This document shows, piece after piece, positions 1 through 64,000 of a stretch of 64,000 nucleotides of DNA. Source of the stretch: Candidatus Woesearchaeota archaeon (GTDB taxonomy: Archaea > Nanobdellota > Nanobdellia > Woesearchaeales > GW2011-AR4); assembly GCA_016185755.1 (NCBI GenBank), contig JACPMX010000014.1, positions 1 through 64,000 of the forward strand, in the 5' to 3' direction. Both the position numbers and the translations under genes were made by a program. The notes below the pieces were generated by a model. It saw nothing but the letters and a program-made list of their open reading frames with translations, did no database searches and had not been told where the DNA came from. How positions within the stretch are numbered: position 1 is the first letter of the stretch; each line of letters begins with the position of its first letter.

Positions 1-337
1 TATAAACGCAAAATCTAACCCAGAAATTAGGCTCGCGCTTCGCCTTCTTCAAAAAGCTCTCGAAATCTATCGGCTTGTTCCTTGCATCATGCACAACAAG
101 CCTTTTCTTCTCCATGAGGTAGAGCGCTTCTATGAGGGAAAGCTGCACCCTTCCGTCATCAAGAAGGTTTCCGTACCTGCTTTGGTTATAGAGCTCTCTA
201 GCGTTATCCGAGCTTTCTGTAAGCACCCTTTCCCTTGAAAAAGCAGCTTTGACAGGCTCTTTTATTTGCTTTTCCTCAATCTTGTCCTTTTTCGGAAGAA
301 TTTCCTCTGGTTTGGTTTCTTCCTTCTTCTTGGCCAT
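1..337 (-). CDS. endA: tRNA-splicing endonuclease EndA, N-terminal part (truncated by window edge)
   Basis: My translation from 337: MAKKKEETKPEE...ARELYNQSRYGNLLDDGRVQLSLIEALYLMEKKRLVVHDARNKPIDFESFLKKAKREPNFWVRFCVY; matches the EndA N-terminal domain pattern (ELYxxxxxG..G.vqLSLiEALYLxE). Open to the window edge so absent from the ORF track. Confidence 0.8.
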   Translation of the reverse strand, partial: MAKKKEETKPEEILPKKDKIEEKQIKEPVKAAFSRERVLTESSDNARELYNQSRYGNLLDDGRVQLSLIEALYLMEKKRLVVHDARNKPIDFESFLKKAKREPNFWVRFCVY

Positions 338-353
338 TGTAAAATATGCTGGG

Positions 354-884
354 TTAAGGTATTGTTGGGTATTTAAAAAGGTTGTTAGTTTTTATCAAAT
401 CATCTTTTACCGAGTCATTATACCTCAAAATAAAATGTAGAAACCATTTTAAAAATACTCCAGCATTTTCTGCAGACTTTCTATCATCCGTAGAATTAAA
501 ACTTTTATTCCCATGTACGATATTACCTCTAATGATATAACAAATATCTAACATAGCAATTAACTTCTCAGCATAACTGCTTTTTACATTTTTCAATATA
601 TCCATCTGACGCTTCGAATCTTTCAATATTTTAGGTCCATCATATTCATTTTTTATCTCATTTTCCTGAAAATACAACAACTGGTTTTTACAAGAATCTA
701 ATATCTGTTTTTGGATTGGGTTCTTTATATCTCCAATGAGCTCGTTACGACGTAGAATCTTATCTTTCGTTAAAATTTCCAAACCGATGTACAAACAAAC
801 AAAATTCATATACTCCAAACTACTGTTATTTGAACGGTCAAGCCATTCCTTCGCTCGCTCTTTATTCCACTTCATTTTCGACAT
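354..884 (-). CDS. HEPN-like domain protein
   Basis: 176 aa, all-helical character with IIRGNIVHGNKS (R-x4-H, as in Apea-like HEPN). Confidence 0.5.
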   Translation of the reverse strand: MSKMKWNKERAKEWLDRSNNSSLEYMNFVCLYIGLEILTKDKILRRNELIGDIKNPIQKQILDSCKNQLLYFQENEIKNEYDGPKILKDSKRQMDILKNVKSSYAEKLIAMLDICYIIRGNIVHGNKSFNSTDDRKSAENAGVFLKWFLHFILRYNDSVKDDLIKTNNLFKYPTIP

Positions 885-899
885 AACATCAACTTTTAG

Positions 900-1148
900 T
901 TGCCATTTACTATTTACGAAATATTTAAATATGGTAATATCTTCATCGGAGATATGGGGGCTTTGAGAGATAATTTTAAATTGGTATTTAGTAAGTGTTT
1001 TCCAGTTACTTTAGCATTAAGCATTATATTATTCTTAGTGTTATGGATGTATTTTGATAGAGTAAAAAGTTTTCAATTATCTTTATTTATTAGTGCAATA
1101 TTCATGTTTGTTCTCTTCTTTTATTACAAATATAGAGGTAAAAAATGA
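900..1148 (+). CDS. small membrane protein, hypothetical
   Basis: ORF with two hydrophobic segments; no homology recognised. Confidence 0.3.
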   Translation: MPFTIYEIFKYGNIFIGDMGALRDNFKLVFSKCFPVTLALSIILFLVLWMYFDRVKSFQLSLFISAIFMFVLFFYYKYRGKK

Positions 1149-1434
1149 GTTTAACCATCAAAGATGGCATAAAATTTGGAATAGGGTTTTTCATCGGATT
1201 TGCAATATTCTTTTTTATATTATTTCTCTCATTATTAGTTTATTTTGCTTATTATCTCTCATCTTATTTGAAAACATGATTATCTCCTCGTAAGTTTGCT
1301 TGAATTAAATCTATATAGTTATTAATTTCAAATTTTAATCTATTATGAATATCCATTGTTACATTTAAATATTTTCTATTTCTTACGCCTTCCAAACAAA
1401 AACCCTTATAAATTATATTCCTATTCTCTATAGT

Positions 1435-2325
1435 ATGCAAATCACATTTCTTGGCACATCTTCAATGGTGCCGACAAAGGAAAGGAACCAGATTGCCGTT
1501 TTCCTCAGCTACGGCTCTGAAGGCATCTTGTTTGACTGCGGCGAAGGCACCCAGCGCCAGTTCAAGATAGCGGGAATAAGCCTCACAAAAGTCACAAAAA
1601 TCATCATAAGCCACTGGCACGGCGACCACGTTCTTGGCCTGCCTGGGTTGATGCAAACGCTGAGCTCCCTTGACTACACGGGCCGGCTTGAGATTTATGG
1701 CCCAAGCGGAACAAAGAAAAGGATGGAAAAGATGTTCGAGGCATTTGTATTTGACAGAAGGCTTGATTTTGATGTTAAAGAGGTTAAAACAGGCGCTTTT
1801 TTTGAGAATGATGATTTCATCATTGAAGCATTTCAGTTAGAGCATGGGATAGAGACGCTTGGCTACAGGTTTATTGAAAAGGACAAGAGGAAAGTTGACA
1901 TGAAAAAAGTCAAAAAATTTGGCATTCCATCCGGGCCTCTTATTGGAAAGCTGCAGCAGAGCAAGCCGATAGACCACAACGGCAGGAAAATCATGCCTGA
2001 TGATGTGACATACATAGAAAAAGGAAAGAAAGTTGCTTACATAACAGATACGGCCCTATGCGACGCATGCTACAAGACAGCAGAGAATGCAGACTTGCTC
2101 ATCTGCGAGGCTACATACTCGTCAAAGCTTGTTGACAAGAGCGAGGAACACGGCCACATGACAGCAAAGCATTCTGCCCAGATTGCAAACAAGGCTAATG
2201 TAAAGCAGCTCGTTTTGATACATTTCAGCGCAAGGTACAAGAACACGCAGGAGCTTGAAGAGGATGCAAGGGACATTTTCGACAATGTAATCTGCGCAAA
2301 GGATTTCATGAAGATAGAACTTTGA
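1435..2325 (+). CDS. rnz: Ribonuclease Z (tRNA 3' endonuclease)
   Basis: MQITFLGTSSMVPTKERN, SHWHGDHVLGLPGL metallo-beta-lactamase motif, C-terminal HFSARY. Confidence 0.95.
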   Translation: MQITFLGTSSMVPTKERNQIAVFLSYGSEGILFDCGEGTQRQFKIAGISLTKVTKIIISHWHGDHVLGLPGLMQTLSSLDYTGRLEIYGPSGTKKRMEKMFEAFVFDRRLDFDVKEVKTGAFFENDDFIIEAFQLEHGIETLGYRFIEKDKRKVDMKKVKKFGIPSGPLIGKLQQSKPIDHNGRKIMPDDVTYIEKGKKVAYITDTALCDACYKTAENADLLICEATYSSKLVDKSEEHGHMTAKHSAQIANKANVKQLVLIHFSARYKNTQELEEDARDIFDNVICAKDFMKIEL

Positions 2326-2430
2326 ATTTTTAGTTAAGGTTCAATATATATTCACTAACATATATACTTCACTATCACTGGACATGCTTGTGTGAACTTT
2401 ATAAAGGACAAACTCTACCCCTTTTATTAA

Positions 2431-2531
2431 AAAGAGAACACATAAAACTGCTAAATAATGATTTTCCATTTGCTTTACAAATGTCTGCTAAAGCCTAAAT
2501 CAATTACGCAGTTTTGCTTAAAATTCTCTTT
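2431..2531. other. nested inverted repeat / candidate structured element
   Basis: AAAGAGAA(2431-2438)/TTCTCTTT(2524-2531), AAAACTGC(2444-2451)/GCAGTTTT(2508-2515), GATTT(2460-2464)/AAATC(2497-2501), CATTTG(2467-2472)/CAAATG(2478-2483) all nest. Confidence 0.5.
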
Positions 2532-2584
2532 CCTATTAATTCCAAAGTTTAGTACAAAAATGAAAACTTCGGAGATAGATTAAA

Positions 2585-3784
2585 ATGGAACATTACAAAC
2601 AAATACATATATGGAATTTACCAACTGATAAGATATACATAAAGTTCAACAAAGGATTTAGGGAGGGATTCTTTAATTTGGTTCATCAGAAATTTGGTAA
2701 TTTCAATTTAGCAGGAGAATTTCTACAAATTAAAAGACCAGATTCATTGCTAGCTAGAAATTGGAGAAATGGTACTAATTGCTGTCCCCTAGATTTAATG
2801 ATTAAATTGGCTAATGAAATTGAAATGCCTCTTGAAGAATTGGAGAATGGCATAGAAGAAATAAGATACAAAACAAATATTGGTAAACGAGGCGGCTCTA
2901 GTGGAAAACCAATAAAAAATCCAAAACTGCCAGTTATAGTTAATGAAGATTTTGCTGAAATATTAGGACATATTTGTGGAGATGGTACTATTTCTAGGCC
3001 AAATCCTAATAAAGGCATTTTCTTTAAATATACTAATAGCGAATTGGCCTTGATAGAATCTTTTCAAGCTTTAATGAGAAATATATTTGGTGATGTAGAG
3101 CCAACTATCATCAAGAGAAATGGGGAAGGTTATACAAGAGAAAATTATGTTTTACAATACCCTTCAATAGTATCTTTATTTGTTTTGAATGTATTTGATT
3201 ACAAGACAGGTATTGATATGGAATTGCCATCTTTTATATTCAATATGAATTTAAATGCCAAAGCTCGATTTCTAAGAGCAATGTTTGATGATGAATCTTG
3301 CGTTCAAGTTAAGAGGAAAGCGATATTATTTGGATTAAAACCAATAAATCCATTACTGGGTGTGATAAAACTATTAAATGAATTTGGTATTAAAACAGGA
3401 AACATTCATAAATATTCTAATGGAGCTTATAATAAATTTGGAGTAGCAGACAAAAATAGTGTTATAAAGTTCAGAGTGCTTATAGGCTTTAAGCATCCAG
3501 AAAAAAGTAAGAAATTGAACAGAATTATGGAGGTTGGATGGAGATTTGAAAGATATTGTAATTATAAAGCTAAAGAAAGAATAATAGAAATCATAAAAAT
3601 GAACAGATATTTGGAGGTTAGTCAAATTAGCAAGATTCTTAAAAGACAAAATGGCACAATTCAAAAACATTTAGAAGACCTGAGAAGAGACGGGAAGTTA
3701 GTTAGTCATAAAGCTCAAAGAAGAATAAATAATACCAACAGTTTTCCAAATGTCTGGCATATCAAAGAGGTAGAAAATGGCTAA
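2585..3784 (+). CDS. LAGLIDADG-type endonuclease with C-terminal winged-helix-like region
   Basis: Two motif blocks EILGHICGDGTIS and RFLRAMFDDESCV; C-terminal MNRYLEVSQISKILKRQNGTIQKHLEDLRRDGKL resembles HTH. Confidence 0.85.
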   Translation: MEHYKQIHIWNLPTDKIYIKFNKGFREGFFNLVHQKFGNFNLAGEFLQIKRPDSLLARNWRNGTNCCPLDLMIKLANEIEMPLEELENGIEEIRYKTNIGKRGGSSGKPIKNPKLPVIVNEDFAEILGHICGDGTISRPNPNKGIFFKYTNSELALIESFQALMRNIFGDVEPTIIKRNGEGYTRENYVLQYPSIVSLFVLNVFDYKTGIDMELPSFIFNMNLNAKARFLRAMFDDESCVQVKRKAILFGLKPINPLLGVIKLLNEFGIKTGNIHKYSNGAYNKFGVADKNSVIKFRVLIGFKHPEKSKKLNRIMEVGWRFERYCNYKAKERIIEIIKMNRYLEVSQISKILKRQNGTIQKHLEDLRRDGKLVSHKAQRRINNTNSFPNVWHIKEVENG

Positions 3785-4169
3785 TAAAAGTAAAGGTTCA
3801 AATACCGAAAGAGATCTACTTCATAAGTTCTGGAGTACTGGAAAGTGGTGCGCCATCAGATCAGCCGGCAGCGGCTCCATGAAATACCCCGGACCGGACT
3901 TGCTTGTCGGCAACCTCTTCAGAAGAATGTCAATAGAATGCAAGTCGACAAAAGATGACAAGGTTTACCTGAATGAGCATGATGTTGAACAGTTAAAAGA
4001 ATTCTCCAAGGTATTTGACGCGAAGCCTTTGTTTGCAGTCAAATTTTCAAAAAAAGACTGGCTGTTCCTTGCGATCGAGGACCTGCAGAAGACTCCAAAA
4101 GGATATGTCATTGACTCAAAAGTTGCAGAGCTAAGGGGGCTTTCTTTTGGCGAAATTACCTCATATTAG
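3777..4169 (+). CDS. hjc: Holliday junction resolvase Hjc
   Basis: NTERDLLHKFWSTGKWCAIRSAGSGSMKYPGPDLLVGN...RMSIECKSTK; Hjc nuclease motif order. Confidence 0.92.
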   Translation: MANKSKGSNTERDLLHKFWSTGKWCAIRSAGSGSMKYPGPDLLVGNLFRRMSIECKSTKDDKVYLNEHDVEQLKEFSKVFDAKPLFAVKFSKKDWLFLAIEDLQKTPKGYVIDSKVAELRGLSFGEITSY

Positions 4170-4171
4170 AA

Positions 4172-4360
4172 TTATCTTCTCTTGATTGCCCTTTCAATCC
4201 TTATCTCTTCCTTCACGACCTTGTCCACTACCCTTTCAATGTGCATCTCTATCCTTGCAATCCTTCTTTCCATCAGGACAAGAATCCTCAGAGAATAAAC
4301 AATGGCAGCCAAAGTTCCTATGATAATAGCAAGAGTTATTTCCTGAACGCCAAAAGCCAT
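4172..4360 (-). CDS. small single-TM protein, hypothetical
   Basis: 62 aa, N-terminal hydrophobic helix then charged helix. Confidence 0.5.
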   Translation of the reverse strand: MAFGVQEITLAIIIGTLAAIVYSLRILVLMERRIARIEMHIERVVDKVVKEEIRIERAIKRR

Positions 4361-4419
4361 CTGATCACCTCAATTTACTTTACTAGCTGTTTTTTTGGTT
4401 ATTTAAATAGTTTTCGTAT

Positions 4420-5754
4420 CTAAGTTTTTGCGGCAGCTTTCTTCCCCCCTTTTTCCTTGTTCATAAATCTAGCCCTTCTTAGCGTGTATTGCGCCGGATT
4501 TTTAATCCCTTTTTTGTGCAGCTCATCGCAAAGCCTGCTTATTCCCAGCCCTGCCATGTACATCTCGTTGTCGCAGTTAGGCGGCAGTATTTTCTTCTGC
4601 GACTGCTTGTGGTGCCTCAATTGGCCTATGAGATAAACTTCCCTCAACGGCTCCCTGTTCTTTGCATTCCACTCCCTCAGCTTTTTTTCTATCATGTCAT
4701 AATCCCACCCTATTGAAGTGAAGAAATTCAGCAGTATGAACAATGCCCTTTTCCTTCCGTCTTCCAGCCCGTTTAAAATGTGCCTGATGCACGGCGGGAA
4801 AAATTCCTCTGGAAGGGCATTCTGGGGAGCCTCATATTCTTTTTTTTCCTTTGCAGCGCTCGATTCCTGCTTTATGCTGAAGTCAAGCGCCTCGGTCAGC
4901 AGTTGCCTTGCCTCGCCGCTTTTGGCATTTCCCTTGTCAAGGAACCTGTGCCTGCTTATCCTCACGTTTTTCGGAATTGCAAGCTCCTTGCTGAAAAGCA
5001 TTACTTTGTCAGGGTTTAATGGCGTTGAAACCAATCCGGATTTCTCGTGCAGCGAATAAGGCATCCTGTACAAATGCCTTGACGATATCAGCAAAGTGTC
5101 TATGTTCAAAAACGGCTCTGCATTTAATGCCCTTATCTTGTTGTCATAGTAGGTTATCTCATTTGCATTTTTTCCTGTTTTCTCTATTATTGCATTGAAA
5201 TTGTTTTTTTCAAGCTCCATTATTCTTGCCCCTAATTCCCTCTTTATCATCTCCCTTATGTACAGCGCTATCTTCCTCGGGGCTTCCGGGAACATTCTGC
5301 TTGTCTCCTCATTCCTTATTTTCTCTGGGAAAGCCTCGAACGGGACTCCGATATGGAATCCCTTGTTGCCGGAAAACTTGCATGATATTGATGTTATTCC
5401 GTGGAACTTCAGCGCTTTTATCACAAGGTCAGCTGCAATCTTTGAATACTCAAAAAAGCCGCAGTCAATGTCAAGAATCAGGTCCCACCCAATCCTCAGG
5501 CTGTCAAGCTCGTGCCTTCTCAAGGATGTGTCGAGCTGCAGTGCATTTTTCCACAGCTCTTCGGAAGCATGGAAAGAAGTTGCCCCTTGCTTTGCAAGCT
5601 CAAGAATATCGCCATTATTTCTCAGAACATCGGGCCTTTTGCCAAAGCTTTCATTGAACTTGGCCGCTATCTCCCTGTCACCTGAATTTGCTATAATCTC
5701 CCCCTGTATATCATCCCTTTTGTAATGGCTCAAAGAAACGCTGATTGGAATCAT
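4420..5754 (-). CDS. priS: DNA primase: catalytic (PriS-like) domain fused to PriL-CTD-like region
   Basis: DLILDIDCGFFEYSK (DxD), SGNKGFHIGVP, SSRHLYRMPYSLHEKSGLV; C-terminal FPPCIRHILNGL...LPPNCDNEMYMAGLGISRLCDEL...IKNPAQY resembles PriL Fe-S domain. Confidence 0.85.
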   Translation of the reverse strand: MIPISVSLSHYKRDDIQGEIIANSGDREIAAKFNESFGKRPDVLRNNGDILELAKQGATSFHASEELWKNALQLDTSLRRHELDSLRIGWDLILDIDCGFFEYSKIAADLVIKALKFHGITSISCKFSGNKGFHIGVPFEAFPEKIRNEETSRMFPEAPRKIALYIREMIKRELGARIMELEKNNFNAIIEKTGKNANEITYYDNKIRALNAEPFLNIDTLLISSRHLYRMPYSLHEKSGLVSTPLNPDKVMLFSKELAIPKNVRISRHRFLDKGNAKSGEARQLLTEALDFSIKQESSAAKEKKEYEAPQNALPEEFFPPCIRHILNGLEDGRKRALFILLNFFTSIGWDYDMIEKKLREWNAKNREPLREVYLIGQLRHHKQSQKKILPPNCDNEMYMAGLGISRLCDELHKKGIKNPAQYTLRRARFMNKEKGGKKAAAKT

Positions 5755-5790
5755 AAATCAGGGTATTTTTTTCGATTTTTAAGAGTTTGC

Positions 5791-6183
5791 ATGAAAAACA
5801 ATATAAAAGACAGCATCATGGCAAATAGCATGAGAGACATTGAAGAATTCAAAAAGCACATTGATAAAATAAAAAGCTCAAACATTCTGGTAATAGTCGA
5901 AGGCAAAAAGGACAGGAATGCGCTTGAAAGCCTTGGAATCAGCAACGTAGTTGAGCTGAGCAAGAAGCCCTTGTTCCAGATTGTCGAGGAAATTGCAGGC
6001 TCAAACAAGGAATGTATCATACTTACTGACTTGGACAAGAAAGGCAAGGAGCTTTATGGAAAACTCAACTCAAACCTGCAGAGGCACGGGGTTAAAGTCA
6101 ACAATAAATTCAGGGAATTCCTGTTCAGGAACACTAAGCTGAGGCAGGTAGAGGGGCTTGGCTCTTACCTAGAGGCCCTCTAG
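5791..6183 (+). CDS. small TOPRIM domain protein
   Basis: ILVIVEGKKDRNALESLGI...IILTDLDKKGKEL; internal ATG at 5791 preferred over track start 5725, which overlaps the primase start. Confidence 0.7.
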   Translation: MKNNIKDSIMANSMRDIEEFKKHIDKIKSSNILVIVEGKKDRNALESLGISNVVELSKKPLFQIVEEIAGSNKECIILTDLDKKGKELYGKLNSNLQRHGVKVNNKFREFLFRNTKLRQVEGLGSYLEAL

Positions 6184-7083
6184 CCTCTTTATCCTTTCAT
6201 TTATGTCAGGGTGTGTTGCAAAGAGAACATTAATCCTGCCTCCAAAAGTCCTCAATGGGTTTTCTATGAACAGATGCGCGGTTGCCTTGTTTGCAGCCTC
6301 TACAAGCGGCTCCTTGTCATTCTTTATCTTTCTCAATGCATTTGCAAGCCCGCTTGGATTTCTTGACAATAAAGCCCCGTCAGCATCTGCAAGGAACTCC
6401 CTCTTTCTGCTCACAGCCAGCTTAATCAGCTGCGCTATCAAAGGAGACAAAACAGCTAAAACAAGTCCGATAATGATTATCACAGCTGCAACTATGCCCC
6501 CTCCTTTTGAGTTTCTTCTGCCTTTCCCGTAGAACATGCTCCTCAAAAACATGTCGCTAAGCAATGCAATGACCCCCACAAGCACAACAACAAACATCAT
6601 CATCCTTATGTCATAGTTCCTGATATGGCTCAGTTCATGGGCTATGACTCCCTCAAGCTCTTCCCTCTTAAGCCTGCTTAAAGCCCCTGTCGTCACAGTC
6701 ACAGAGGCATGCTTCGGATCCCTGCCGGTAGCAAATGCATTAATTGCCGTGTCATCTATCACGTATATCTTTGGGGCTTGGATTCCTGCTGCAATTGCAA
6801 GGCCTTCAACAGTGTTCACAAGGTGAGGGTATTTTTTTCTGTCAGCAGGCACTGCATGGCTCATGCCCAGTATCATCTTGTCACCCGAATAGAAGCTTAT
6901 CAAGGTCATTATCGTCGATATTATGACTGCAAAAGCAACTCCAATGTATACGTCCCCAAAATAAAGCCCGAAAGCATATCCCAGCAGCCCAATGATTATA
7001 AAGAAAAATAAAATCAAAATTATTGACTTTCTCTTGTTTGAAGAAATATGGTCATAAAGCGTAGGCATTTTCCAAAAGGGCAA
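6169..7083 (-). CDS. htpX: HtpX-like zinc metalloprotease
   Basis: GVIAHELSHIRNYD HExxH motif, multiple TM segments, EFLADADGA. Confidence 0.92.
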   Translation of the reverse strand: MPFWKMPTLYDHISSNKRKSIILILFFFIIIGLLGYAFGLYFGDVYIGVAFAVIISTIMTLISFYSGDKMILGMSHAVPADRKKYPHLVNTVEGLAIAAGIQAPKIYVIDDTAINAFATGRDPKHASVTVTTGALSRLKREELEGVIAHELSHIRNYDIRMMMFVVVLVGVIALLSDMFLRSMFYGKGRRNSKGGGIVAAVIIIIGLVLAVLSPLIAQLIKLAVSRKREFLADADGALLSRNPSGLANALRKIKNDKEPLVEAANKATAHLFIENPLRTFGGRINVLFATHPDINERIKRLEGL

Positions 7084-7162
7084 TATTAGCTGGCTACCTC
7101 AATCACGATTGCATAAAGAGGCAGTTAAGGTTTTTTAAATTTCTTAGTATAATTATTAAAAA

Positions 7163-7717
7163 TCAAAACTCTACTTTTACAGGCTTTTTTTCAGTTTCAG
7201 CAGACTTGAAAAACTCCCTTTCCTTGAAGTTGAGCATGTTTGCTATCATGCTGCTCGGGAACTGCTGTACCTTGTTGTTGAGAGCCATCACATTGTCGTT
7301 GTAGAACTGCCTTGCAAATGCAATCTTGCTTTCCGTTCCTGCAAGCTCCTCCTGCAGCATCTTGAAGTTTTCAGAAGCCTGCAACTTGGGATAGTTTTCA
7401 GCCACTGCAAAGATTGTCTTAAGCGCATTGCTAACCATGTCGCTGGCCTTAGACTTGTCGCTCATGGATCCTGATACGAGCTTTGTCCTCATCTTTGTTA
7501 CTTCCGTCAGCACACCTTTTTCATGCTTCATATACCCCTTCACGCTGTTCACAAGGTTTGGTATCAGGTCATACCTTCTTTTCAGCTGGACATCAATCTG
7601 GCTCCATGCATTGTTAACGCGGTTCCTCAGCATGATAAGGCTGTTGAAAGTAAAAACCGCATACAGCACCATCAATGCCAAAATGCCTACAACAACCCAC
7701 AAAACAACATTGGCCAT
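7163..7717 (-). CDS. lemA: LemA family protein
   Basis: NSLIMLRNRVNNAWSQIDVQLKRRYDLIPNLVNSVKGYMKHEKG is characteristic. Confidence 0.93.
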   Translation of the reverse strand: MANVVLWVVVGILALMVLYAVFTFNSLIMLRNRVNNAWSQIDVQLKRRYDLIPNLVNSVKGYMKHEKGVLTEVTKMRTKLVSGSMSDKSKASDMVSNALKTIFAVAENYPKLQASENFKMLQEELAGTESKIAFARQFYNDNVMALNNKVQQFPSSMIANMLNFKEREFFKSAETEKKPVKVEF

Positions 7718-7808
7718 GCAAACAATGGTTATTTTCTGATTTATAAATCTTTTTAATTATGCCCGAAATAAACAATGCCAATGCATTAAATTTTTAAATG
7801 GGGAAAAC

Positions 7809-8663
7809 ATGCTTTTTGCTATGTCAGTCAAGAACCAGGTTAAAACTGCTGTTTTGCTCGCCATGCTCACAGCGTTGCTGCTGTGGATAGGGAGCTTTTT
7901 TGGAAAAACAGGCTTTTATTTTGCATTAATCTTTGTAGGCCTGATGAACTTCGGCTCTTACTGGTTTTCCGACAAAATTGCATTATGGATGTACAGGGCA
8001 AAAGAGGCAAAGCAAAGCGAGTATCCAAAATTATTCAAAATTGTGAAGGAGGTTGCGAAGCTAAGCAATCTGCCCATGCCCAAGGTTTATGTGATACCAA
8101 CAAATTCGCCTAATGCCTTTGCAACAGGAAGAAACCCAAAAAATGCCGCAGTTGCCGCAACAGATGGAATTTTGGGCATTTTGAATGATGAGGAATTAAA
8201 AGGGGTGATTGCGCATGAGTTTGCGCACATCAGGAACAGGGACATTTTGATTTCCACAGTTGCCGGGACCATTGCCGGTATAATATCTTATATTTCCCAT
8301 ATGTTCATGTGGTCTGCAATGTTTGGCCGTGACGATGACAGCAGGGGAAATGTGGTTGGACTGATTGCTTTGGCAGTTATCACTCCTATAGTGGCTTCTT
8401 TGATTCAGTTGGCAATCTCAAGAAGCAGAGAATATTTTGCCGATGAGACAGGAGCAAAAACCGTGAAGAACGGGAATTCATTGGCAGACGCTCTGGAAAA
8501 AATAGAGAAGAATGTCAACGTAAACCCAATGAGATTCGGGAACACAGCAACAGCCCATCTTTTTATATCAAACCCTTTCAGGGGGCAGGCAATGCTGAGC
8601 CTTTTCATGACTCATCCTTCAACTCAAGAGAGGACAAAAAGATTAAGAGGCATGAAATTTTAA
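7809..8663 (+). CDS. htpX: HtpX-like zinc metalloprotease, second copy
   Basis: GVIAHEFAHIRNRD, EYFADETGA; start may be ATG at 7821. Confidence 0.92.
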   Translation: MLFAMSVKNQVKTAVLLAMLTALLLWIGSFFGKTGFYFALIFVGLMNFGSYWFSDKIALWMYRAKEAKQSEYPKLFKIVKEVAKLSNLPMPKVYVIPTNSPNAFATGRNPKNAAVAATDGILGILNDEELKGVIAHEFAHIRNRDILISTVAGTIAGIISYISHMFMWSAMFGRDDDSRGNVVGLIALAVITPIVASLIQLAISRSREYFADETGAKTVKNGNSLADALEKIEKNVNVNPMRFGNTATAHLFISNPFRGQAMLSLFMTHPSTQERTKRLRGMKF

Positions 8664-9619
8664 TCTTTTTTTGGCTTCTTTTTATGAATCTCTTCTAATT
8701 CATCAAGAATCTCCTTTGTGCTCCTGTCCCTGTGCCTGTAAGCCTCGTCTTCCTCATCTTTAGTTTGCTTTTCTTTGGCAGGCTTTTCTTTATCTGGTAT
8801 TTTTTCTTTAGCTTTCTTGTCGGATTTTTCCTCTGGTTTTGCTTCAGCGGATTTGCCTCTTCTTTTTGACATGAATCCATGAACTTTTCCGAGAATCCCT
8901 GCGCTCAAAAATATTACACCCAATGCAACAATGAAGCTGCTGTAAGTCCTTAAAATCATCAGCAGGACAACGCTGATAATTGCTTTTGCATCAAAGGAGA
9001 AGCTGCCGCTGAAAATAGTTGATAATATCGGAGTTGTGTCAATACCTACAAACTTGCTGTAAGCCATTATCGCAGCGTAGGGAATAAGTATCATGGCCCC
9101 TATCCCAAACGAAATTCCTGATAATGTTGCTATAAACAATTCGATATCCCAAGCCAATAGGTATAAAATTCCAAGCAAAACAGCCAGCACAATAAAATAG
9201 ATAATCCTGTTCTTGTTAAGTGCATTGACTACAGAAATGTATTTTTCCAAAGCTCCGGTATTCGGCAGCTCAAGCTTCTCGGGGATTGCGCTTCCTATGA
9301 CACTGAAGAAGAACTCCTGGCCATTTATCTTTTTGGAGTTATAATCCATGCATAAAGAGCCGATTTTGCTCAAGTCAAAAGGCATTCCTGCCGCCTGCTT
9401 CAATTCGGATACGTCCTTGCCGTCCAAAGCAGAGCATGCCATGGTCAGCTTTCCGACAGTCTCATTCTGCGCTTCAGGGCTTGCATAACGGAAAACATCC
9501 TTAAAAATCCCCCCAACCATATTTGGCAGGTCCAAAGCCACTGTCGAGAATATAAATGTGACGAGCAGCAGGATAATCAGGTTTTTTACAACCCAGATGC
9601 CGAATTTCCTGAAGACCAT
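8660..9619 (-). CDS. multi-TM membrane protein with charged cytoplasmic tail
   Basis: Several hydrophobic helices; C-terminal Lys/Glu-rich tail. Confidence 0.6.
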   Translation of the reverse strand: MVFRKFGIWVVKNLIILLLVTFIFSTVALDLPNMVGGIFKDVFRYASPEAQNETVGKLTMACSALDGKDVSELKQAAGMPFDLSKIGSLCMDYNSKKINGQEFFFSVIGSAIPEKLELPNTGALEKYISVVNALNKNRIIYFIVLAVLLGILYLLAWDIELFIATLSGISFGIGAMILIPYAAIMAYSKFVGIDTTPILSTIFSGSFSFDAKAIISVVLLMILRTYSSFIVALGVIFLSAGILGKVHGFMSKRRGKSAEAKPEEKSDKKAKEKIPDKEKPAKEKQTKDEEDEAYRHRDRSTKEILDELEEIHKKKPKKD

Positions 9620-9687
9620 TTATCTGAAAATCAAACCGAAAGAATTTAAAGGTTTCTGAAAGGTGAAAAAATTCAATTAACTATAAC

Positions 9688-11901
9688 TCATTCCTCGTAT
9701 TCCCCATCAACAACGTCCTTTATCTGCTTCGCCTTCAAAGGACCTATTTTCTCCACTTCCTGCAGCTCTTTCTCAGAGGCATTCACTACCTTCTTCACGG
9801 TTTTGAAATGCTTGAGAAGCGGCTTTGCCAGGCTCAAACCGATGCTGGGCAGCGAGCTAACAACATATTCCTGCTGCTCCTTAAGCGATGCAGGCTTCCT
9901 GTCGGCATGCAGGCTGAAATCTTTGCTTGTCTCCTCCTGCTCCCTTCTTGCGATTATATGCAAAAAAGCTGAAGTCTCCTTGAAATTTCTTGTCTGCACT
10001 ATTGGAATGCCATAAGAGACTGCAATCGTTGCCATCATTCCAAGTATGGAATTGTGGTGGACATTCCTCACAGAGTAAATGTCCTGCTGCCCCTCAATTA
10101 CAACAACTGGCCTTTCAAAATTATTCTTCAGGTTTTTGATCTGCTGCAATAATCTGCCGTCAATGACAGAATCCACAAAATCCCCGACCGTTTTTATCTC
10201 TATTCCGCATCTTGAAGAGACTACATAATCGGCATGCTCGAGCTTCTCCAGCACTATCACAGCTCCGCTCTCGGCAAGCTCCTTTATTACCCCGCTTCCC
10301 TTTTCCCTGTAGTCAGCAAATATTTTTGTTTCACTTGTTTTTTCAGCAGATTGGCTTTCAAAATCCTTTCTGCCATTCAGCGATAGATTCAGCTTTTTCC
10401 TTATGTCTGCAAGGTTCCTGTACATCTTCTTTTCCTTGTGGTGCGCAACCCACTTGTAGGCCTCGTCTCGAGTCCCTTTTGTCATCAATATTATTACCCT
10501 TCCCTTGTCTTGCCTTCCTGTTCGGCCTCTTCTTTGTATGCTTCTGATAGCGCTTGGAATAGGCTCGTAAAAAATTACCAAGTCAACTTTTGGAATGTCC
10601 AGCCCCTCTTCTCCTATCGATGTTGCGACAAGCACATTAAACAAGCCATTCCTGAAATCATCAAGCATCTGCTTCTGCTCCTTCTGGCTTAATCCGGTGT
10701 CCCCTTTCTTCTGCTGCCCGACAAATATCCTTGCCTTTGTATTTTTTATGCTGTTCAGCTTCTCGGTTATGTCCAGCGCATTGTCCCTGTACTGGTTGAA
10801 GACCATGATCTTGACATTTTCATTTTTCTGTACCTCGCCATCCACAATATCCTGCAGCTCTATCAGCTTCGGATGCTCGACTTTTTCCTCATGCAAAATG
10901 CTTGCTTTTATCATTGCAGACTTGAAATTTGAATCTGACATTATTGACCTGATGGCTTTTGTCTTCGATGTTCTTGACTCTGCAGCGAGCTTCTCAAAAT
11001 ACTTGTGCAGCGCAAGTATTCCCTGGCTTTCAAGCAGCTCAAGAGCATGATAAATCTTCATCACTTCTGCAAGCGTTGATATGGAATTCCAGATGACAAA
11101 ATCCTTTTCACCCTGCAAAGCCCTGCTTCTCAGCTCTGCCTGCAGCTGAAGCAAGTCGGACTTGCTTACAAATTTAAGGTCATTTCTTCTCAGAACGCCG
11201 GATTTTTTCAGCTTGTCATACCTCTCTCTCAGAAACAGGAGCAGTAATTTCTGTATATCAATGAATATCCTTGGCAGCTCCACATTCACCCAGTCAACCT
11301 GCATTTCCTGCACGTACGGCTTAACATCAGGGTCGTCATCAGTCCTTACCTCAATGTCCTCTATGAACAGGTTCCTGCAGACTTCCTGTATCTTCTCCAT
11401 GTCGCTTCCCGGAGAGGCTGTCAATGCAATTATCCTTGGAAACCTTGAAAGCTTCATAAACTGCTTTGCCACAAAAACATAGGAATAGTCACCGACAGCC
11501 CTATGAGCCTCGTCAATCCCCAGCAAGCATACCTCTTCAAGATTTATCCTTCTGCTTATTATGTCGTTTTCCAGTCCTTGGGGTGTTGAGAAAACTATCC
11601 TGGATTTTTTCCATAATTCCCCTCTTTTTTCAGGGCTCACCATCCCTGTAAAAACAGCCATGTCACCAGCATCAATCACAAAATGCTCCTTAAAGACTTC
11701 CATGTACTGGTCAATCAGGGGCTTAGTAGGCCCGATAAAGAGAACTTTTGAATTCGGGTATTGCTTCAGCCTCTGGGCTGAAAGCATAAGGAAAATGTTT
11801 GTCTTGCCCATGCCTGTCGGCAGCACCACCAAAGTGTTCTTTTCGGCAGCTGTAGCAAGTATGGTCTGCTGGTAGAGCCTTGGCTCGAAGTTCTTAATCA
11901 T
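9688..11901 (-). CDS. hef: Hef-like helicase/XPF-family nuclease
   Basis: PRLYQQTILATAAEKNTLVVLPTGMGKT, DEAH box, QRRGRTGR, XPF-like region HADYVVSSRCGIEIKTVGDFVDSVIDGRL, C-terminal HhH. Confidence 0.92.
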   Translation of the reverse strand: MIKNFEPRLYQQTILATAAEKNTLVVLPTGMGKTNIFLMLSAQRLKQYPNSKVLFIGPTKPLIDQYMEVFKEHFVIDAGDMAVFTGMVSPEKRGELWKKSRIVFSTPQGLENDIISRRINLEEVCLLGIDEAHRAVGDYSYVFVAKQFMKLSRFPRIIALTASPGSDMEKIQEVCRNLFIEDIEVRTDDDPDVKPYVQEMQVDWVNVELPRIFIDIQKLLLLFLRERYDKLKKSGVLRRNDLKFVSKSDLLQLQAELRSRALQGEKDFVIWNSISTLAEVMKIYHALELLESQGILALHKYFEKLAAESRTSKTKAIRSIMSDSNFKSAMIKASILHEEKVEHPKLIELQDIVDGEVQKNENVKIMVFNQYRDNALDITEKLNSIKNTKARIFVGQQKKGDTGLSQKEQKQMLDDFRNGLFNVLVATSIGEEGLDIPKVDLVIFYEPIPSAIRSIQRRGRTGRQDKGRVIILMTKGTRDEAYKWVAHHKEKKMYRNLADIRKKLNLSLNGRKDFESQSAEKTSETKIFADYREKGSGVIKELAESGAVIVLEKLEHADYVVSSRCGIEIKTVGDFVDSVIDGRLLQQIKNLKNNFERPVVVIEGQQDIYSVRNVHHNSILGMMATIAVSYGIPIVQTRNFKETSAFLHIIARREQEETSKDFSLHADRKPASLKEQQEYVVSSLPSIGLSLAKPLLKHFKTVKKVVNASEKELQEVEKIGPLKAKQIKDVVDGEYEE

Positions 11902-11947
11902 AGAAAACAGAAGGTCTTTTTGGATTTATATACTTATGCACTTTGAT

Positions 11948-12724
11948 TTATTTCTCAACCTCAACAACCAAAGTCGCTTTCTTCACTCCGGATGAAGGCC
12001 ACCAGCTTGTTATTCTTGTTTCGTCTTTCATCGTAAAATTTCTTGCCACCGGCTGCTCGCCCTTCAGCCTGTACTGGATGTCTTCAAAAGGGCCCTTCAC
12101 ATCCAAGCCTGCAAAATAAATTGAATCGTCTTTGAACTTGAAGTTTATCCTCACTTTGTCGCCAATCTTTGCCTTCAATGTTCCCGGATAGAATCCATTG
12201 TCATCCGCCTCTACTGTGAATTCTGCCATTCCAGCCTTTACTTCCGGCTTTGGAGGAACATAATCGGACTCAACATTTATTGTAATTGTTTTGATAATCT
12301 TAGGGCTTAATGAAGAATGGTCGCTTTTCACCAGCTCGGCAACTATCGTGTGCTTTCCCGACACAACATTTTCAAAAGCAACCAGGCTGTCAGTCGTGAC
12401 TCTTTTATCGCTGTCAAGCCACACATGGAAATGCCCTTCCCCTTCTTTTACAGGCACTCCAACCGGAACTATTTCAAAATTCTCGGCTTTGAGCTCAACA
12501 GTAACTTTTGAGATTTTCACCAGCTCATTGTCTTTTGGGGAAGAGATGGCTATTGAAGGATCCTGCTTCGGGACAATTGTTTTTTCAGGAATTTCTACAA
12601 TAGGAACAGTCTCTAATGCTGCCAGCTCAGCTTGCTTTTCCGGAGCGCATGCAGCAAGCATAATCAGGAAAACAAGCAGCACCAAAAAATTAGTATGCCT
12701 CATTTTGAAATGGCCCATAATCAT
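11948..12724 (-). CDS. secreted lipoprotein with cupredoxin-like C-terminal domain
   Basis: Lipobox-like LIMLAACAPE; DDNGFYPGTLKAKIGDKVRINFKF beta-rich domain. Confidence 0.6.
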   Translation of the reverse strand: MIMGHFKMRHTNFLVLLVFLIMLAACAPEKQAELAALETVPIVEIPEKTIVPKQDPSIAISSPKDNELVKISKVTVELKAENFEIVPVGVPVKEGEGHFHVWLDSDKRVTTDSLVAFENVVSGKHTIVAELVKSDHSSLSPKIIKTITINVESDYVPPKPEVKAGMAEFTVEADDNGFYPGTLKAKIGDKVRINFKFKDDSIYFAGLDVKGPFEDIQYRLKGEQPVARNFTMKDETRITSWWPSSGVKKATLVVEVEK

Positions 12725-12725
12725 T

Positions 12726-13049
12726 TTAATATTTTGCGTCTTTTAAAATCTTTTTGTCATAAAGCTTGTACCCGGCCACTGCGCCAACCACAAAAAGGAT
12801 GATTACCATCTGCCTGCTTCCGTAATAAACCCCCAGAAGGTACCCTGCCACAAATCCCACAATGATCATTATGTATGGCAATTGTATCTTGTGCTTTCTT
12901 TCATACAAAAGCCTTCCTGCAAATATCCCTGCAAGGAATATGATCACATAGCTTATCACAGCGCTCGGTGATGACAAGGCTATGATTACCCCTATTGCCA
13001 TAAGCACTACAAAGAAAAATTCCATCCAGTTCTTGTAAAAAGCGAACAT
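12726..13049 (-). CDS. small membrane protein
   Basis: 107 aa, about four hydrophobic helices. Confidence 0.55.
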   Translation of the reverse strand: MFAFYKNWMEFFFVVLMAIGVIIALSSPSAVISYVIIFLAGIFAGRLLYERKHKIQLPYIMIIVGFVAGYLLGVYYGSRQMVIILFVVGAVAGYKLYDKKILKDAKY

Positions 13050-13802
13050 CTAGCCGCTCCACACCTTTCTCTCAAAGCTTATGTAATAAACAAGCCAAAG
13101 CGCAATCCCTGCCAAAAATGAAAGCACAAGGGAGACTAATACAGGCACGTCAACAGCAAGCAGTATTGTTGAAATGACAATGACAGGAACTGTGAATGCA
13201 TAAAGCATCCTGCTCCCAAAGTATATCTTGCTGCCGTCGAGAGGAGGTATGGGGATCAAGCTTGTTATTGCATAGATGACATTGAAGACTATGGCCTTTT
13301 GGATCAGTGGATTGTATGAAAAAATGCCTATCACTTTAAGCAAAATTATCAGCATCAGTGAGAAAAGCGGGCCTGCCAGGGCAACCATTGCCTGGCCGAA
13401 ATAATTTATGCCGTACCTGTACCACCCCAATCTGTGCCCCGGAATAAGATGGAGCATAAAGCCGCCCGGCACAATCAGCCACAAATTGCCGTTGCTTATG
13501 AATGCAGCCACTAGCGCAATTATCAGCCCGAAAGTCCACATCCTGAACTCAATCCTGTAGCCTATTGCAAGCCCCCACATCCTCTGCCCAAGGTCGTGGA
13601 CAAGTATTGACAAGGCCACTATCAAAACTGAGTTGAAAAGGTTGTACAATCCAGCCCTTAAGTCAAAGCTTGCAGTGCCCCACTCCTTGAATGATATTAT
13701 GAATGCAATTATAAGAATGGATATTACCAGCCCTCTTAGCTCATGCTGGGTGAATTTGTAGTACTTCCTTATCTTGTCGCGCATATCAAGCAGCTCTGCC
13801 AT
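13050..13802 (-). CDS. site-2 protease (M50)-like membrane protein, degenerate zinc motif
   Basis: LVHDLGQRMWGLAIGYRIEFR where HExxH is expected; SLIPIPPLDGSKIYFGSR second motif retained. Confidence 0.75.
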   Translation of the reverse strand: MAELLDMRDKIRKYYKFTQHELRGLVISILIIAFIISFKEWGTASFDLRAGLYNLFNSVLIVALSILVHDLGQRMWGLAIGYRIEFRMWTFGLIIALVAAFISNGNLWLIVPGGFMLHLIPGHRLGWYRYGINYFGQAMVALAGPLFSLMLIILLKVIGIFSYNPLIQKAIVFNVIYAITSLIPIPPLDGSKIYFGSRMLYAFTVPVIVISTILLAVDVPVLVSLVLSFLAGIALWLVYYISFERKVWSG

Positions 13803-13824
13803 AAGCCATTAATTAAGAATTCAA

Positions 13825-13945
13825 TATTTAAAGATATCGAAATGCCTCGCATTTCGGACGTTTAAATTAGAAAATCTTCCCGATTTTCTTTATTTAAACA
13901 TATCGAAAATCTTTGATTTTCGGATTTGCCGTAAATCCGGCAAAT
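13825..13945. repeat. array of four short hairpins in two related units
   Basis: CGAAATGC/GCATTTCG 13838-13856; AGAAAATC/GATTTTCT 13869-13889; CGAAAATC/GATTTTCG 13904-13922; ATTTGCCG/CGGCAAAT 13924-13945. Direct repeat TATTTAAA[G/C]ATATCGAAA at 13825-13842 and 13891-13908. Confidence 0.7.
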
Positions 13946-13952
13946 ATTGGTT

Positions 13953-14702
13953 TTATCCCAAACTGAAGTTGTAGCTTATTTTTGCATTGCCCTCCTTCAC
14001 GAGCTCAACAACATCATCAACATGGCCTGCCCCTAAAATGACAAGAATCTTCCTGCCGCTCGGCTCAGCCAGCTTTCTAAGGTTTTCCGCAATCACGGCA
14101 TTTCTTTCATCAATCAAAACCCTGAATATGTTTGGATAGCGCTCCTTCAGCTTTTTGGTCATTTTCATTATTATTTTTTTGTCAGGCACCGTTGCCAGGT
14201 CAAATTCTATCTCAGCTTTCCTTAAAAAAAATGCCTTGAGAATGTCAACAATGAAATTCTTCTTTTCCTTCCATGTTATTGCTTTTGAAAGCCTCTTCAG
14301 GGTTATTTCTATATCCTGATCCACTAATGCTATTGGAATCTTCCTGTCCTTTGCAATCCTTATAGCCTCCTTCATCTCAGAGCCGGGTGCCACTCCGACA
14401 AGCTTGCCAAGCTTTTTCTCTGCCCATGCGCCAAGCAGTGAGAAAAGAAACCCCTTCAGCCCTATTGCCCTTATGTTTCTCAGATCAATCTTTCTGGGTG
14501 CTTTGCTCATCAGCGCATGAAGCCTTTTCCTGTCAAGCTCTATAGCCACGATATCGGGCTTCTCGTTTTCTATGTAGCTCTTCACTTCGTCAAGGCTCTG
14601 CTTTGCTATATGGGACGTGCCTAAAAACACGAGATTTCTGTATCTCATTGCCTGCAGAGTACGCTTGTTTTTAATAAGGCTTTCCAATGCAGGAATCATC
14701 AA
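13953..14702 (-). CDS. TraB family protein
   Basis: LVFLGTSHIAKQSLDEVKSYIENEKPDIVAIELDRKRL; VLGAGHVDDV. Confidence 0.85.
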   Translation of the reverse strand: MMIPALESLIKNKRTLQAMRYRNLVFLGTSHIAKQSLDEVKSYIENEKPDIVAIELDRKRLHALMSKAPRKIDLRNIRAIGLKGFLFSLLGAWAEKKLGKLVGVAPGSEMKEAIRIAKDRKIPIALVDQDIEITLKRLSKAITWKEKKNFIVDILKAFFLRKAEIEFDLATVPDKKIIMKMTKKLKERYPNIFRVLIDERNAVIAENLRKLAEPSGRKILVILGAGHVDDVVELVKEGNAKISYNFSLG

Positions 14703-14783
14703 AATAACTCATAAATCAGGCTTTGAGCAAAAGATTTATATACTTGCCAGTAGATAAAATAAAAATTATTTAAACAGAAAAAG

Positions 14784-15083
14784 GTGATTCCGATGCTGAA
14801 GATGAAAAAGATAAGCGAAAGTTACGACATGAGGGTTTTTACAGATAATGGCGAGTATTTCGGTGATATAGAAGAGTCAATCTTGACCCAAAACAAGGTA
14901 TTTGGTTGGAGAGTAAGGGCCACCAAGAACTCGTTCCTGAACAAGGTGCTTGGCTCTGCAAAGGGCGTCATAGTCCCCCACCAGCTTGTCAAGAGCATTG
15001 GCGACATAATGATAATAAGCAAGGCAGCCGTTCCTTCTTACAGCGAGGGAGATGCTGAGAAAGGAACCAAAGGGGAAGATTAA
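14784..15083 (+). CDS. PRC-barrel-like protein
   Basis: VFTDNGEYFGDIEESILTQNKVFGWRV...VIVPHQLVKSIGDIMII. Confidence 0.6.
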   Translation: MIPMLKMKKISESYDMRVFTDNGEYFGDIEESILTQNKVFGWRVRATKNSFLNKVLGSAKGVIVPHQLVKSIGDIMIISKAAVPSYSEGDAEKGTKGED

Positions 15084-15379
15084 AAGCTCATAACCCTTGC
15101 ATTGCAGTAAGGGCAGTTTCTCGGCTTTTTGGTTTCTGGGTCTATCTTGAATTTATAGCCGCATGAGGTGCACTTGTGCGCTATTTTCGAAGGGCTTTCA
15201 GCTTGTGTTGAAGCCTGCTGCTCTTCCTTGTGAAAAACATCTTTTTCTATCTCTTTGTGTATTCCCTTGTTTTTGATGCAGTCTTGGCACACCATCTTGC
15301 CTATGTCCAGGTCCATCCTCAATGAAGAAGCCGGCACTTTGTTGCTGCACCTTTTGCATGGGACCATTACTTCCTGCAT
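15080..15379 (-). CDS. two-module zinc-ribbon protein
   Basis: CKRC..CQDC and CTSC..CPYC pairs. Confidence 0.8.
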   Translation of the reverse strand: MQEVMVPCKRCSNKVPASSLRMDLDIGKMVCQDCIKNKGIHKEIEKDVFHKEEQQASTQAESPSKIAHKCTSCGYKFKIDPETKKPRNCPYCNARVMSF

Positions 15380-15718
15380 CTACTCACCTTTCATCTTGGC
15401 AACATCAGCCATTATCCTGGCCACGCTGCCCTTCACCATCAAAGAGCTTGAATCACAATAGGGGCAACTGCTAATTGCCAGATGCTTTGCCCTTTTGAAG
15501 CTGTACTTGCAGGATTTGCAGAAATACTCTTTAAATGCAGGAATCTCTTCCTTTTTCTGCCTGCTTTCAGTTATTGCCTCCTGCTTCTGGACAGGCTTTC
15601 TTTCAATGCAGTTCCTGCACATGAGGTTTTTGCCGTCATGAGCCATGCGCATCATATTCATGGAATATTCATTGCCGCACTTGTAGCATTTTATCCTTAC
15701 ATCAGTGTTCTTTTCTAT
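15380..15718 (-). CDS. two-module zinc-ribbon protein, paralogue of 15080-15379; start codon unclear
   Basis: Track start is 15661, but in-frame upstream sequence encodes KCYKCGNEYS, restoring the first CxxC pair of the paralogue. Only ATA codons are available as starts; ATA at 15718-15716 follows AGGTGG. Confidence 0.65.
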   Translation of the reverse strand: MEKNTDVRIKCYKCGNEYSMNMMRMAHDGKNLMCRNCIERKPVQKQEAITESRQKKEEIPAFKEYFCKSCKYSFKRAKHLAISSCPYCDSSSLMVKGSVARIMADVAKMKGE

Positions 15719-15795
15719 GTTCCCACCTTTATTTTTAAATCCAAGTTTTTTCCGAGCCGTAAATATTTAAACATTGCGTTTATACTTTTTACTAT

Positions 15796-15900
15796 ACGGC
15801 TGTGATCTAGTGGCTATGATTCGACCTTCCCAAGGTTGCTACCCGGGTTCAAATTGCGGCAAGCGAGCATGCTTGTCCCATGCAAGTCCCGGCAGCCGTA
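15796..15900 (+). tRNA. tRNA-Gly(CCC) with 33-nt T-loop intron (15854-15886)
   Basis: ACGGCTG/CAGCCGT acceptor, CGACC-TTCCCAA-GGTTG anticodon arm, CCGGG-TTCAAA|intron|T-CCCGG T arm; intron folds into BHB-like structure. Spliced length 72 nt. Confidence 0.93.
15854..15886 (+). other. tRNA-Gly intron at 59/60
   Basis: Outer helix CCGGG/CCCGG; central TTCA/TGCA (3 of 4 pairs); bulges AA|T and AG|T; inner helix TGCGGCAAGC/GCTTGTCCCA (one mismatch, one GU), loop GAGCAT. Confidence 0.88.
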
Positions 15901-15952
15901 TTTATTCTTTGCAGGCGTCACATTTATAAATATGTTTTAATTCCGCATTTTT

Positions 15953-16177
15953 ATGGGAAAGAAAGACAAGCCTAAGAAAATAAGCGCAAAGAAGGAAAGG
16001 TACATGAAGTTCAGGAAAGAAAAGCCCACCATGCTGACCATGTCCCCTCCGGAGCTTACAGATGAGCAGATAAGGGAAAGAAGGCAGGATGAGCAGAAGA
16101 TAGGTGAATTCTGGAGGAGTTACAGGAGGCCACCCCAAAGATTTGTATCAGAAAGAAAGGCCAGGAGCAAAAGGTAA
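15953..16177 (+). CDS. small basic protein, hypothetical
   Basis: 74 aa, Lys/Arg-rich ORF. Confidence 0.55.
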   Translation: MGKKDKPKKISAKKERYMKFRKEKPTMLTMSPPELTDEQIRERRQDEQKIGEFWRSYRRPPQRFVSERKARSKR

Positions 16178-16182
16178 TCCTA

Positions 16183-16335
16183 TTATTTTTTCTTGCCTGG
16201 TTTTTCCAGTTTATGCTTGCCCTTGATGTGGTTTTTTAAGGATTTCACGCGCTTGCTGCAATAGGGGCATTTTCCCTCTACATTCTGCTCAATATATTTT
16301 GAGGGATTATGCCATCCTCGTTTTATGTGGGGCAT
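16183..16335 (-). CDS. small C2H2-type zinc finger protein
   Basis: MPHIKRGWHNPSKYIEQNVEGKCPYCSKRVKSLKNHIKGKHKLEK; start at inner Met preferred. Confidence 0.65.
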   Translation of the reverse strand: MPHIKRGWHNPSKYIEQNVEGKCPYCSKRVKSLKNHIKGKHKLEKPGKKK

Positions 16336-16432
16336 GCTTGTTTGGCAGGGATATTCACTATTTAAGTTTATCCTAAACAATGTAAAAATTAATTAGAAAC
16401 TTATTTATAATACGGGCTTAATTTTACTTAGT

Positions 16433-17041
16433 ATGGCATGGGGATTCTTTAACGAAGTCGGAAGGAAGATAATCCATATCACGATCCTTTTTGTGCTTGC
16501 GGCATATTTTCTTATCCAGGGCAACCTTGTAGATGCAGGCTACACTGCAGTTCTTGCAAAGCAGGTCGCTTTGCTTTTCCTTGTTGCCTTGCTCATACTT
16601 TTCCTTGTACTCGAGTACTTAAGGCTTGAGCTTGGCTGGAGAATGCCTTTCTTCTCGCAGTTCATAAGGCCGAAGGAGCAGAACAGGATGTACGGGGTTA
16701 TTTACTTTCTTTCAGCAACCATAATCTGCCTTGCAGTTTTTGACTATAAGATTGCATTGGCTGCCTTGCTCATGACTACCTTCGGGGACATGGTAGCCGC
16801 CTTAGTCGGTAAGAAGTACGGCACTACCCTGATTTACAGGAACAAGACATGGGCTGGCTTCCTTGCAGAGCTTGGGACAAACCTTATTGTCGGATTTATA
16901 GTGCTGGACAGCATTTATGTGATACTCGGCATGGCTTTTGCCGCGACAATCGTGGAAACTCTTGTTGACGAGCTTGATGACAATCTCTTGATTCCGATAT
17001 TCTCGGGGTTTGCAGGCCAGGTTATCTTGTTCAGCTTGTGA
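16433..17041 (+). CDS. SEC59/dolichol kinase-like CTP-transferase family membrane protein
   Basis: TTFGDMVAALVGKKYGTTLIYRNKTWAGFLAEL, multi-TM. Confidence 0.7.
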   Translation: MAWGFFNEVGRKIIHITILFVLAAYFLIQGNLVDAGYTAVLAKQVALLFLVALLILFLVLEYLRLELGWRMPFFSQFIRPKEQNRMYGVIYFLSATIICLAVFDYKIALAALLMTTFGDMVAALVGKKYGTTLIYRNKTWAGFLAELGTNLIVGFIVLDSIYVILGMAFAATIVETLVDELDDNLLIPIFSGFAGQVILFSL

Positions 17042-17504
17042 TTTTGGCTGTCAGCTTGCCTTCTTCAATAGGATCAACCATTTCAAACATCGCCTTTAAT
17101 CCTGTCTTTAGCGAAGACTCGTCAGAAATCCTGTGGTGGGTGTAAGGGAAAATAATCCACTTCTTGTCGAGCTCTGAAAAAGGGTTCACAAAAATGATGC
17201 TGAGGAACTTGAAATTAACCAGCTTGCCCCAGCTCCTCACTATCTCATCAAAATTGCCCTTTGAATTAAGGGTTACAATGCTGAAATGGAAATTGCTGCT
17301 GATTTTCTGCAGTATTTGCTCAATATCCTCAATTTTCGGCGCTATCATGAAGAACTGCTCCCTGTCCTTGTACTTTACATATATATCATAAGAGCCGGAG
17401 CCGCTTTGCCCGTTCTCTATTTTTTCTATTTTCTTTGCCACAATGTCCCTGTTCTTTATGAAATTGATTGTCCACTCAATCAGGAAAGAGCGAAGCTTGT
17501 CCAT
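17031..17504 (-). CDS. hypothetical protein
   Basis: 157 aa ORF. Confidence 0.5.
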   Translation of the reverse strand: MDKLRSFLIEWTINFIKNRDIVAKKIEKIENGQSGSGSYDIYVKYKDREQFFMIAPKIEDIEQILQKISSNFHFSIVTLNSKGNFDEIVRSWGKLVNFKFLSIIFVNPFSELDKKWIIFPYTHHRISDESSLKTGLKAMFEMVDPIEEGKLTAKITS

Positions 17505-17533
17505 ATCATTATTTTTCAGATTATCTTATTTAT

Positions 17534-17564
17534 AAAATTATCGAAAAATAGTTTTCGGAATTTT
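17534..17564. other. hairpin
   Basis: AAAATT-at-CGAAAA-atag-TTTTCG-ga-AATTTT; core TATCGAAAA..TTTTCGGA resembles the 13904-13922 hairpin. Confidence 0.5.
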
Positions 17565-17610
17565 ATCCAGGAAACCGCGCATTTCCCCTATATGAAATTA
17601 ATGATTAGTG

Positions 17611-17958
17611 CTATAGAATATAAGCGAGTATCATGGCAGTTGCAGCAACGGGGGCAAGCTGCGGCCCGGAAAATATTTTTCCCAGCCTTTCAGCAATCGC
17701 GCCAATGCCGCTTTTTTGTTCTGCATGAACTTTTGCCTCAAGCCCGCCTTTTTCATTTTCTTGCTGCTTAATAAGGGATGTTAAAGTATCAAAAGCGTCT
17801 GAATAAGGCAGCTGCGGCCCGCCAAATAGCACTTTATTTGCTTTTTTTTCATATTCGCCTTTTAATTTGCCATAAAGGGAAGTTATCTGGTCTGATTGTT
17901 CAGTTGTCCATTCTGTCATTTTCAACCACTTGGATACAATAGCCAGCAAATCAGCCAA
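17611..17958 (-). CDS. tail-anchored hypothetical protein
   Basis: 115 aa with C-terminal hydrophobic helix. Confidence 0.5.
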   Translation of the reverse strand: MADLLAIVSKWLKMTEWTTEQSDQITSLYGKLKGEYEKKANKVLFGGPQLPYSDAFDTLTSLIKQQENEKGGLEAKVHAEQKSGIGAIAERLGKIFSGPQLAPVAATAMILAYIL

Positions 17959-17967
17959 AAAAAAGAA

Positions 17968-18714
17968 TCAATCGTTCTCCACCCTTGGAGCCAAAATAAA
18001 GCTTAGCATTACCTTGTCAACTGTCTTGTATTCCAGCTTCAGGGGATAGTCCTTGCTGAACTGTATAACAACCTCATCGCTCAGCTTTGAGCCGCTGATC
18101 ATTTTCTTGAGGTATTCAATGCTGTACTTCGCCTTTACCCTTTCATCGCCGCTCATCGTTATTTTCGTTGAATCATCTTCCTTGATTTCTATTTTTGCCT
18201 GGTTTAAATCCCCCTCTGCCTGCAGTGTGAATTTTTTGGGTTCTGCAATGAAGGCAACTGACTCACCTACAACATCGACATCAGCTATCGCCTCATTAAG
18301 TATGCTTGATGATGTTTTGACAGTCACCGGAAATTTCAGGTCAGGAACTTTCTGCTCTTTCTCCTCCAAATCAATTATGGGGAGATTGAATGTCCTTGTT
18401 GTCGAGCTTTTCAGCTGTATCTTGAGCCTGTTTTCCTCGTCAAGGTCGATTGTAAGCATGTCCCTTGGGGAAGCCCTCCTTAGCACTTGTTTCAGGTTGT
18501 TCAGATTGATGGCAATTTCAACGTCCTTTGCAACATCATACTCTGTGAAGCAGCTGCTTAGCAGCTTGAAGACAACCATCGCAACATTGGCAGGGTCCAT
18601 CGCAACAAGCTCTATTGCATTGGGAGTTATCTTGAACCTTGCTTCATTGACTAGGTCAGAAATTATGGAAATGCTCTCTTTCAGATAGCCAGGCTCTGCC
18701 AAAGTAAGTCTCAT
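17968..18714 (-). CDS. pcn: DNA polymerase sliding clamp PCNA
   Basis: MRLTLAEPGYLKESISIISDLVNEARFKITPNAIELVAMDPANVAMV; LEYKTVDKVMLSFILAPRVEND. Confidence 0.95.
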   Translation of the reverse strand: MRLTLAEPGYLKESISIISDLVNEARFKITPNAIELVAMDPANVAMVVFKLLSSCFTEYDVAKDVEIAINLNNLKQVLRRASPRDMLTIDLDEENRLKIQLKSSTTRTFNLPIIDLEEKEQKVPDLKFPVTVKTSSSILNEAIADVDVVGESVAFIAEPKKFTLQAEGDLNQAKIEIKEDDSTKITMSGDERVKAKYSIEYLKKMISGSKLSDEVVIQFSKDYPLKLEYKTVDKVMLSFILAPRVEND

Positions 18715-18766
18715 TTTACCCCCCCAAACAGCATTAAGTTATTATGCTTTATTTATAAACTTTTGT

Positions 18767-20095
18767 CTACAGCTTAATCCTTTCCCCGTTGCCCATCACA
18801 TGCACATTCTCCCCTTTTTTATATCCCATTTCAGCTGCCAAATCAGCCAGCGCGTTCAGCATTGCGGGCTCACCATGCGCCGGAATAATATGCTTCGGCT
18901 TCACAAGGTTTATCAAATCCCTCAAGTCTTCCCTTGCGGCATGCCCGCTTTGGTGGACATCCTTGAATATCCTTACATTAAAGTTTTTTAGGCTGGATTC
19001 AAGCCTTTGCCTGTTTTCTATGTTTGTCGGGGTTGGGATTGTCCTGCAGGAAAAAATAATATGGTCTTCAGGGAAAAATTTGAATTTTAATTCGCCATTC
19101 ATCATCTTTGAAAGCACCGAATTTGGCTCGCCCTGGTGGCCTGTCGCAACCATGAGGTATTTTCCCCTGTCCTTTGCGATTATCTTCAGCTTCCTTTTGA
19201 TCTGCCCGCTGTATTTCAAAACCTCCACTTTATTGGTAAATTTAGCTATTCCTGTGCTTTCAGCTGCCCTTACATACTTTGCCATTGACCTTCCCATGAA
19301 CACAATTTTCCTGTTCATCTTCTGGCCGAACTCGACAATCGAGTTGAGCCTCGCTATGTGGGAGGAGAAGGTCGTGACAACAACGTGCCTGTTCTTTGAG
19401 TCCATTCCCAGCATTATCTCCCTCAGCATCTGCTTTGCAACCGATTCAGATGGCATTTTTCTTGCGTCAGAGGCATAGGTTGAGTCGCAGACCAAAGCAA
19501 GCACATTCTGCTTTCCAAGCTCCTCAAGACGCTTGAAATTCGGCTTTTTCCCCAATGTCGGAAATAAATCAAATTTGAAGTCATTTGCATAAATGATGAT
19601 TCCTTCCTTTGTGTGGAGAGCAATCATGACAGTATGCGGGGTTGAATGTGTCATGTGGATAAACTCTATCTTTACATTGCCTGATGCCTGAAAAAAAGAA
19701 TTGGCAGACATGCTTTTTACCCTGCTGTTGATTTTAATCTTGTCCTCCGTCAGTATTCCCTTCAATACTTCGGAAGTGAAAGGAGTGCACATGACATTTG
19801 CCCTGAAGTTATTTGCAAGGTATGGGATTGCCCCTACATGGTCAAGGTGTGCGTGGGTTGGAAGGATCATCTTCACATCATTCTTCCAGTCATCAATTAA
19901 AGAAATATCAGGGACAGCACCGGCTTCCATCAGCTCCTTTGGGTGGACGTCTATTATGTCCTCATCCTGCGTGTACTTGATGTAATTCTCAAGGTGAATT
20001 CCCAAGTCAAGAATGTAAGCTTCGTCCCCTATCTTTACGGCTGTTGAATTCTTTCCGACCTCGTTATAGCCTCCAACAGTGCATATTTCAACCAT
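18767..20095 (-). CDS. rnj: RNase J-type beta-CASP ribonuclease
   Basis: ILPTHAHLDHVGAIPYL, beta-CASP motifs, PAHGEPAML. Confidence 0.92.
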   Translation of the reverse strand: MVEICTVGGYNEVGKNSTAVKIGDEAYILDLGIHLENYIKYTQDEDIIDVHPKELMEAGAVPDISLIDDWKNDVKMILPTHAHLDHVGAIPYLANNFRANVMCTPFTSEVLKGILTEDKIKINSRVKSMSANSFFQASGNVKIEFIHMTHSTPHTVMIALHTKEGIIIYANDFKFDLFPTLGKKPNFKRLEELGKQNVLALVCDSTYASDARKMPSESVAKQMLREIMLGMDSKNRHVVVTTFSSHIARLNSIVEFGQKMNRKIVFMGRSMAKYVRAAESTGIAKFTNKVEVLKYSGQIKRKLKIIAKDRGKYLMVATGHQGEPNSVLSKMMNGELKFKFFPEDHIIFSCRTIPTPTNIENRQRLESSLKNFNVRIFKDVHQSGHAAREDLRDLINLVKPKHIIPAHGEPAMLNALADLAAEMGYKKGENVHVMGNGERIKL

Positions 20096-20175
20096 GGTTT
20101 TGGATTTTTGTAAAACTTTATAAAGATATGGTTGCTTCTTTGCTTAAAAGAGGTTCTCATTTTTTAAAGGTTGAA

Positions 20176-20793
20176 ATGAAGCTAGAAGAAAGGTTAGTAT
20201 TAAATCCACGAGAGACTTTGCTCCTGGTAGTAGATATACAAAGAGATTTTTTAGAGTCCAGTCCAGGATTTGTTTTTTTTGATGCTGGCAATGACATGCT
20301 TGAAATGCAGGCAATGGTTAAACAGCATCTTATCCCTTTAATAGGGCGGAGCATAAAAAATGAAGCCGGAATTGCTTATGTAAAATCCCATTATGAAGAG
20401 GGAAAATTCCAGCCACCATACGATAAGCTATGCTCTTGGGCCCCAGGTACGGATTTTTATCTGGTTGATGGCGTTGACGGATTTGAAAAAGTCAAAATAT
20501 TTCCTAAATCCAGCCATGACACTTTTTCTAATCCAAGCTTAAGGCAGCATATCGAGGAAAAAAAAGTTAAAAACCTCGTTGTTGCCGGCGTCACGCTTAC
20601 GAATTGCGTTTTTGAGACCGTTAAATCAGCAGTAAATATTCCTAATTTAAAAATTGTTGTTCCTGAAGACTGCGTGTCCTACAGAAAAGAAAGAGAGCCG
20701 GAAGCCCGTGCTATTTTGGCAATGTACGCTTCAGAACAGCAACCTAGGATTATTGTTGTAAATTCAGGAAATATCCACTATAGGGCTTTTTGA
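20176..20793 (+). CDS. isochorismatase-family cysteine hydrolase
   Basis: TLLLVVDIQRDFLES; VVAGVTLTNCVFETVKSA; inner Met at 20176 preferred since the track start overlaps rnj. Confidence 0.8.
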   Translation: MKLEERLVLNPRETLLLVVDIQRDFLESSPGFVFFDAGNDMLEMQAMVKQHLIPLIGRSIKNEAGIAYVKSHYEEGKFQPPYDKLCSWAPGTDFYLVDGVDGFEKVKIFPKSSHDTFSNPSLRQHIEEKKVKNLVVAGVTLTNCVFETVKSAVNIPNLKIVVPEDCVSYRKEREPEARAILAMYASEQQPRIIVVNSGNIHYRAF

Positions 20794-20816
20794 CTTATAA
20801 AAATGATCCAATGTGA

Positions 20817-22673
20817 TCAAGCAGGACTCATATGGCTTAGTATAAAATCTGCAACGTCCTTATCCCGTTCTGCTCTTTCATCACCCCAGTAAAAAGTATG
20901 CCCCCTGCTTTCATAGACTTTAATCGTGTCAGAAGGCTTTGCAAGCTCCTTAATAGGTTTTACCACATTTGGCGAGAGCTTGTCGTCCTTCTCCCCATAA
21001 TGATAAAATATAGGTACGCCTTCCTCATTAAGTTTTCTGATGTCAGGCCTCGAATCAAAGCTTGAGTAATTTACGCCAGTCACTAATCCACCTAACCAAG
21101 TTCCAAAATGCGTCAGCCATTTCCAGATTCCAAACTTTTCCTGGCCGACCTTATAGAATGAATCCATCAGGCTTGCATACATTGCCCCTGCAGCAATTCC
21201 TTTTATTTTTAATCCGCCATCATAGTTTGCAGCCGCTTTTACAGAGCTTGCAGCGCCCATGGACTGCCCTACAAGCACAGCTTCCCTGTATCCCAAATCC
21301 TCTGCCTTTTTTAGCACCTCAAGGACAATCTTTGACTCATTTATGCCGTAGCTTATAGACCCCATTTTCCAGTCATTCTCCCCGTGGCCCGGGAAGTCAA
21401 AGGCGATCACATTGTAGCCTTTGCCTGTAAGCACCTCTATAAGGGGGGCTTCCCATGACTTGTTATGGAATATGGCGTGAGTCACTATAACGATTTTGTC
21501 GCTGTCATTTGACCTGAAGAACCATCCTTTTAGGCTTCCGAATTCAGTTTTGATCTGGATGTCCTGTTTAGGAACTTTTGCATTTATCGGGTTTTGTGTA
21601 TATGTATAGATGGGCAGTATGCTTTTTGCCTTTGCCTGGTTTACGGCGCTTGCAGGGCCCGGCGGCGGCATTGATGAAAGTGCAAAAGAAATAGAAGTTC
21701 CGTAAGCCCCATAAGAAGAAAATAAGATAGCTAAAGTTATTAAAGCCCTTCTGATAGATTTTGCTTTGTTTTTCCTTAAAACAATTTTGTCGTACGGGAT
21801 ATTTGTATTAAATACTGAAGCTCGCTGCCCATCACCATTATCTGCAGAACTTTCTTCAAAAGCTGCAATTTCAGAGATTCTTTTGATTTCATCCGATAAA
21901 ATTGAAGGGACTGCCTTTTTTATGCTTTCGATGCATTCAAGAGCTTCATCATTTCTGTAATTAAACGACAAGCGGCGGGCTTTTCTCGTCAATATCCTTT
22001 GCTCGTCTATAATTTTTACAATCTTCTGCAAGAGGTAGAACTCCTCTAGTTTTCTGTAAGTGACTCTTAGCTGCCCGTAAGCAATTCTTGTGGTGTTTGC
22101 AACATCTTCTTTTCTCAATCCCTTGATGTATCGCCTGTTTTTTTCAGAGCGCAATTCTCTCAGCAGCTCCTCGTATAAGTGGGCTAATATGGCCCCTCTT
22201 CTCTTGATAAGCTTGATTGGCACAGAAATGTCTTTTAGGATGTAATCCAATTCTGCGAAATAAATGTTCAGTTTTCTAACCCTTTCCAAATCATATTCCA
22301 AAGCAGATATTATAATTGAAATGTCGCTCTCGGTTAAGTATAAATCTGGATTTTCGCTGAAGGAAGCTAAATTATCTTCAAGCTCCGCCAAATTTTTATT
22401 TTTTAAAAAATCCTGATAGAAAGGATAAGAAACAATAGCACTGAATTTGCCTTGCAAATTAGGAGGTAAATTCCAGCCGCTTAGGAAATCTTTTCCGGAG
22501 CTTAATATGCCTTCAATCTTCTTTTCCTTCTCACTTCCAAGAAAAACAGCCAATCTTTTGAGTTTGTCAGCCAGTTCTTCTTCCTTCTCAAGCTCCGCCG
22601 GCAATGATGCACCAATCTCTTTTACAATATCCTGAATATCCCTTTGTCCAAAGTTGAATCCGAACAGCTTCAC
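20817..22673 (-). CDS. N-terminal helical domain + TM + alpha/beta hydrolase
   Basis: About 300 aa helical region, TM (ALITLAILFSSYGAYGTSISFAL), hydrolase with FDFPGHGEND, VGQSMGAA nucleophile elbow, ESRGHTFYW. Confidence 0.75.
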   Translation of the reverse strand: MKLFGFNFGQRDIQDIVKEIGASLPAELEKEEELADKLKRLAVFLGSEKEKKIEGILSSGKDFLSGWNLPPNLQGKFSAIVSYPFYQDFLKNKNLAELEDNLASFSENPDLYLTESDISIIISALEYDLERVRKLNIYFAELDYILKDISVPIKLIKRRGAILAHLYEELLRELRSEKNRRYIKGLRKEDVANTTRIAYGQLRVTYRKLEEFYLLQKIVKIIDEQRILTRKARRLSFNYRNDEALECIESIKKAVPSILSDEIKRISEIAAFEESSADNGDGQRASVFNTNIPYDKIVLRKNKAKSIRRALITLAILFSSYGAYGTSISFALSSMPPPGPASAVNQAKAKSILPIYTYTQNPINAKVPKQDIQIKTEFGSLKGWFFRSNDSDKIVIVTHAIFHNKSWEAPLIEVLTGKGYNVIAFDFPGHGENDWKMGSISYGINESKIVLEVLKKAEDLGYREAVLVGQSMGAASSVKAAANYDGGLKIKGIAAGAMYASLMDSFYKVGQEKFGIWKWLTHFGTWLGGLVTGVNYSSFDSRPDIRKLNEEGVPIFYHYGEKDDKLSPNVVKPIKELAKPSDTIKVYESRGHTFYWGDERAERDKDVADFILSHMSPA

Positions 22674-22751
22674 AATAATTTATTCAACAATTCTGTTTAT
22701 ATAGATTTTGATTGGAATTAGAATGATATAAGTGCGGGGAGCAGGATTCGA

Positions 22752-22782
22752 CTGCAGACCCCCAGGCTTTCGCTTGGGAATT
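22752..22782 (-). other. tRNA-Leu intron 3 (T-loop, 54/55), 31 nt
   Basis: Central GCAG/CTGC, bulges GT|A and AG|T, inner helix ATTCCCA/TGGGGGT, loop AGCGAAAGCC. Confidence 0.88.
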
Positions 22783-22809
22783 ACCTGCGAAGGCACTAAG
22801 CCAATAGAT

Positions 22810-22857
22810 GGCTCATGAGTACTTCATCAGCCTTTTGAGCTTCGTTACTCTTCCAAA
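22810..22857 (-). other. tRNA-Leu intron 2 (37/38), 48 nt
   Basis: Outer ATAGA/TCTAT, central CTCA/TGAG, bulges AG|T and CC|A. Confidence 0.88.
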
Positions 22858-22864
22858 CTTGAGT

Positions 22865-22890
22865 ATGGACGTCTAGCACCCTGCCAAACT
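22865..22890 (-). other. tRNA-Leu intron 1 (30/31), 26 nt
   Basis: Central helix GGAT/GTCC, bulges AG|A and AT|A, inner helix GTTTGGC/GCTAGAC, loop AGGGT. Confidence 0.85.
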
Positions 22891-23052
22891 CTATCCCGTT
22901 TGGCCACTCCGGCATCCCCGCATAGGTTTTAGAATAAGAATTTGGTTTAAAAATCTTTGCTGGAAAAATCAATATTCGAGATGCATTGCGAATCCTTAAA
23001 ATTTCAAAAACGAACAATAAACGACTTTTTGCTTACTAAGCATGATAAAAGT

Positions 23053-23146
23053 AATCCGTTTGTTGATTAATGAATAGATAGGCGAAGCCGAGCGTGTGTA
23101 TCAACAGCGAGGCCGAACACTATTATTTGTTGCGAAGCAACGGATT
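23053..23146. repeat. dispersed structured repeat, copy A
   Basis: Ends AATCCGTT/AACGGATT; internal TGTTGAT/ATCAACA and GTTGC-GAA-GCAAC; core shared with 62350-62504. Confidence 0.65.
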
Positions 23147-23179
23147 TTAAAATAAAAATTAAAGAAATATATAACACTT

Positions 23180-23581
23180 TTAAGCCAAACTCTTTAATTT
23201 CCCTTCAATCGCGCTCAGCTCAGCCTCTAACTTCTCCAGCTCGGTAGGCTCTTTCTTTTGGATCTTTTCTGCAGGAGCAGCAGCCTTTGCCTTTTTGGTT
23301 TTTTTATGATGCGTCTTTTTGGCAGGAGATGCCCTCACGGCAACAGCCCTTAAGTTTGTCTGGGGCAGCTTAAGCCTTAATGCTCCAAGCATTTTGTTTG
23401 CGTCTTTGAGCTGGCTCCTGAGCTTGTTGATCTCGTTCAGCTTCTCGTGCCTTAGGTGCTTGAATTTCTCGAATCTCTGCAGCACCTCAACTATCTCCTT
23501 CAAAGTCTCAAGGATATTTCTTCTTATGTCTGTGGGCTCTTTTATCTGGACGAAAAACAGCCCGTTATTCTCTTCTTTCAT
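23180..23581 (-). CDS. coiled-coil protein
   Basis: 133 aa; similar layout to the two following ORFs. Confidence 0.65.
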   Translation of the reverse strand: MKEENNGLFFVQIKEPTDIRRNILETLKEIVEVLQRFEKFKHLRHEKLNEINKLRSQLKDANKMLGALRLKLPQTNLRAVAVRASPAKKTHHKKTKKAKAAAPAEKIQKKEPTELEKLEAELSAIEGKLKSLA

Positions 23582-23582
23582 G

Positions 23583-23831
23583 CTACCATGCCTGCTCAGG
23601 CTCGAACATTATCCTGTCTATGCCTTCTATCTTCTTTTCTATCTCGTTTATTGTGTTGTTCCACATGGCAAGCTCTGCGTCTTCCTCATTCCGAAGGGAA
23701 TTGATGCTTCCCAAGGTGCCTCTTATCTCCTTTATCTTGTCTTTTATCATGTCCAGCACATCCAAAATTTCCTTGTACTCGTCAACCTTTACGAATACAG
23801 GCGCTCCTGTCTTTTGCTCCCTCATTTTCAC
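23583..23831 (-). CDS. coiled-coil protein
   Basis: 82 aa; GAPVFVKVDEYKEILDVLDMIKDKIKEIRGTLGSINSLRNEE. Confidence 0.65.
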   Translation of the reverse strand: MKMREQKTGAPVFVKVDEYKEILDVLDMIKDKIKEIRGTLGSINSLRNEEDAELAMWNNTINEIEKKIEGIDRIMFEPEQAW

Positions 23832-24475
23832 TCACCTTTGAATAAAGTTTTGTCAACAAAAATAAGCTTTTTTTGAAGATCGTCGAGAGATGCCCTGACC
23901 TTGTCAAATGACTTGTCCTTTGAGTTTTTTATATTCTCAAGCTTCATCAGTGCCTCCTCTGATTTCCTTAAATCACTCCTTACAAGGTTTATGTTTCCAA
24001 GCGTTGCCTTGAACTTGTCTATTCTCACATATATTGTTTTTCCGCTTGGCATTTCCCTCAATATCCTTTTCTCGTGGCTGAACAGCCTTCGCTCTATCCT
24101 TGGAAAATCATCAGAAGAAACCGGTTCAGGAGATTGCTCTGGAAATGGCTGCTGGACAGGCATAGGCTGCGGCATTGGGGCTGCTGTCTGCGGTGCCGGC
24201 TCGGGGCCTTGCATAGGCTCTTCTTCCATAGCCGGAAGCCCGGGCATTTCCGGGCCTTCCTTGCCAAAATCAGGCATTTCATCATAGTTGGGCTCTTTCT
24301 GTGAAAAGTCAAATTTAGGCATTTCCGGAGCGGAAAGCTTTTCATTGAAATCCTGGAAATCCGGCAGTTCAGGAATATTTTCATCAAAGCCCTCAAGCGG
24401 CGGCGGTTCAGGAGGCAAGTCTAGCTCATCTAAGCCTTTCTTTGGCTCCCTCTTTAAGAATTTCAAAAACCCCAC
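23828..24475 (-). CDS. Pro/Glu-rich linker plus coiled-coil protein
   Basis: KTIYVRIDKFKATLGNINLVRSDLRKSEEAL parallels the preceding ORF. Confidence 0.65.
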   Translation of the reverse strand: MGFLKFLKREPKKGLDELDLPPEPPPLEGFDENIPELPDFQDFNEKLSAPEMPKFDFSQKEPNYDEMPDFGKEGPEMPGLPAMEEEPMQGPEPAPQTAAPMPQPMPVQQPFPEQSPEPVSSDDFPRIERRLFSHEKRILREMPSGKTIYVRIDKFKATLGNINLVRSDLRKSEEALMKLENIKNSKDKSFDKVRASLDDLQKKLIFVDKTLFKGE

Positions 24476-24601
24476 TCACATACCACCTATATAGATATAC
24501 TAAGCAGTTTTTATTAAAACTTTTGTTAGCATTACAAAATAGTAAAGGCTCTTAAACCCATTTCCATAAAAATTAAATAAAATCAGCCTTAAAAATGCCA
24601 T

Positions 24602-25342
24602 ATGAAGGGTTTTTTCCTTGTAATTATTGTGATTATGACGCTTCTTTCTTCAGGCTCCCGGGCGCAGCAGTCATCATGCGACTACAAGGTTGAAATACTC
24701 CTTGAAAGCAACGAGTTTGAAAGCCAGGATTTCAAATGGCGCATGAGGGCGGTCAAGATTGAGGGAAAGCCGGCAAACATAACAGGCACCGCGGAAATTG
24801 AAGACTCAAGCGGAAAGGCTGTGAAGACGTACAAGCCATGGACTTCAGACTCGATATCAAAGCAGAAAACCTCGAATGAATATTCGCCAAACCTGAAGCC
24901 GGGAGAATATGAGATAACCTCTGAAATAAGCGTTGACTGCGATGACACAAACAGGGAAAATAATGTTGACAAAAAAGAAATCACGATAAGCGGCGCAGAA
25001 GAAACAAAAGCAGAAAAAGAAGGCGAAGAAATACCTGAGGAAAATCCAGCAAAAAAGGGCACAAGCTTGCAAGGCGCAGAAAAAACGGTCCCTGAGCCAA
25101 CCCAGTCAAGGCCTTCAAGCATCCGGAAAACAACAGCAGAAGATTTTGACAATGTTATAGAATTAAAATCCCAGAACAATAAAAAACCCGAAGAAACGAT
25201 GGCAACAGCAGATATAATCAAAAATCCGGGAAACAGCGAAATAATCTACGAATCAAGCAGCGAGAAAGCAAAGGGCCTGATAATGATATTTTTACTGACT
25301 CTTTCAGTCCTGCTGAATATAGTGCTGATATGGAAGAGATAG
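24602..25342 (+). CDS. secreted, C-terminally membrane-anchored protein
   Basis: Signal peptide, beta-rich ectodomain, C-terminal TM then KR. Confidence 0.55.
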   Translation: MKGFFLVIIVIMTLLSSGSRAQQSSCDYKVEILLESNEFESQDFKWRMRAVKIEGKPANITGTAEIEDSSGKAVKTYKPWTSDSISKQKTSNEYSPNLKPGEYEITSEISVDCDDTNRENNVDKKEITISGAEETKAEKEGEEIPEENPAKKGTSLQGAEKTVPEPTQSRPSSIRKTTAEDFDNVIELKSQNNKKPEETMATADIIKNPGNSEIIYESSSEKAKGLIMIFLLTLSVLLNIVLIWKR

Positions 25343-25343
25343 A

Positions 25344-26336
25344 TTATAAAAACAGATTGATTAAATAATAGCTCAAGCCCGATATAAGCGCAGACATCGG
25401 AATCGTCAGCAGCCAAGCCACAACAATCTTTCTCGCAATCTGCCATCTTACTCCAGAGGATCTTTTTGCGGCTCCAACGCCTATTATGGAGCCGCTTATC
25501 ACATGGGTAGTGCTTACCGGAATTCCAAAATGCGAAGCCCCGAGGAGCACAAAAGCCCCGGAAGTTTCTGCAGCGAATCCGTGAAAGGGCTTCAGTTTTG
25601 TTATTTTCAATCCCATCGTCTTGACAATGCGCCAGCCTCCAAAAAAGGTGCCCAACGCTATCGCGGAATAGCTTGCGATAATAACCCATTTTGGAATATA
25701 AAACTCGCTTATGAAACCGGATGTAAAAAGCAAAAGAGCGATAATGCCCATTGTTTTCTGGGCATCGTTTGTCCCATGGCCGAAGCTGTACAGGCTGGAT
25801 GAAAGAATTTGCAGCTTTTTGAACCACCAGTCAACCGCATGAGGGGTTGCACTTTTGAATGCCCACATCATTAACACGGAAAAAACAAGAGCCCCGATAA
25901 GCCCAAGCAAAGGGGCTATGAGTATGAAAATCAAAATCTTGTTCAGCCCGCTGAAGATAATGGATTCAATTCCTGAAGATATCAGCCCTGCGCCAATCAG
26001 CCCGCCCACCAATGCATGGCTGCTTGATGAAGGAACTCCATAGTACCAGGTTATGAGATTCCATAATATTGCGCCTACAAGTGCAGAAAGGATGACATAA
26101 ACATTGACAACTTTTGGGTCTATCACCCCTTTTCCTATTGTTGTTGCGACTGCTACGGAAAAAACAAGAGCCCCGAAGAAATTCCAGAAAGCCGCAAGCA
26201 ATACAGCATTTCTCGGCTTCAGCACATTTGTCGCAACTATTGTTGCAATTGAATTTGCAGAATCATGGAAGCCATTTATAAAATCAAAAATCAATGCAAC
26301 TATGATAATGATAATAACTAGCGTTAAGTCAGGCAT
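25344..26336 (-). CDS. pit: PiT-family phosphate permease
   Basis: FDFINGFHDSANSIATIVATNVLKPRNAVLLAAFWNFFGA; YSFGHGTNDAQKTMGII. Confidence 0.93.
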   Translation of the reverse strand: MPDLTLVIIIIIVALIFDFINGFHDSANSIATIVATNVLKPRNAVLLAAFWNFFGALVFSVAVATTIGKGVIDPKVVNVYVILSALVGAILWNLITWYYGVPSSSSHALVGGLIGAGLISSGIESIIFSGLNKILIFILIAPLLGLIGALVFSVLMMWAFKSATPHAVDWWFKKLQILSSSLYSFGHGTNDAQKTMGIIALLLFTSGFISEFYIPKWVIIASYSAIALGTFFGGWRIVKTMGLKITKLKPFHGFAAETSGAFVLLGASHFGIPVSTTHVISGSIIGVGAAKRSSGVRWQIARKIVVAWLLTIPMSALISGLSYYLINLFL

Positions 26337-27036
26337 GCTTTACCACTATGTTTTCAATCACATGAGTCACTTCTTCGCACTTGTCAGTTATCTCTTCCAG
26401 AAGCTCGTATAATTCCTTGTACTTTATAATATCAATGGAATTTTTGTAGAAATGGAACAGCTCAGACAAGGCCTCATGGTAAACATCATCAGCCTCGTTT
26501 TCCAGGCTGTGTATTTTTACATAATGCTCATTCATAGGCTTTAGCTTTCTCAAATCCAAAATGCTTTTGTTCAGCTCGGTTGAGCAGGAAAGGATTATAT
26601 CCGCCAGTTTAATTATGTGGGTGTCTGTCCTTTCCACCCCCAAAAGAACAAATCTCAGGGCAACTGCATTTATCAGGTCTATCACATCATCAAGAAGCAC
26701 AGCCATCTGGTGAATGTCTTCCTTGTCAATTGGGGTTATGAAAGTCGTGTTCAGGCTGTCCATTATTTTGTGGGTTATTTCATCGCCTTTGCTCTCAAGG
26801 CTTTTTATTGCAGCAACCCTGGATTTTCTCTCGCTTTTCTCAAGCTTTTCATAATTATTGACAAAGCTTTTTAGCGACTTGGCGCCTTCCAGGATATTTT
26901 CCGCCTGCCCAGTCAGCATTTCAAAGAATTTTTCCTCTTTCGGCACGAGCCAGTGCATTATGCTTGCCATACTCTCAAAGTTTTTAGCGCTGTATAAATA
27001 GGTTTCGGCTTTGCCACTGCAAAGATTTTTAAACAA
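26329..27036 (-). CDS. PhoU-like DUF47 protein
   Basis: Helical, LLDDVIDLINAVALRFVLLGV; adjacent to PiT permease. Confidence 0.85.
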   Translation of the reverse strand: MFKNLCSGKAETYLYSAKNFESMASIMHWLVPKEEKFFEMLTGQAENILEGAKSLKSFVNNYEKLEKSERKSRVAAIKSLESKGDEITHKIMDSLNTTFITPIDKEDIHQMAVLLDDVIDLINAVALRFVLLGVERTDTHIIKLADIILSCSTELNKSILDLRKLKPMNEHYVKIHSLENEADDVYHEALSELFHFYKNSIDIIKYKELYELLEEITDKCEEVTHVIENIVVKHA

Positions 27037-27055
27037 ATTTAATTACTGAAAAGGA

Positions 27056-27640
27056 ATGGATGAGCATGAAAAACAAGGGGAGCACGCGCATATAAGGTGC
27101 AGGACAATAATAGAAGTGCTCGGAAAGCCAAAAGAGCATGTTGAAAACGCTATAAAGGAGTACATCGAGCACATAAAGGAAGACGCGGAGCTTGTGATAC
27201 TGAACGAGGACTATTCAGAAATCAGGGAGCAGGGCAAGCTGTGGAGCAAGTTTGTGGAGCTTGACTTGGTTATAAAAGGCACAAAAAAGCTTATCAGCTT
27301 CTGCTTTGAATACATGCCCTCTTCTTTGGAAGTTTTAAAGCCGGAAAATTTAACCCTGACAAACGCGGAACTGGCAAATTTCCTCAACGATCTGCAGGCA
27401 AGGCTCCACAATGTGGACATGGCTGTAAAGCAGCTGAAGGCGGAAAATGATTTTATCAAGCTCAACATGAATGCCGTCCTGCACAATTCAATACTTATAT
27501 GCCTGAAGATAAGCAAGCTGTCGCTTGAGCAGCTATCCCAGATCACAGGTGTTGACAGGAAAGAGCTGGAAATGTTTGTGGAAAAGCTTCTCAAGGAAAA
27601 CAAGATTAAAAAAGAAGGGGAATTATACACTTTAGCATGA
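27056..27640 (+). CDS. hypothetical protein, C-terminal HTH-like
   Basis: LSLEQLSQITGVDRKELEMFVEKLLKENKIKKEGELY; overlaps scpB start. Confidence 0.55.
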   Translation: MDEHEKQGEHAHIRCRTIIEVLGKPKEHVENAIKEYIEHIKEDAELVILNEDYSEIREQGKLWSKFVELDLVIKGTKKLISFCFEYMPSSLEVLKPENLTLTNAELANFLNDLQARLHNVDMAVKQLKAENDFIKLNMNAVLHNSILICLKISKLSLEQLSQITGVDRKELEMFVEKLLKENKIKKEGELYTLA

Positions 27641-28623
27641 TGGAGCTTAAGAAGCCAAGCGTGAAAAGCAAGGTAGAGGCAATTCTCTTTTCCACAGGCC
27701 ACAGGATAAGCCTGGATGAGATAAGCAAGCTAAGCCGCTCTCTGAAAGATGATGTTTTAAACGCCCTCAAGGAGCTGCAGAGGGAATATGATGAAAAGCA
27801 GTCATCATTGATGCTTGTTGATGAAGGGGATTTCTGGAAATTTGCCGTACGCGACCATTTCATACCTATGGTGAGGAAGATAGTTACAGAAACAGAGCTC
27901 ACAAAAAGCGTGCTTGAGACCTTGGCTGTGATAGCGTTCAAGTACCCGATACTGCAGTCCGATTTGATAAAGCTGAGGACAAACAAGGCATATGACCACC
28001 TTATGGAGCTTGAAAAGTCCGGCTACATCACAAGGCAAAAGCATGGAAGGACAAATTTGATCAAGCTGACGGAGAAATTCTTCAGGTATTTTGACTTGAC
28101 AGAGGAAAAACTAAGGGACCAGTTCAGGGATTTCGACAGCATAGCGAGGGCAATAAAGGAAAAAGAGGCTGAAGTTGAGCAGATAAAGGATGACCAGCGC
28201 AAAAGGGCTGAAGACCTGAAGAAAGAAGATGAGAAGATAAAGAAAGAGATAGACTCGCTTGACAAGGCAGAAGAGCAGTTTGAAGTCCCCCTTGAAACTT
28301 ATGAGCAGAAGCCGAAAGAAACAATTTCCACTGAATTCGAGCAGGAAGGAAGCCTTATTGTTGAGAAAGAGAAGCTTGGCGGCATGGAAGTTGTTGAGGA
28401 CGAGGAAAAAGAGAAAAAGCCAAAAGAACATGCTGAAGGAAAAATTGAGCCCAAACAGATATTTGAAAACGGGGAAAAAAAGGAAAAGCCCCAAAAGCAG
28501 AAAAGGAAAAGCCAGGGCATAAAGATGACGCCCGAAATGGAAAAAGCTGTTGATGAAAGAGTCAATGAAATGATGGGAAAACAGGAAAATAAGGAAGTAA
28601 AGGAAGAAAACAAAGAGGGTTGA
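27637..28623 (+). CDS. scpB: ScpB-like chromosome segregation/condensation protein with long charged tail
   Basis: VEAILFSTGHRISLDEISKLS...ETLAVIAFKYPILQSDLIKLR...GYITRQKHGRTNLIKLTEKFFRYF. Confidence 0.85.
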   Translation: MMELKKPSVKSKVEAILFSTGHRISLDEISKLSRSLKDDVLNALKELQREYDEKQSSLMLVDEGDFWKFAVRDHFIPMVRKIVTETELTKSVLETLAVIAFKYPILQSDLIKLRTNKAYDHLMELEKSGYITRQKHGRTNLIKLTEKFFRYFDLTEEKLRDQFRDFDSIARAIKEKEAEVEQIKDDQRKRAEDLKKEDEKIKKEIDSLDKAEEQFEVPLETYEQKPKETISTEFEQEGSLIVEKEKLGGMEVVEDEEKEKKPKEHAEGKIEPKQIFENGEKKEKPQKQKRKSQGIKMTPEMEKAVDERVNEMMGKQENKEVKEENKEG

Positions 28624-28745
28624 TTTTTTTTTAAAGTAAATTTTTTATTAAATGAGTTATTCAAGATAAAATAAAGCAATAAATACCTAAATTTCACATC
28701 AAATAAAATATTACAATCGCAACGGATAAAAAGCATTAAACCAAA

Positions 28746-28886
28746 ATGTTCCTTCTACAATGCCCGAAATGCAGGAACCAGATGAAATACCAGAATAAAG
28801 ATATTTCTTTGATAAGCAAGAAAAAAAGATGTGTTTACTGCGGAAAAAGCTTCTCTGTCAATAAGGCAATCATGGAGAAAATATAG
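28746..28886 (+). CDS. 46-aa zinc-ribbon protein
   Basis: MFLLQCPKCRNQMKYQNKDISLISKKKRCVYCGKSFSVNKAIMEKI; below track length cutoff. Confidence 0.7.
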   Translation: MFLLQCPKCRNQMKYQNKDISLISKKKRCVYCGKSFSVNKAIMEKI

Positions 28887-29001
28887 ATATCTTTCCATAT
28901 AGTAAATTTCTATATTGAAAATAATGCAAAAGCGTAACCCTTATAAAGCGTAAAATACACCATTTTATAGACGATAAAGTGGTTTTGAAATTCTCACAAA
29001 A

Positions 29002-31449
29002 ATGACAGAAGAAACAGGGCAAAAATTAGGCACAAGAATAGTGCCCAGGGTAATCCAGGAAGAGATGAAACAATCATACTTGGATTATTCGATGTCCGTC
29101 ATTGTTGGCAGGGCATTGCCTGATGCAAGGGATGGCCTGAAACCAGTTCACAGGAGAGTTCTTTTTACAATGTGGGAAAATGGTTTATTACACAACAAGC
29201 CATTCAAGAAATCAGCAAATGTTGTTGGAAACTGCATGGCTAAATTCCATCCGCATGGTGATACCGCTATTTACGACACCCTTGTACGTTTAGCTCAAAC
29301 TTTCTCAATGCGCTACCCTTTGGTTGACGGCCAGGGTAATTTCGGAAGCGTTGACGGCGACCCTGCTGCTGCAATGAGATACACCGAGTGCAGGCTGACA
29401 AGGCTTGCAGAGGAGATGCTCGAGGACATAGACAGGAAAACAGTCCGCTTTATCCCAAATTTTGACAACAGCGTTACAGAGCCTGTTGTTCTGCCCTCAA
29501 AGCTGCCAAACCTGCTCATCAATGGAAGCTCCGGCATAGCAGTGGGCATGGCAACAAACATTCCGCCCCATAATCTTGGAGAGGTCATAAGCGCGATAAT
29601 AAGGCAGATTGACAATCCTGACATAAGTATAGAGGAAATAATCAGCATAATTCAAGGCCCTGACTTTCCGACAGGGGCGCTGATATGCGGCAGCAGGGGC
29701 ATCAGGGAAGCATATTCAACCGGAAGGGGCAAAATACTTGTAAGGTCAAGAACAACAATCGAGCAGGACAAGAACAGGTCAACGATTATTGTAAACGAGA
29801 TACCATTCATGGTCAACAAGTCAGAGCTTCTTGAGGAGATAGCGGACTTGGTGAGGGACAAAAAGATTGTTGGAATCTCGGATTTGAGGGACGAAAGCGA
29901 CAGGCACGGGATAAGGGTGGTAATCGAGCTGAGAAAAGATGCAGACCCAAATGTAGTCCTAAACCAGCTGTTCCAGCACACAAGGATGCAGACCACATTC
30001 GGGATAATCATGCTGGCTCTTGTCAGCAATGAGCCAAAAGTTTTGAACATAAAGCAGTTAATTCATTATTATATAGAGCACAGAAAGGATGTTGTAAGGA
30101 AAAGGACTTTGTTTGATTTAAACAAGGCGCAGACAAGAGCGCATATTCTGGAAGGGCTTATCATAGCATTGGCAAACATAAACAATGTAATCAAGCTGAT
30201 AAAGGAAAGCAAGTCAGTTGATGCCGCAAAGGAGGCATTGACCTCAAATTATAACCTTACAAATGAGCAGTCTGTCGCAATCCTTGAAATGAGGCTGCAG
30301 AGGCTCACTTCCCTTGAGCAGGAGAAGATAAGGCAGGAGCATGCCGGCTTGCTCAAGCTCATTGAGGAATTGGAGTCAATTTTGTCAAGCCAGCAGAAGA
30401 TACTGGATATAATCAAGAAGGAGCTCAGCGAATTAAGGGAGAAATACAGCGATGCAAGAAGGACGCAGATTATTGAGCTTGAAAGTGCGGAGCTTGTCAC
30501 AGAGGACCTGATAAAAGACGAGGAAATGGCGATAACAATAACTAACTCCGGCTACATAAAAAGGCTCCCATTGCAGACATACAAGCTCCAGCACAGGGGC
30601 GGAAAAGGAGTCATTGCAGCAGCAACAAAAGACGAGGATATCGTAAAGGACATTTTTGTGGCATCCACCCATTCTTATATCCTATTTTTTACAAACAAGG
30701 GAAAAGTCCATTGGATCAAGGTATACAATATACCGGAAGCAAGCAGGCAGGCAAGGGGGAAGGCAATCATAAACATCCTAGAGCTTGGAAACAATGAGAT
30801 TGTTACGGCCTTTGTTCCTGTAAGAGGATTTGACAATAAAAGCTACCTGGTCATGGCCACAAAAAAAGGAACTGTCAAAAAAACAGAGCTCATGGCATAC
30901 AGCAACCCAAGAAGGCACGGCATTGTCGCAATAACCCTTGAAGAGAATGACGAGCTTATCAATGTCGAGCTCACCGATGGAAACCAGCAGATCATCCTGG
31001 CGACAAAAAACGGCCTTGCAGTCAGGTTTGAGGAAAGAAACGTGAGGTCAACAGGAAGGTCAGCCCAGGGAGTCAGGGGGATATCCTTGAAGGACAATGA
31101 CGAGGTTGTCGGGATGGTCGTCGCTTCTGATGAAAAAGCATTGCTCAGCGTCACAGAGAATGGCTATGGAAAAAGAACTCCTATTTCAGAGTACAGGCTG
31201 ATAAATCGCGGAGGCTCAGGAGTCATAAACATACAGTGCAGCGACAGGAACGGCAAGGTAGTTTCAATATGCCCGGTGTTGGAAAATGACGACGTTATAT
31301 TCATAAGCAGGAACGGAATCATAATAAGAATGCCTTCTTCTGATATTTCTATAATAGGCAGGAACACGCAGGGAGTCAGGCTGATGAAGCTTGACGGGAA
31401 TGACAAGGTTGTGAGTGCAATCAGGGTGCCGGGAGAGAGCAGCAATTAA
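29002..31449 (+). CDS. gyrA: DNA gyrase subunit A (bacterial type)
   Basis: [39 protein letters not shown]; GyrA-box-like QHRGGKGV. Confidence 0.95.
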
Positions 31450-31489
31450 AAAACAAACTTTTTTATAGCTGTTTAAAGTTGGTTCCTCA

Positions 31490-32746
31490 ATGAAAAACAT
31501 CAAAGCGGTGCTTGGCGAAATTCTTGATGACATAAGGCCTGAAGAAAGCTATGAAAAGGAAATATTCGAAAGGCTCAACTCCATAATAAAAAAAATAAAC
31601 AGGGGACGGAAAAGCATAAAAGCCATCCTCGGCGGCTCAGGTGCAAAAGGCACCTGGCTGAAAACATTTGATGCCGACATATTCGTGCTTTTTGACTACA
31701 AGAAATTCAAAGATAAGAGCAGCAAGCTGTCCGATACCCTGGAAAAAATACTGAAAAAGAATTTCAGGAATGTCTCAAGGCTGCATGGCTCAAGGGATTA
31801 TTTCCAGATTAAGGATAATAATTTTACTTTCGAGATAATACCCATTCTAAAAATAAACAAGGCAGAGCAGGCAAAAAACATAACTGACGTGAGCCCGCTG
31901 CACTCTAACTGGGTGAGAAAGCACAAAAAGCTCATAAATGAGATGAAGCTGGCAAAGCAGTTTTGTCAGGCTCAAAACGTTTACGGGGCTGAAAGCTACA
32001 TAAGGGGATTTTCAGGCTATGTGTGCGAAATCCTTGCAGTTTATTACGGCTCTTTTCAGAATTTGGCAAAAAATGCAGCCAAGTGGAGGGAAAAAACTGT
32101 TATCGACGTGCAAAGATACTACAAGGGAAAGGACATATTCAAGATCGTCAATACATCTAAGCTTGTTTCCCCATTGATTGTCATAGACCCAGTGCAGAAA
32201 GACAGGAATGCAGCGGCTGCATTAAGCATTGAGAAATTCGATGATTTCAAAAAAGCCTCAGTTCAGTTTCTTAAAAACCCCTCAAAGGAATTTTTTGCCA
32301 AAAAAGACATGAAGCTTTTGTTTTTGCAGGAAAAAGCAGGAGGCAAATTAATAGTGGTAAGTGCAAAGCCGCTGGCAGGAAAGGCTGATGTTGCCGGGAG
32401 CAAATTGTTCAAGGTCTATGAGCTTATTCATAATAGGCTGCTCAGTAATGATTTTAAGATGCTGAAAGCCGGCTGGGAATGGGACAGGAAAAATGATGCA
32501 GCCTTCTATTTTCTGCTGGACAGAAAGCCGCTGCCGGCATCTGCTGAAATTGAAGGTCCCCCTCTAAAGCTGAGCCAGCATGCAGCAAATTTCAAAAAAA
32601 TACACAAAAAATCGTATATGAAGAACGGAAAGCTCTATGCGACCATAAAAAGGAAATTCACGCTGCCCGAGAATTTGGTTAAGGATATGTCAAAAAGCCA
32701 GTACGTAAGGCAGAAGTGCATGTCAATAAAAATCGATGTTCTGTAA
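31490..32746 (+). CDS. cca: CCA-adding enzyme (archaeal class I)
   Basis: LGGSGAKGTWLKTFDADIFVLFDY; AESYIRGFSGYVCEIL. Confidence 0.93.
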   Translation: MKNIKAVLGEILDDIRPEESYEKEIFERLNSIIKKINRGRKSIKAILGGSGAKGTWLKTFDADIFVLFDYKKFKDKSSKLSDTLEKILKKNFRNVSRLHGSRDYFQIKDNNFTFEIIPILKINKAEQAKNITDVSPLHSNWVRKHKKLINEMKLAKQFCQAQNVYGAESYIRGFSGYVCEILAVYYGSFQNLAKNAAKWREKTVIDVQRYYKGKDIFKIVNTSKLVSPLIVIDPVQKDRNAAAALSIEKFDDFKKASVQFLKNPSKEFFAKKDMKLLFLQEKAGGKLIVVSAKPLAGKADVAGSKLFKVYELIHNRLLSNDFKMLKAGWEWDRKNDAAFYFLLDRKPLPASAEIEGPPLKLSQHAANFKKIHKKSYMKNGKLYATIKRKFTLPENLVKDMSKSQYVRQKCMSIKIDVL

Positions 32747-32747
32747 G

Positions 32748-33737
32748 ATGCAGGCCGTAATACTAGCAGCCGGAAAGTCCACAAGGACATACCCATTGAC
32801 TCTTACAAGGCCAAAGCCTCTGCTCAAGGCCGCAAACAGGACTTTGCTGGAGCACAATCTCGGCAGCCTGGATGGGCTGGCTGACGAAGTGATAATCATA
32901 GTCGGCTACAAAAAGGAAATGATAAAAAAGCGCATCGGAAGCATGTATAAAAATATAAAAATAAGGTATGCCGAGCAGGAGAATCAGCTTGGGACAGGCA
33001 ATGCCTTACTGGCAGCGGAAAAATATATTAAAGGCAGTTTTGTCTGCTTATACGGGGATGATATTTATTCCAAAAAAGACTTCAGGAATGTCATGAAAAA
33101 TAGGTATTCAATATTAGTGCAAAAAGTAAAAAATCCCGGAGCATTCGGCGTTGTTCTGGAAAAGGATAACATTCTCACAAGCCTTGTTGAAAAGCCAAAA
33201 AAATTTATTTCAGATTTGGCTAATGCGGGCCTATATAAATTTGATAAGCGGATTTTTTCAATAATTAAAAAGCTTAAAAAATCAAAAAGGGGGGAGTACG
33301 AGCTTACGGATGCCGTTAAAAGCCTGGCCCGCCAGGAAAAAGTATATTGCGTTGCATCAAAAGGCTGGATGCCAATCGGATATCCCTGGGACTTGCTTAA
33401 GGCAGATATGTTTCTGAGAAAAAATAAAAATTCCATAGGCAGCAATGCAAGAATAAGCGGAAAAGTCAAAAACTCAAGCATAGGGAATGGCTGCATCATA
33501 GAAGGGCAGGTCAAAAATTCGGTTGTGATGGACGGCACGATTATCGATGAAAATTCCGTTGTGGAAAACTCAGTTATAGGGGAGAATGTGCATCTAAGCG
33601 GCAGAATAACAGACAAAATGCCGGGCGCAATAATAGGGGACGGATGCGAGCTGGTTAATGTTGAAATAAATCCCGGGGTTAAAATAAGCCCATTCAAGAA
33701 AATAAAAAATAAAACTATAAGGCGGGATGTTAAATGA
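32748..33737 (+). CDS. NDP-sugar pyrophosphorylase-like nucleotidyltransferase
   Basis: MQAVILAAGKSTRTYPLTLTRPKPLLKAANRTLLEHNL; C-terminal hexapeptide-like repeats. Confidence 0.88.
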   Translation: MQAVILAAGKSTRTYPLTLTRPKPLLKAANRTLLEHNLGSLDGLADEVIIIVGYKKEMIKKRIGSMYKNIKIRYAEQENQLGTGNALLAAEKYIKGSFVCLYGDDIYSKKDFRNVMKNRYSILVQKVKNPGAFGVVLEKDNILTSLVEKPKKFISDLANAGLYKFDKRIFSIIKKLKKSKRGEYELTDAVKSLARQEKVYCVASKGWMPIGYPWDLLKADMFLRKNKNSIGSNARISGKVKNSSIGNGCIIEGQVKNSVVMDGTIIDENSVVENSVIGENVHLSGRITDKMPGAIIGDGCELVNVEINPGVKISPFKKIKNKTIRRDVK

Positions 33738-34342
33738 TAGTTGAAAAGCTTGTTGAATACATAACTTACGGAATTTCAGCCAGTGGCTATTTTGGAATAT
33801 TCATTCTTATGGCGCTGGAAAGCATGATAGCTCCGGTTCCAAGCGAGGTTGTCATGCCCTTTGCAGGCTACCTTGCCCTGCAGGGCAAGTTCAATTTCTG
33901 GCTCGCGCTTTTGGCAAGCAGCCTAGGCTCGATTTTCGGCTCTCTGGTCTCATATTACACGGGAGTGTACGGAGGGAGGCCATTTGTCCTGAGATTTGGA
34001 AAATACCTGCTGCTTGATGAGGAGCATCTTGACTGGACTGAAAAATGGTTCAGGAAACAAGGCAGCAAGACAATATTCATCAGCAGGTTTATTCCAGTTG
34101 TAAGGCACCTCATATCCATACCGGCAGGAATTGCAGGAATGCCGATGCCCAAATTTCTGGCATATACTTTTGTCGGGGCATCAGCCTGGAATTTTATTTT
34201 GCTGTACGCGGGATTTAGATTAGGCAGCCATTGGGACAGGATACATGAGTATTCACGCCAGCTTGATATCCTGTTTATTGCTGCAGTTGCCTTGTTTTTT
34301 GCATGGTTCCTCTGGAAGCACAGCAAAAAGCGGAAAAAATGA
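33734..34342 (+). CDS. DedA/SNARE-associated family membrane protein
   Basis: ESMIAPVPSEVVMPFAGYLA; SRFIPVVRHLISIPAGIAGMP. Confidence 0.9.
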   Translation: MIVEKLVEYITYGISASGYFGIFILMALESMIAPVPSEVVMPFAGYLALQGKFNFWLALLASSLGSIFGSLVSYYTGVYGGRPFVLRFGKYLLLDEEHLDWTEKWFRKQGSKTIFISRFIPVVRHLISIPAGIAGMPMPKFLAYTFVGASAWNFILLYAGFRLGSHWDRIHEYSRQLDILFIAAVALFFAWFLWKHSKKRKK

Positions 34343-34902
34343 AAAAAGCAAGCAATGTATTGGTGCTCGTCATAGGAATTATAATTCTTCTTGCGTCTTA
34401 TATTTTTGACAGGAGGGTTTATTTGCTCTTTAAGGATGCCAGGCTCTCTTTCTTGGATGCTTTTTTGAGCACTATCACCAACTTCGGGGTTGTTTTTGTC
34501 GTCATGCTTGCCATACCATCAATTATTTTGTACAAAAAAAACAAAAGCGCCGTCTATCTGCTGTGGCTCGCTTTTCTCGCATCTGCGGCTCTCGCATTCA
34601 TAACAAAATCAATCCTGCTCAGGCAGCGCCCGGCGGAGACTTTGGCTTACCCATTCACCAGCATAATTAACTATTCCTTCCCGAGCATGCACGCAATGGC
34701 GGTTTTTGCTTTGCTGCCTGCCATTGTAGAATACCTTCCCAGGCAAAGGGCATTCCTGCTTTCATTCGGATTGCTGGCCGTGTTCAGCAGGGTTTATTTC
34801 GGGTTTCATTTCCTGAGCGATGTTGTATTTGGGGCCATGTTTGGATATTTTATCGGATATTTTTTGCTGGAAATGCACAAAAAGAAAAAACTATGGAAAT
34901 AG
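34339..34902 (+). CDS. PAP2-family phosphatase
   Basis: KSILLRQRPAE; YSFPSMHAMA; SRVYFGFHFLSDVVFGA. Confidence 0.9.
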   Translation: MKKASNVLVLVIGIIILLASYIFDRRVYLLFKDARLSFLDAFLSTITNFGVVFVVMLAIPSIILYKKNKSAVYLLWLAFLASAALAFITKSILLRQRPAETLAYPFTSIINYSFPSMHAMAVFALLPAIVEYLPRQRAFLLSFGLLAVFSRVYFGFHFLSDVVFGAMFGYFIGYFLLEMHKKKKLWK

Positions 34903-35483
34903 GAAAATTCGAGTGGAACAGACAGCTTTTTCACATCCTTTTGGGAGTTTCTTTGGTGGCATTGCTTGTCTATGATTTTGTCGGCAAAAAAATTATCTTG
35001 CTTATAATAATCATTGGGCTTGTATTGTCTTATTTAAGCAGGAAAATAAGGATACCTGTAATTCATCAGCTGCTGCTGAAATTTGAAAGAAAAGAAGACC
35101 TTAAGGCATTCCCGGGCAGGGGAATCATTTTTTACATGATTGGCTCTTCCATCTCTCTTCTCCTCTTCCCTAAAGACATAGCCATGGCCTCCATAATGGT
35201 ATTGGCATTGGGTGATTCAGTTTCACATTTGTATGGGCTGCATTTCGGGAAAATAAAAAGCCCATTTTCAAAAACAAAGTTTATAGAAGGAACAATTGCA
35301 GGCTTTGCATTTGGGTTCATAGGGGCATTTGTTTTTTTGCCGTGGACGGAGGCTGCTCTGGCTTCTATGGCTGCCATGATTGCAGAGGCAATTGAGATAA
35401 GGATAGGCGCACAGCAGGTTGACGACAATTTGATAGTGCCTTTTGTTGCCGGTGCGGTTGTATGGGTGGTTAGGCTGTTTTAA
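34893..35483 (+). CDS. SEC59/dolichol kinase-like CTP-transferase
   Basis: ALGDSVSHLYGLHFGKIKSPFSKTKFIEGTIAGF; paralogous to 16433-17041. Confidence 0.7.
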   Translation: MEIGKFEWNRQLFHILLGVSLVALLVYDFVGKKIILLIIIIGLVLSYLSRKIRIPVIHQLLLKFERKEDLKAFPGRGIIFYMIGSSISLLLFPKDIAMASIMVLALGDSVSHLYGLHFGKIKSPFSKTKFIEGTIAGFAFGFIGAFVFLPWTEAALASMAAMIAEAIEIRIGAQQVDDNLIVPFVAGAVVWVVRLF

Positions 35484-35541
35484 TTGCCAACAACCTTTAT
35501 AAACTCTCTGCTCTTTTCTTTCCAGTTTTAACTTTTGAAAA

Positions 35542-36585
35542 ATGCTATCCAAACAACTGAAAGAGCTGTTTTTGAAAGACAGGGACCCGTTCACGGACAT
35601 ACTTGGGCAGGAAAGCGCAAAGCAGGGGCTTAAATCAGCCTTGATTACAGACAGGCACGTCGTGATAGTCGGGCCTCCAGGCATAGGAAAGACGACCTTG
35701 GCAAAGAATATTGCAAAGTTATTGCCGGATATTGATGTTATTGAAGGCTGCTCATACCACTGCACCCCCGAAAATCCTATATGCCCGTCGTGCAAGCAGT
35801 CAAAGCAAAATAAAAAAGTAAAACTGCAGGGAATAAAGCGCTTCATCAGAATACAGGGAAGCCCGGACCTGACAGTCGAGGACCTGCTTGGCGATATAGA
35901 CCCCATCAAGGCGCTGAAATTTGGCCCTTTAAGCCTCGAAGCATTCACCCCCGGTAAAATATTCAAGGCCAACAACGGAGTTTTGTTCTTTGACGAGCTG
36001 AACAGGTGCCCTGAAAAGCTGCAGAACGCACTGCTCCAGGTTTTGGAGGAAAAAAAAGCGACCATAGGCTCGTATGATTTGGACTTTGACGCCAACTTCA
36101 TATTCATAGCAACCATGAACCCTGAAGACACGTCAACCGAAAAATTAAGCGATGTTCTTTTGGACAGGTTTGACATAATTTACATGAATTATCCGGAAAG
36201 CATAGATATTGAAAAAGAGATAGTGGCAGCAAAAGGCGAAAAAACCGCCAATGTAAGCGGCGAGCTTCTGACATTGATGGCTTATTTTGTGAGGCTTTTA
36301 AGGCAGGATGAAAAGCTTGAAAAAAAGCCCAGCGTGAGGGCGTCAATCGGATTGTATGAAAGGTCCCAGTCAAATGCGCTGCTGAAAGGAAGAAAAAATG
36401 TGCAGTTTGAGGACATTAAAGATGTCTTGATTTCTGTGCTGTCGCACAGGATAAGGCTTAAGCCGAGCGTGAGGTACCTCGAAAGCATTGAGAACTACAT
36501 CAAGGAGCAGTTTCATAAAAATATAGAGTCAGCAAAATGGCAGAACCATTTGGAAGAAGAGCAGCAATCTGGTGAATACCGGTAG
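35542..36585 (+). CDS. MoxR/Mg-chelatase-type AAA+ ATPase
   Basis: VGPPGIGKTTLAKNIAKLL; GVLFFDELNRCPEKLQNALLQVLEE. Confidence 0.9.
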   Translation: MLSKQLKELFLKDRDPFTDILGQESAKQGLKSALITDRHVVIVGPPGIGKTTLAKNIAKLLPDIDVIEGCSYHCTPENPICPSCKQSKQNKKVKLQGIKRFIRIQGSPDLTVEDLLGDIDPIKALKFGPLSLEAFTPGKIFKANNGVLFFDELNRCPEKLQNALLQVLEEKKATIGSYDLDFDANFIFIATMNPEDTSTEKLSDVLLDRFDIIYMNYPESIDIEKEIVAAKGEKTANVSGELLTLMAYFVRLLRQDEKLEKKPSVRASIGLYERSQSNALLKGRKNVQFEDIKDVLISVLSHRIRLKPSVRYLESIENYIKEQFHKNIESAKWQNHLEEEQQSGEYR

Positions 36586-37759
36586 CGAGCAGCTTGAAGT
36601 TAAGGAATTCTCCAATGCAGAGGAGATAAGCGGCAAGCTCGCATTCCAGCAGCTTGAAGACAAGTTCATGCACTCAGTTCTTGAAAATGACAAGAAAGTC
36701 ATTGATTCCGGCAAGCTGATAAGCGATGCCATAAACCAGGGGATGTCTTCATTTTCCCCTGACCTTATGTTCGAGCAGCTTGTTAAAAATTACACCATAG
36801 CGAAGCAGATATATGGTGAGTCAATTGTAAGGCTTGTCTCGGGCTACGAGCCGGATTACATAAAGAAGAACATAGGAATCCCGGAATTTCAGAGAGACCT
36901 GAAAGAAAAGATACAGCAGAAGATTGAAGGGCTCAAGGAAGACGGCTTCTTGTCAAAGGACAATTCATTGTCTGAAAAAGGAATAGAGCTTGCATCTTTA
37001 GTCTTGTATTTTGAGGAGCTTGACAAGATAGTCCCTAAAGGAATTACTGGCGAAAAAATAAGCAGGAAAGCATTCATTTACGGCGAGAAGGAAGCTTCAA
37101 GGAATTACAAGAAAGGAGACAGGTACAGGGACATTGCACTGAAGAAGTCAGTGAAGCTTGCCATCAGGAGAAATCATAAGGACTTTGGCAATAAGGACCT
37201 TCAGGTATATGAGAAGCAGAGCAAGGGCCAGACTTACATCGTTTATGCGCTTGACGCGTCCGGCTCGATGAAAGGCAAAAAAATAGAGGCATGCAAGAAA
37301 GCAGGCATTGCGCTTGCCTATAAAGCCATCAATGAAAAAGACAAGGTCGGCCTTATCGTATTCGGCTCTGAAGTAAAGGAAATTGTTGAACCAACACTTG
37401 ACTTTACAGGACTGCTGAAGGAGATAACAAGGATAAGGGCATCAAAAGAGACTGACATCGTGTCAACCTTGAGGAAGGCAATTGAACTGTTCCCGAGCGA
37501 GCATATTACAAAGCACCTGATTCTCATAACAGACGCTTTGCCGACAAAAGGGGATTCTCCCGAAGAGTCAACTCTTGAGGAAGCCTCAAATGCAAGAAGC
37601 AGGGGAATAACAATATCCCTGATTGGGATTAATCTGGATGCAAAAGGCAGGAAATTAGCGGAGAAAATAGTGGAATTGGGTGAAGGGAGGCTTTATGTTG
37701 TTAAAAACCTGGAAGACGTTGACCAAATTGTGCTTGAGGACTATTATAGTGTTAGTTGA
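36572..37759 (+). CDS. VWA-domain (ChlD-like) partner protein
   Basis: IVYALDASGSMKGKKIEACKKAG MIDAS motif; overlaps AAA+ gene. Confidence 0.9.
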   Translation: MNTGSEQLEVKEFSNAEEISGKLAFQQLEDKFMHSVLENDKKVIDSGKLISDAINQGMSSFSPDLMFEQLVKNYTIAKQIYGESIVRLVSGYEPDYIKKNIGIPEFQRDLKEKIQQKIEGLKEDGFLSKDNSLSEKGIELASLVLYFEELDKIVPKGITGEKISRKAFIYGEKEASRNYKKGDRYRDIALKKSVKLAIRRNHKDFGNKDLQVYEKQSKGQTYIVYALDASGSMKGKKIEACKKAGIALAYKAINEKDKVGLIVFGSEVKEIVEPTLDFTGLLKEITRIRASKETDIVSTLRKAIELFPSEHITKHLILITDALPTKGDSPEESTLEEASNARSRGITISLIGINLDAKGRKLAEKIVELGEGRLYVVKNLEDVDQIVLEDYYSVS

Positions 37760-38194
37760 TTATCTTATATTTAAACCAGCTAATTTTTCCATCATTTGTT
37801 CTACACCCATCGAATCCCCAAAAATTTTGAAATCTTCAGATCTCCAAATACCAAAACGTTTACCATAACCAATAAGCAAGACTTGGGCATCTTTACCTAT
37901 ACCTAAATGCCCTCTAAATCTTTCTGGCAATTTTAGCCCTCTTGTCATGCCATTTATAATTAATTTTTCTAAAGGTACTGATGAGCCTTCCGGCAACTCA
38001 AGATTTTCTTGAGGATTCTTTAGGACCTCTTCTATAGGATGAACAATTAAATAATTGAACCCGCTTGAATTCTCTTTTTCTAGAACATAATCTTTGTCAC
38101 ACTCGTAAAAAGATCTTACAGCTTCAGGTATATGCAAGTTTCCTTCCGTTACCCTGCTGGGTACCCTACCGTAAAAAATAAATTTTCCCGCCAT
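37760..38194 (-). CDS. tandem AbrB/MraZ-like protein
   Basis: FYGRVPSRVTEGNLHIPEAVRSFY and IINGMTRGLKLPERFRGHLGIGKDAQVLLIGYGKRFGIWRSEDF; inner start at 38194 because the track ORF overlaps the divergent gene. Confidence 0.7.
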   Translation of the reverse strand: MAGKFIFYGRVPSRVTEGNLHIPEAVRSFYECDKDYVLEKENSSGFNYLIVHPIEEVLKNPQENLELPEGSSVPLEKLIINGMTRGLKLPERFRGHLGIGKDAQVLLIGYGKRFGIWRSEDFKIFGDSMGVEQMMEKLAGLNIR

Positions 38195-38294
38195 AGTTAG
38201 ACATAGTTTGCTCTTTTTATAAAACTTTCTATTAATACTAATCATATAGTAGTAACAATTACATTTAAATATACCTTTTATTTTCTTAAATCTT

Positions 38295-38900
38295 ATGAAA
38301 ATCCTGGCCTTTACAGACATCCACGGCTCTTCGCTTGCATTAAGAAGGATAGGGCAGAAGATAAAAGCCCAAAACCCCGATTTGCTTGTCTGTGCAGGCG
38401 ACATCTCAATCTTCGAGCACGGCATAGTGGGAATAGTAAGGAAACTCAACAGGTTAAACAAGATGGTAATAATGGTCCACGGCAACCATGAGGATGATTC
38501 AACTTTCGTGAAATGCTCAAAGCTGTTCAGGAACATCATATTTATCCATAAGAAACATTTCATAAAAAACAGCACGTTGTTCCTCGGCTACGGCGGAGGG
38601 GGATTTTCCTTGACAGACAGGGAATTTGAAAAAACTGCCAATGCAAAGTTCAAAAAAACAATCAAATCCAATAAGGGCAAGAAGATAGTCCTGATTACGC
38701 ATGCCCCCCCATACAAGACAAGGCTTGACAAGCTGGGCCAAGGGCACTGCGGCAACAAGTCAATAAGGCAGTTCATCGATAAAAATAAAATTGATTACTT
38801 GATTTGCGGCCACCTGCACGAGAATTTCGGAAAAGAGGATAAAATAAAGAAAACAAAGATAATCAACCCCGGGCCTTTCGGGAAGATTATCAGCGTGTGA
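38295..38900 (+). CDS. metallophosphoesterase
   Basis: MKILAFTDIHGS; VCAGDIS; VHGNHED; GHLHE. Confidence 0.92.
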   Translation: MKILAFTDIHGSSLALRRIGQKIKAQNPDLLVCAGDISIFEHGIVGIVRKLNRLNKMVIMVHGNHEDDSTFVKCSKLFRNIIFIHKKHFIKNSTLFLGYGGGGFSLTDREFEKTANAKFKKTIKSNKGKKIVLITHAPPYKTRLDKLGQGHCGNKSIRQFIDKNKIDYLICGHLHENFGKEDKIKKTKIINPGPFGKIISV

Positions 38901-38908
38901 CTGCAAAT

Positions 38909-39613
38909 ATGGTCCGGCACAACAAATTCATAAGTTATTTTCTGGCAGCAATTTTTTCTATACCTCTTGGCATTTTAATCACTTCGGTATTGCTGTATTT
39001 TGCAAGCTTTGCTTTTAACGGCGTGCCAAAAATAGTTTTCACCTCCATAGCACTATTTGGATTATTTATGGCCGCAACTTTCATTTCAATGATAGCGGAA
39101 GCCAAGCTAAACTTTGGTGCAGTAGCCCTTACACTTGCAATAGGGGCATTTTACCTAATAAGCCAAAATTATCCATCTTCTCGATATAATTTAGTCATAT
39201 TTTTTTCATTGGCATTCATTGCAGCGTCTGTTTTTATGAATGCCGGGAAAGCTGAGCGTCTTTGCCAAAGCGCTGATGCAGTTTTGGCGATACACGCCCT
39301 ACAGGTTATCATGCTGCTGATTTCGGCTTTTGTATCAATTTGGCTTAGGCAGTTAAGGGTGTACATTGCAGTAATGGCGTTATCAGGATTTTTCATATGG
39401 AAGTTTTTTGGATGGTGCCCTGCCACATTCCTGGAGCAAAAATTGCGCAAAATTAGGGGAGAAAAAATTAATTTTGAGGAAAAAGGATGCATAGGGCACT
39501 ATATTGGAAAATGGCTTGGCCTGGAAGTTTCTGCCAAGAAAGTGGAGATGTCAACTTACGTCCTGGAAGCGCTATTGTTTGCCTGGTGGGGGATTGATTT
39601 TCTTTTATTTTAA
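38909..39613 (+). CDS. multi-TM membrane protein, hypothetical
   Basis: Multiple hydrophobic helices; inner Met preferred. Confidence 0.6.
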   Translation: MVRHNKFISYFLAAIFSIPLGILITSVLLYFASFAFNGVPKIVFTSIALFGLFMAATFISMIAEAKLNFGAVALTLAIGAFYLISQNYPSSRYNLVIFFSLAFIAASVFMNAGKAERLCQSADAVLAIHALQVIMLLISAFVSIWLRQLRVYIAVMALSGFFIWKFFGWCPATFLEQKLRKIRGEKINFEEKGCIGHYIGKWLGLEVSAKKVEMSTYVLEALLFAWWGIDFLLF

Positions 39614-39630
39614 TTAATTTAAAATCCAGG

Positions 39631-40587
39631 TCAATCAAATTTCATAACCCTTCCTTCAAAATCCTCTTTCATAAGCAAAACTACCCTTGAAGGCTCGTGT
39701 TCGTCAATAAGCTTGTAGCCAGCATGATTCGCTATCTCCAAAGCAAACTGCTTGACTTCTTCATGCTCCGGCATGTTCGCCTGCTCCAGCCTCTCCCTTG
39801 ACATGCCGACCCACATGTATGCCTTGACCTCGACGAACAAAGGAGCGCTTAGTTTTATGATTTCAGCCCATTGATCTGGATGCACCATGTTCATCCCTTT
39901 GATTAATGTGAATCGAAGGACCGTCCTCATTTTTTCCTTTAATTTTGGAAGCAAGGTTAATGTTTGAGTTAACCCCTGCCATGCATTCTTGATTATGGGC
40001 CTGTCAATTATATTGAACAGTTCCTCATTCGGGGCATCAACAGAAATGTAAAGCTGTGTAGGGGGCTCATCAAGCAGTTTTTCAATCCTTTCCGGCAATA
40101 AGCCGTTGCTTACTACAAAAGTGGAGAAATTTTTTTTCTTGTATTCATTAATCAGCTCAGGCAGCTTTGGGTACAAAGTAGGCTCCCCATCCAAAGAAAT
40201 AGCAACATGTTGCGGCTCCATAGCCCTTTCGTATTTCTCTTTGCTTGTTTTTTCATTGCCCCCGAAACCCGAAAGCAATTTTTTTTGGGCATCTATGGTG
40301 TCCTCAACTATGTCTGCCGGCTCGTCAATTCCGCTTTCCATTGCAGGCTGGGTATGGTATCTTAAATCCCTCCAGCAGAAAACGCATGCATTGTTGCACA
40401 CGTAAGTCGGGGTCATCTGGATGCACTGGTGGCTGTTGATGCCGTAGAACTTGCTCTTGTAGCATCCCCCCTCCCCTTTCAGGTCGCTCTTTGTCCAGTG
40501 GCAGGCCTTGACTCTGGTATGCCTGCCCACCACCCCATACTGCTGCTTTTTCAGTATCAGCTGCACATCCGCTGTTATCATGCTCAC
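39631..40587 (-). CDS. taw1: Taw1/TYW1-like 4-demethylwyosine synthase, radical SAM
   Basis: YVCNNACVFCWRDLRYHTQP CxxxCxxC motif; HVAISLDGEPTLYPKLPELI. Confidence 0.92.
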   Translation of the reverse strand: MSMITADVQLILKKQQYGVVGRHTRVKACHWTKSDLKGEGGCYKSKFYGINSHQCIQMTPTYVCNNACVFCWRDLRYHTQPAMESGIDEPADIVEDTIDAQKKLLSGFGGNEKTSKEKYERAMEPQHVAISLDGEPTLYPKLPELINEYKKKNFSTFVVSNGLLPERIEKLLDEPPTQLYISVDAPNEELFNIIDRPIIKNAWQGLTQTLTLLPKLKEKMRTVLRFTLIKGMNMVHPDQWAEIIKLSAPLFVEVKAYMWVGMSRERLEQANMPEHEEVKQFALEIANHAGYKLIDEHEPSRVVLLMKEDFEGRVMKFD

Positions 40588-40633
40588 CAGTTAGACACAA
40601 ATCTATATAAACTTTAAGTTTTTTATCCATACA

Positions 40634-41137
40634 ATGGACGTTAAGCCTGCATTGAAAAAGCTTGAGCAAAGCAGCAATTTCAGGGAATGGCACAATAAGA
40701 ACAAGAACACTTACTTCTCATACGCTTTCAAGATTCCGCAGGAGATGGGCTTGAGCGACTGGCAGCTCGGATTTTACAACAGGAAGAATGACAAGATAAC
40801 TACTTTTGTAGTTACAGCTGACAAAATTGAAGTGAGGCCTGAAGAAGAGATATTCAAGAAGGATGACATGGAGGTCAATGAGGTTAGCATTGACAAGGTA
40901 AAGATTACATTTGACAATGCAATTGAGAAGGCAAGCGAGTTCCAGCAGAAGAGTTTCCCGAAAGACAGGAGCATAAAGACGATCGTGATACTGCAGAATA
41001 TGCAAAAGATTGGCAATGTCTGGAACATAACATACGTTACAGAGGCTTTCAACACCCTGAACATGAAGATAGACGCATCAAACGGAGACGTGCTTGAGCA
41101 CAATCTTTCATCAATATTCTCATTTAGAAAGCAATAG
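40634..41137 (+). CDS. hypothetical protein
   Basis: 167 aa ORF. Confidence 0.6.
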   Translation: MDVKPALKKLEQSSNFREWHNKNKNTYFSYAFKIPQEMGLSDWQLGFYNRKNDKITTFVVTADKIEVRPEEEIFKKDDMEVNEVSIDKVKITFDNAIEKASEFQQKSFPKDRSIKTIVILQNMQKIGNVWNITYVTEAFNTLNMKIDASNGDVLEHNLSSIFSFRKQ

Positions 41138-41229
41138 GTGGGATATAGCCTAATAAAAACTATATTTCTTAATTGCGATTTATTTAAATATAAGCTTGAT
41201 GCCATAAAACAGTTTTCTTTGTGGTTAAG

Positions 41230-41664
41230 ATGGGATTAAAAGTGAAAATCAAAAAAATAGCGGATGTCAAAACGCCGTTCTATGCCCATAAAGGGGACTC
41301 GGGGATGGACTTGTATGCAGCAGAGGAGTGCACGCTTAATCCGATGGAAAGGAAGCTTGTTGCTACAGGCATCAGGATTTCTGTTCCTTACGGGTATGAA
41401 GCGCAGATAAGGCCGAAAAGCGGCCTTGCCATAGAGCATGGAATAAGCCATGCTAACTGCGTTGGCACTATAGACTCATCATACAGGGGGGAGATAAAAA
41501 TCCCCATGATTAACCTAAGCGGCAAGCCATACAGGATTGAAAAGGGCAGGAAAATAGGCCAGATTGTGTTTGCAAAGGTTGAGGAAGCCGTTTTGGAGGA
41601 AGTGCAGGAGCTGGACGAGACTACAAGAAATGAAAAAGGATTTGGCAGCACTGGTTTAGATTAA
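41230..41664 (+). CDS. dut: dUTPase
   Basis: YAHKGDSGMDLYAAE; PKSGLAIEHGI; GTIDSSYRGEI; C-terminal GFGSTG. Confidence 0.93.
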   Translation: MGLKVKIKKIADVKTPFYAHKGDSGMDLYAAEECTLNPMERKLVATGIRISVPYGYEAQIRPKSGLAIEHGISHANCVGTIDSSYRGEIKIPMINLSGKPYRIEKGRKIGQIVFAKVEEAVLEEVQELDETTRNEKGFGSTGLD

Positions 41665-41682
41665 AAAAAGAGGTGTATTTTT

Positions 41683-41790
41683 GTGGGAAAGGATACTAGC
41701 AGGCCGGTAAGGTTCAAGACAATACAAAAAAACACGAAGCTTGGCGAGTTTGTCGAGGAAGCAGAGTCCGAGGAAAAACAGATAGATTAA
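41683..41790 (+). CDS. 35-aa acidic small protein (GTG start)
   Basis: AGGTG at 41671 then GTG: (M)GKDTSRPVRFKTIQKNTKLGEFVEEAESEEKQID. Confidence 0.4.
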   Translation: MGKDTSRPVRFKTIQKNTKLGEFVEEAESEEKQID

Positions 41791-41851
41791 TTCTTACTTC
41801 TAAGTAGTTATAAAGAAAAGATTTAAAAACAAAAGAGAATACCCGTATTCT

Positions 41852-42232
41852 ATGGGTGGTTTTAACAGGAAGTCAGAAGCAGGCCTTGTAGCCATACTTA
41901 TCATCATTATAGTCTTTTTTTTCTTTGGATGGCTTATCAATATAGGCCAGAGGGAGTGCAGAAGCAATCGTGACTGCGGCTCCGAATCATACTGCGGCTC
42001 TGACTTTTCATGCCATCAATACCCGACAATACAAAAAACTGTTGTGCAGTACAATTTATTCTGGCCGGCGCTCATAATGGGCATGGCCATAGTTGGTGCA
42101 GCATGGGTTTTCAGGCAGCCAAGGCCGGAAACAAATGTTGTTGTGGAAAAAGTAGAGGTTAAAGAGCCTAAGGAAGTCGAGGATATTTCAGAGCCTTACT
42201 ACAAGAGCGACAGCAATATAAGGGCGCCTTAG
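41852..42232 (+). CDS. two-TM hypothetical protein with Cys-rich extracellular loop
   Basis: CRSNRDCGSESYCGSDFSC between TM segments. Confidence 0.6.
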   Translation: MGGFNRKSEAGLVAILIIIIVFFFFGWLINIGQRECRSNRDCGSESYCGSDFSCHQYPTIQKTVVQYNLFWPALIMGMAIVGAAWVFRQPRPETNVVVEKVEVKEPKEVEDISEPYYKSDSNIRAP

Positions 42233-42849
42233 CCAAGAATTCTGTCTATATATTTCTTCAAGTCCCTGAACACATCATCCAATGGCCTTGACGAGTCTAT
42301 AATCTTTATGTTATCCTTCAGCAGCCTCGGCATTTTCAGGAATACTTTCCTTATCTTTTCCATGAATTCAAGCTGCTCGAACTTTTCCTTTTCCCTGTAA
42401 GCGATTCTCTCCAATGCTATGGAAGGCTCTACATCAAGGACAAAAGCAATATCCGGCTTCCTGAATCTCTTGTTTTTTGCAATTATGTCATTTATTTTCA
42501 TCCCTTGGGCACTCTGGAAAGCGATTGTTGAGTAATAATACCTGTCGCAAAGCACTATGTTGAGCTCGTGCTTCCCTGAGCTTTCAAGGAAAGGCTCGAT
42601 TGCATTCATGAGATGCTGCTCCCTGTCTTTTATGAACAGCTCAGCGAGCTTCTCGCTGCTGCTTCCGGGATCTTTCTCCTGCCTGAGCATTTTTCTTATC
42701 TGCTCGCCGTACACCCCATTTGTAGGCTCTCTTGTGGTCAGAATCCTGTATTTCTTGCTCTTCGAGAAGAGGTAGTTATGAAGCATCTTCACTATTTCGC
42801 TCTTTCCTGAGCCGTCAATGCCGTCAACAACAATGAACAGGCCTTTCAT
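42229..42849 (-). CDS. tmk: thymidylate kinase
   Basis: FIVVDGIDGSGKSEIVKML; TTREPTNGVYG; CDRYYYSTIAFQ. Confidence 0.93.
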   Translation of the reverse strand: MKGLFIVVDGIDGSGKSEIVKMLHNYLFSKSKKYRILTTREPTNGVYGEQIRKMLRQEKDPGSSSEKLAELFIKDREQHLMNAIEPFLESSGKHELNIVLCDRYYYSTIAFQSAQGMKINDIIAKNKRFRKPDIAFVLDVEPSIALERIAYREKEKFEQLEFMEKIRKVFLKMPRLLKDNIKIIDSSRPLDDVFRDLKKYIDRILG

Positions 42850-42896
42850 GGCTTCTTGTGCTTCGGGTTCATTTATTAAGTTTATGAAAGAATTAT

Positions 42897-43799
42897 CTAG
42901 ATTTTCATCTCTTCCGCGCTTTTCCTCTCAAAATAGAGGTCTTTTACATCATGATATACTTTTGCCTGCTCCTCCGGCTTTATTTTGTTGTATATCCTCA
43001 TTATCTCGATGTAATTCCTTTTTGCAGCTTCAAGGTCGAACCTCATAAGGGCATCTCTTGCTGAATTTAGCCTGCTCTGGATTGAGGAAACATCATTTTG
43101 CACTTCAGGATCCGGCTGGCTTTCAGCTTTCTTGGCTTCTTTTTTCCCGAATATCTTCTTGAGCATTGACGGCCTTTCAGTTTGCTTTATCTTCTCGATT
43201 GCGCTTTTTATCTCATCTTCCGCCTCTTCAATCTCCCTTGGTTTTGCTGCATCTAAACCGCGTTCAGAACCCGATTCCTGGTCCAAATCTGCCCCAAATT
43301 CCTTGTCGATGTCAAGATCCTCCAGATTATCCGGCATTTCGATTTCTTCCGGCTTTTCGATCTCGGGAATGCCAAAATCCTTGGACATGTCTTTTGGAAG
43401 AAGAAAATCAGGCTCCTCAAGATCCTCTTTTTTGGGCTTGCTTGATGGTTTCAGCAGCTTTACAGCAGCTTTTGGCTTTTTTAGCGGCTTGGCTTTTGGC
43501 AATGCAATATTTTTTATAAGCCTTTTCTGCTCTTTTTTTATTGCAGGCTTTTTTAGCGCCTTGAGCTTAGGCTCAGCCTTTATTTTGGGTTGCTTTTCAG
43601 CCAATGCTTTTTTCGGGCTTTTGGCCTTCAGGCCCTCCACTTCTTTAAACAGGTCCTCAAGCTCCTCGTCTTTATGTTGCCTGGCCTTGGGCTTTGCCTC
43701 AGAAACATCATGCCTTTCCTCCTCAAGATCCATGCTTGGAAAAGGCGGCGGAGGGGGCAGCAGCTCGTCACTTTTAGGCTTTAATTTAGAGAACAGCAT
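42897..43799 (-). CDS. Lys/Pro-rich linker protein with C-terminal helical domain
   Basis: PPPPPF start and charged low-complexity centre; layout like 23828-24475. Confidence 0.6.
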   Translation of the reverse strand: MLFSKLKPKSDELLPPPPPFPSMDLEEERHDVSEAKPKARQHKDEELEDLFKEVEGLKAKSPKKALAEKQPKIKAEPKLKALKKPAIKKEQKRLIKNIALPKAKPLKKPKAAVKLLKPSSKPKKEDLEEPDFLLPKDMSKDFGIPEIEKPEEIEMPDNLEDLDIDKEFGADLDQESGSERGLDAAKPREIEEAEDEIKSAIEKIKQTERPSMLKKIFGKKEAKKAESQPDPEVQNDVSSIQSRLNSARDALMRFDLEAAKRNYIEIMRIYNKIKPEEQAKVYHDVKDLYFERKSAEEMKI

Positions 43800-43854
43800 T
43801 ACAATACCTCTTTTTTCATATGCCTTTTATTTTGTTTTTAAATACTTTATTGTT

Positions 43855-44088
43855 TTAATCAGAAATTTCTATGAGCTTTTCCCTTGATTTAAGCCCTGCA
43901 ATGATTTTTACTTTCTTTTTCAATAATTTTGAGAGGAATTTAATTACCTTTATGTTGGCTTTATTATTCTCAGGCCTTGCCTTTATGCTCAGCCTGTATG
44001 CATCCTTTTCTTTGTCAAAGCCCTCTATTTTGTTTTCTTTCGAATTGGGCTTGACTATGATTTTGAATCTTCGGCTTTTTATGTCCAT
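43855..44088 (-). CDS. DUF167 (YggU) family protein
   Basis: IIVKPNSKENKIEGFDKEKDAYRLSIKARPENNKANIKVIKFLSKLLKK. Confidence 0.88.
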   Translation of the reverse strand: MDIKSRRFKIIVKPNSKENKIEGFDKEKDAYRLSIKARPENNKANIKVIKFLSKLLKKKVKIIAGLKSREKLIEISD

Positions 44089-44106
44089 ATTAAAGAAATA
44101 TAACTG

Positions 44107-44406
44107 TTACACTTTAATGTCCAAAAAATTTCCAGCTAGCAGCTCTTCAACTGCCTCTGGAAGCGGCCTTCTTGGCATGGTACCTATAATCTCCATTAGC
44201 TCACGCAGCTGTTCATAGGTCAGAGGAGGCATTCTATCATACCCTGTATCGGTTGCTGCAACAGGAGAGACAGGTTTAACCCCATATCCTGTGTCAGAAG
44301 CCTGCGCACGCAAGTAAATATTAATGCTGCTAACCCTGCTTATCATAGCAATTTGAATAATAATTCCATATTTAAATCTTTCTTTTTCACTACTTTTAAA
44401 TAACAA
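44107..44406 (-). CDS. hypothetical protein
   Basis: ORF, 99 aa. Confidence 0.4.
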   Translation of the reverse strand: MLFKSSEKERFKYGIIIQIAMISRVSSINIYLRAQASDTGYGVKPVSPVAATDTGYDRMPPLTYEQLRELMEIIGTMPRRPLPEAVEELLAGNFLDIKV

Positions 44407-44446
44407 AAATAGAAAGGTTTATAAATGACTAAATTGTCCTTATTTT

Positions 44447-44923
44447 ATGTCAGAAGTTAAACCTTTGGAATTACTTGTAATAGATGATGAGCCTCATGTT
44501 CTTGACCTATGGAAGGAATTTTTTGAACTTAGTGGAGCAAGAGTTACTAAAGCATCGAGTGGAAATGAAGGTATTGAATTGTACAATGCAAGACTTGCAG
44601 ATAATCCGTACGATGCTGTAATTTCAGACTTAAACATGAGTAATGGAAGTGGCGTTGACGTAACAAGAGCAGTTAAAATATTATCCCCCTTAACACAGGT
44701 AATAGTTATAACAGGTCGGGAGGCCAACGAAGAGTATGCAAGACTTAGACAAGAACTTGGAGAGCTAAAACCGGATGCTGTTTTAACCAAGCCAATACAG
44801 TTTGATGATATACAATACTTGGTTGATAAAATAAGGCATGTATTGGATATGAGAAAAAGGGTACAATCCGACTACACCCTGCAGCCCGATGAATACATCA
44901 GGCCTAAACCCAGTCAATCATAA
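44447..44923 (+). CDS. stand-alone response-regulator receiver domain
   Basis: LLVIDDEPHVLDLW; AVISDLNMSNGSG; VLTKPIQ. Confidence 0.9.
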   Translation: MSEVKPLELLVIDDEPHVLDLWKEFFELSGARVTKASSGNEGIELYNARLADNPYDAVISDLNMSNGSGVDVTRAVKILSPLTQVIVITGREANEEYARLRQELGELKPDAVLTKPIQFDDIQYLVDKIRHVLDMRKRVQSDYTLQPDEYIRPKPSQS

Positions 44924-45231
44924 TCTCGCCAGGTATGCCCGCATTTCTCGCATTTCAGGAATTTTGTTTCAGGCTCATCCCCGGCTCTAGTCTGCACCAG
45001 CCAGAAGTAAGCTGTCCTGTGGCCGCATTTCGGGCATTCGGCAGTTGTCTTTGGCAAAGTCTGCAGTTCGCCCTTGTCTATCACTTCTACTTCCTTTTCA
45101 GTCTTCTGCACGGTTTCCCTTACAGTGGCTCCGCCTAACTGGGTTGTCTTGTAGCCGCACGAGCATGTGAGCATTTTCTTGCTGTCCTCTTTCCTCGGCA
45201 CCAGTATGGAGCCGCATTTCGGGCAAAACAT
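44914..45231 (-). CDS. tfs: transcription factor S (TFIIS/RPB9-like)
   Basis: MFCPKCGSILVPRK; CPKCGHRTAYFWLVQTRAGDEPETKFLKCEKCGHTWRDYD. Confidence 0.95.
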   Translation of the reverse strand: MFCPKCGSILVPRKEDSKKMLTCSCGYKTTQLGGATVRETVQKTEKEVEVIDKGELQTLPKTTAECPKCGHRTAYFWLVQTRAGDEPETKFLKCEKCGHTWRDYD

Positions 45232-45284
45232 AAGAACAGACTTTTAGCAAATCATATTTAAATTTAACCTTTTTGCCCGGGGAT

Positions 45285-45337
45285 ATGGCGAACCGCAGGG
45301 TTAATTAGGCAAATAGATGTGGTTCGCTATTAGCCTA
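45285..45337 (+). ncRNA. candidate structured RNA (13-bp stem, possible pseudoknot)
   Basis: ATGGCGAACCGCA(45285-45297)/TGTGGTTCGCTAT(45318-45330) with two GU pairs on the plus strand; loop TAGGC(45306-45310) complementary to GCCTA(45333-45337); AT-rich TATTTAAATTTA just upstream. Confidence 0.4.
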
Positions 45338-45358
45338 CCAATACAGATCAACTGATAT

Positions 45359-45994
45359 TTATTGGCCGGCTATATCGGCAAATAATCCTATCAGCTCAAC
45401 GAACCATATTTTTATATAGCCTATTAGCGGGATACGAAGCACGGCATTCCCGACTATACTCTCTTCGCTTATCCTGGTTTCATCCAAAAGCGGGCTCTTT
45501 ATGGAGGCGGGGTTTGTCTTGTAATTGTCGCCCTTTGTCTGAAAATAATAAGCGCCGTCAGCTTGCCATTTCCTGACAACCCTGTGTATTATCGGAGTTT
45601 GCCTGCTCCAGAAAACAACAACATCCCCGGCCTGTATGTCTTTCGCTTCCTTTCCTTTTAAGACCATTATGTCGCCTTTATTAAAGCCGTTCTTCAGGGG
45701 ATAGCCGGTAAATTCTTCTTTTCCTATGCCGTTGTCGGCATACCATTTGCCTGAGCTTTCCCACCATGCTTCAAAACCATTGTCGTGCTCCATGCTCTCG
45801 CTCACGACAGCTACAACAGGATGCGTGGTATTAAGCACAAATCCCAATCCCGGGTATACAATGAACTTGATGAGTATGAAAGCAAGCGCTATATTGACAA
45901 TCCAGCTCCATATGCTGTTGTCTTCCCATACGAAATGCCATACTTTCTTCCATGTTTTCTTCCATTTCATAAGCCTGCTTTTTGCCAAAAACAA
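45359..45994 (-). CDS. signal peptidase I
   Basis: VVSESMEHDNG; GDVVVFWSRQTPIIHRVVRK; TKGDNYKTNP. Confidence 0.88.
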   Translation of the reverse strand: MFLAKSRLMKWKKTWKKVWHFVWEDNSIWSWIVNIALAFILIKFIVYPGLGFVLNTTHPVVAVVSESMEHDNGFEAWWESSGKWYADNGIGKEEFTGYPLKNGFNKGDIMVLKGKEAKDIQAGDVVVFWSRQTPIIHRVVRKWQADGAYYFQTKGDNYKTNPASIKSPLLDETRISEESIVGNAVLRIPLIGYIKIWFVELIGLFADIAGQ

Positions 45995-46058
45995 TAAAAA
46001 GGTTTGCTTTTAAAATTAGAATAAATACTTAAATAAAACTCAATAATCAACCGGGATA

Positions 46059-46511
46059 ATGGAAAAGCACAAAAAAATCATGAAATTGTCACGGCCTAAT
46101 TACTTCCAGGGAGTGCTGCAGCTCAGGGATGTAAGCGGCGAGGTTCTAGATTTTGTGGAAAACCAGATCAAAAAAAGAGATAATGTAGCTGTGACAAAGA
46201 CAGTCAGGCTTCCGAACGGCTTTGACCTTTACATAACATCGCAGAAATTTATAAGAATAATAGGCAAGAAGCTCAAGGACAGCTTTGGAGGAGAATTGAA
46301 AATAAGCTCGAAGCTCCATACAAGAAACAAACAGGGAAAAGACCTTTACAGGGTGAATGCATTGTTCAGGCCGCTAAAGCACAAAAGGGGCGACATAGTG
46401 ACTGTCAGGGGCGATGAAGTCAGGCTCATTAGCCTTGGCAGGAAGATTTTTGCCAAAAACATGAAGACAGGCAGGAAAGTGACTGTAAGAAGCAGCGACT
46501 TATCTGCATAA
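46059..46511 (+). CDS. Nmd3-like protein lacking the zinc-binding N-terminus
   Basis: PNYFQGVLQLRDVSGEVLDFVENQIKKR...TSQKFIRIIGKKLKDSFGGELKISSKLHTRNKQGKDLYRVNALFR. Confidence 0.75.
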   Translation: MEKHKKIMKLSRPNYFQGVLQLRDVSGEVLDFVENQIKKRDNVAVTKTVRLPNGFDLYITSQKFIRIIGKKLKDSFGGELKISSKLHTRNKQGKDLYRVNALFRPLKHKRGDIVTVRGDEVRLISLGRKIFAKNMKTGRKVTVRSSDLSA

Positions 46512-47660
46512 TTCTTTTTCCCTCCTGTAGTCATCAATTATTTTCCTGACCCAGTTTACCCTTGATTTTTCCGCCTCAAAATTCTTTTTTTCGGCAAAAG
46601 CGAAATGGCCGTATTCCTGAATTTTGAGGTTTTTTGCATTGACAAATACAAATGGCATTTCCCCTGTTTTGCCTGCCAGGGGATTCCTGTGCACAATTAC
46701 AAAGACCTTGTCCTTAAGGGCTTCAATCACCCTTGGGCTCGATATGCCCGGGTTATCAACCAGCAGGATATCGTTTCTCTGTATGTTCAGCACCTTATTC
46801 TTGAAGCTGAATTCATTTGCCGACAGGCTGTCAAGCTTCTTCAATACAATGAAGCTGCTCATATCCGAAATTATGCTCAAAAGCCCGCGCATCATGGACA
46901 TCAAGTCACATATTTCCCTGTTTTTTGATTTTAAAAGGTTCTCGAAAAAAACCAGCCTTTCCTGCCTGAACTTATCAGCCTTTTTGCCATCCCCCGGTTC
47001 CTTGCCGCCGCGCCCTTTGCCTAGCCTTTCCAGCCTGTTCCTGAGATTGCTGTTGTAGCTCCTCATTATTTTTATCTCTGACTCGTATCTTTTCAGCTTG
47101 TTATAAAGCTTCAGGAAATCACTCTCTGTCAGCTTTCTTTCAGAAATTACATTCTCTATTACCTGCTCGTCTTCCTCCTTTGCCTCTATAATTTTTGCAG
47201 CATTGCTGATGCTTATCCTTTTTGTCATTACAAGCTCCTTGAGCCTGCTGCCTATTTCCTGCTTCCCGTTTTCCTTTATGAAAAAGTCAATCTTGTCCAG
47301 GAGGGTTTTCGTCTCCTTGTATGCAAAAATTGCGGCTGCCAGCGCATCAGCCTGGTGCTCGTCGCCAAGCTTAAATTCCCTGGTGATTTTTCTTTTTTCC
47401 TCGACCTTGAGGTCTTCGCCAGGGCTTATTATTCTCGCGCCAATCTTTGCCGCAAACGCCTCTGCAAGCCCCGGAACTTTTGCCTTGTCAGTCCCAACCA
47501 GCAAAACCTTTCCAAGCTTTATTGTTTCTGAAATCATTGACTTCAGGTCAAGCTGTTTTGAAGAGCCTGATGCGACAAACTTTCCCTCAATGTCAAGAGC
47601 CGCATACGCTGTAGTCATTCCCGGGTCAATGCCAACAATGAGCAGCCTCTTGCTTTCCAT
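46500..47660 (-). CDS. DUF460-type RNase H-fold protein
   Basis: LIVGIDPGMTTAYAALDIEGKFVASGSSK; coiled-coil centre. Confidence 0.82.
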   Translation of the reverse strand: MESKRLLIVGIDPGMTTAYAALDIEGKFVASGSSKQLDLKSMISETIKLGKVLLVGTDKAKVPGLAEAFAAKIGARIISPGEDLKVEEKRKITREFKLGDEHQADALAAAIFAYKETKTLLDKIDFFIKENGKQEIGSRLKELVMTKRISISNAAKIIEAKEEDEQVIENVISERKLTESDFLKLYNKLKRYESEIKIMRSYNSNLRNRLERLGKGRGGKEPGDGKKADKFRQERLVFFENLLKSKNREICDLMSMMRGLLSIISDMSSFIVLKKLDSLSANEFSFKNKVLNIQRNDILLVDNPGISSPRVIEALKDKVFVIVHRNPLAGKTGEMPFVFVNAKNLKIQEYGHFAFAEKKNFEAEKSRVNWVRKIIDDYRREKELCR

Positions 47661-47732
47661 CTGTTTTTGAGGATTTTATTAATTTAAAAAACTTGCCATA
47701 ACATTTATAAGCGAAATTGCGTTGCTTGCTTC

Positions 47733-48980
<1,248 letters not shown>

Positions 48981-48984
<4 letters not shown>

Positions 48985-49781
48985 AAAAATTTCTTGAGGG
49001 GAACGTTCAGTTTCTCCGTTCTTTTTGTCTTTCCGGCAATTTTCCTCTTGCTCTCCTGCTCAATCATTGAATTCATAAACAGTCTTCTTGTTTTCTTGTT
49101 CAGGATGTTGTTTTCCAGCATCTGGGCCAGTTCAGCTGCCTTCAGCCCGGAGTTCTTCAGTATGGCTCCAAGCCTCTCGGAATTTGTCTTCCTGAATTCC
49201 TTTACTATCTCCTCGCTGTCAAGTATGTTTGACAAAAATTCTTTCCTCGAGCTTGAGCTGAAGGAGTCATTTACAAGCAGCTTTGCCATCATTGCAGGCT
49301 GGCTCAAAAGGAGGAATTTTGTCAGCTGCAATGTCCTTATGATGTCATTTTTGTAGTATTGGGTGTCGAGATTCTCAAGCACATCATAAAGGATGTCTTC
49401 AAATTCCATTATCTGCACATCCATGATTCCGAATTCCTTTATTATTCCGGCTTTTCTTGATTTTGGCAGGGAGCTTAGCACCAGCACTCTCTTTATTGCG
49501 GGCTTTTCCATGAAATCCGCGCTTTTCCTGACAGCTTCTGAAATTGAATCATTGTAAAACTTCTCCTCAGATATTTTCTCGGCGGAAATCCCCATCTCCT
49601 TTGAGTCAATTGTGCCTGTCAAAGAGCAGCTTACCTGTATATGGAGAATTTCTTTTGTTTTTGGATTTGCAGCCAGAATTCCAATGTCCTTGTTGTTGGA
49701 TTTTATATTGCTTATAGTAAAGAAGCCTTTCTTGTTGCACCAATAGTTGACTATCTCCTTTTCAGCGCTCATTAAAACCAA
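48981..49781 (-). CDS. hypothetical protein
   Basis: 266 aa ORF. Confidence 0.6.
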
Positions 49782-49848
49782 CCCCTTTAGAAAGGATTGT
49801 TTCTTTTTGTTTATAAGGTTTTTGTTTGTACAGGCAAAAGCTACTACA

Positions 49849-50736
49849 TTACCCTTTCATCTCAATTCCAGCCTCTTCTTCAAGCAGCTTCGCAATGCCT
49901 GCAAAATCTTGCTGGCCGAGGCCTTTCGCCATCGCATTCCTGAAAACTTTTGCAACTGCGGTGCTTAACGGAAGCTCAAGGCCAAGCTTTTGCATCTCAT
50001 TCATTGCAAATTCCACATCCTTGTTCATGAGCTCCAGCTTGAAATGGGGGGAAAAATCCCTATTGAGCACTTTGGGGATTTTAACAGAGCCTACGCCGCT
50101 TTTGGCTCCTGAGTTTTCAAATATCTCAATCATGCTAGCCAAAGGGACTCCGTTTTTAACCCCTAAAACTAATCCCTCAAAGCAGCTTTGCAGCATTAAT
50201 GCTTGGGTTAAATTCAATGCTATCTTTGCCCTCTGCCCGTATGTATTCGGGCCGCAGTAAACTACTTTCTTGCCCATTGCATTGAATACAGGCATGCATT
50301 CCTTCATAACATTTTCATCTCCACCAGCCATGAACAGGAGTGTCCCGGCTTCAGCAGCCATCTTGCTTCCCGTCATCGGCACATCAAGAAATTTTATGCC
50401 TTTTTTCCCGCATTTTTTTGCGATTTTGTCAGTCATTCCAACAGAGGTTGTGCTGCAGTCTACAAGTATCTTATCTTTGCCGAGCGCATCAAAAGCCCCA
50501 TCTGCTGAAAACAACACTTCATTGAGCGCTGAATCGTTTGCAACGCATGTTATTATGATATCGGAATTCTTGCATGCTTCTTTAGGAGAATTTGCTATGC
50601 TGAAATTTTTGTGATTTATTTTTCTAGCTTTTGATTTTGTCCTGTTGTAGCCTGCAACCTTGAACCCATTCTTGAGCAGGTTCTGCGCCATTCCATTTCC
50701 CATTGTCCCCAATCCTATAAATCCTATGCTTTTCAT
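49849..50736 (-). CDS. 3-hydroxyisobutyrate dehydrogenase-family oxidoreductase
   Basis: IGFIGLGTMGNGMAQNLLKNGFKVAGYNRT; FLDVPMTGSKMAAEAGTL. Confidence 0.92.
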   Translation of the reverse strand: MKSIGFIGLGTMGNGMAQNLLKNGFKVAGYNRTKSKARKINHKNFSIANSPKEACKNSDIIITCVANDSALNEVLFSADGAFDALGKDKILVDCSTTSVGMTDKIAKKCGKKGIKFLDVPMTGSKMAAEAGTLLFMAGGDENVMKECMPVFNAMGKKVVYCGPNTYGQRAKIALNLTQALMLQSCFEGLVLGVKNGVPLASMIEIFENSGAKSGVGSVKIPKVLNRDFSPHFKLELMNKDVEFAMNEMQKLGLELPLSTAVAKVFRNAMAKGLGQQDFAGIAKLLEEEAGIEMKG

Positions 50737-51431
50737 TTCTTTTTCAATATTATGATATTGCCCCTTCCTTTTTTTATTTTTTCAACAATTCCATTATGCT
50801 CAAGCTCTGCTATCATCAGGCTTATCTTTGCCTCTGACAGCGGAATCTGCTTTCTTATTTCTTTTTGGGTTGTCCTTCCTCCTTCTTGCTTTATCACCTT
50901 GATAACTTGCTCGATATCCTCGCTTCCTGTTTCATTTTCCTGAGACTCAGCATTCGCTTCATCTTTTTTTCTTGTTTTCAAAAAATAAGCTATTCCCGCC
51001 GCTATTCCTGAAAAAAACAAAACAATGAATCCAAGCAGGAATATCTTGTCATTGCCGTTGTCTTCATCTATCACACTTCCGTTTACTTCAATTCCCGGAT
51101 CTTCAACTCCTTCATCGATATTGGGAAATAAGATTAGGTCAAGGACATAAGAGCCATCCTGCGCTATTGTTATATTCTCTTCAACAGAGGCCATGACTTC
51201 ATTTTTCTGCATAAGCTGGGCCTTTATTCTGTAGATGCCATTAGGCACATTAAAAGAATAAGTCCCGTTTTCAGCTACCTTGATTTGCTTTGGGCTGGTG
51301 TTTATCTCGACTTTCGCATTGTCTATTTTCCTGAGCGACAGGTCATAAACTGTCCCGTGGATTGTGGCAGCATTTGACAATCCTGCCAAAAACAGCATCA
51401 TGAAAAGAAATGCTAACGTGAATTTATGCAT
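50733..51431 (-). CDS. secreted beta-domain + TM + winged-helix protein
   Basis: Signal peptide; IHGTVYDLSLRKIDNAKVEI; TM; GGRTTQKEIRKQIPLSEAKISLMIAELEHNGIVEKIKKGRGNIIIL. Confidence 0.75.
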   Translation of the reverse strand: MHKFTLAFLFMMLFLAGLSNAATIHGTVYDLSLRKIDNAKVEINTSPKQIKVAENGTYSFNVPNGIYRIKAQLMQKNEVMASVEENITIAQDGSYVLDLILFPNIDEGVEDPGIEVNGSVIDEDNGNDKIFLLGFIVLFFSGIAAGIAYFLKTRKKDEANAESQENETGSEDIEQVIKVIKQEGGRTTQKEIRKQIPLSEAKISLMIAELEHNGIVEKIKKGRGNIIILKKK

Positions 51432-51684
51432 GGCAGGGGTAAAATTTTCGCATATAAAAATTTATTGGAAAAAGAATAATCATTTTTAGTGGCTTTGAGG
51501 CCAAAAACCTAATATTCTTGCTTTTGATAAAAAAATAAAGCAAAATAAAGCTCCTTAAAGCTTCTAAGTATTTCATAAACCCTTCATTTTTTCCAGAAAT
51601 AAGTTTGCTTATAAACAAAATTGGCTATATCACTTTCAAAGATTTGATTGAATGAATCAATTATACAGCTCGGAGGTGAGCGCA

Positions 51685-52692
51685 ATGAAAAAGGTTATTG
51701 CAGTTTTTATTGGACTGATGTTTTTGATGTCAACTGCTTTTGCTGCATCTGCGCAGGCAGAAGCCAAAAGCATGTCAACAGTTGACTTGAGGCTGAAGCA
51801 GGTTGGAGAGGCATTTAGCGACTTTGGCTTTAAAGTGAAGTCGGCATTGACATTTAATGATGAGTCCAGGCTTGAATTGCTGAAGGAAAGGAATGAAGAG
51901 CTTAATGCCCGTCAGCAAACATGGGTTGATGTAAAGCAGGATGCCATGGCAAGCTTCAACGGCAATATGACTTCAAAGCAAAAACAAAGCGTTCTGGCCA
52001 TACTGAAAGCAGAGCATGAATCATTGGTAGAGGACAGGCTTGAGTTGACTAGCGAAATCAAGCAAGTTCAGCTTGATGCAAAGGCTGAGAATAACGCAGA
52101 GCTTGAAGCAGAGGCTAATGCAGCAGCAGTGCCAATGGAGCATGGATTGCTTGGCATATTCGTTGACCTGGATTTGGGCAGCGAATTTGAAAGCGATGCT
52201 GAATTCAGCACAAAAGTTGAAAGCGAGGCAGAAGCAAAGGCTGTTGTGAAATCGAAGCTTGGCCTTGAAGGGGATAAAGTTCAAACTGTTGTAAAAGGCG
52301 GCACCACATTCTATATTGTGTCAGGTCAAGAGACAGAAACAAGCGGAGATTTCACCTTGACAAAGAGCTTTGATGTTTGGGTTAATTCAAACAGCGGATT
52401 GATAATGGCTGCTGACATGAATGTGCACATAGATTCAACAAGCACAATGCAAGCCAATGCATCCAAAACCATCCCTAACCCCAGGGGAATATTGGAGATT
52501 GGGATATTTTCTGATTCAGATGTGGAGGGCAGCGCAAGCGCAAGCGGAAGAACTAGCACAAATTCAGGCTCTGCTGGTGCAAGCGCAAGCTCCCAATCTT
52601 CAGCAAGTGTAACCTCTGAAGCTTCTGGATCAGGTTCTGGCGCAGGAGCATCCGCTGAGGCATCAGGCTCTGTTGGAGTGAGCATAAACTGA
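51685..52692 (+). CDS. secreted protein with Ser/Ala/Gly-rich C-terminus
   Basis: Signal peptide MKKVIAVFIGLMFLMSTAFA; low-complexity tail; GGAGGTGAGCGC RBS upstream. Confidence 0.7.
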   Translation: MKKVIAVFIGLMFLMSTAFAASAQAEAKSMSTVDLRLKQVGEAFSDFGFKVKSALTFNDESRLELLKERNEELNARQQTWVDVKQDAMASFNGNMTSKQKQSVLAILKAEHESLVEDRLELTSEIKQVQLDAKAENNAELEAEANAAAVPMEHGLLGIFVDLDLGSEFESDAEFSTKVESEAEAKAVVKSKLGLEGDKVQTVVKGGTTFYIVSGQETETSGDFTLTKSFDVWVNSNSGLIMAADMNVHIDSTSTMQANASKTIPNPRGILEIGIFSDSDVEGSASASGRTSTNSGSAGASASSQSSASVTSEASGSGSGAGASAEASGSVGVSIN

Positions 52693-52713
52693 TCTAGATA
52701 AGATGAGGTGAAA

Positions 52714-52857
52714 ATGAAAAACGAATATCCCCGGGAGGATGAGTCAGAAGATGATATGAGTATCTACTCAAGAGAGCTCAGGGAAATTTTGCTTGAGGAC
52801 GATGAATTAAGCCCCATGGAAGAGGCTTTCATGCAGGGCTATGATGAAGCGATATGA
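52714..52857 (+). CDS. 47-aa acidic protein
   Basis: MKNEYPREDESEDDMSIYSRELREILLEDDELSPMEEAFMQGYDEAI, preceded by GAGGTG. Confidence 0.55.
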   Translation: MKNEYPREDESEDDMSIYSRELREILLEDDELSPMEEAFMQGYDEAI

Positions 52858-52865
52858 GGTGTAGA

Positions 52866-52994
52866 ATGGGAACATGCATCCATTGCACGGAAGTCATAAA
52901 GAAGAATGGAGCTTACAGCTACCTTTGCAAAGATTGTGAGAAGGTGGTGAAAAAAGCCCAATCAGAAGAAAGGCAAACATATCTGGATGGCTGA
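52866..52994 (+). CDS. 42-aa zinc-ribbon protein
   Basis: MGTCIHCTEVIKKNGAYSYLCKDCEKVVKKAQSEERQTYLDG. Confidence 0.6.
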   Translation: MGTCIHCTEVIKKNGAYSYLCKDCEKVVKKAQSEERQTYLDG

Positions 52995-53184
52995 TGATAA
53001 TTAAGATAAACTGAACGCTTTTTGCCAAAATACCCCAAAAACAGGTAATGTAAAGCAAAAAGAGGTGATATAAACTTTTGTAAAGTCTTAAAACATTTTA
53101 AAAGCTATTAAAATTAATAGATAAAAAAGTTTATTTATAAGCAAGATATATAAAAATAATACAATCAAATATAGGAGGACTAAA

Positions 53185-54663
53185 ATGAAAAAAATAATTG
53201 CATTTGCAATGATGGCAATTTTTGTTTTTAGCTTGATTCCGGTCGCTTTCGCAGAGGAGGGCACAGGAACGAGCGTAGACAGCAAGACTGAGATAAGGAT
53301 AAAAGAAGAATCAAGAGATGATGATACAAGGGTAAGAAATGAAATAAGAATTAAGGAAGAGGTAAAAGATGACAAAGCCGAGGCAAGAGTAGAAACAAGA
53401 ACCAAGGGCGAAATAAGAGTCCGGTCTGTTGACAGGCTCAAAAACCTTAGGCAGGAGCATAGGGTTAAGATAGAGGGCTTGAGCAGGGAAAGATTTGATA
53501 AGATTTCTAATCTAAGCAGTGAAAGGCTGGAGAAGATTGCAGAGCTTGACAAGAGGCAGATAGAGCATTTGGCAGGCCTTAATATAAAAAATCTCGAAAA
53601 AATAGCAGAATTGAAAAAAGAGAGGCTTGAAAGGATATCTAACTTAAGCGAGGAGAAGCTTGAGAGGCTTTCAGAGCTTGAGAAAGAAAAGCTTGAGAAA
53701 ATCGCAGATTTGAATGAAGCAGAGATTGAAAAAGTTTCTGCACTCAACAGGGCAAGAATGAAAGAACTTGCAAAGCTTGGCCATGAAAGGCTGAAATTGG
53801 AATTGAAAGCTGTCCATATTATAAAGGTCAAAAATGCAGATGACCTCAATAGGAGAGACATTTCTGAGTCAAGGCTAGTCCAGTTCAGGGAGAGATTTGA
53901 AAATGCAAAGGACGAATTCGACGAGGCCAAGGATGAATTAAAAGAGGCAAGGGAAAGGCTCAAGATAGCAAAAGAAAAAAGAGATGACAATGCAACTTTA
54001 GAGGAAGCAAAGGATTATCTCCTGCACTCGGCAGATGCCCTGATAAGCCATCTTGAAAAGATAAAGGCAAAGGTTCAGGAAAGCAAGAATATAGGAAATA
54101 ATACTGAAGCAAGGATTGTGGCAGAAATAGATGCCCAGATAGCCGAAATCAACCAGATAAAGGCAGATGTGCAGGCATCAACAACCAAAGATCAGGTTAA
54201 GGAAGCTGCAAAAAAGCTGCAGGATAAATGGAAAAGGCTGAAGCACTTGATAAGGCTCCATGCGGAAAGGGTTGTCTCGGCAAGAGTTGAAGGGATTGTC
54301 AATCAGGGCCTTGTGATGGAAAAGAGGCTTGACAATGTTTTGGCAAAGGCAAAAGAAAAAGGAATAGAAATCAATGTGACTGCTGACGTAAGCGCTTTCA
54401 GCGAAAAAATAGCAGTTGCTAAAGACAAATATACCCAGGCACAGGCAAAATTGAATGCCGTAATTGAGCTTAAGGCAGGAAATGCAACTGAAGAACAGAT
54501 TAAAACAGCTGCTGACGAGGCAAAAGCATTGCTTAAGGAATCAAGAGATGCCATAAAAGAGGCTCACGGCATCCTCAAGGTAATCGTAAGGAAAATCAAG
54601 GAGGCAATGCCTGAAGCCGACATTTCATCCGATGTTGAAGTAGAAATAGAATCCGCCGCTTAA
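53185..54663 (+). CDS. secreted coiled-coil protein with 11-residue repeats
   Basis: Signal peptide; ten consecutive 11-aa units LxxERLEKIxx; AGGAGG RBS. Confidence 0.75.
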   Translation: MKKIIAFAMMAIFVFSLIPVAFAEEGTGTSVDSKTEIRIKEESRDDDTRVRNEIRIKEEVKDDKAEARVETRTKGEIRVRSVDRLKNLRQEHRVKIEGLSRERFDKISNLSSERLEKIAELDKRQIEHLAGLNIKNLEKIAELKKERLERISNLSEEKLERLSELEKEKLEKIADLNEAEIEKVSALNRARMKELAKLGHERLKLELKAVHIIKVKNADDLNRRDISESRLVQFRERFENAKDEFDEAKDELKEARERLKIAKEKRDDNATLEEAKDYLLHSADALISHLEKIKAKVQESKNIGNNTEARIVAEIDAQIAEINQIKADVQASTTKDQVKEAAKKLQDKWKRLKHLIRLHAERVVSARVEGIVNQGLVMEKRLDNVLAKAKEKGIEINVTADVSAFSEKIAVAKDKYTQAQAKLNAVIELKAGNATEEQIKTAADEAKALLKESRDAIKEAHGILKVIVRKIKEAMPEADISSDVEVEIESAA

Positions 54664-54758
54664 ATTGGAAATATATGCTTAATTGGCAGAAATGTTTAAA
54701 AAAACTGCCAAAAGCATATGTTAATATAGAAAATAAAATTTTATGTGGGGTGTAATCC

Positions 54759-56111
54759 ATGAAAAAAATGCATGTGTTAGTCTTGACCATAGTTTTGTTT
54801 GTAATATCAGCCTGCGCGCAGCAAGTGAGCGTTGATGATGGCCAAACTGGCACTCAAGCCCAATCTCAGGAAGGAAGGGCTGTCTTCACAATAACTGATG
54901 CAGCTGCAAATATGGGAAGCGTGAGCAGCGTAAAAGTCACTGTTGACAGCATAAAGGTGCATAGCGCCCAAGAAGGCTGGGTTGATGTTTCTTCAACAGC
55001 AAAAACTTATGATTTATTGCAGCTAAAGGCGCAGGGAACTCAAGCTTTATTGGCTGATGTGCAGCTGGAAGAAGGCACATATGACCAGGTAAGGCTTGAT
55101 GTATCAAATGTAGTTGTGACCGATGCCAACGGCCAGCAGGAGGCAAAATTGCCCTCTGGCGAACTGAAAATTGTTGGAAATCTTGTAGTTGACGCAAACT
55201 CGACATCGACAGCAACATTCGATTTCATAGCAGATGAATCGCTGCACATGACTGGAAATGGCAAGTACATAATGGCTCCTGTTGTGCAGCTTGAAACAAG
55301 GGAAGATGCTGATGTAGATGTTGAGAGCAATAACAAAGTGGAAATAGAAGGCGGAAAAGTCAGCACAAGAGTAAAGGTTGGAATGGATATAAAGGGAAAT
55401 GTAGGGATAGGATTGAACATTCCGTCAAACGCCGACATTTTGATTGATAATTCAGGCTCCATAAGCGTTGGAAGCGCTTCTGCAAAAGCCAAGGGAAACG
55501 CGATTTTTGCTATAACTGATGCAGCTGCAAATATGGGGAGCGTTACAAGCGTTAAAGTAACAGTCGACAAATTGGCAGTCCATAGCGATGCGCAGGGATG
55601 GGTTAATATCTCAATAAGCCCGCAAACATTTGATTTGCTTGAGCTGAATGCAAAAAGCACAAATGAGCTCATTGCAGATGTAAGCCTTGAGCCTGGAACC
55701 TACAACCAGTTAAGGCTGGACATTTCCAAGGTCATGGTTACAGACGCTTCAGGAGAGCAGGAGGCAAAGCTTCCGTCAAATGAGCTGAAAATTTTCGGCA
55801 CTCTTGTTGTAGGCGCAAATTCAACCTCAACAGCAACATTCGATTTCATAGCGAATGAGTCATTGCACGTCACAGGAAACGGAAAATACGTGATGGCTCC
55901 TGTAGTAAAGCTGGAGACAAAGGAAAATGCCAATGTTTCTGTGAAGAGCGATAACACAGTTGAGATCAAAGGCGGAAACCTCAAGACAAGCGTAAGGGTT
56001 GGCATGGATGAAAACGGCAATGTCGGGGTTGGAAGGAAGATATCCTCAGACTCGGAAGTTTCGATAGAATCAAACAAGATAAAAGTAAAAGCAAAAGTGA
56101 TGATAGGCTGA
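54759..56111 (+). CDS. lipoprotein with two DUF4382-like repeats
   Basis: Lipobox VISACAQQ; two copies of ITDAAANMGSV-SVKVTVD...STSTATFDFIA-ESLH-TGNGKY-MAPVV-LET. Confidence 0.82.
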   Translation: MKKMHVLVLTIVLFVISACAQQVSVDDGQTGTQAQSQEGRAVFTITDAAANMGSVSSVKVTVDSIKVHSAQEGWVDVSSTAKTYDLLQLKAQGTQALLADVQLEEGTYDQVRLDVSNVVVTDANGQQEAKLPSGELKIVGNLVVDANSTSTATFDFIADESLHMTGNGKYIMAPVVQLETREDADVDVESNNKVEIEGGKVSTRVKVGMDIKGNVGIGLNIPSNADILIDNSGSISVGSASAKAKGNAIFAITDAAANMGSVTSVKVTVDKLAVHSDAQGWVNISISPQTFDLLELNAKSTNELIADVSLEPGTYNQLRLDISKVMVTDASGEQEAKLPSNELKIFGTLVVGANSTSTATFDFIANESLHVTGNGKYVMAPVVKLETKENANVSVKSDNTVEIKGGNLKTSVRVGMDENGNVGVGRKISSDSEVSIESNKIKVKAKVMIG

Positions 56112-56149
56112 CAAAAAAGTTTATATATTAGTAGCCTATATGCCTTTTC

Positions 56150-56368
56150 ATGAAAAAAGTGATACTGCCGGTTTTGATTTTTTTGATTATTTCCATCGCT
56201 GCATGCCAGCCCGCTAAAGAAGTGAAAGAAGCTCCAAAAGGAACGACAGGAGATGCTGCTGCTGATTCCAGCAGTGATCTGGGCAGCGCTGATGATGTTG
56301 AAAAAGACCTTGATTCCAGCGAGCTCAACGAGCTTGACTCAGGTTTTAATGACGTGCAAAGTATTTGA
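56150..56368 (+). CDS. small lipoprotein
   Basis: MKKVILPVLIFLIISIAACQPAKE; acidic tail. Confidence 0.65.
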   Translation: MKKVILPVLIFLIISIAACQPAKEVKEAPKGTTGDAAADSSSDLGSADDVEKDLDSSELNELDSGFNDVQSI

Positions 56369-56408
56369 TTGATAGGTTTTTTATATTATATTTGATTTCT
56401 TTTTATTT

Positions 56409-57506
56409 ATGATTAGTATTAACGGAAACTGGGGCGAAGCTGGCGGCCAGATTTGCAGGACAGCACTTGCCCTCTCCACAATAACCCAAAAGCCTTTTGA
56501 AATCCATGATATAAGGAAGGGAAGGAAAGATTCTGGGCTGAAGAGCCAGCACCTTTATTGCGTTAAATCATTAAAGGAATTGTGCAATGCAGTTGCAGAA
56601 GGAGATGAATTGGGATCATTGTCATTAAAGTACTATCCTAAAAAGTTGGTTGCAAAAAACCTTGACATTAATATAGAGACAGCAGGCTCCATAACTTTAT
56701 TGCTTCAGGCCCTGCTTTTGCCGGCAATGTTTGTTTCAAAGCCGATCACAATAACCGCTCTTGGCGGCACTGACACAAAATGGAGCATGCCATTTGATTA
56801 TTTCAGCAATGTTCTGCTGCCTCAGCTTCAGAGGTTTGCCAAAATCGAGGCAAAATTGCTGAAAAGGGGATACTATCCCAAAGGAAACGGAAAAGCAGAG
56901 ATTAAAATAAGCCCAAAATTCAGGTTAAGCGATTTTCCAGGCTTTGATGAATTTCACGGGCAATTAAAACAAAATGTGCCAAAATATGACTTAACAGGGC
57001 AGCATCACTTAATCCAGATAAAAGGCGTCTCCCACGCTTCCAAAGATTTGCAAAATGCAAGAGTTGCAGAAAGGCAGGCGCATTCAGCACAGGCAGTTTT
57101 GGGCAAAAAGTTCAGTGTTCCGGTAAAAATAAGCTCTGAATACCGGGACACTTTGTCAACAGGCTCCGGCATTACTTTATGGGCAATATTCTCAAAAAGC
57201 AATGAAGACATTGACGAAACTAATCCGATAAGAATGGGATCTGACGCCCTTGGCGAGCAGGGAAAAAAGGCAGAGATTGTCGGGGAAGAGGCGGCAAGGA
57301 ATTTAATAAGCGAGATTGAAAGCAAGGCTCCTGTTGACAGATATCTTGCAGACCAGCTCCTGCCTTTCATGGCGTTGGCCGGCAATTCAAAAATCAAAAT
57401 CTCTGAAATCACAAATCACTGCAGGACTAACATTTACACTATACATCAGTTTATGGGGGAGATTTTTAAGATTGACGAGGAAAACAGGATAATATCAGTT
57501 AAATAA
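56409..57506 (+). CDS. rtcA: RNA 3'-terminal phosphate cyclase
   Basis: GNWGEAGGQICRTALALSTITQKPFEIHDIRKGRKDSGLKSQHL; ADQLLPFMALA. Confidence 0.93.
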   Translation: MISINGNWGEAGGQICRTALALSTITQKPFEIHDIRKGRKDSGLKSQHLYCVKSLKELCNAVAEGDELGSLSLKYYPKKLVAKNLDINIETAGSITLLLQALLLPAMFVSKPITITALGGTDTKWSMPFDYFSNVLLPQLQRFAKIEAKLLKRGYYPKGNGKAEIKISPKFRLSDFPGFDEFHGQLKQNVPKYDLTGQHHLIQIKGVSHASKDLQNARVAERQAHSAQAVLGKKFSVPVKISSEYRDTLSTGSGITLWAIFSKSNEDIDETNPIRMGSDALGEQGKKAEIVGEEAARNLISEIESKAPVDRYLADQLLPFMALAGNSKIKISEITNHCRTNIYTIHQFMGEIFKIDEENRIISVK

Positions 57507-57654
57507 GTTAAGGCTTTAGAAGCGGCCACAGGTCATGTTTCTTTCAGAGGTCGCCTTTCAGAGTTTTTAAAATATGTTATCTCAATGCGCCAAAACAAAT
57601 TCATAAATCAAAACAACAACCTTTTTAAATAAAATTCTTATCCCAAGAGCCAAT

Positions 57655-57831
57655 ATGGCGGAAAACCATGCGGTATGCAACTCGTGCAAGAAGAGGATTT
57701 CAAACACAATAGGCTCCACAAGATTCATGTGCCCGAAGTGCGCAAAGGTTGAGATTGTAAGGTGCAATCATTGCAGGCAGATAGCTGCCAAGTACAAGTG
57801 CAGTTCTTGCGGGTTTGAAGGCCCAAATTAA
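57655..57831 (+). CDS. 58-aa zinc-ribbon protein
   Basis: MAENHAVCNSCKKRISNTIGSTRFMCPKCAKVEIVRCNHCRQIAAKYKCSSCGFEGPN; ends two bases before aEF1B. Confidence 0.85.
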   Translation: MAENHAVCNSCKKRISNTIGSTRFMCPKCAKVEIVRCNHCRQIAAKYKCSSCGFEGPN

Positions 57832-57832
57832 T

Positions 57833-58111
57833 ATGGCAAGGGTAGTTGTTTCTCTTAGGATAATGCCTAACAGCCCGTCAGTTGATTTGTCCAGGCTGGA
57901 ATCCCAGGCAAAAAAAGAGATTGTCAGGTTCTGCAGCTCAGAAGAGTTCAAGGCAAGCATAGAGCCGATAGCATTCGGATTAAAGGCCCTGAACCTTTTG
58001 TTTGTCATGGAAGAAAGCATAGGCACGACAGAGAAGCTCGAGAAGGCGATTGCAGAGCTTGAAGGCGTCGAGTCTGTTGAAGTTACTGATGTGAGAAGGG
58101 CTGTTGGCTGA
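57833..58111 (+). CDS. elongation factor 1-beta (aEF1B)
   Basis: MARVVVSLRIMPNSPSVDLSRLE...PIAFGLKALNLLFVMEE...VESVEVTDVRRAVG. Confidence 0.92.
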   Translation: MARVVVSLRIMPNSPSVDLSRLESQAKKEIVRFCSSEEFKASIEPIAFGLKALNLLFVMEESIGTTEKLEKAIAELEGVESVEVTDVRRAVG

Positions 58112-58163
58112 GTAATTTTTTGATTTTTTCTTATTTAGGTTCGTTAATGGTTTTTGATTAACT

Positions 58164-59291
58164 CTATTGATTTTTTCTTAAAATCCTGATTAATCCCTTT
58201 AAGGACACACTGCTCCTTATCCCTTCTCCCCTAAAATGCGTCCCGCTTGCCTTGCATCCTTTTTTCCTGATTTTTGCCAGAATATCTTCTTTCTTGTGCA
58301 GTATTTTTATATTGTTCTTTCCGCATATGTAATGCAAATCGTAAAACCCAAACTGGCTTATTTTTGACTCTTCTTTTATTGTGTCAAGGAACTTTATAAG
58401 TTCTTTATTATTTTTGAATGTCTTGCTGTTTATCGCATTCCTGCATATTTTGGCTGCCAATTCTTTATCCCATAAATTTCCAAGCCACATTGGCCCTGCG
58501 CCATCAATCATCCTGTGCAATTTTAGAATTTCATCTGTTTTGTTCTTGCCCTTGTCATTCCTGAAGAACACCCTCATGTAGTGCTCCTTTGAATAGGAAA
58601 AAATAGGAATCAATGCCTTGTCATATTGGGCTGCAACAAGCTGGACCTTCCTTATGAGAATTCTCAATCCGGTTTCATGCATTATTGCGCCCTTTTTAGG
58701 CATCGCCCAGTACTTTCTTAGGCAGGCATTCGGAAAGGTGCCGCACAAGGCGCTCGTGTCAGTTGCAGTCACGGCCAAAATGCCGTCCCTTGAGAGCCTT
58801 TTGCACGCAGCGTCAAGAAACGGGTTGGGGGTTCCAAAAGGGTCGATGTCAATGTAGTCAAAGCCGCTTGATTTTAAAAGGAACAGGCTGGCATCCTCAT
58901 TTGTGATTTCGATTTTTTTATTATTTTTGCATGCTATCCTGTTTAGTGAAAGGTTTTTCTTTATTGAGTCAACGGCTTTTTTGTCATTGTCGTTGATGCA
59001 TATTATTTTTATTTTATTATTGCCCAGTTCCTTAAGAAACCTTATGCTCCTGACTCCCGATGCCGCCAGCGGGTCTGCAATCTGCATGCTGTTTTTGCTT
59101 ATTGAATTTAAAAGCAAAATAGAAATGTCCCTGTTCATGCCCATGACAGGATTGTAGAACACCCCCATCTCCCTGGAGATTTTCTTTATTGCAGGAATTC
59201 TTATTTCAGCCAGCCCTTCATTTATAATCTGCATGAGCTCAAGAATCGGGCTTCCAATAAAAATATTGTTATCAATGGGTAAGCTCTGCAT
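58164..59291 (-). CDS. trm1: tRNA (guanine26-N2)-dimethyltransferase Trm1
   Basis: FYNPVMGMNRDIS; DPLAASGVRSIRFLKE; DIDPFGTPNPFLDAA; AVTATDTSALCGTFPNACLRKY. Confidence 0.95.
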   Translation of the reverse strand: MQSLPIDNNIFIGSPILELMQIINEGLAEIRIPAIKKISREMGVFYNPVMGMNRDISILLLNSISKNSMQIADPLAASGVRSIRFLKELGNNKIKIICINDNDKKAVDSIKKNLSLNRIACKNNKKIEITNEDASLFLLKSSGFDYIDIDPFGTPNPFLDAACKRLSRDGILAVTATDTSALCGTFPNACLRKYWAMPKKGAIMHETGLRILIRKVQLVAAQYDKALIPIFSYSKEHYMRVFFRNDKGKNKTDEILKLHRMIDGAGPMWLGNLWDKELAAKICRNAINSKTFKNNKELIKFLDTIKEESKISQFGFYDLHYICGKNNIKILHKKEDILAKIRKKGCKASGTHFRGEGIRSSVSLKGLIRILRKNQ

Positions 59292-59297
59292 ATCTAG

Positions 59298-59996
59298 GGC
59301 TCGCCTGTTAAAGAGACCTCACGGACTTTAGTCCGCAGATGAATTTAACATTAAAAGGCGAGCCAGTTTAGTAAACTATTTCTACAAGAAAAATAAAAGA
59401 TAAAGTGCGCAGCGTAGCTGGCGCACTCAATCTCATTCGCAATAGCGTTAGCTGCGCCCGCAATATAAAAACTTTGCGAGGTGTTCTACAATGAAGACAG
59501 AACTTATAGCCAGCGCTCACGCCGTCGGCGAGAGCAACTACCACATACAACTAACGCCTGCCTACAGGCGCGAAATATTCCGCGACCCGCTCGTTGCTGA
59601 ACTGACATTAGCTTACATGGTCGAAAAACTAAGAAAGCACAAAGTAATCCTGTCGGGTTACGGATATGGTCCCGACCATATGCACCTTTTTGTTTCAAAC
59701 GTAAGATTCGTCAGCGAAATAAATCTTGTCCAACAAATAAAAGGTTTTAGCTCTTACATGATGCGCAAAGGGCACAGGTACATGTTCCATGACAAGCTCT
59801 GGGGCAAGAAATTCTGGTCGGAAGGACACTTCTACAGAAGTGTCGGCGCAGTTACAAAAGAAAGCATGCAGTGGTACGTTACAGAGGGGCAGAAGAAACA
59901 CTGGAAGAAGTACACTTACGAGCAATACAGCCAGATGAAAAATCAAAAGCAATTATCAGAATTCAATTAGAAACGCTGTGGTGCTTTAGCCCGCAG
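59298..59996 (+). mobile_element. IS200-type insertion sequence (approximate bounds)
   Basis: TnpA flanked by end hairpins sharing CTTTAG[T/C]CCGCAG: CGGACT-TT-AGTCCG at 59322-59335 and CTGTGGtGC-TTTA-GCCCGCAG at 59976-59996; outer GGCTCGCCT/AGGCGAGCC at 59298/59364. Confidence 0.8.
59491..59970 (+). CDS. tnpA: IS200/IS605-family TnpA (Y1 HUH transposase)
   Basis: GYGYGPDHMHLFVS HUH motif; HFYRSVGAVTKESMQWYVTEGQ catalytic Tyr region. Confidence 0.93.
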   Translation: MKTELIASAHAVGESNYHIQLTPAYRREIFRDPLVAELTLAYMVEKLRKHKVILSGYGYGPDHMHLFVSNVRFVSEINLVQQIKGFSSYMMRKGHRYMFHDKLWGKKFWSEGHFYRSVGAVTKESMQWYVTEGQKKHWKKYTYEQYSQMKNQKQLSEFN

Positions 59997-60458
59997 TAGT
60001 TTACAAGCGTGTTGAGGATACAAGCCCATTTGCGAAGTGACATCAACAACCATTCGCGCTAGTTCCGGCTTGTCAGCATGATTTCTCATCCTTAGCAGCA
60101 TATCATCGAGTGTAAGCCAGCCTGATCCAAAATGCACTTTGGGGTCCACAACAATAGGCTTGTAAGGGTCAAGAACAAATCCAGGGATGGCAATAACATG
60201 CTGCCTTTCATTTCCTGTTTTTCGGGTAACCGGATATTCCGCCTCGGCCTTTATCCAGGGCATAATCTGCAAGTCTGGCAATCCTGTTTCCTCAAGAACT
60301 TCTCGCCTAGCAGCTTCTAGAAATGTCTCCCCAGGCTCTATTCCTCCCTGAGGGTTTTGAGGATAGCCATTTTTATTGAATAAAACCAAAAATTTAGGTT
60401 CAATCTCATCGCCCCATCTATGTAGTATGACCCTGACTATCTCCCTGTCATAACCCAT
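59967..60458 (-). CDS. Nudix hydrolase
   Basis: GGIEPGETFLEAARREVLEETGLPD Nudix box. Confidence 0.92.
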   Translation of the reverse strand: MGYDREIVRVILHRWGDEIEPKFLVLFNKNGYPQNPQGGIEPGETFLEAARREVLEETGLPDLQIMPWIKAEAEYPVTRKTGNERQHVIAIPGFVLDPYKPIVVDPKVHFGSGWLTLDDMLLRMRNHADKPELARMVVDVTSQMGLYPQHACKLLRAKAPQRF

Positions 60459-60559
60459 TATGCATACTGCTTTCGCAGCATCTTATATAAAAACTTTGTG
60501 TATCTTCAAGGCAAAGTTTGTGCACAACGTTTAAAAACGAAATGCCTTTACTTTAAGCC

Positions 60560-62323
60560 ATGCTTAGGCAGCTAATAGTAACAGTGATGGGAAATGTGGA
60601 TGCGGGCAAGACCCAATTGCTCGATACAATCAGGAACACCGCTATTGTCGAGTCGGAGCCGGGAAAGATAACCCAGAGCATAGGCTGCTCGATAATAACG
60701 GCAGACACAATAAAAAAAATCTGCGGCCACCTGCTTGAAAAGCTGAATTTGCCGATAAAAATGCCCGGCTTCGTCATAATTGACACCCCGGGGCACGCGG
60801 CATTCACCAACCTCAGAAAAAGAGGAGGCAATCTTGCCGATATAGCTATAGTCGTCATAGACATAAATGAAGGGGTCAAGCTGCAGACACAGGAATCAAT
60901 AGAGATACTGAAGCAGTACAAGACACCTTTTGTCATTGCGCTCAACAAGATAGACTTGCTGCCCGGCTGGAATCCAAGCCCAAGCGCAGGCTTGCTTGAA
61001 AACATACAAAAGCAGAGGGAAAATGTCATGCTCCTTCTCGAGAAAAGGCTTTACGAGATTGTCGGTAAATTAAGCGAGATTGGCTTTAATGCAGAGAGAT
61101 TCGACAGGATTGAAGATTATACGAAGCAGATAGCGATAATTCCAACATCTGCTGTCACAAAGGAAGGGCTTCCTGAACTGCTAATGGTAATGACCGGGCT
61201 GGCCCAGAAATTCCTGGAGGAAAGCCTGAAGTTCAACGTGAAGGGAAATGCAAAAGGGACTGTTTTGGAAGTCAAGGAGGAAAAAGGCCTCGGAACAACC
61301 ATTGATGTCATTCTTTATGACGGCACCCTGAAGCAGAACGACACGATTGTCATAGGCTCTTTGAATGAGCCGGTTGCAACAAAAGTCAAGGCGCTTTTTG
61401 AGCCCGTGCCCCTGGCTGAAATGCGGGACAAAAAGGCAAAGTTCAGCCCGGTCAGGGAAGCCGCAGCAGCAACCGGGGTGAAAATATCGGCCCCGGAGCT
61501 TGACAAGGTTGTTGCAGGCATGCCGCTGAGGAGCTGCCTGCCGGATGAAGTCGAAAGGATAAAAGAAGAAATCAAGAGGGAGGTTGAAGAGGTCATAATA
61601 GAGACCGACAAGGGCGGAATTGTCACAAAGGCAGATTCCCTCGGCTCCTTGGAAGCGCTGATTAAAATATTAAAGGAGAAGAATATCGAAATTAAAAAGG
61701 CATCCATCGGGAATATCTCAAAAAAAGACATCTCGGATGCGGAAATAAGCTTTGCAAAAGACCCCTTGCAGGGCGCAGTGCTCGGCTTCAATGTCGGACT
61801 GATGCCTGATGTCAAAGTGCACCAGAATGTAACTGTTTTCTCCCATAACATAATCTACAAGCTCATCGAGGATTTTGAGAAATGGCAGGAATCCATGAAA
61901 AAAGAGCTCGAGTCGAAAGAAATAATCGGGCTGCACAGGCCTTGCAAGGTGCAGCTCATGAAAGGCTATGTATTCAGGCAGAGCAATCCTGCAGTTGTCG
62001 GCGTTGAAATCCTTGCAGGCACTTTGAAAACAGGAACTCCATTGATGAAAAGCGACGGCATTTCAATTACAGAGGCGAAGAGCATGCAGCAGGAGCAGGA
62101 AAACATAGAGAATGCAGAGAAAGGAAAGCAGATAGCTGTTTCGCTGCCCAATGTCACAATCGGAAGACAGCTCCATGAAGGCGACATCCTGTACTCTGCA
62201 ATTCCCGAGGAGCAGTTCAGGAGATTCAAGGAGCTGAAGAAAACCCTGTCAGAGGAGGAAATAGCGGTTTTGAAGGAGATAACGGAGATAATGAGAAAAG
62301 CCAGCCCAATGTGGGGGATTTAG
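60560..62323 (+). CDS. infB: translation initiation factor aIF5B
   Basis: GNVDAGKTQLLDTIRNT; GKITQSIGCS; DTPGHAAFTNLRKRGG; NKIDLL. Confidence 0.95.
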   Translation: MLRQLIVTVMGNVDAGKTQLLDTIRNTAIVESEPGKITQSIGCSIITADTIKKICGHLLEKLNLPIKMPGFVIIDTPGHAAFTNLRKRGGNLADIAIVVIDINEGVKLQTQESIEILKQYKTPFVIALNKIDLLPGWNPSPSAGLLENIQKQRENVMLLLEKRLYEIVGKLSEIGFNAERFDRIEDYTKQIAIIPTSAVTKEGLPELLMVMTGLAQKFLEESLKFNVKGNAKGTVLEVKEEKGLGTTIDVILYDGTLKQNDTIVIGSLNEPVATKVKALFEPVPLAEMRDKKAKFSPVREAAAATGVKISAPELDKVVAGMPLRSCLPDEVERIKEEIKREVEEVIIETDKGGIVTKADSLGSLEALIKILKEKNIEIKKASIGNISKKDISDAEISFAKDPLQGAVLGFNVGLMPDVKVHQNVTVFSHNIIYKLIEDFEKWQESMKKELESKEIIGLHRPCKVQLMKGYVFRQSNPAVVGVEILAGTLKTGTPLMKSDGISITEAKSMQQEQENIENAEKGKQIAVSLPNVTIGRQLHEGDILYSAIPEEQFRRFKELKKTLSEEEIAVLKEITEIMRKASPMWGI

Positions 62324-62349
62324 ATGTTTGCATAATTAATTGGGACTTC

Positions 62350-62504
62350 AATCCGTTGCCTTCGGCAACAAAAGTTACGCTCGGCGAAAATTGATTAGCA
62401 CTAATTTCCGCCTCGATTTATTCAATGAATAAATAGATAAGCCCGAGCGATGTGGCAAAACAGCGAGGTCTAACACAAAATGTTGTGAGCGAAGCGAACA
62501 GATT
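62350..62504. repeat. dispersed structured repeat, copy B
   Basis: Ends AATCCGTT / AACAGATT; shares AATGAATA..TAGATA..C(C)GAGCG.TGTG..ACAGCGAGG..AACAC..GTTG.G..GATTT with copy A. Confidence 0.6.
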
Positions 62505-62538
62505 TAAAAATTAAAATTATTACAATACACAAACAAAA

Positions 62539-62991
62539 ATGCCAGAGCTAAAGATTCTGAACAGCAGGGAAATCAAGGAACTGCATTCCGTGATTGAAAA
62601 GCAGTGGGATGCCAAGATAAAGCTGGACTATGGGTTTCTTCAGAACAGCAAGGGCAGGATTTTCATGGTAAACAGGGGAATTTCAGAAATTGACATGTCA
62701 AAGCTGCGCATCAACTCGGTCGGAATGTACTTCTGCGAGCACGACAAAATCGGCATAAGGCTGAGCATAGAAGGCTCGCAAATTGTCGGTACTTGTGCAA
62801 AGAAAAACATTATAGAAATTGATGATGGGCAGGCAAGAAAATGGTTCAAAGGCGAAGATTTGGAGCTAGAATGCAAAGATTGCACAGGATTTGTTATTCT
62901 AAAAAATAAAAGCGATTTTCTCGGCACGGGGAAATACAAAGAAGGGAAGATACTGAACTATGTGGGGAAGACGAGAAGGATTAATGCCTAA
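62539..62991 (+). CDS. NIP7-like / PUA-domain RNA-binding protein
   Basis: LNSREIKELHSVIEKQWD; VNRGISEIDMSKLRINSVGMYF; VGTCAKKNIIEIDDGQARKWFKGEDLE. Confidence 0.75.
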   Translation: MPELKILNSREIKELHSVIEKQWDAKIKLDYGFLQNSKGRIFMVNRGISEIDMSKLRINSVGMYFCEHDKIGIRLSIEGSQIVGTCAKKNIIEIDDGQARKWFKGEDLELECKDCTGFVILKNKSDFLGTGKYKEGKILNYVGKTRRINA

Positions 62992-62998
62992 GAATTAC

Positions 62999-63304
62999 TC
63001 ATTCGAGTGCAGCTGTGATTAAGCTTATTGGACCCTTTTTTTCTTGAACTATTCTAGGAATATCCGTACTTTGTGGAACTGCGCCTTGGTTTTCTATCTG
63101 AAACAATAGTGATGCAATCTGCGCTTCTGTTATAGGTTTTTGAGGCTCAGCCCTTTGTATGCCTCTTATAGCAGGTTCATGGTTAGCCTTATGATATGCC
63201 CATCCAATACTTCCGTCTTTTGATCTATATATCTCAGCAGGCCCATAATCTACTATAGGAACCCACACACCTTGTGGTCTTGATTTTACTTCAGACTCTT
63301 CCAT
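62999..63304 (-). CDS. hypothetical protein
   Basis: 101 aa ORF. Confidence 0.45.
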   Translation of the reverse strand: MEESEVKSRPQGVWVPIVDYGPAEIYRSKDGSIGWAYHKANHEPAIRGIQRAEPQKPITEAQIASLLFQIENQGAVPQSTDIPRIVQEKKGPISLITAALE

Positions 63305-63362
63305 ATTAAATAAAAAATCATCCTAATATTTAAATTTTTCTTATTTTATTACTGTTTAGTAC

Positions 63363-64000
63363 TTATAAATGCAGCCCCTTACCTGCGCTTACTATTCGGT
63401 TGTGCCAGGCTTTAAGTAAACCAGGCTGTCTTATCTCCTCCATTCGTGCTTCCAAATCTCCCATTTTTTCCCGCATTATGCCGAATTTTTCAAGGTCTCT
63501 TCCCAAGGCTGTTTCTTTTTTCTTTCTACTTTTTAATTCGCCTACACGGGTTTCAATCATGTCTACAAGGTTCCTGTGCAGATATTCAACAGCTATTGCC
63601 AGCTTTCCATAAGTTTCATCTTGCCCCCTTAATGCCAAAGCCAAATCTATACCCTGCCCGATTTTTTCTCTTGCCTTTCTGTATATGCTTATTGCATGCG
63701 GCGGCTCAAGATCCATATTTGTTACAGTATCCGTGGTTTCTGCAATTGACTCTATAAAAGGTGCAAGGAAATCTATGCCAGAGCCATTAGCGCCATTTAC
63801 AGGGGCACTGCGTTTGACGGATTCTGCTACTCTCCTGACAAAATCACGATAAAGTGTATTTTTGAGGGTAAGCCTGTACTCATTATCACCGGGCAATAAA
63901 AGGGTCCTGTCCACTTCGCCATAATCTTTATCTTTTATTACTGAAATTATATTGCCGTATTGATCTACAATACTGGTGGATAATTGTTCTGCTCTTAGTC
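63363..64000 (-). CDS. hypothetical protein, 5' end beyond window
   Basis: Frame stays open upstream of the track start (GTG at 63914): LRAEQLSTSIVDQYGNIISVIKDKDYGEVDRTLLL. Confidence 0.5.
   Translation of the reverse strand, partial: LRAEQLSTSIVDQYGNIISVIKDKDYGEVDRTLLLPGDNEYRLTLKNTLYRDFVRRVAESVKRSAPVNGANGSGIDFLAPFIESIAETTDTVTNMDLEPPHAISIYRKAREKIGQGIDLALALRGQDETYGKLAIAVEYLHRNLVDMIETRVGELKSRKKKETALGRDLEKFGIMREKMGDLEARMEEIRQPGLLKAWHNRIVSAGKGLHL

Follow-up and report, generated by a model that had tools for sequence, protein, structure and literature searches.

Why is the tRNA-Gly(CCC) gene at positions 15796–15900 (+ strand) interrupted in its T-loop, and is the interruption removed from the transcript? 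The gene lies in a stretch of 64,000 nucleotides, here called the window, from an organism that groups with Candidatus Woesearchaeota. A sequence-only reading of this DNA had taken the gene for a tRNA-Gly(CCC) with a 33-nt insertion between bases 59 and 60. We conclude with high confidence that the insertion is a BHB intron at 59/60 of the only tRNA-Gly(CCC) gene detected and that it belongs to a family which has probably been moved or copied between tRNA genes.

The tRNA-Gly(CCC) gene and the introns of its genome

The window was analyzed with a purpose-written template parser which allows introns anywhere and makes no prior assumption on their place. The parser found tRNA-Gly(CCC) with a single 33-nt intron at 59/60 (15854–15886, + strand), the gene call itself running from 15796 to 15899 and leaving A73 at 15900. 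With the whole window parsed on both strands the gene scored 68.6, compared with 43.6 for the top non-tRNA stretch, and the insertion that had been read from the letters was thus found again by an independent parser. The 5′ exon (positions 1–59, 15796–15853, + strand) is recognized by the parser and by our custom tRNA model R1, and the 3′ exon (positions 60–73, 15887–15900, + strand), seen by the parser and in the sequence, contains A73 and does not encode CCA. From the sequence the acceptor stem reads ACGGCTG/CAGCCGT, the anticodon loop TTCCCAA and the T-stem CCGGG/CCCGG, and full pairing is kept in the acceptor, anticodon and T stems across both exons. When the intron is removed, a cloverleaf with a 7-nt T-loop results, the body of which matches the intronless orthologs. 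Model R1 scored the region 15796–15900 with 62.3 bits, a value that is not independent because R1 was built from spliced tRNA sequences of the clade and the spliced form of this gene is one of its rows. About 25–36 nt upstream of tRNA base 1 there is a TATA-like A/T-rich stretch, taaatatttaaa (15760–15771, + strand), which could serve as promoter.

Neither ARAGORN nor Rfam at gathering scores reported a tRNA anywhere in the window, and Rfam at permissive thresholds gave chance hits only. As both programs miss tRNA-Gly(CCC), too few tRNAs are probably being counted in such genomes. The only other tRNA that the parser found in the window (22734–22921, − strand, score 55.7) is of class II with a Leu-like body. 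It carries a 31-nt T-loop insertion at 54/55, so that the second T-loop intron claimed for this window is indeed present, and in the anticodon loop a second insertion, of 74 nt, which may hold nested or adjacent introns. The parser anticodon TTG of this tRNA is unsettled and stands against its Leu-like body.

Orthologs were collected by a BLASTN search of tRNA-Gly(CCC) against 60 related genomes, the matches being parsed; L039, L040, L042, L052, L053, L065 and L078 are without a parse in the region used for the ortholog comparison. In two genomes of the same genus, G005 (L035) and G001 (L041), the ortholog has a very similar body and lacks the intron. A 37/38 intron only is present in the orthologs of G004, G015, G020 and G021, and the ortholog of G014 carries the same 59/60 intron, the matched stretch being 93% identical. 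Many other loci also matched the intron portion of the query; these are tRNAs for other amino acids with introns at 59/60. The first pair, A1-U72, had been pointed out as unusual for tRNA-Gly. We confirm the pair and find it conserved in the orthologs except that of G004, which has G1-C72; it is therefore a trait of the lineage and does not indicate decay. A second intact tRNA-Gly(CCC), raised as a counter-possibility by the sequence-only reading, was not found by model searches and parsing of the source genome, which is 93.7% complete.

RNA-model searches together with parsing yielded 38 tRNA genes of the source genome and then two more, an incomplete set in which Asp, Phe, Trp and others were not found. 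Introns were present in 34 of these 40 genes (43 introns in total) and absent from six. This bears out the suspected richness in introns genome-wide: about 1.1 introns per tRNA gene lies above the mean of 0.84 given for Thermoproteales (PMC8450103). Eighteen introns are located at 37/38 and 13 at 59/60. The latter account for 13 of the 25 non-canonical introns found and make 59/60 the leading non-canonical site; 54/55 introns, for which a survey had likewise been proposed, are also present. The remaining introns were placed in the D-arm and at 8/9 or 9/10, 53/54, 54/55 and 42/43, their exact positions being less sure, and for several genes of class II or with more than one intron the anticodon labels of the parser are uncertain. 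All 11 of the 59/60 introns in the 38-gene set have an outer helix with five of five pairs and a central helix with at least three of four, whereas the D-loop and 53/54 introns, as placed, fall outside the strict BHB motif.

The splice motif and its conservation

The T-stem bases 49–53 (CCGGG, 15843–15847) are the 5′ strand of the outer helix and pair with CCCGG at 15888–15892. The T-loop bases 54–57 (TTCA, 15848–15851) are the 5′ strand of the central helix and pair with TGCA of the intron (15881–15884), with U55 opposite C as the one mismatch. The 5′ bulge AA/T (15852–15854) places the predicted 5′ splice site after 15853, and the 3′ bulge AG/T (15885–15887) places the predicted 3′ splice site after 15886, as judged from sequence and BHB geometry. 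Between the bulges lie the inner helix and the loop GAGCAT (15855–15880, all features being on the + strand); the helix is formed by 15855–15864 and 15871–15880 and has ten positions with one C-C mismatch. The helices and bulges described before from the letters were correct in all checked details. Two 3-nt bulges thus flank a helix of four positions, which is BHB geometry apart from the single U-C mismatch, and in its sequence the motif is otherwise canonical in form.

A central and inner helix at least as good arose in only 12 of 100,000 dinucleotide shuffles of the intron. Minimum-energy folding of the pre-tRNA gave the T-stem and the inner hairpin without D-arm or central helix. Single-sequence folds are poor for tRNAs and we therefore gave this fold little weight. 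RNAalifold on the intron alignment recovered just the outer helix and three inner pairs. Given this partial recovery we counted the named BHB structure explicitly in the alignment, using 26 homologous 59/60 introns for covariation (alignment A2). The BHB structure had 86.7% of cells paired compared with at most 45.8% for slid structures, a control that favours the BHB structure, alignment and structure being derived from the same family. Changes on both sides were seen in 12 of the 18 pairs, and the covariation score of 0.347 was reached by no shuffle (0.135 in shuffled alignments). In the outer helix 100% of cells were paired and four of five pairs had changed on both sides; in the inner helix this was true for six of the nine pairs counted.

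In the central helix the pair between exon base 57 and the intron is A-U in 20, G-C in five and G-U in one of the 26 introns and is never broken, a result which is independent of the reservation about the slid structures. The five G-C cases are found in tRNA-Gly(CCC) (two genomes), tRNA-Gly(GCC) and tRNA-Arg(TCG) (two genomes), from which we conclude that the intron follows its host's T-loop. Base 55 and its intron partner are mismatched in 23 of the 26 introns, nearly always as U against C, so that the central helix usually has three of four pairs. In tRNA-Thr(GGT) of G005, base 55 is a G and the intron C opposite to it is paired. All three BHB helices are supported across the 26 homologous introns.

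These findings bear on two other explanations of the insertion. That it damaged tRNA-Gly(CCC) and left the gene unused is extremely improbable, since the failure of ARAGORN and Rfam to find the gene and the odd A1-U72 pair (rejected as a mark of a pseudogene, the orthologs sharing it) would fit such damage, but no other tRNA-Gly(CCC) turned up in the genome, the acceptor, anticodon and T stems of the gene are fully paired, 13 tRNAs of the genome, all interrupted at this one site, would have to count as pseudogenes, and the covariation between exon and intron speaks for selection. Very improbable, too, is that the insertion is retained and that the mature tRNA-Gly(CCC) has a long extension of the T-arm. 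The inner hairpin is stable and its helix conserved, as would be expected of such an arm. However, close relatives have the same tRNA without the insertion, and the two 3-nt bulges together with the pairing between base 57 and the intron are a signal for splicing, of no obvious use to an arm that is kept. Moreover, the contact between D-loop and T-loop requires an intact T-loop.

We therefore favour a BHB intron which would be spliced. In the transcript the T-stem would form the outer helix, T-loop bases 54–57 and the 3′ end of the intron the central helix, and bases 58–59 with the first intron base the 5′ bulge. Following the known archaeal pathway, an alpha-type EndA would cut both bulges and RtcB would join the exons, giving the T-loop TTCAAAT. 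The spliced tRNA would be expected to read TTCAAATCCCGG across 59/60, without the 33 nt.

Probable spread of the 59/60 introns between tRNA genes

A search of 85,462 GTDB genomes with the intron pattern matched 16 stretches, all in Candidatus Woesearchaeota MAGs and many of these from groundwater. We also used a covariance model of T-arm plus intron made from one genus (R2), which scored the tRNA-Gly(CCC) intron, one of its own rows, with 73.9 bits. R2 matched 99 of the 292 genomes of the order at E ≤ 0.001 and, in a sample of the phylum, 52 of 377 genomes at E ≤ 1e-4, of which 49 are from the same order and three, weakly, from other orders of the class; with a one-genus model and strict filters these counts are lower bounds, and the E-values are rough. 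The 59/60 family was found in tRNAs for Gly, Ala, Arg, Ser, Glu, Leu, Trp, Thr, Pro and Tyr, and the R2 matches that were parsed belong to tRNAs for Ala, Arg, Ser, Pro, Glu, Trp, Gln, His, Ile, Cys, Met, Tyr and Gly. Among many of the more distant R2 matches there is a second class of introns, which end in TGAAAG and pair perfectly with TTCA.

Comparison of the introns between isotypes argues for movement. The intron of tRNA-Ser(TGA) in G017 is identical in 32 of 32 positions to that of tRNA-Arg(GCG) in G148, a genome of a different family of the order. In a pairwise comparison of 38 introns, those of Trp, Leu, Glu and Gly tRNAs showed 94% identities, the unpaired loop GAGCAT included, and introns that are identical or 91–97% similar were found between Arg and Ser, Gly and Trp, Glu and Leu and other pairs. 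For 24 of the 30 introns having an orthologous intron, an intron from a tRNA for another amino acid was at least as similar as that of the ortholog.

The same likeness could arise in genuine BHB introns by convergence or old inheritance, with no movement at all. We regard this as unlikely, but as a more serious alternative than a damaged gene or a retained arm. The inner helix and the splice motif constrain the sequence, and the intron sample was gathered by similarity to the tRNA-Gly(CCC) intron, which inflates the likeness between isotypes. Mean identity is 0.78 within one tRNA species and 0.74 between species, a slight difference that is compatible with either view. Hard to reconcile with convergence or old inheritance are the complete match between a tRNA-Arg and a tRNA-Ser intron from different families, the extension of the 94% matches into the unpaired loop and the patchy presence of the intron at orthologous genes. 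Movement of the 59/60 intron between tRNA genes is therefore likely; we do not call it proven because the sample was picked by similarity and because the genomes are MAGs, in which some of the cross-family matches could be binning errors. Candidate routes would be reverse splicing followed by recombination, gene conversion between tRNA genes, or other processes. The exon half of the 59/60 motif consists of G53, TTCRA, A59, T60 and C61, which are nearly alike in all tRNAs. Since this is the near-universal core of the T-arm, portability of the intron is plausible. A 37/38 intron has to match the local anticodon sequence.

Some further tRNAs deserve mention. Apparently two introns share one T-loop in L045 (G003), L066 (G005) and probably L160 (G020), which are tRNA-Ser(TGA) and one tRNA-Gly(TCC); an intron at about 53/54 is combined with a member of the 59/60 family after TTCAAA, and the two would have to be spliced out one after the other. 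Several longer introns at 37/38, 53/54 and 59/60 (L045, L046, L047, L059, L066) contain the palindrome GGGTTTCGCTTCGCTCAAGCCC or variants of it, as though a small repeat had entered them. There are also multi-copy class II tRNAs of serine type with a GCCGCGG acceptor, G73, a serine-like variable arm and their own 59/60 intron subfamily, located in the source genome (G000) at C12:130911–131022 (L130), C16:46833–46946 (L025), C6:128059–128173 (L029) and C3:212384–212501 (L183) and in relatives at L164–L172, L175, L176, L179 and L184–L187. Their predicted anticodons GAG, CAG, AAG, GAC, GAT and GAA all have A35 and would read hydrophobic NUN codons; possibly these are serine-misincorporating or non-translational tRNAs. 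The serine-like copies L174, L178, L180 and L181 have insertions of 52–84 nt with strong hairpins in the variable arm or T-arm.

The splicing endonuclease and comparison with other archaea

The window begins with part of an alpha-type EndA gene (2–337, − strand), the N-terminal part, cut by the contig end and identified by PF02778, profile A3, BLASTN and its open reading frame. One full EndA gene is present in the source genome, on contig C9 (L030; PF01974, 97.6 bits). Both are 97.7% identical over 304 bases by BLASTN and look like strain variants or overlapping contig ends. A comparison of window positions 1–1902 with L030 positions 1737–2694 shows the EndA 5′ region at 97.7%, about 1 kb of unrelated sequence and then an 88% match; this overlap of the C12 start with the C9 end may reflect strain variation or an overlap from binning or assembly. 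The ORF adjoining the EndA gene (1435–2325, + strand) is RNase Z-like by sequence, an enzyme of tRNA 3′ end maturation. RtcB is encoded in the source genome (PF01139, 579.9 bits).

A PF01974 match was found in 178 of the 183 genomes of the order that are at least 90% complete, nearly always exactly one. In 46 aligned Woesearchaeal alpha proteins there is no insertion between YG and LSL-EALYL, the place of the Crenarchaea-specific loop, where the alpha chain of A. pernix has a 9-residue insertion. The catalytic Tyr, His and Lys are present by alignment. No beta subunit was detected in the order with an alpha query, which also missed crenarchaeal beta chains in the PDB, so a divergent beta subunit could escape this search. 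A weak second PF01974 match (12.3 bits, L031) was rejected as beta subunit as it sits in an unrelated ORF. The nearest solved chain is 3IEY_A, chain A of the N. equitans enzyme, which is of the (alpha-beta)2 type, and a C-terminal Trp (W194 in A3) aligns with the Trp of (alpha-beta)2 alpha chains, a position which is Tyr in M. jannaschii.

The presence of one alpha gene in almost all genomes of the order, the absence of an insertion at the CSL/ASL site and the aligned catalytic residues resemble the alpha4 EndA of the M. jannaschii type (PDB 1A79). The alpha4 endonuclease is described as cleaving canonical introns only (PMC4033280, PMC6379350), yet the source genome is full of non-canonical introns. 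Relaxed motifs are removed efficiently only by (alpha-beta)2 and epsilon2 enzymes (PMC6379350). An alpha4 enzyme would accept a strict BHB at a new position; relaxed introns, as present elsewhere in the genome, would be unfit for it, unless the Woesearchaeal enzyme is different or has a beta subunit that escaped detection.

The position 59/60 is a known site of non-canonical introns in archaeal tRNAs (Yoshihisa 2014, PMC4090602). By its sequence the intron resembles such introns in position, geometry, the presumed EndA and RtcB pathway and the coexistence with 37/38 introns; it has the tested features of archaeal BHB introns, and its splicing is predicted. Crenarchaeota and Nanoarchaeota have been named as rich sources of non-canonical tRNA introns (PMC4090602), whereas here the introns are found in an order of Woesearchaeota, and 59/60 leads the non-canonical sites of the source genome. 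Large-scale transposition of tRNA introns is known in Thermoproteales (Fujishima et al. 2010, via PMC4033280, PMC4090602), where, as in our case, similar introns occur in different tRNA species and genes have many introns. In Thermoproteales, however, the similar introns occupy canonical and non-canonical sites and the endonucleases are of the (alpha-beta)2 type with the Crenarchaea-specific loop, while here there is one recognizable family at one site and an EndA which by sequence is alpha only and without the loop. No description of tRNA introns in Woesearchaeota came up when open-access papers were searched by text. What is new is the lineage, the dominance of one family at one site with a near-universal exon half, and the endonuclease type.

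As a tentative general picture, for which the odds are somewhat less than even, we suggest that Woesearchaeales harbour a mobile mini-intron that targets the universal T-arm. As the only exon bases on which its splicing motif draws are near-invariant, it would insert at 59/60 whatever the isotype, and an alpha-only endonuclease would remove it. What is known of how archaeal tRNA introns spread comes mainly from Thermoproteales. The Woesearchaeales provide a second, distant order, with a recognizable intron family, sequence variants and empty sites in sister species; since the portability is also readily explained, it becomes possible to trace gain, loss and direction. It is also a test case for the rule by which a broad repertoire of tRNA introns is accompanied by an (alpha-beta)2 or an epsilon2 endonuclease with a special loop. 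If the suggestion is true, the mini-intron is removed by an alpha-only endonuclease, a type thought unfit for a broad non-canonical repertoire.
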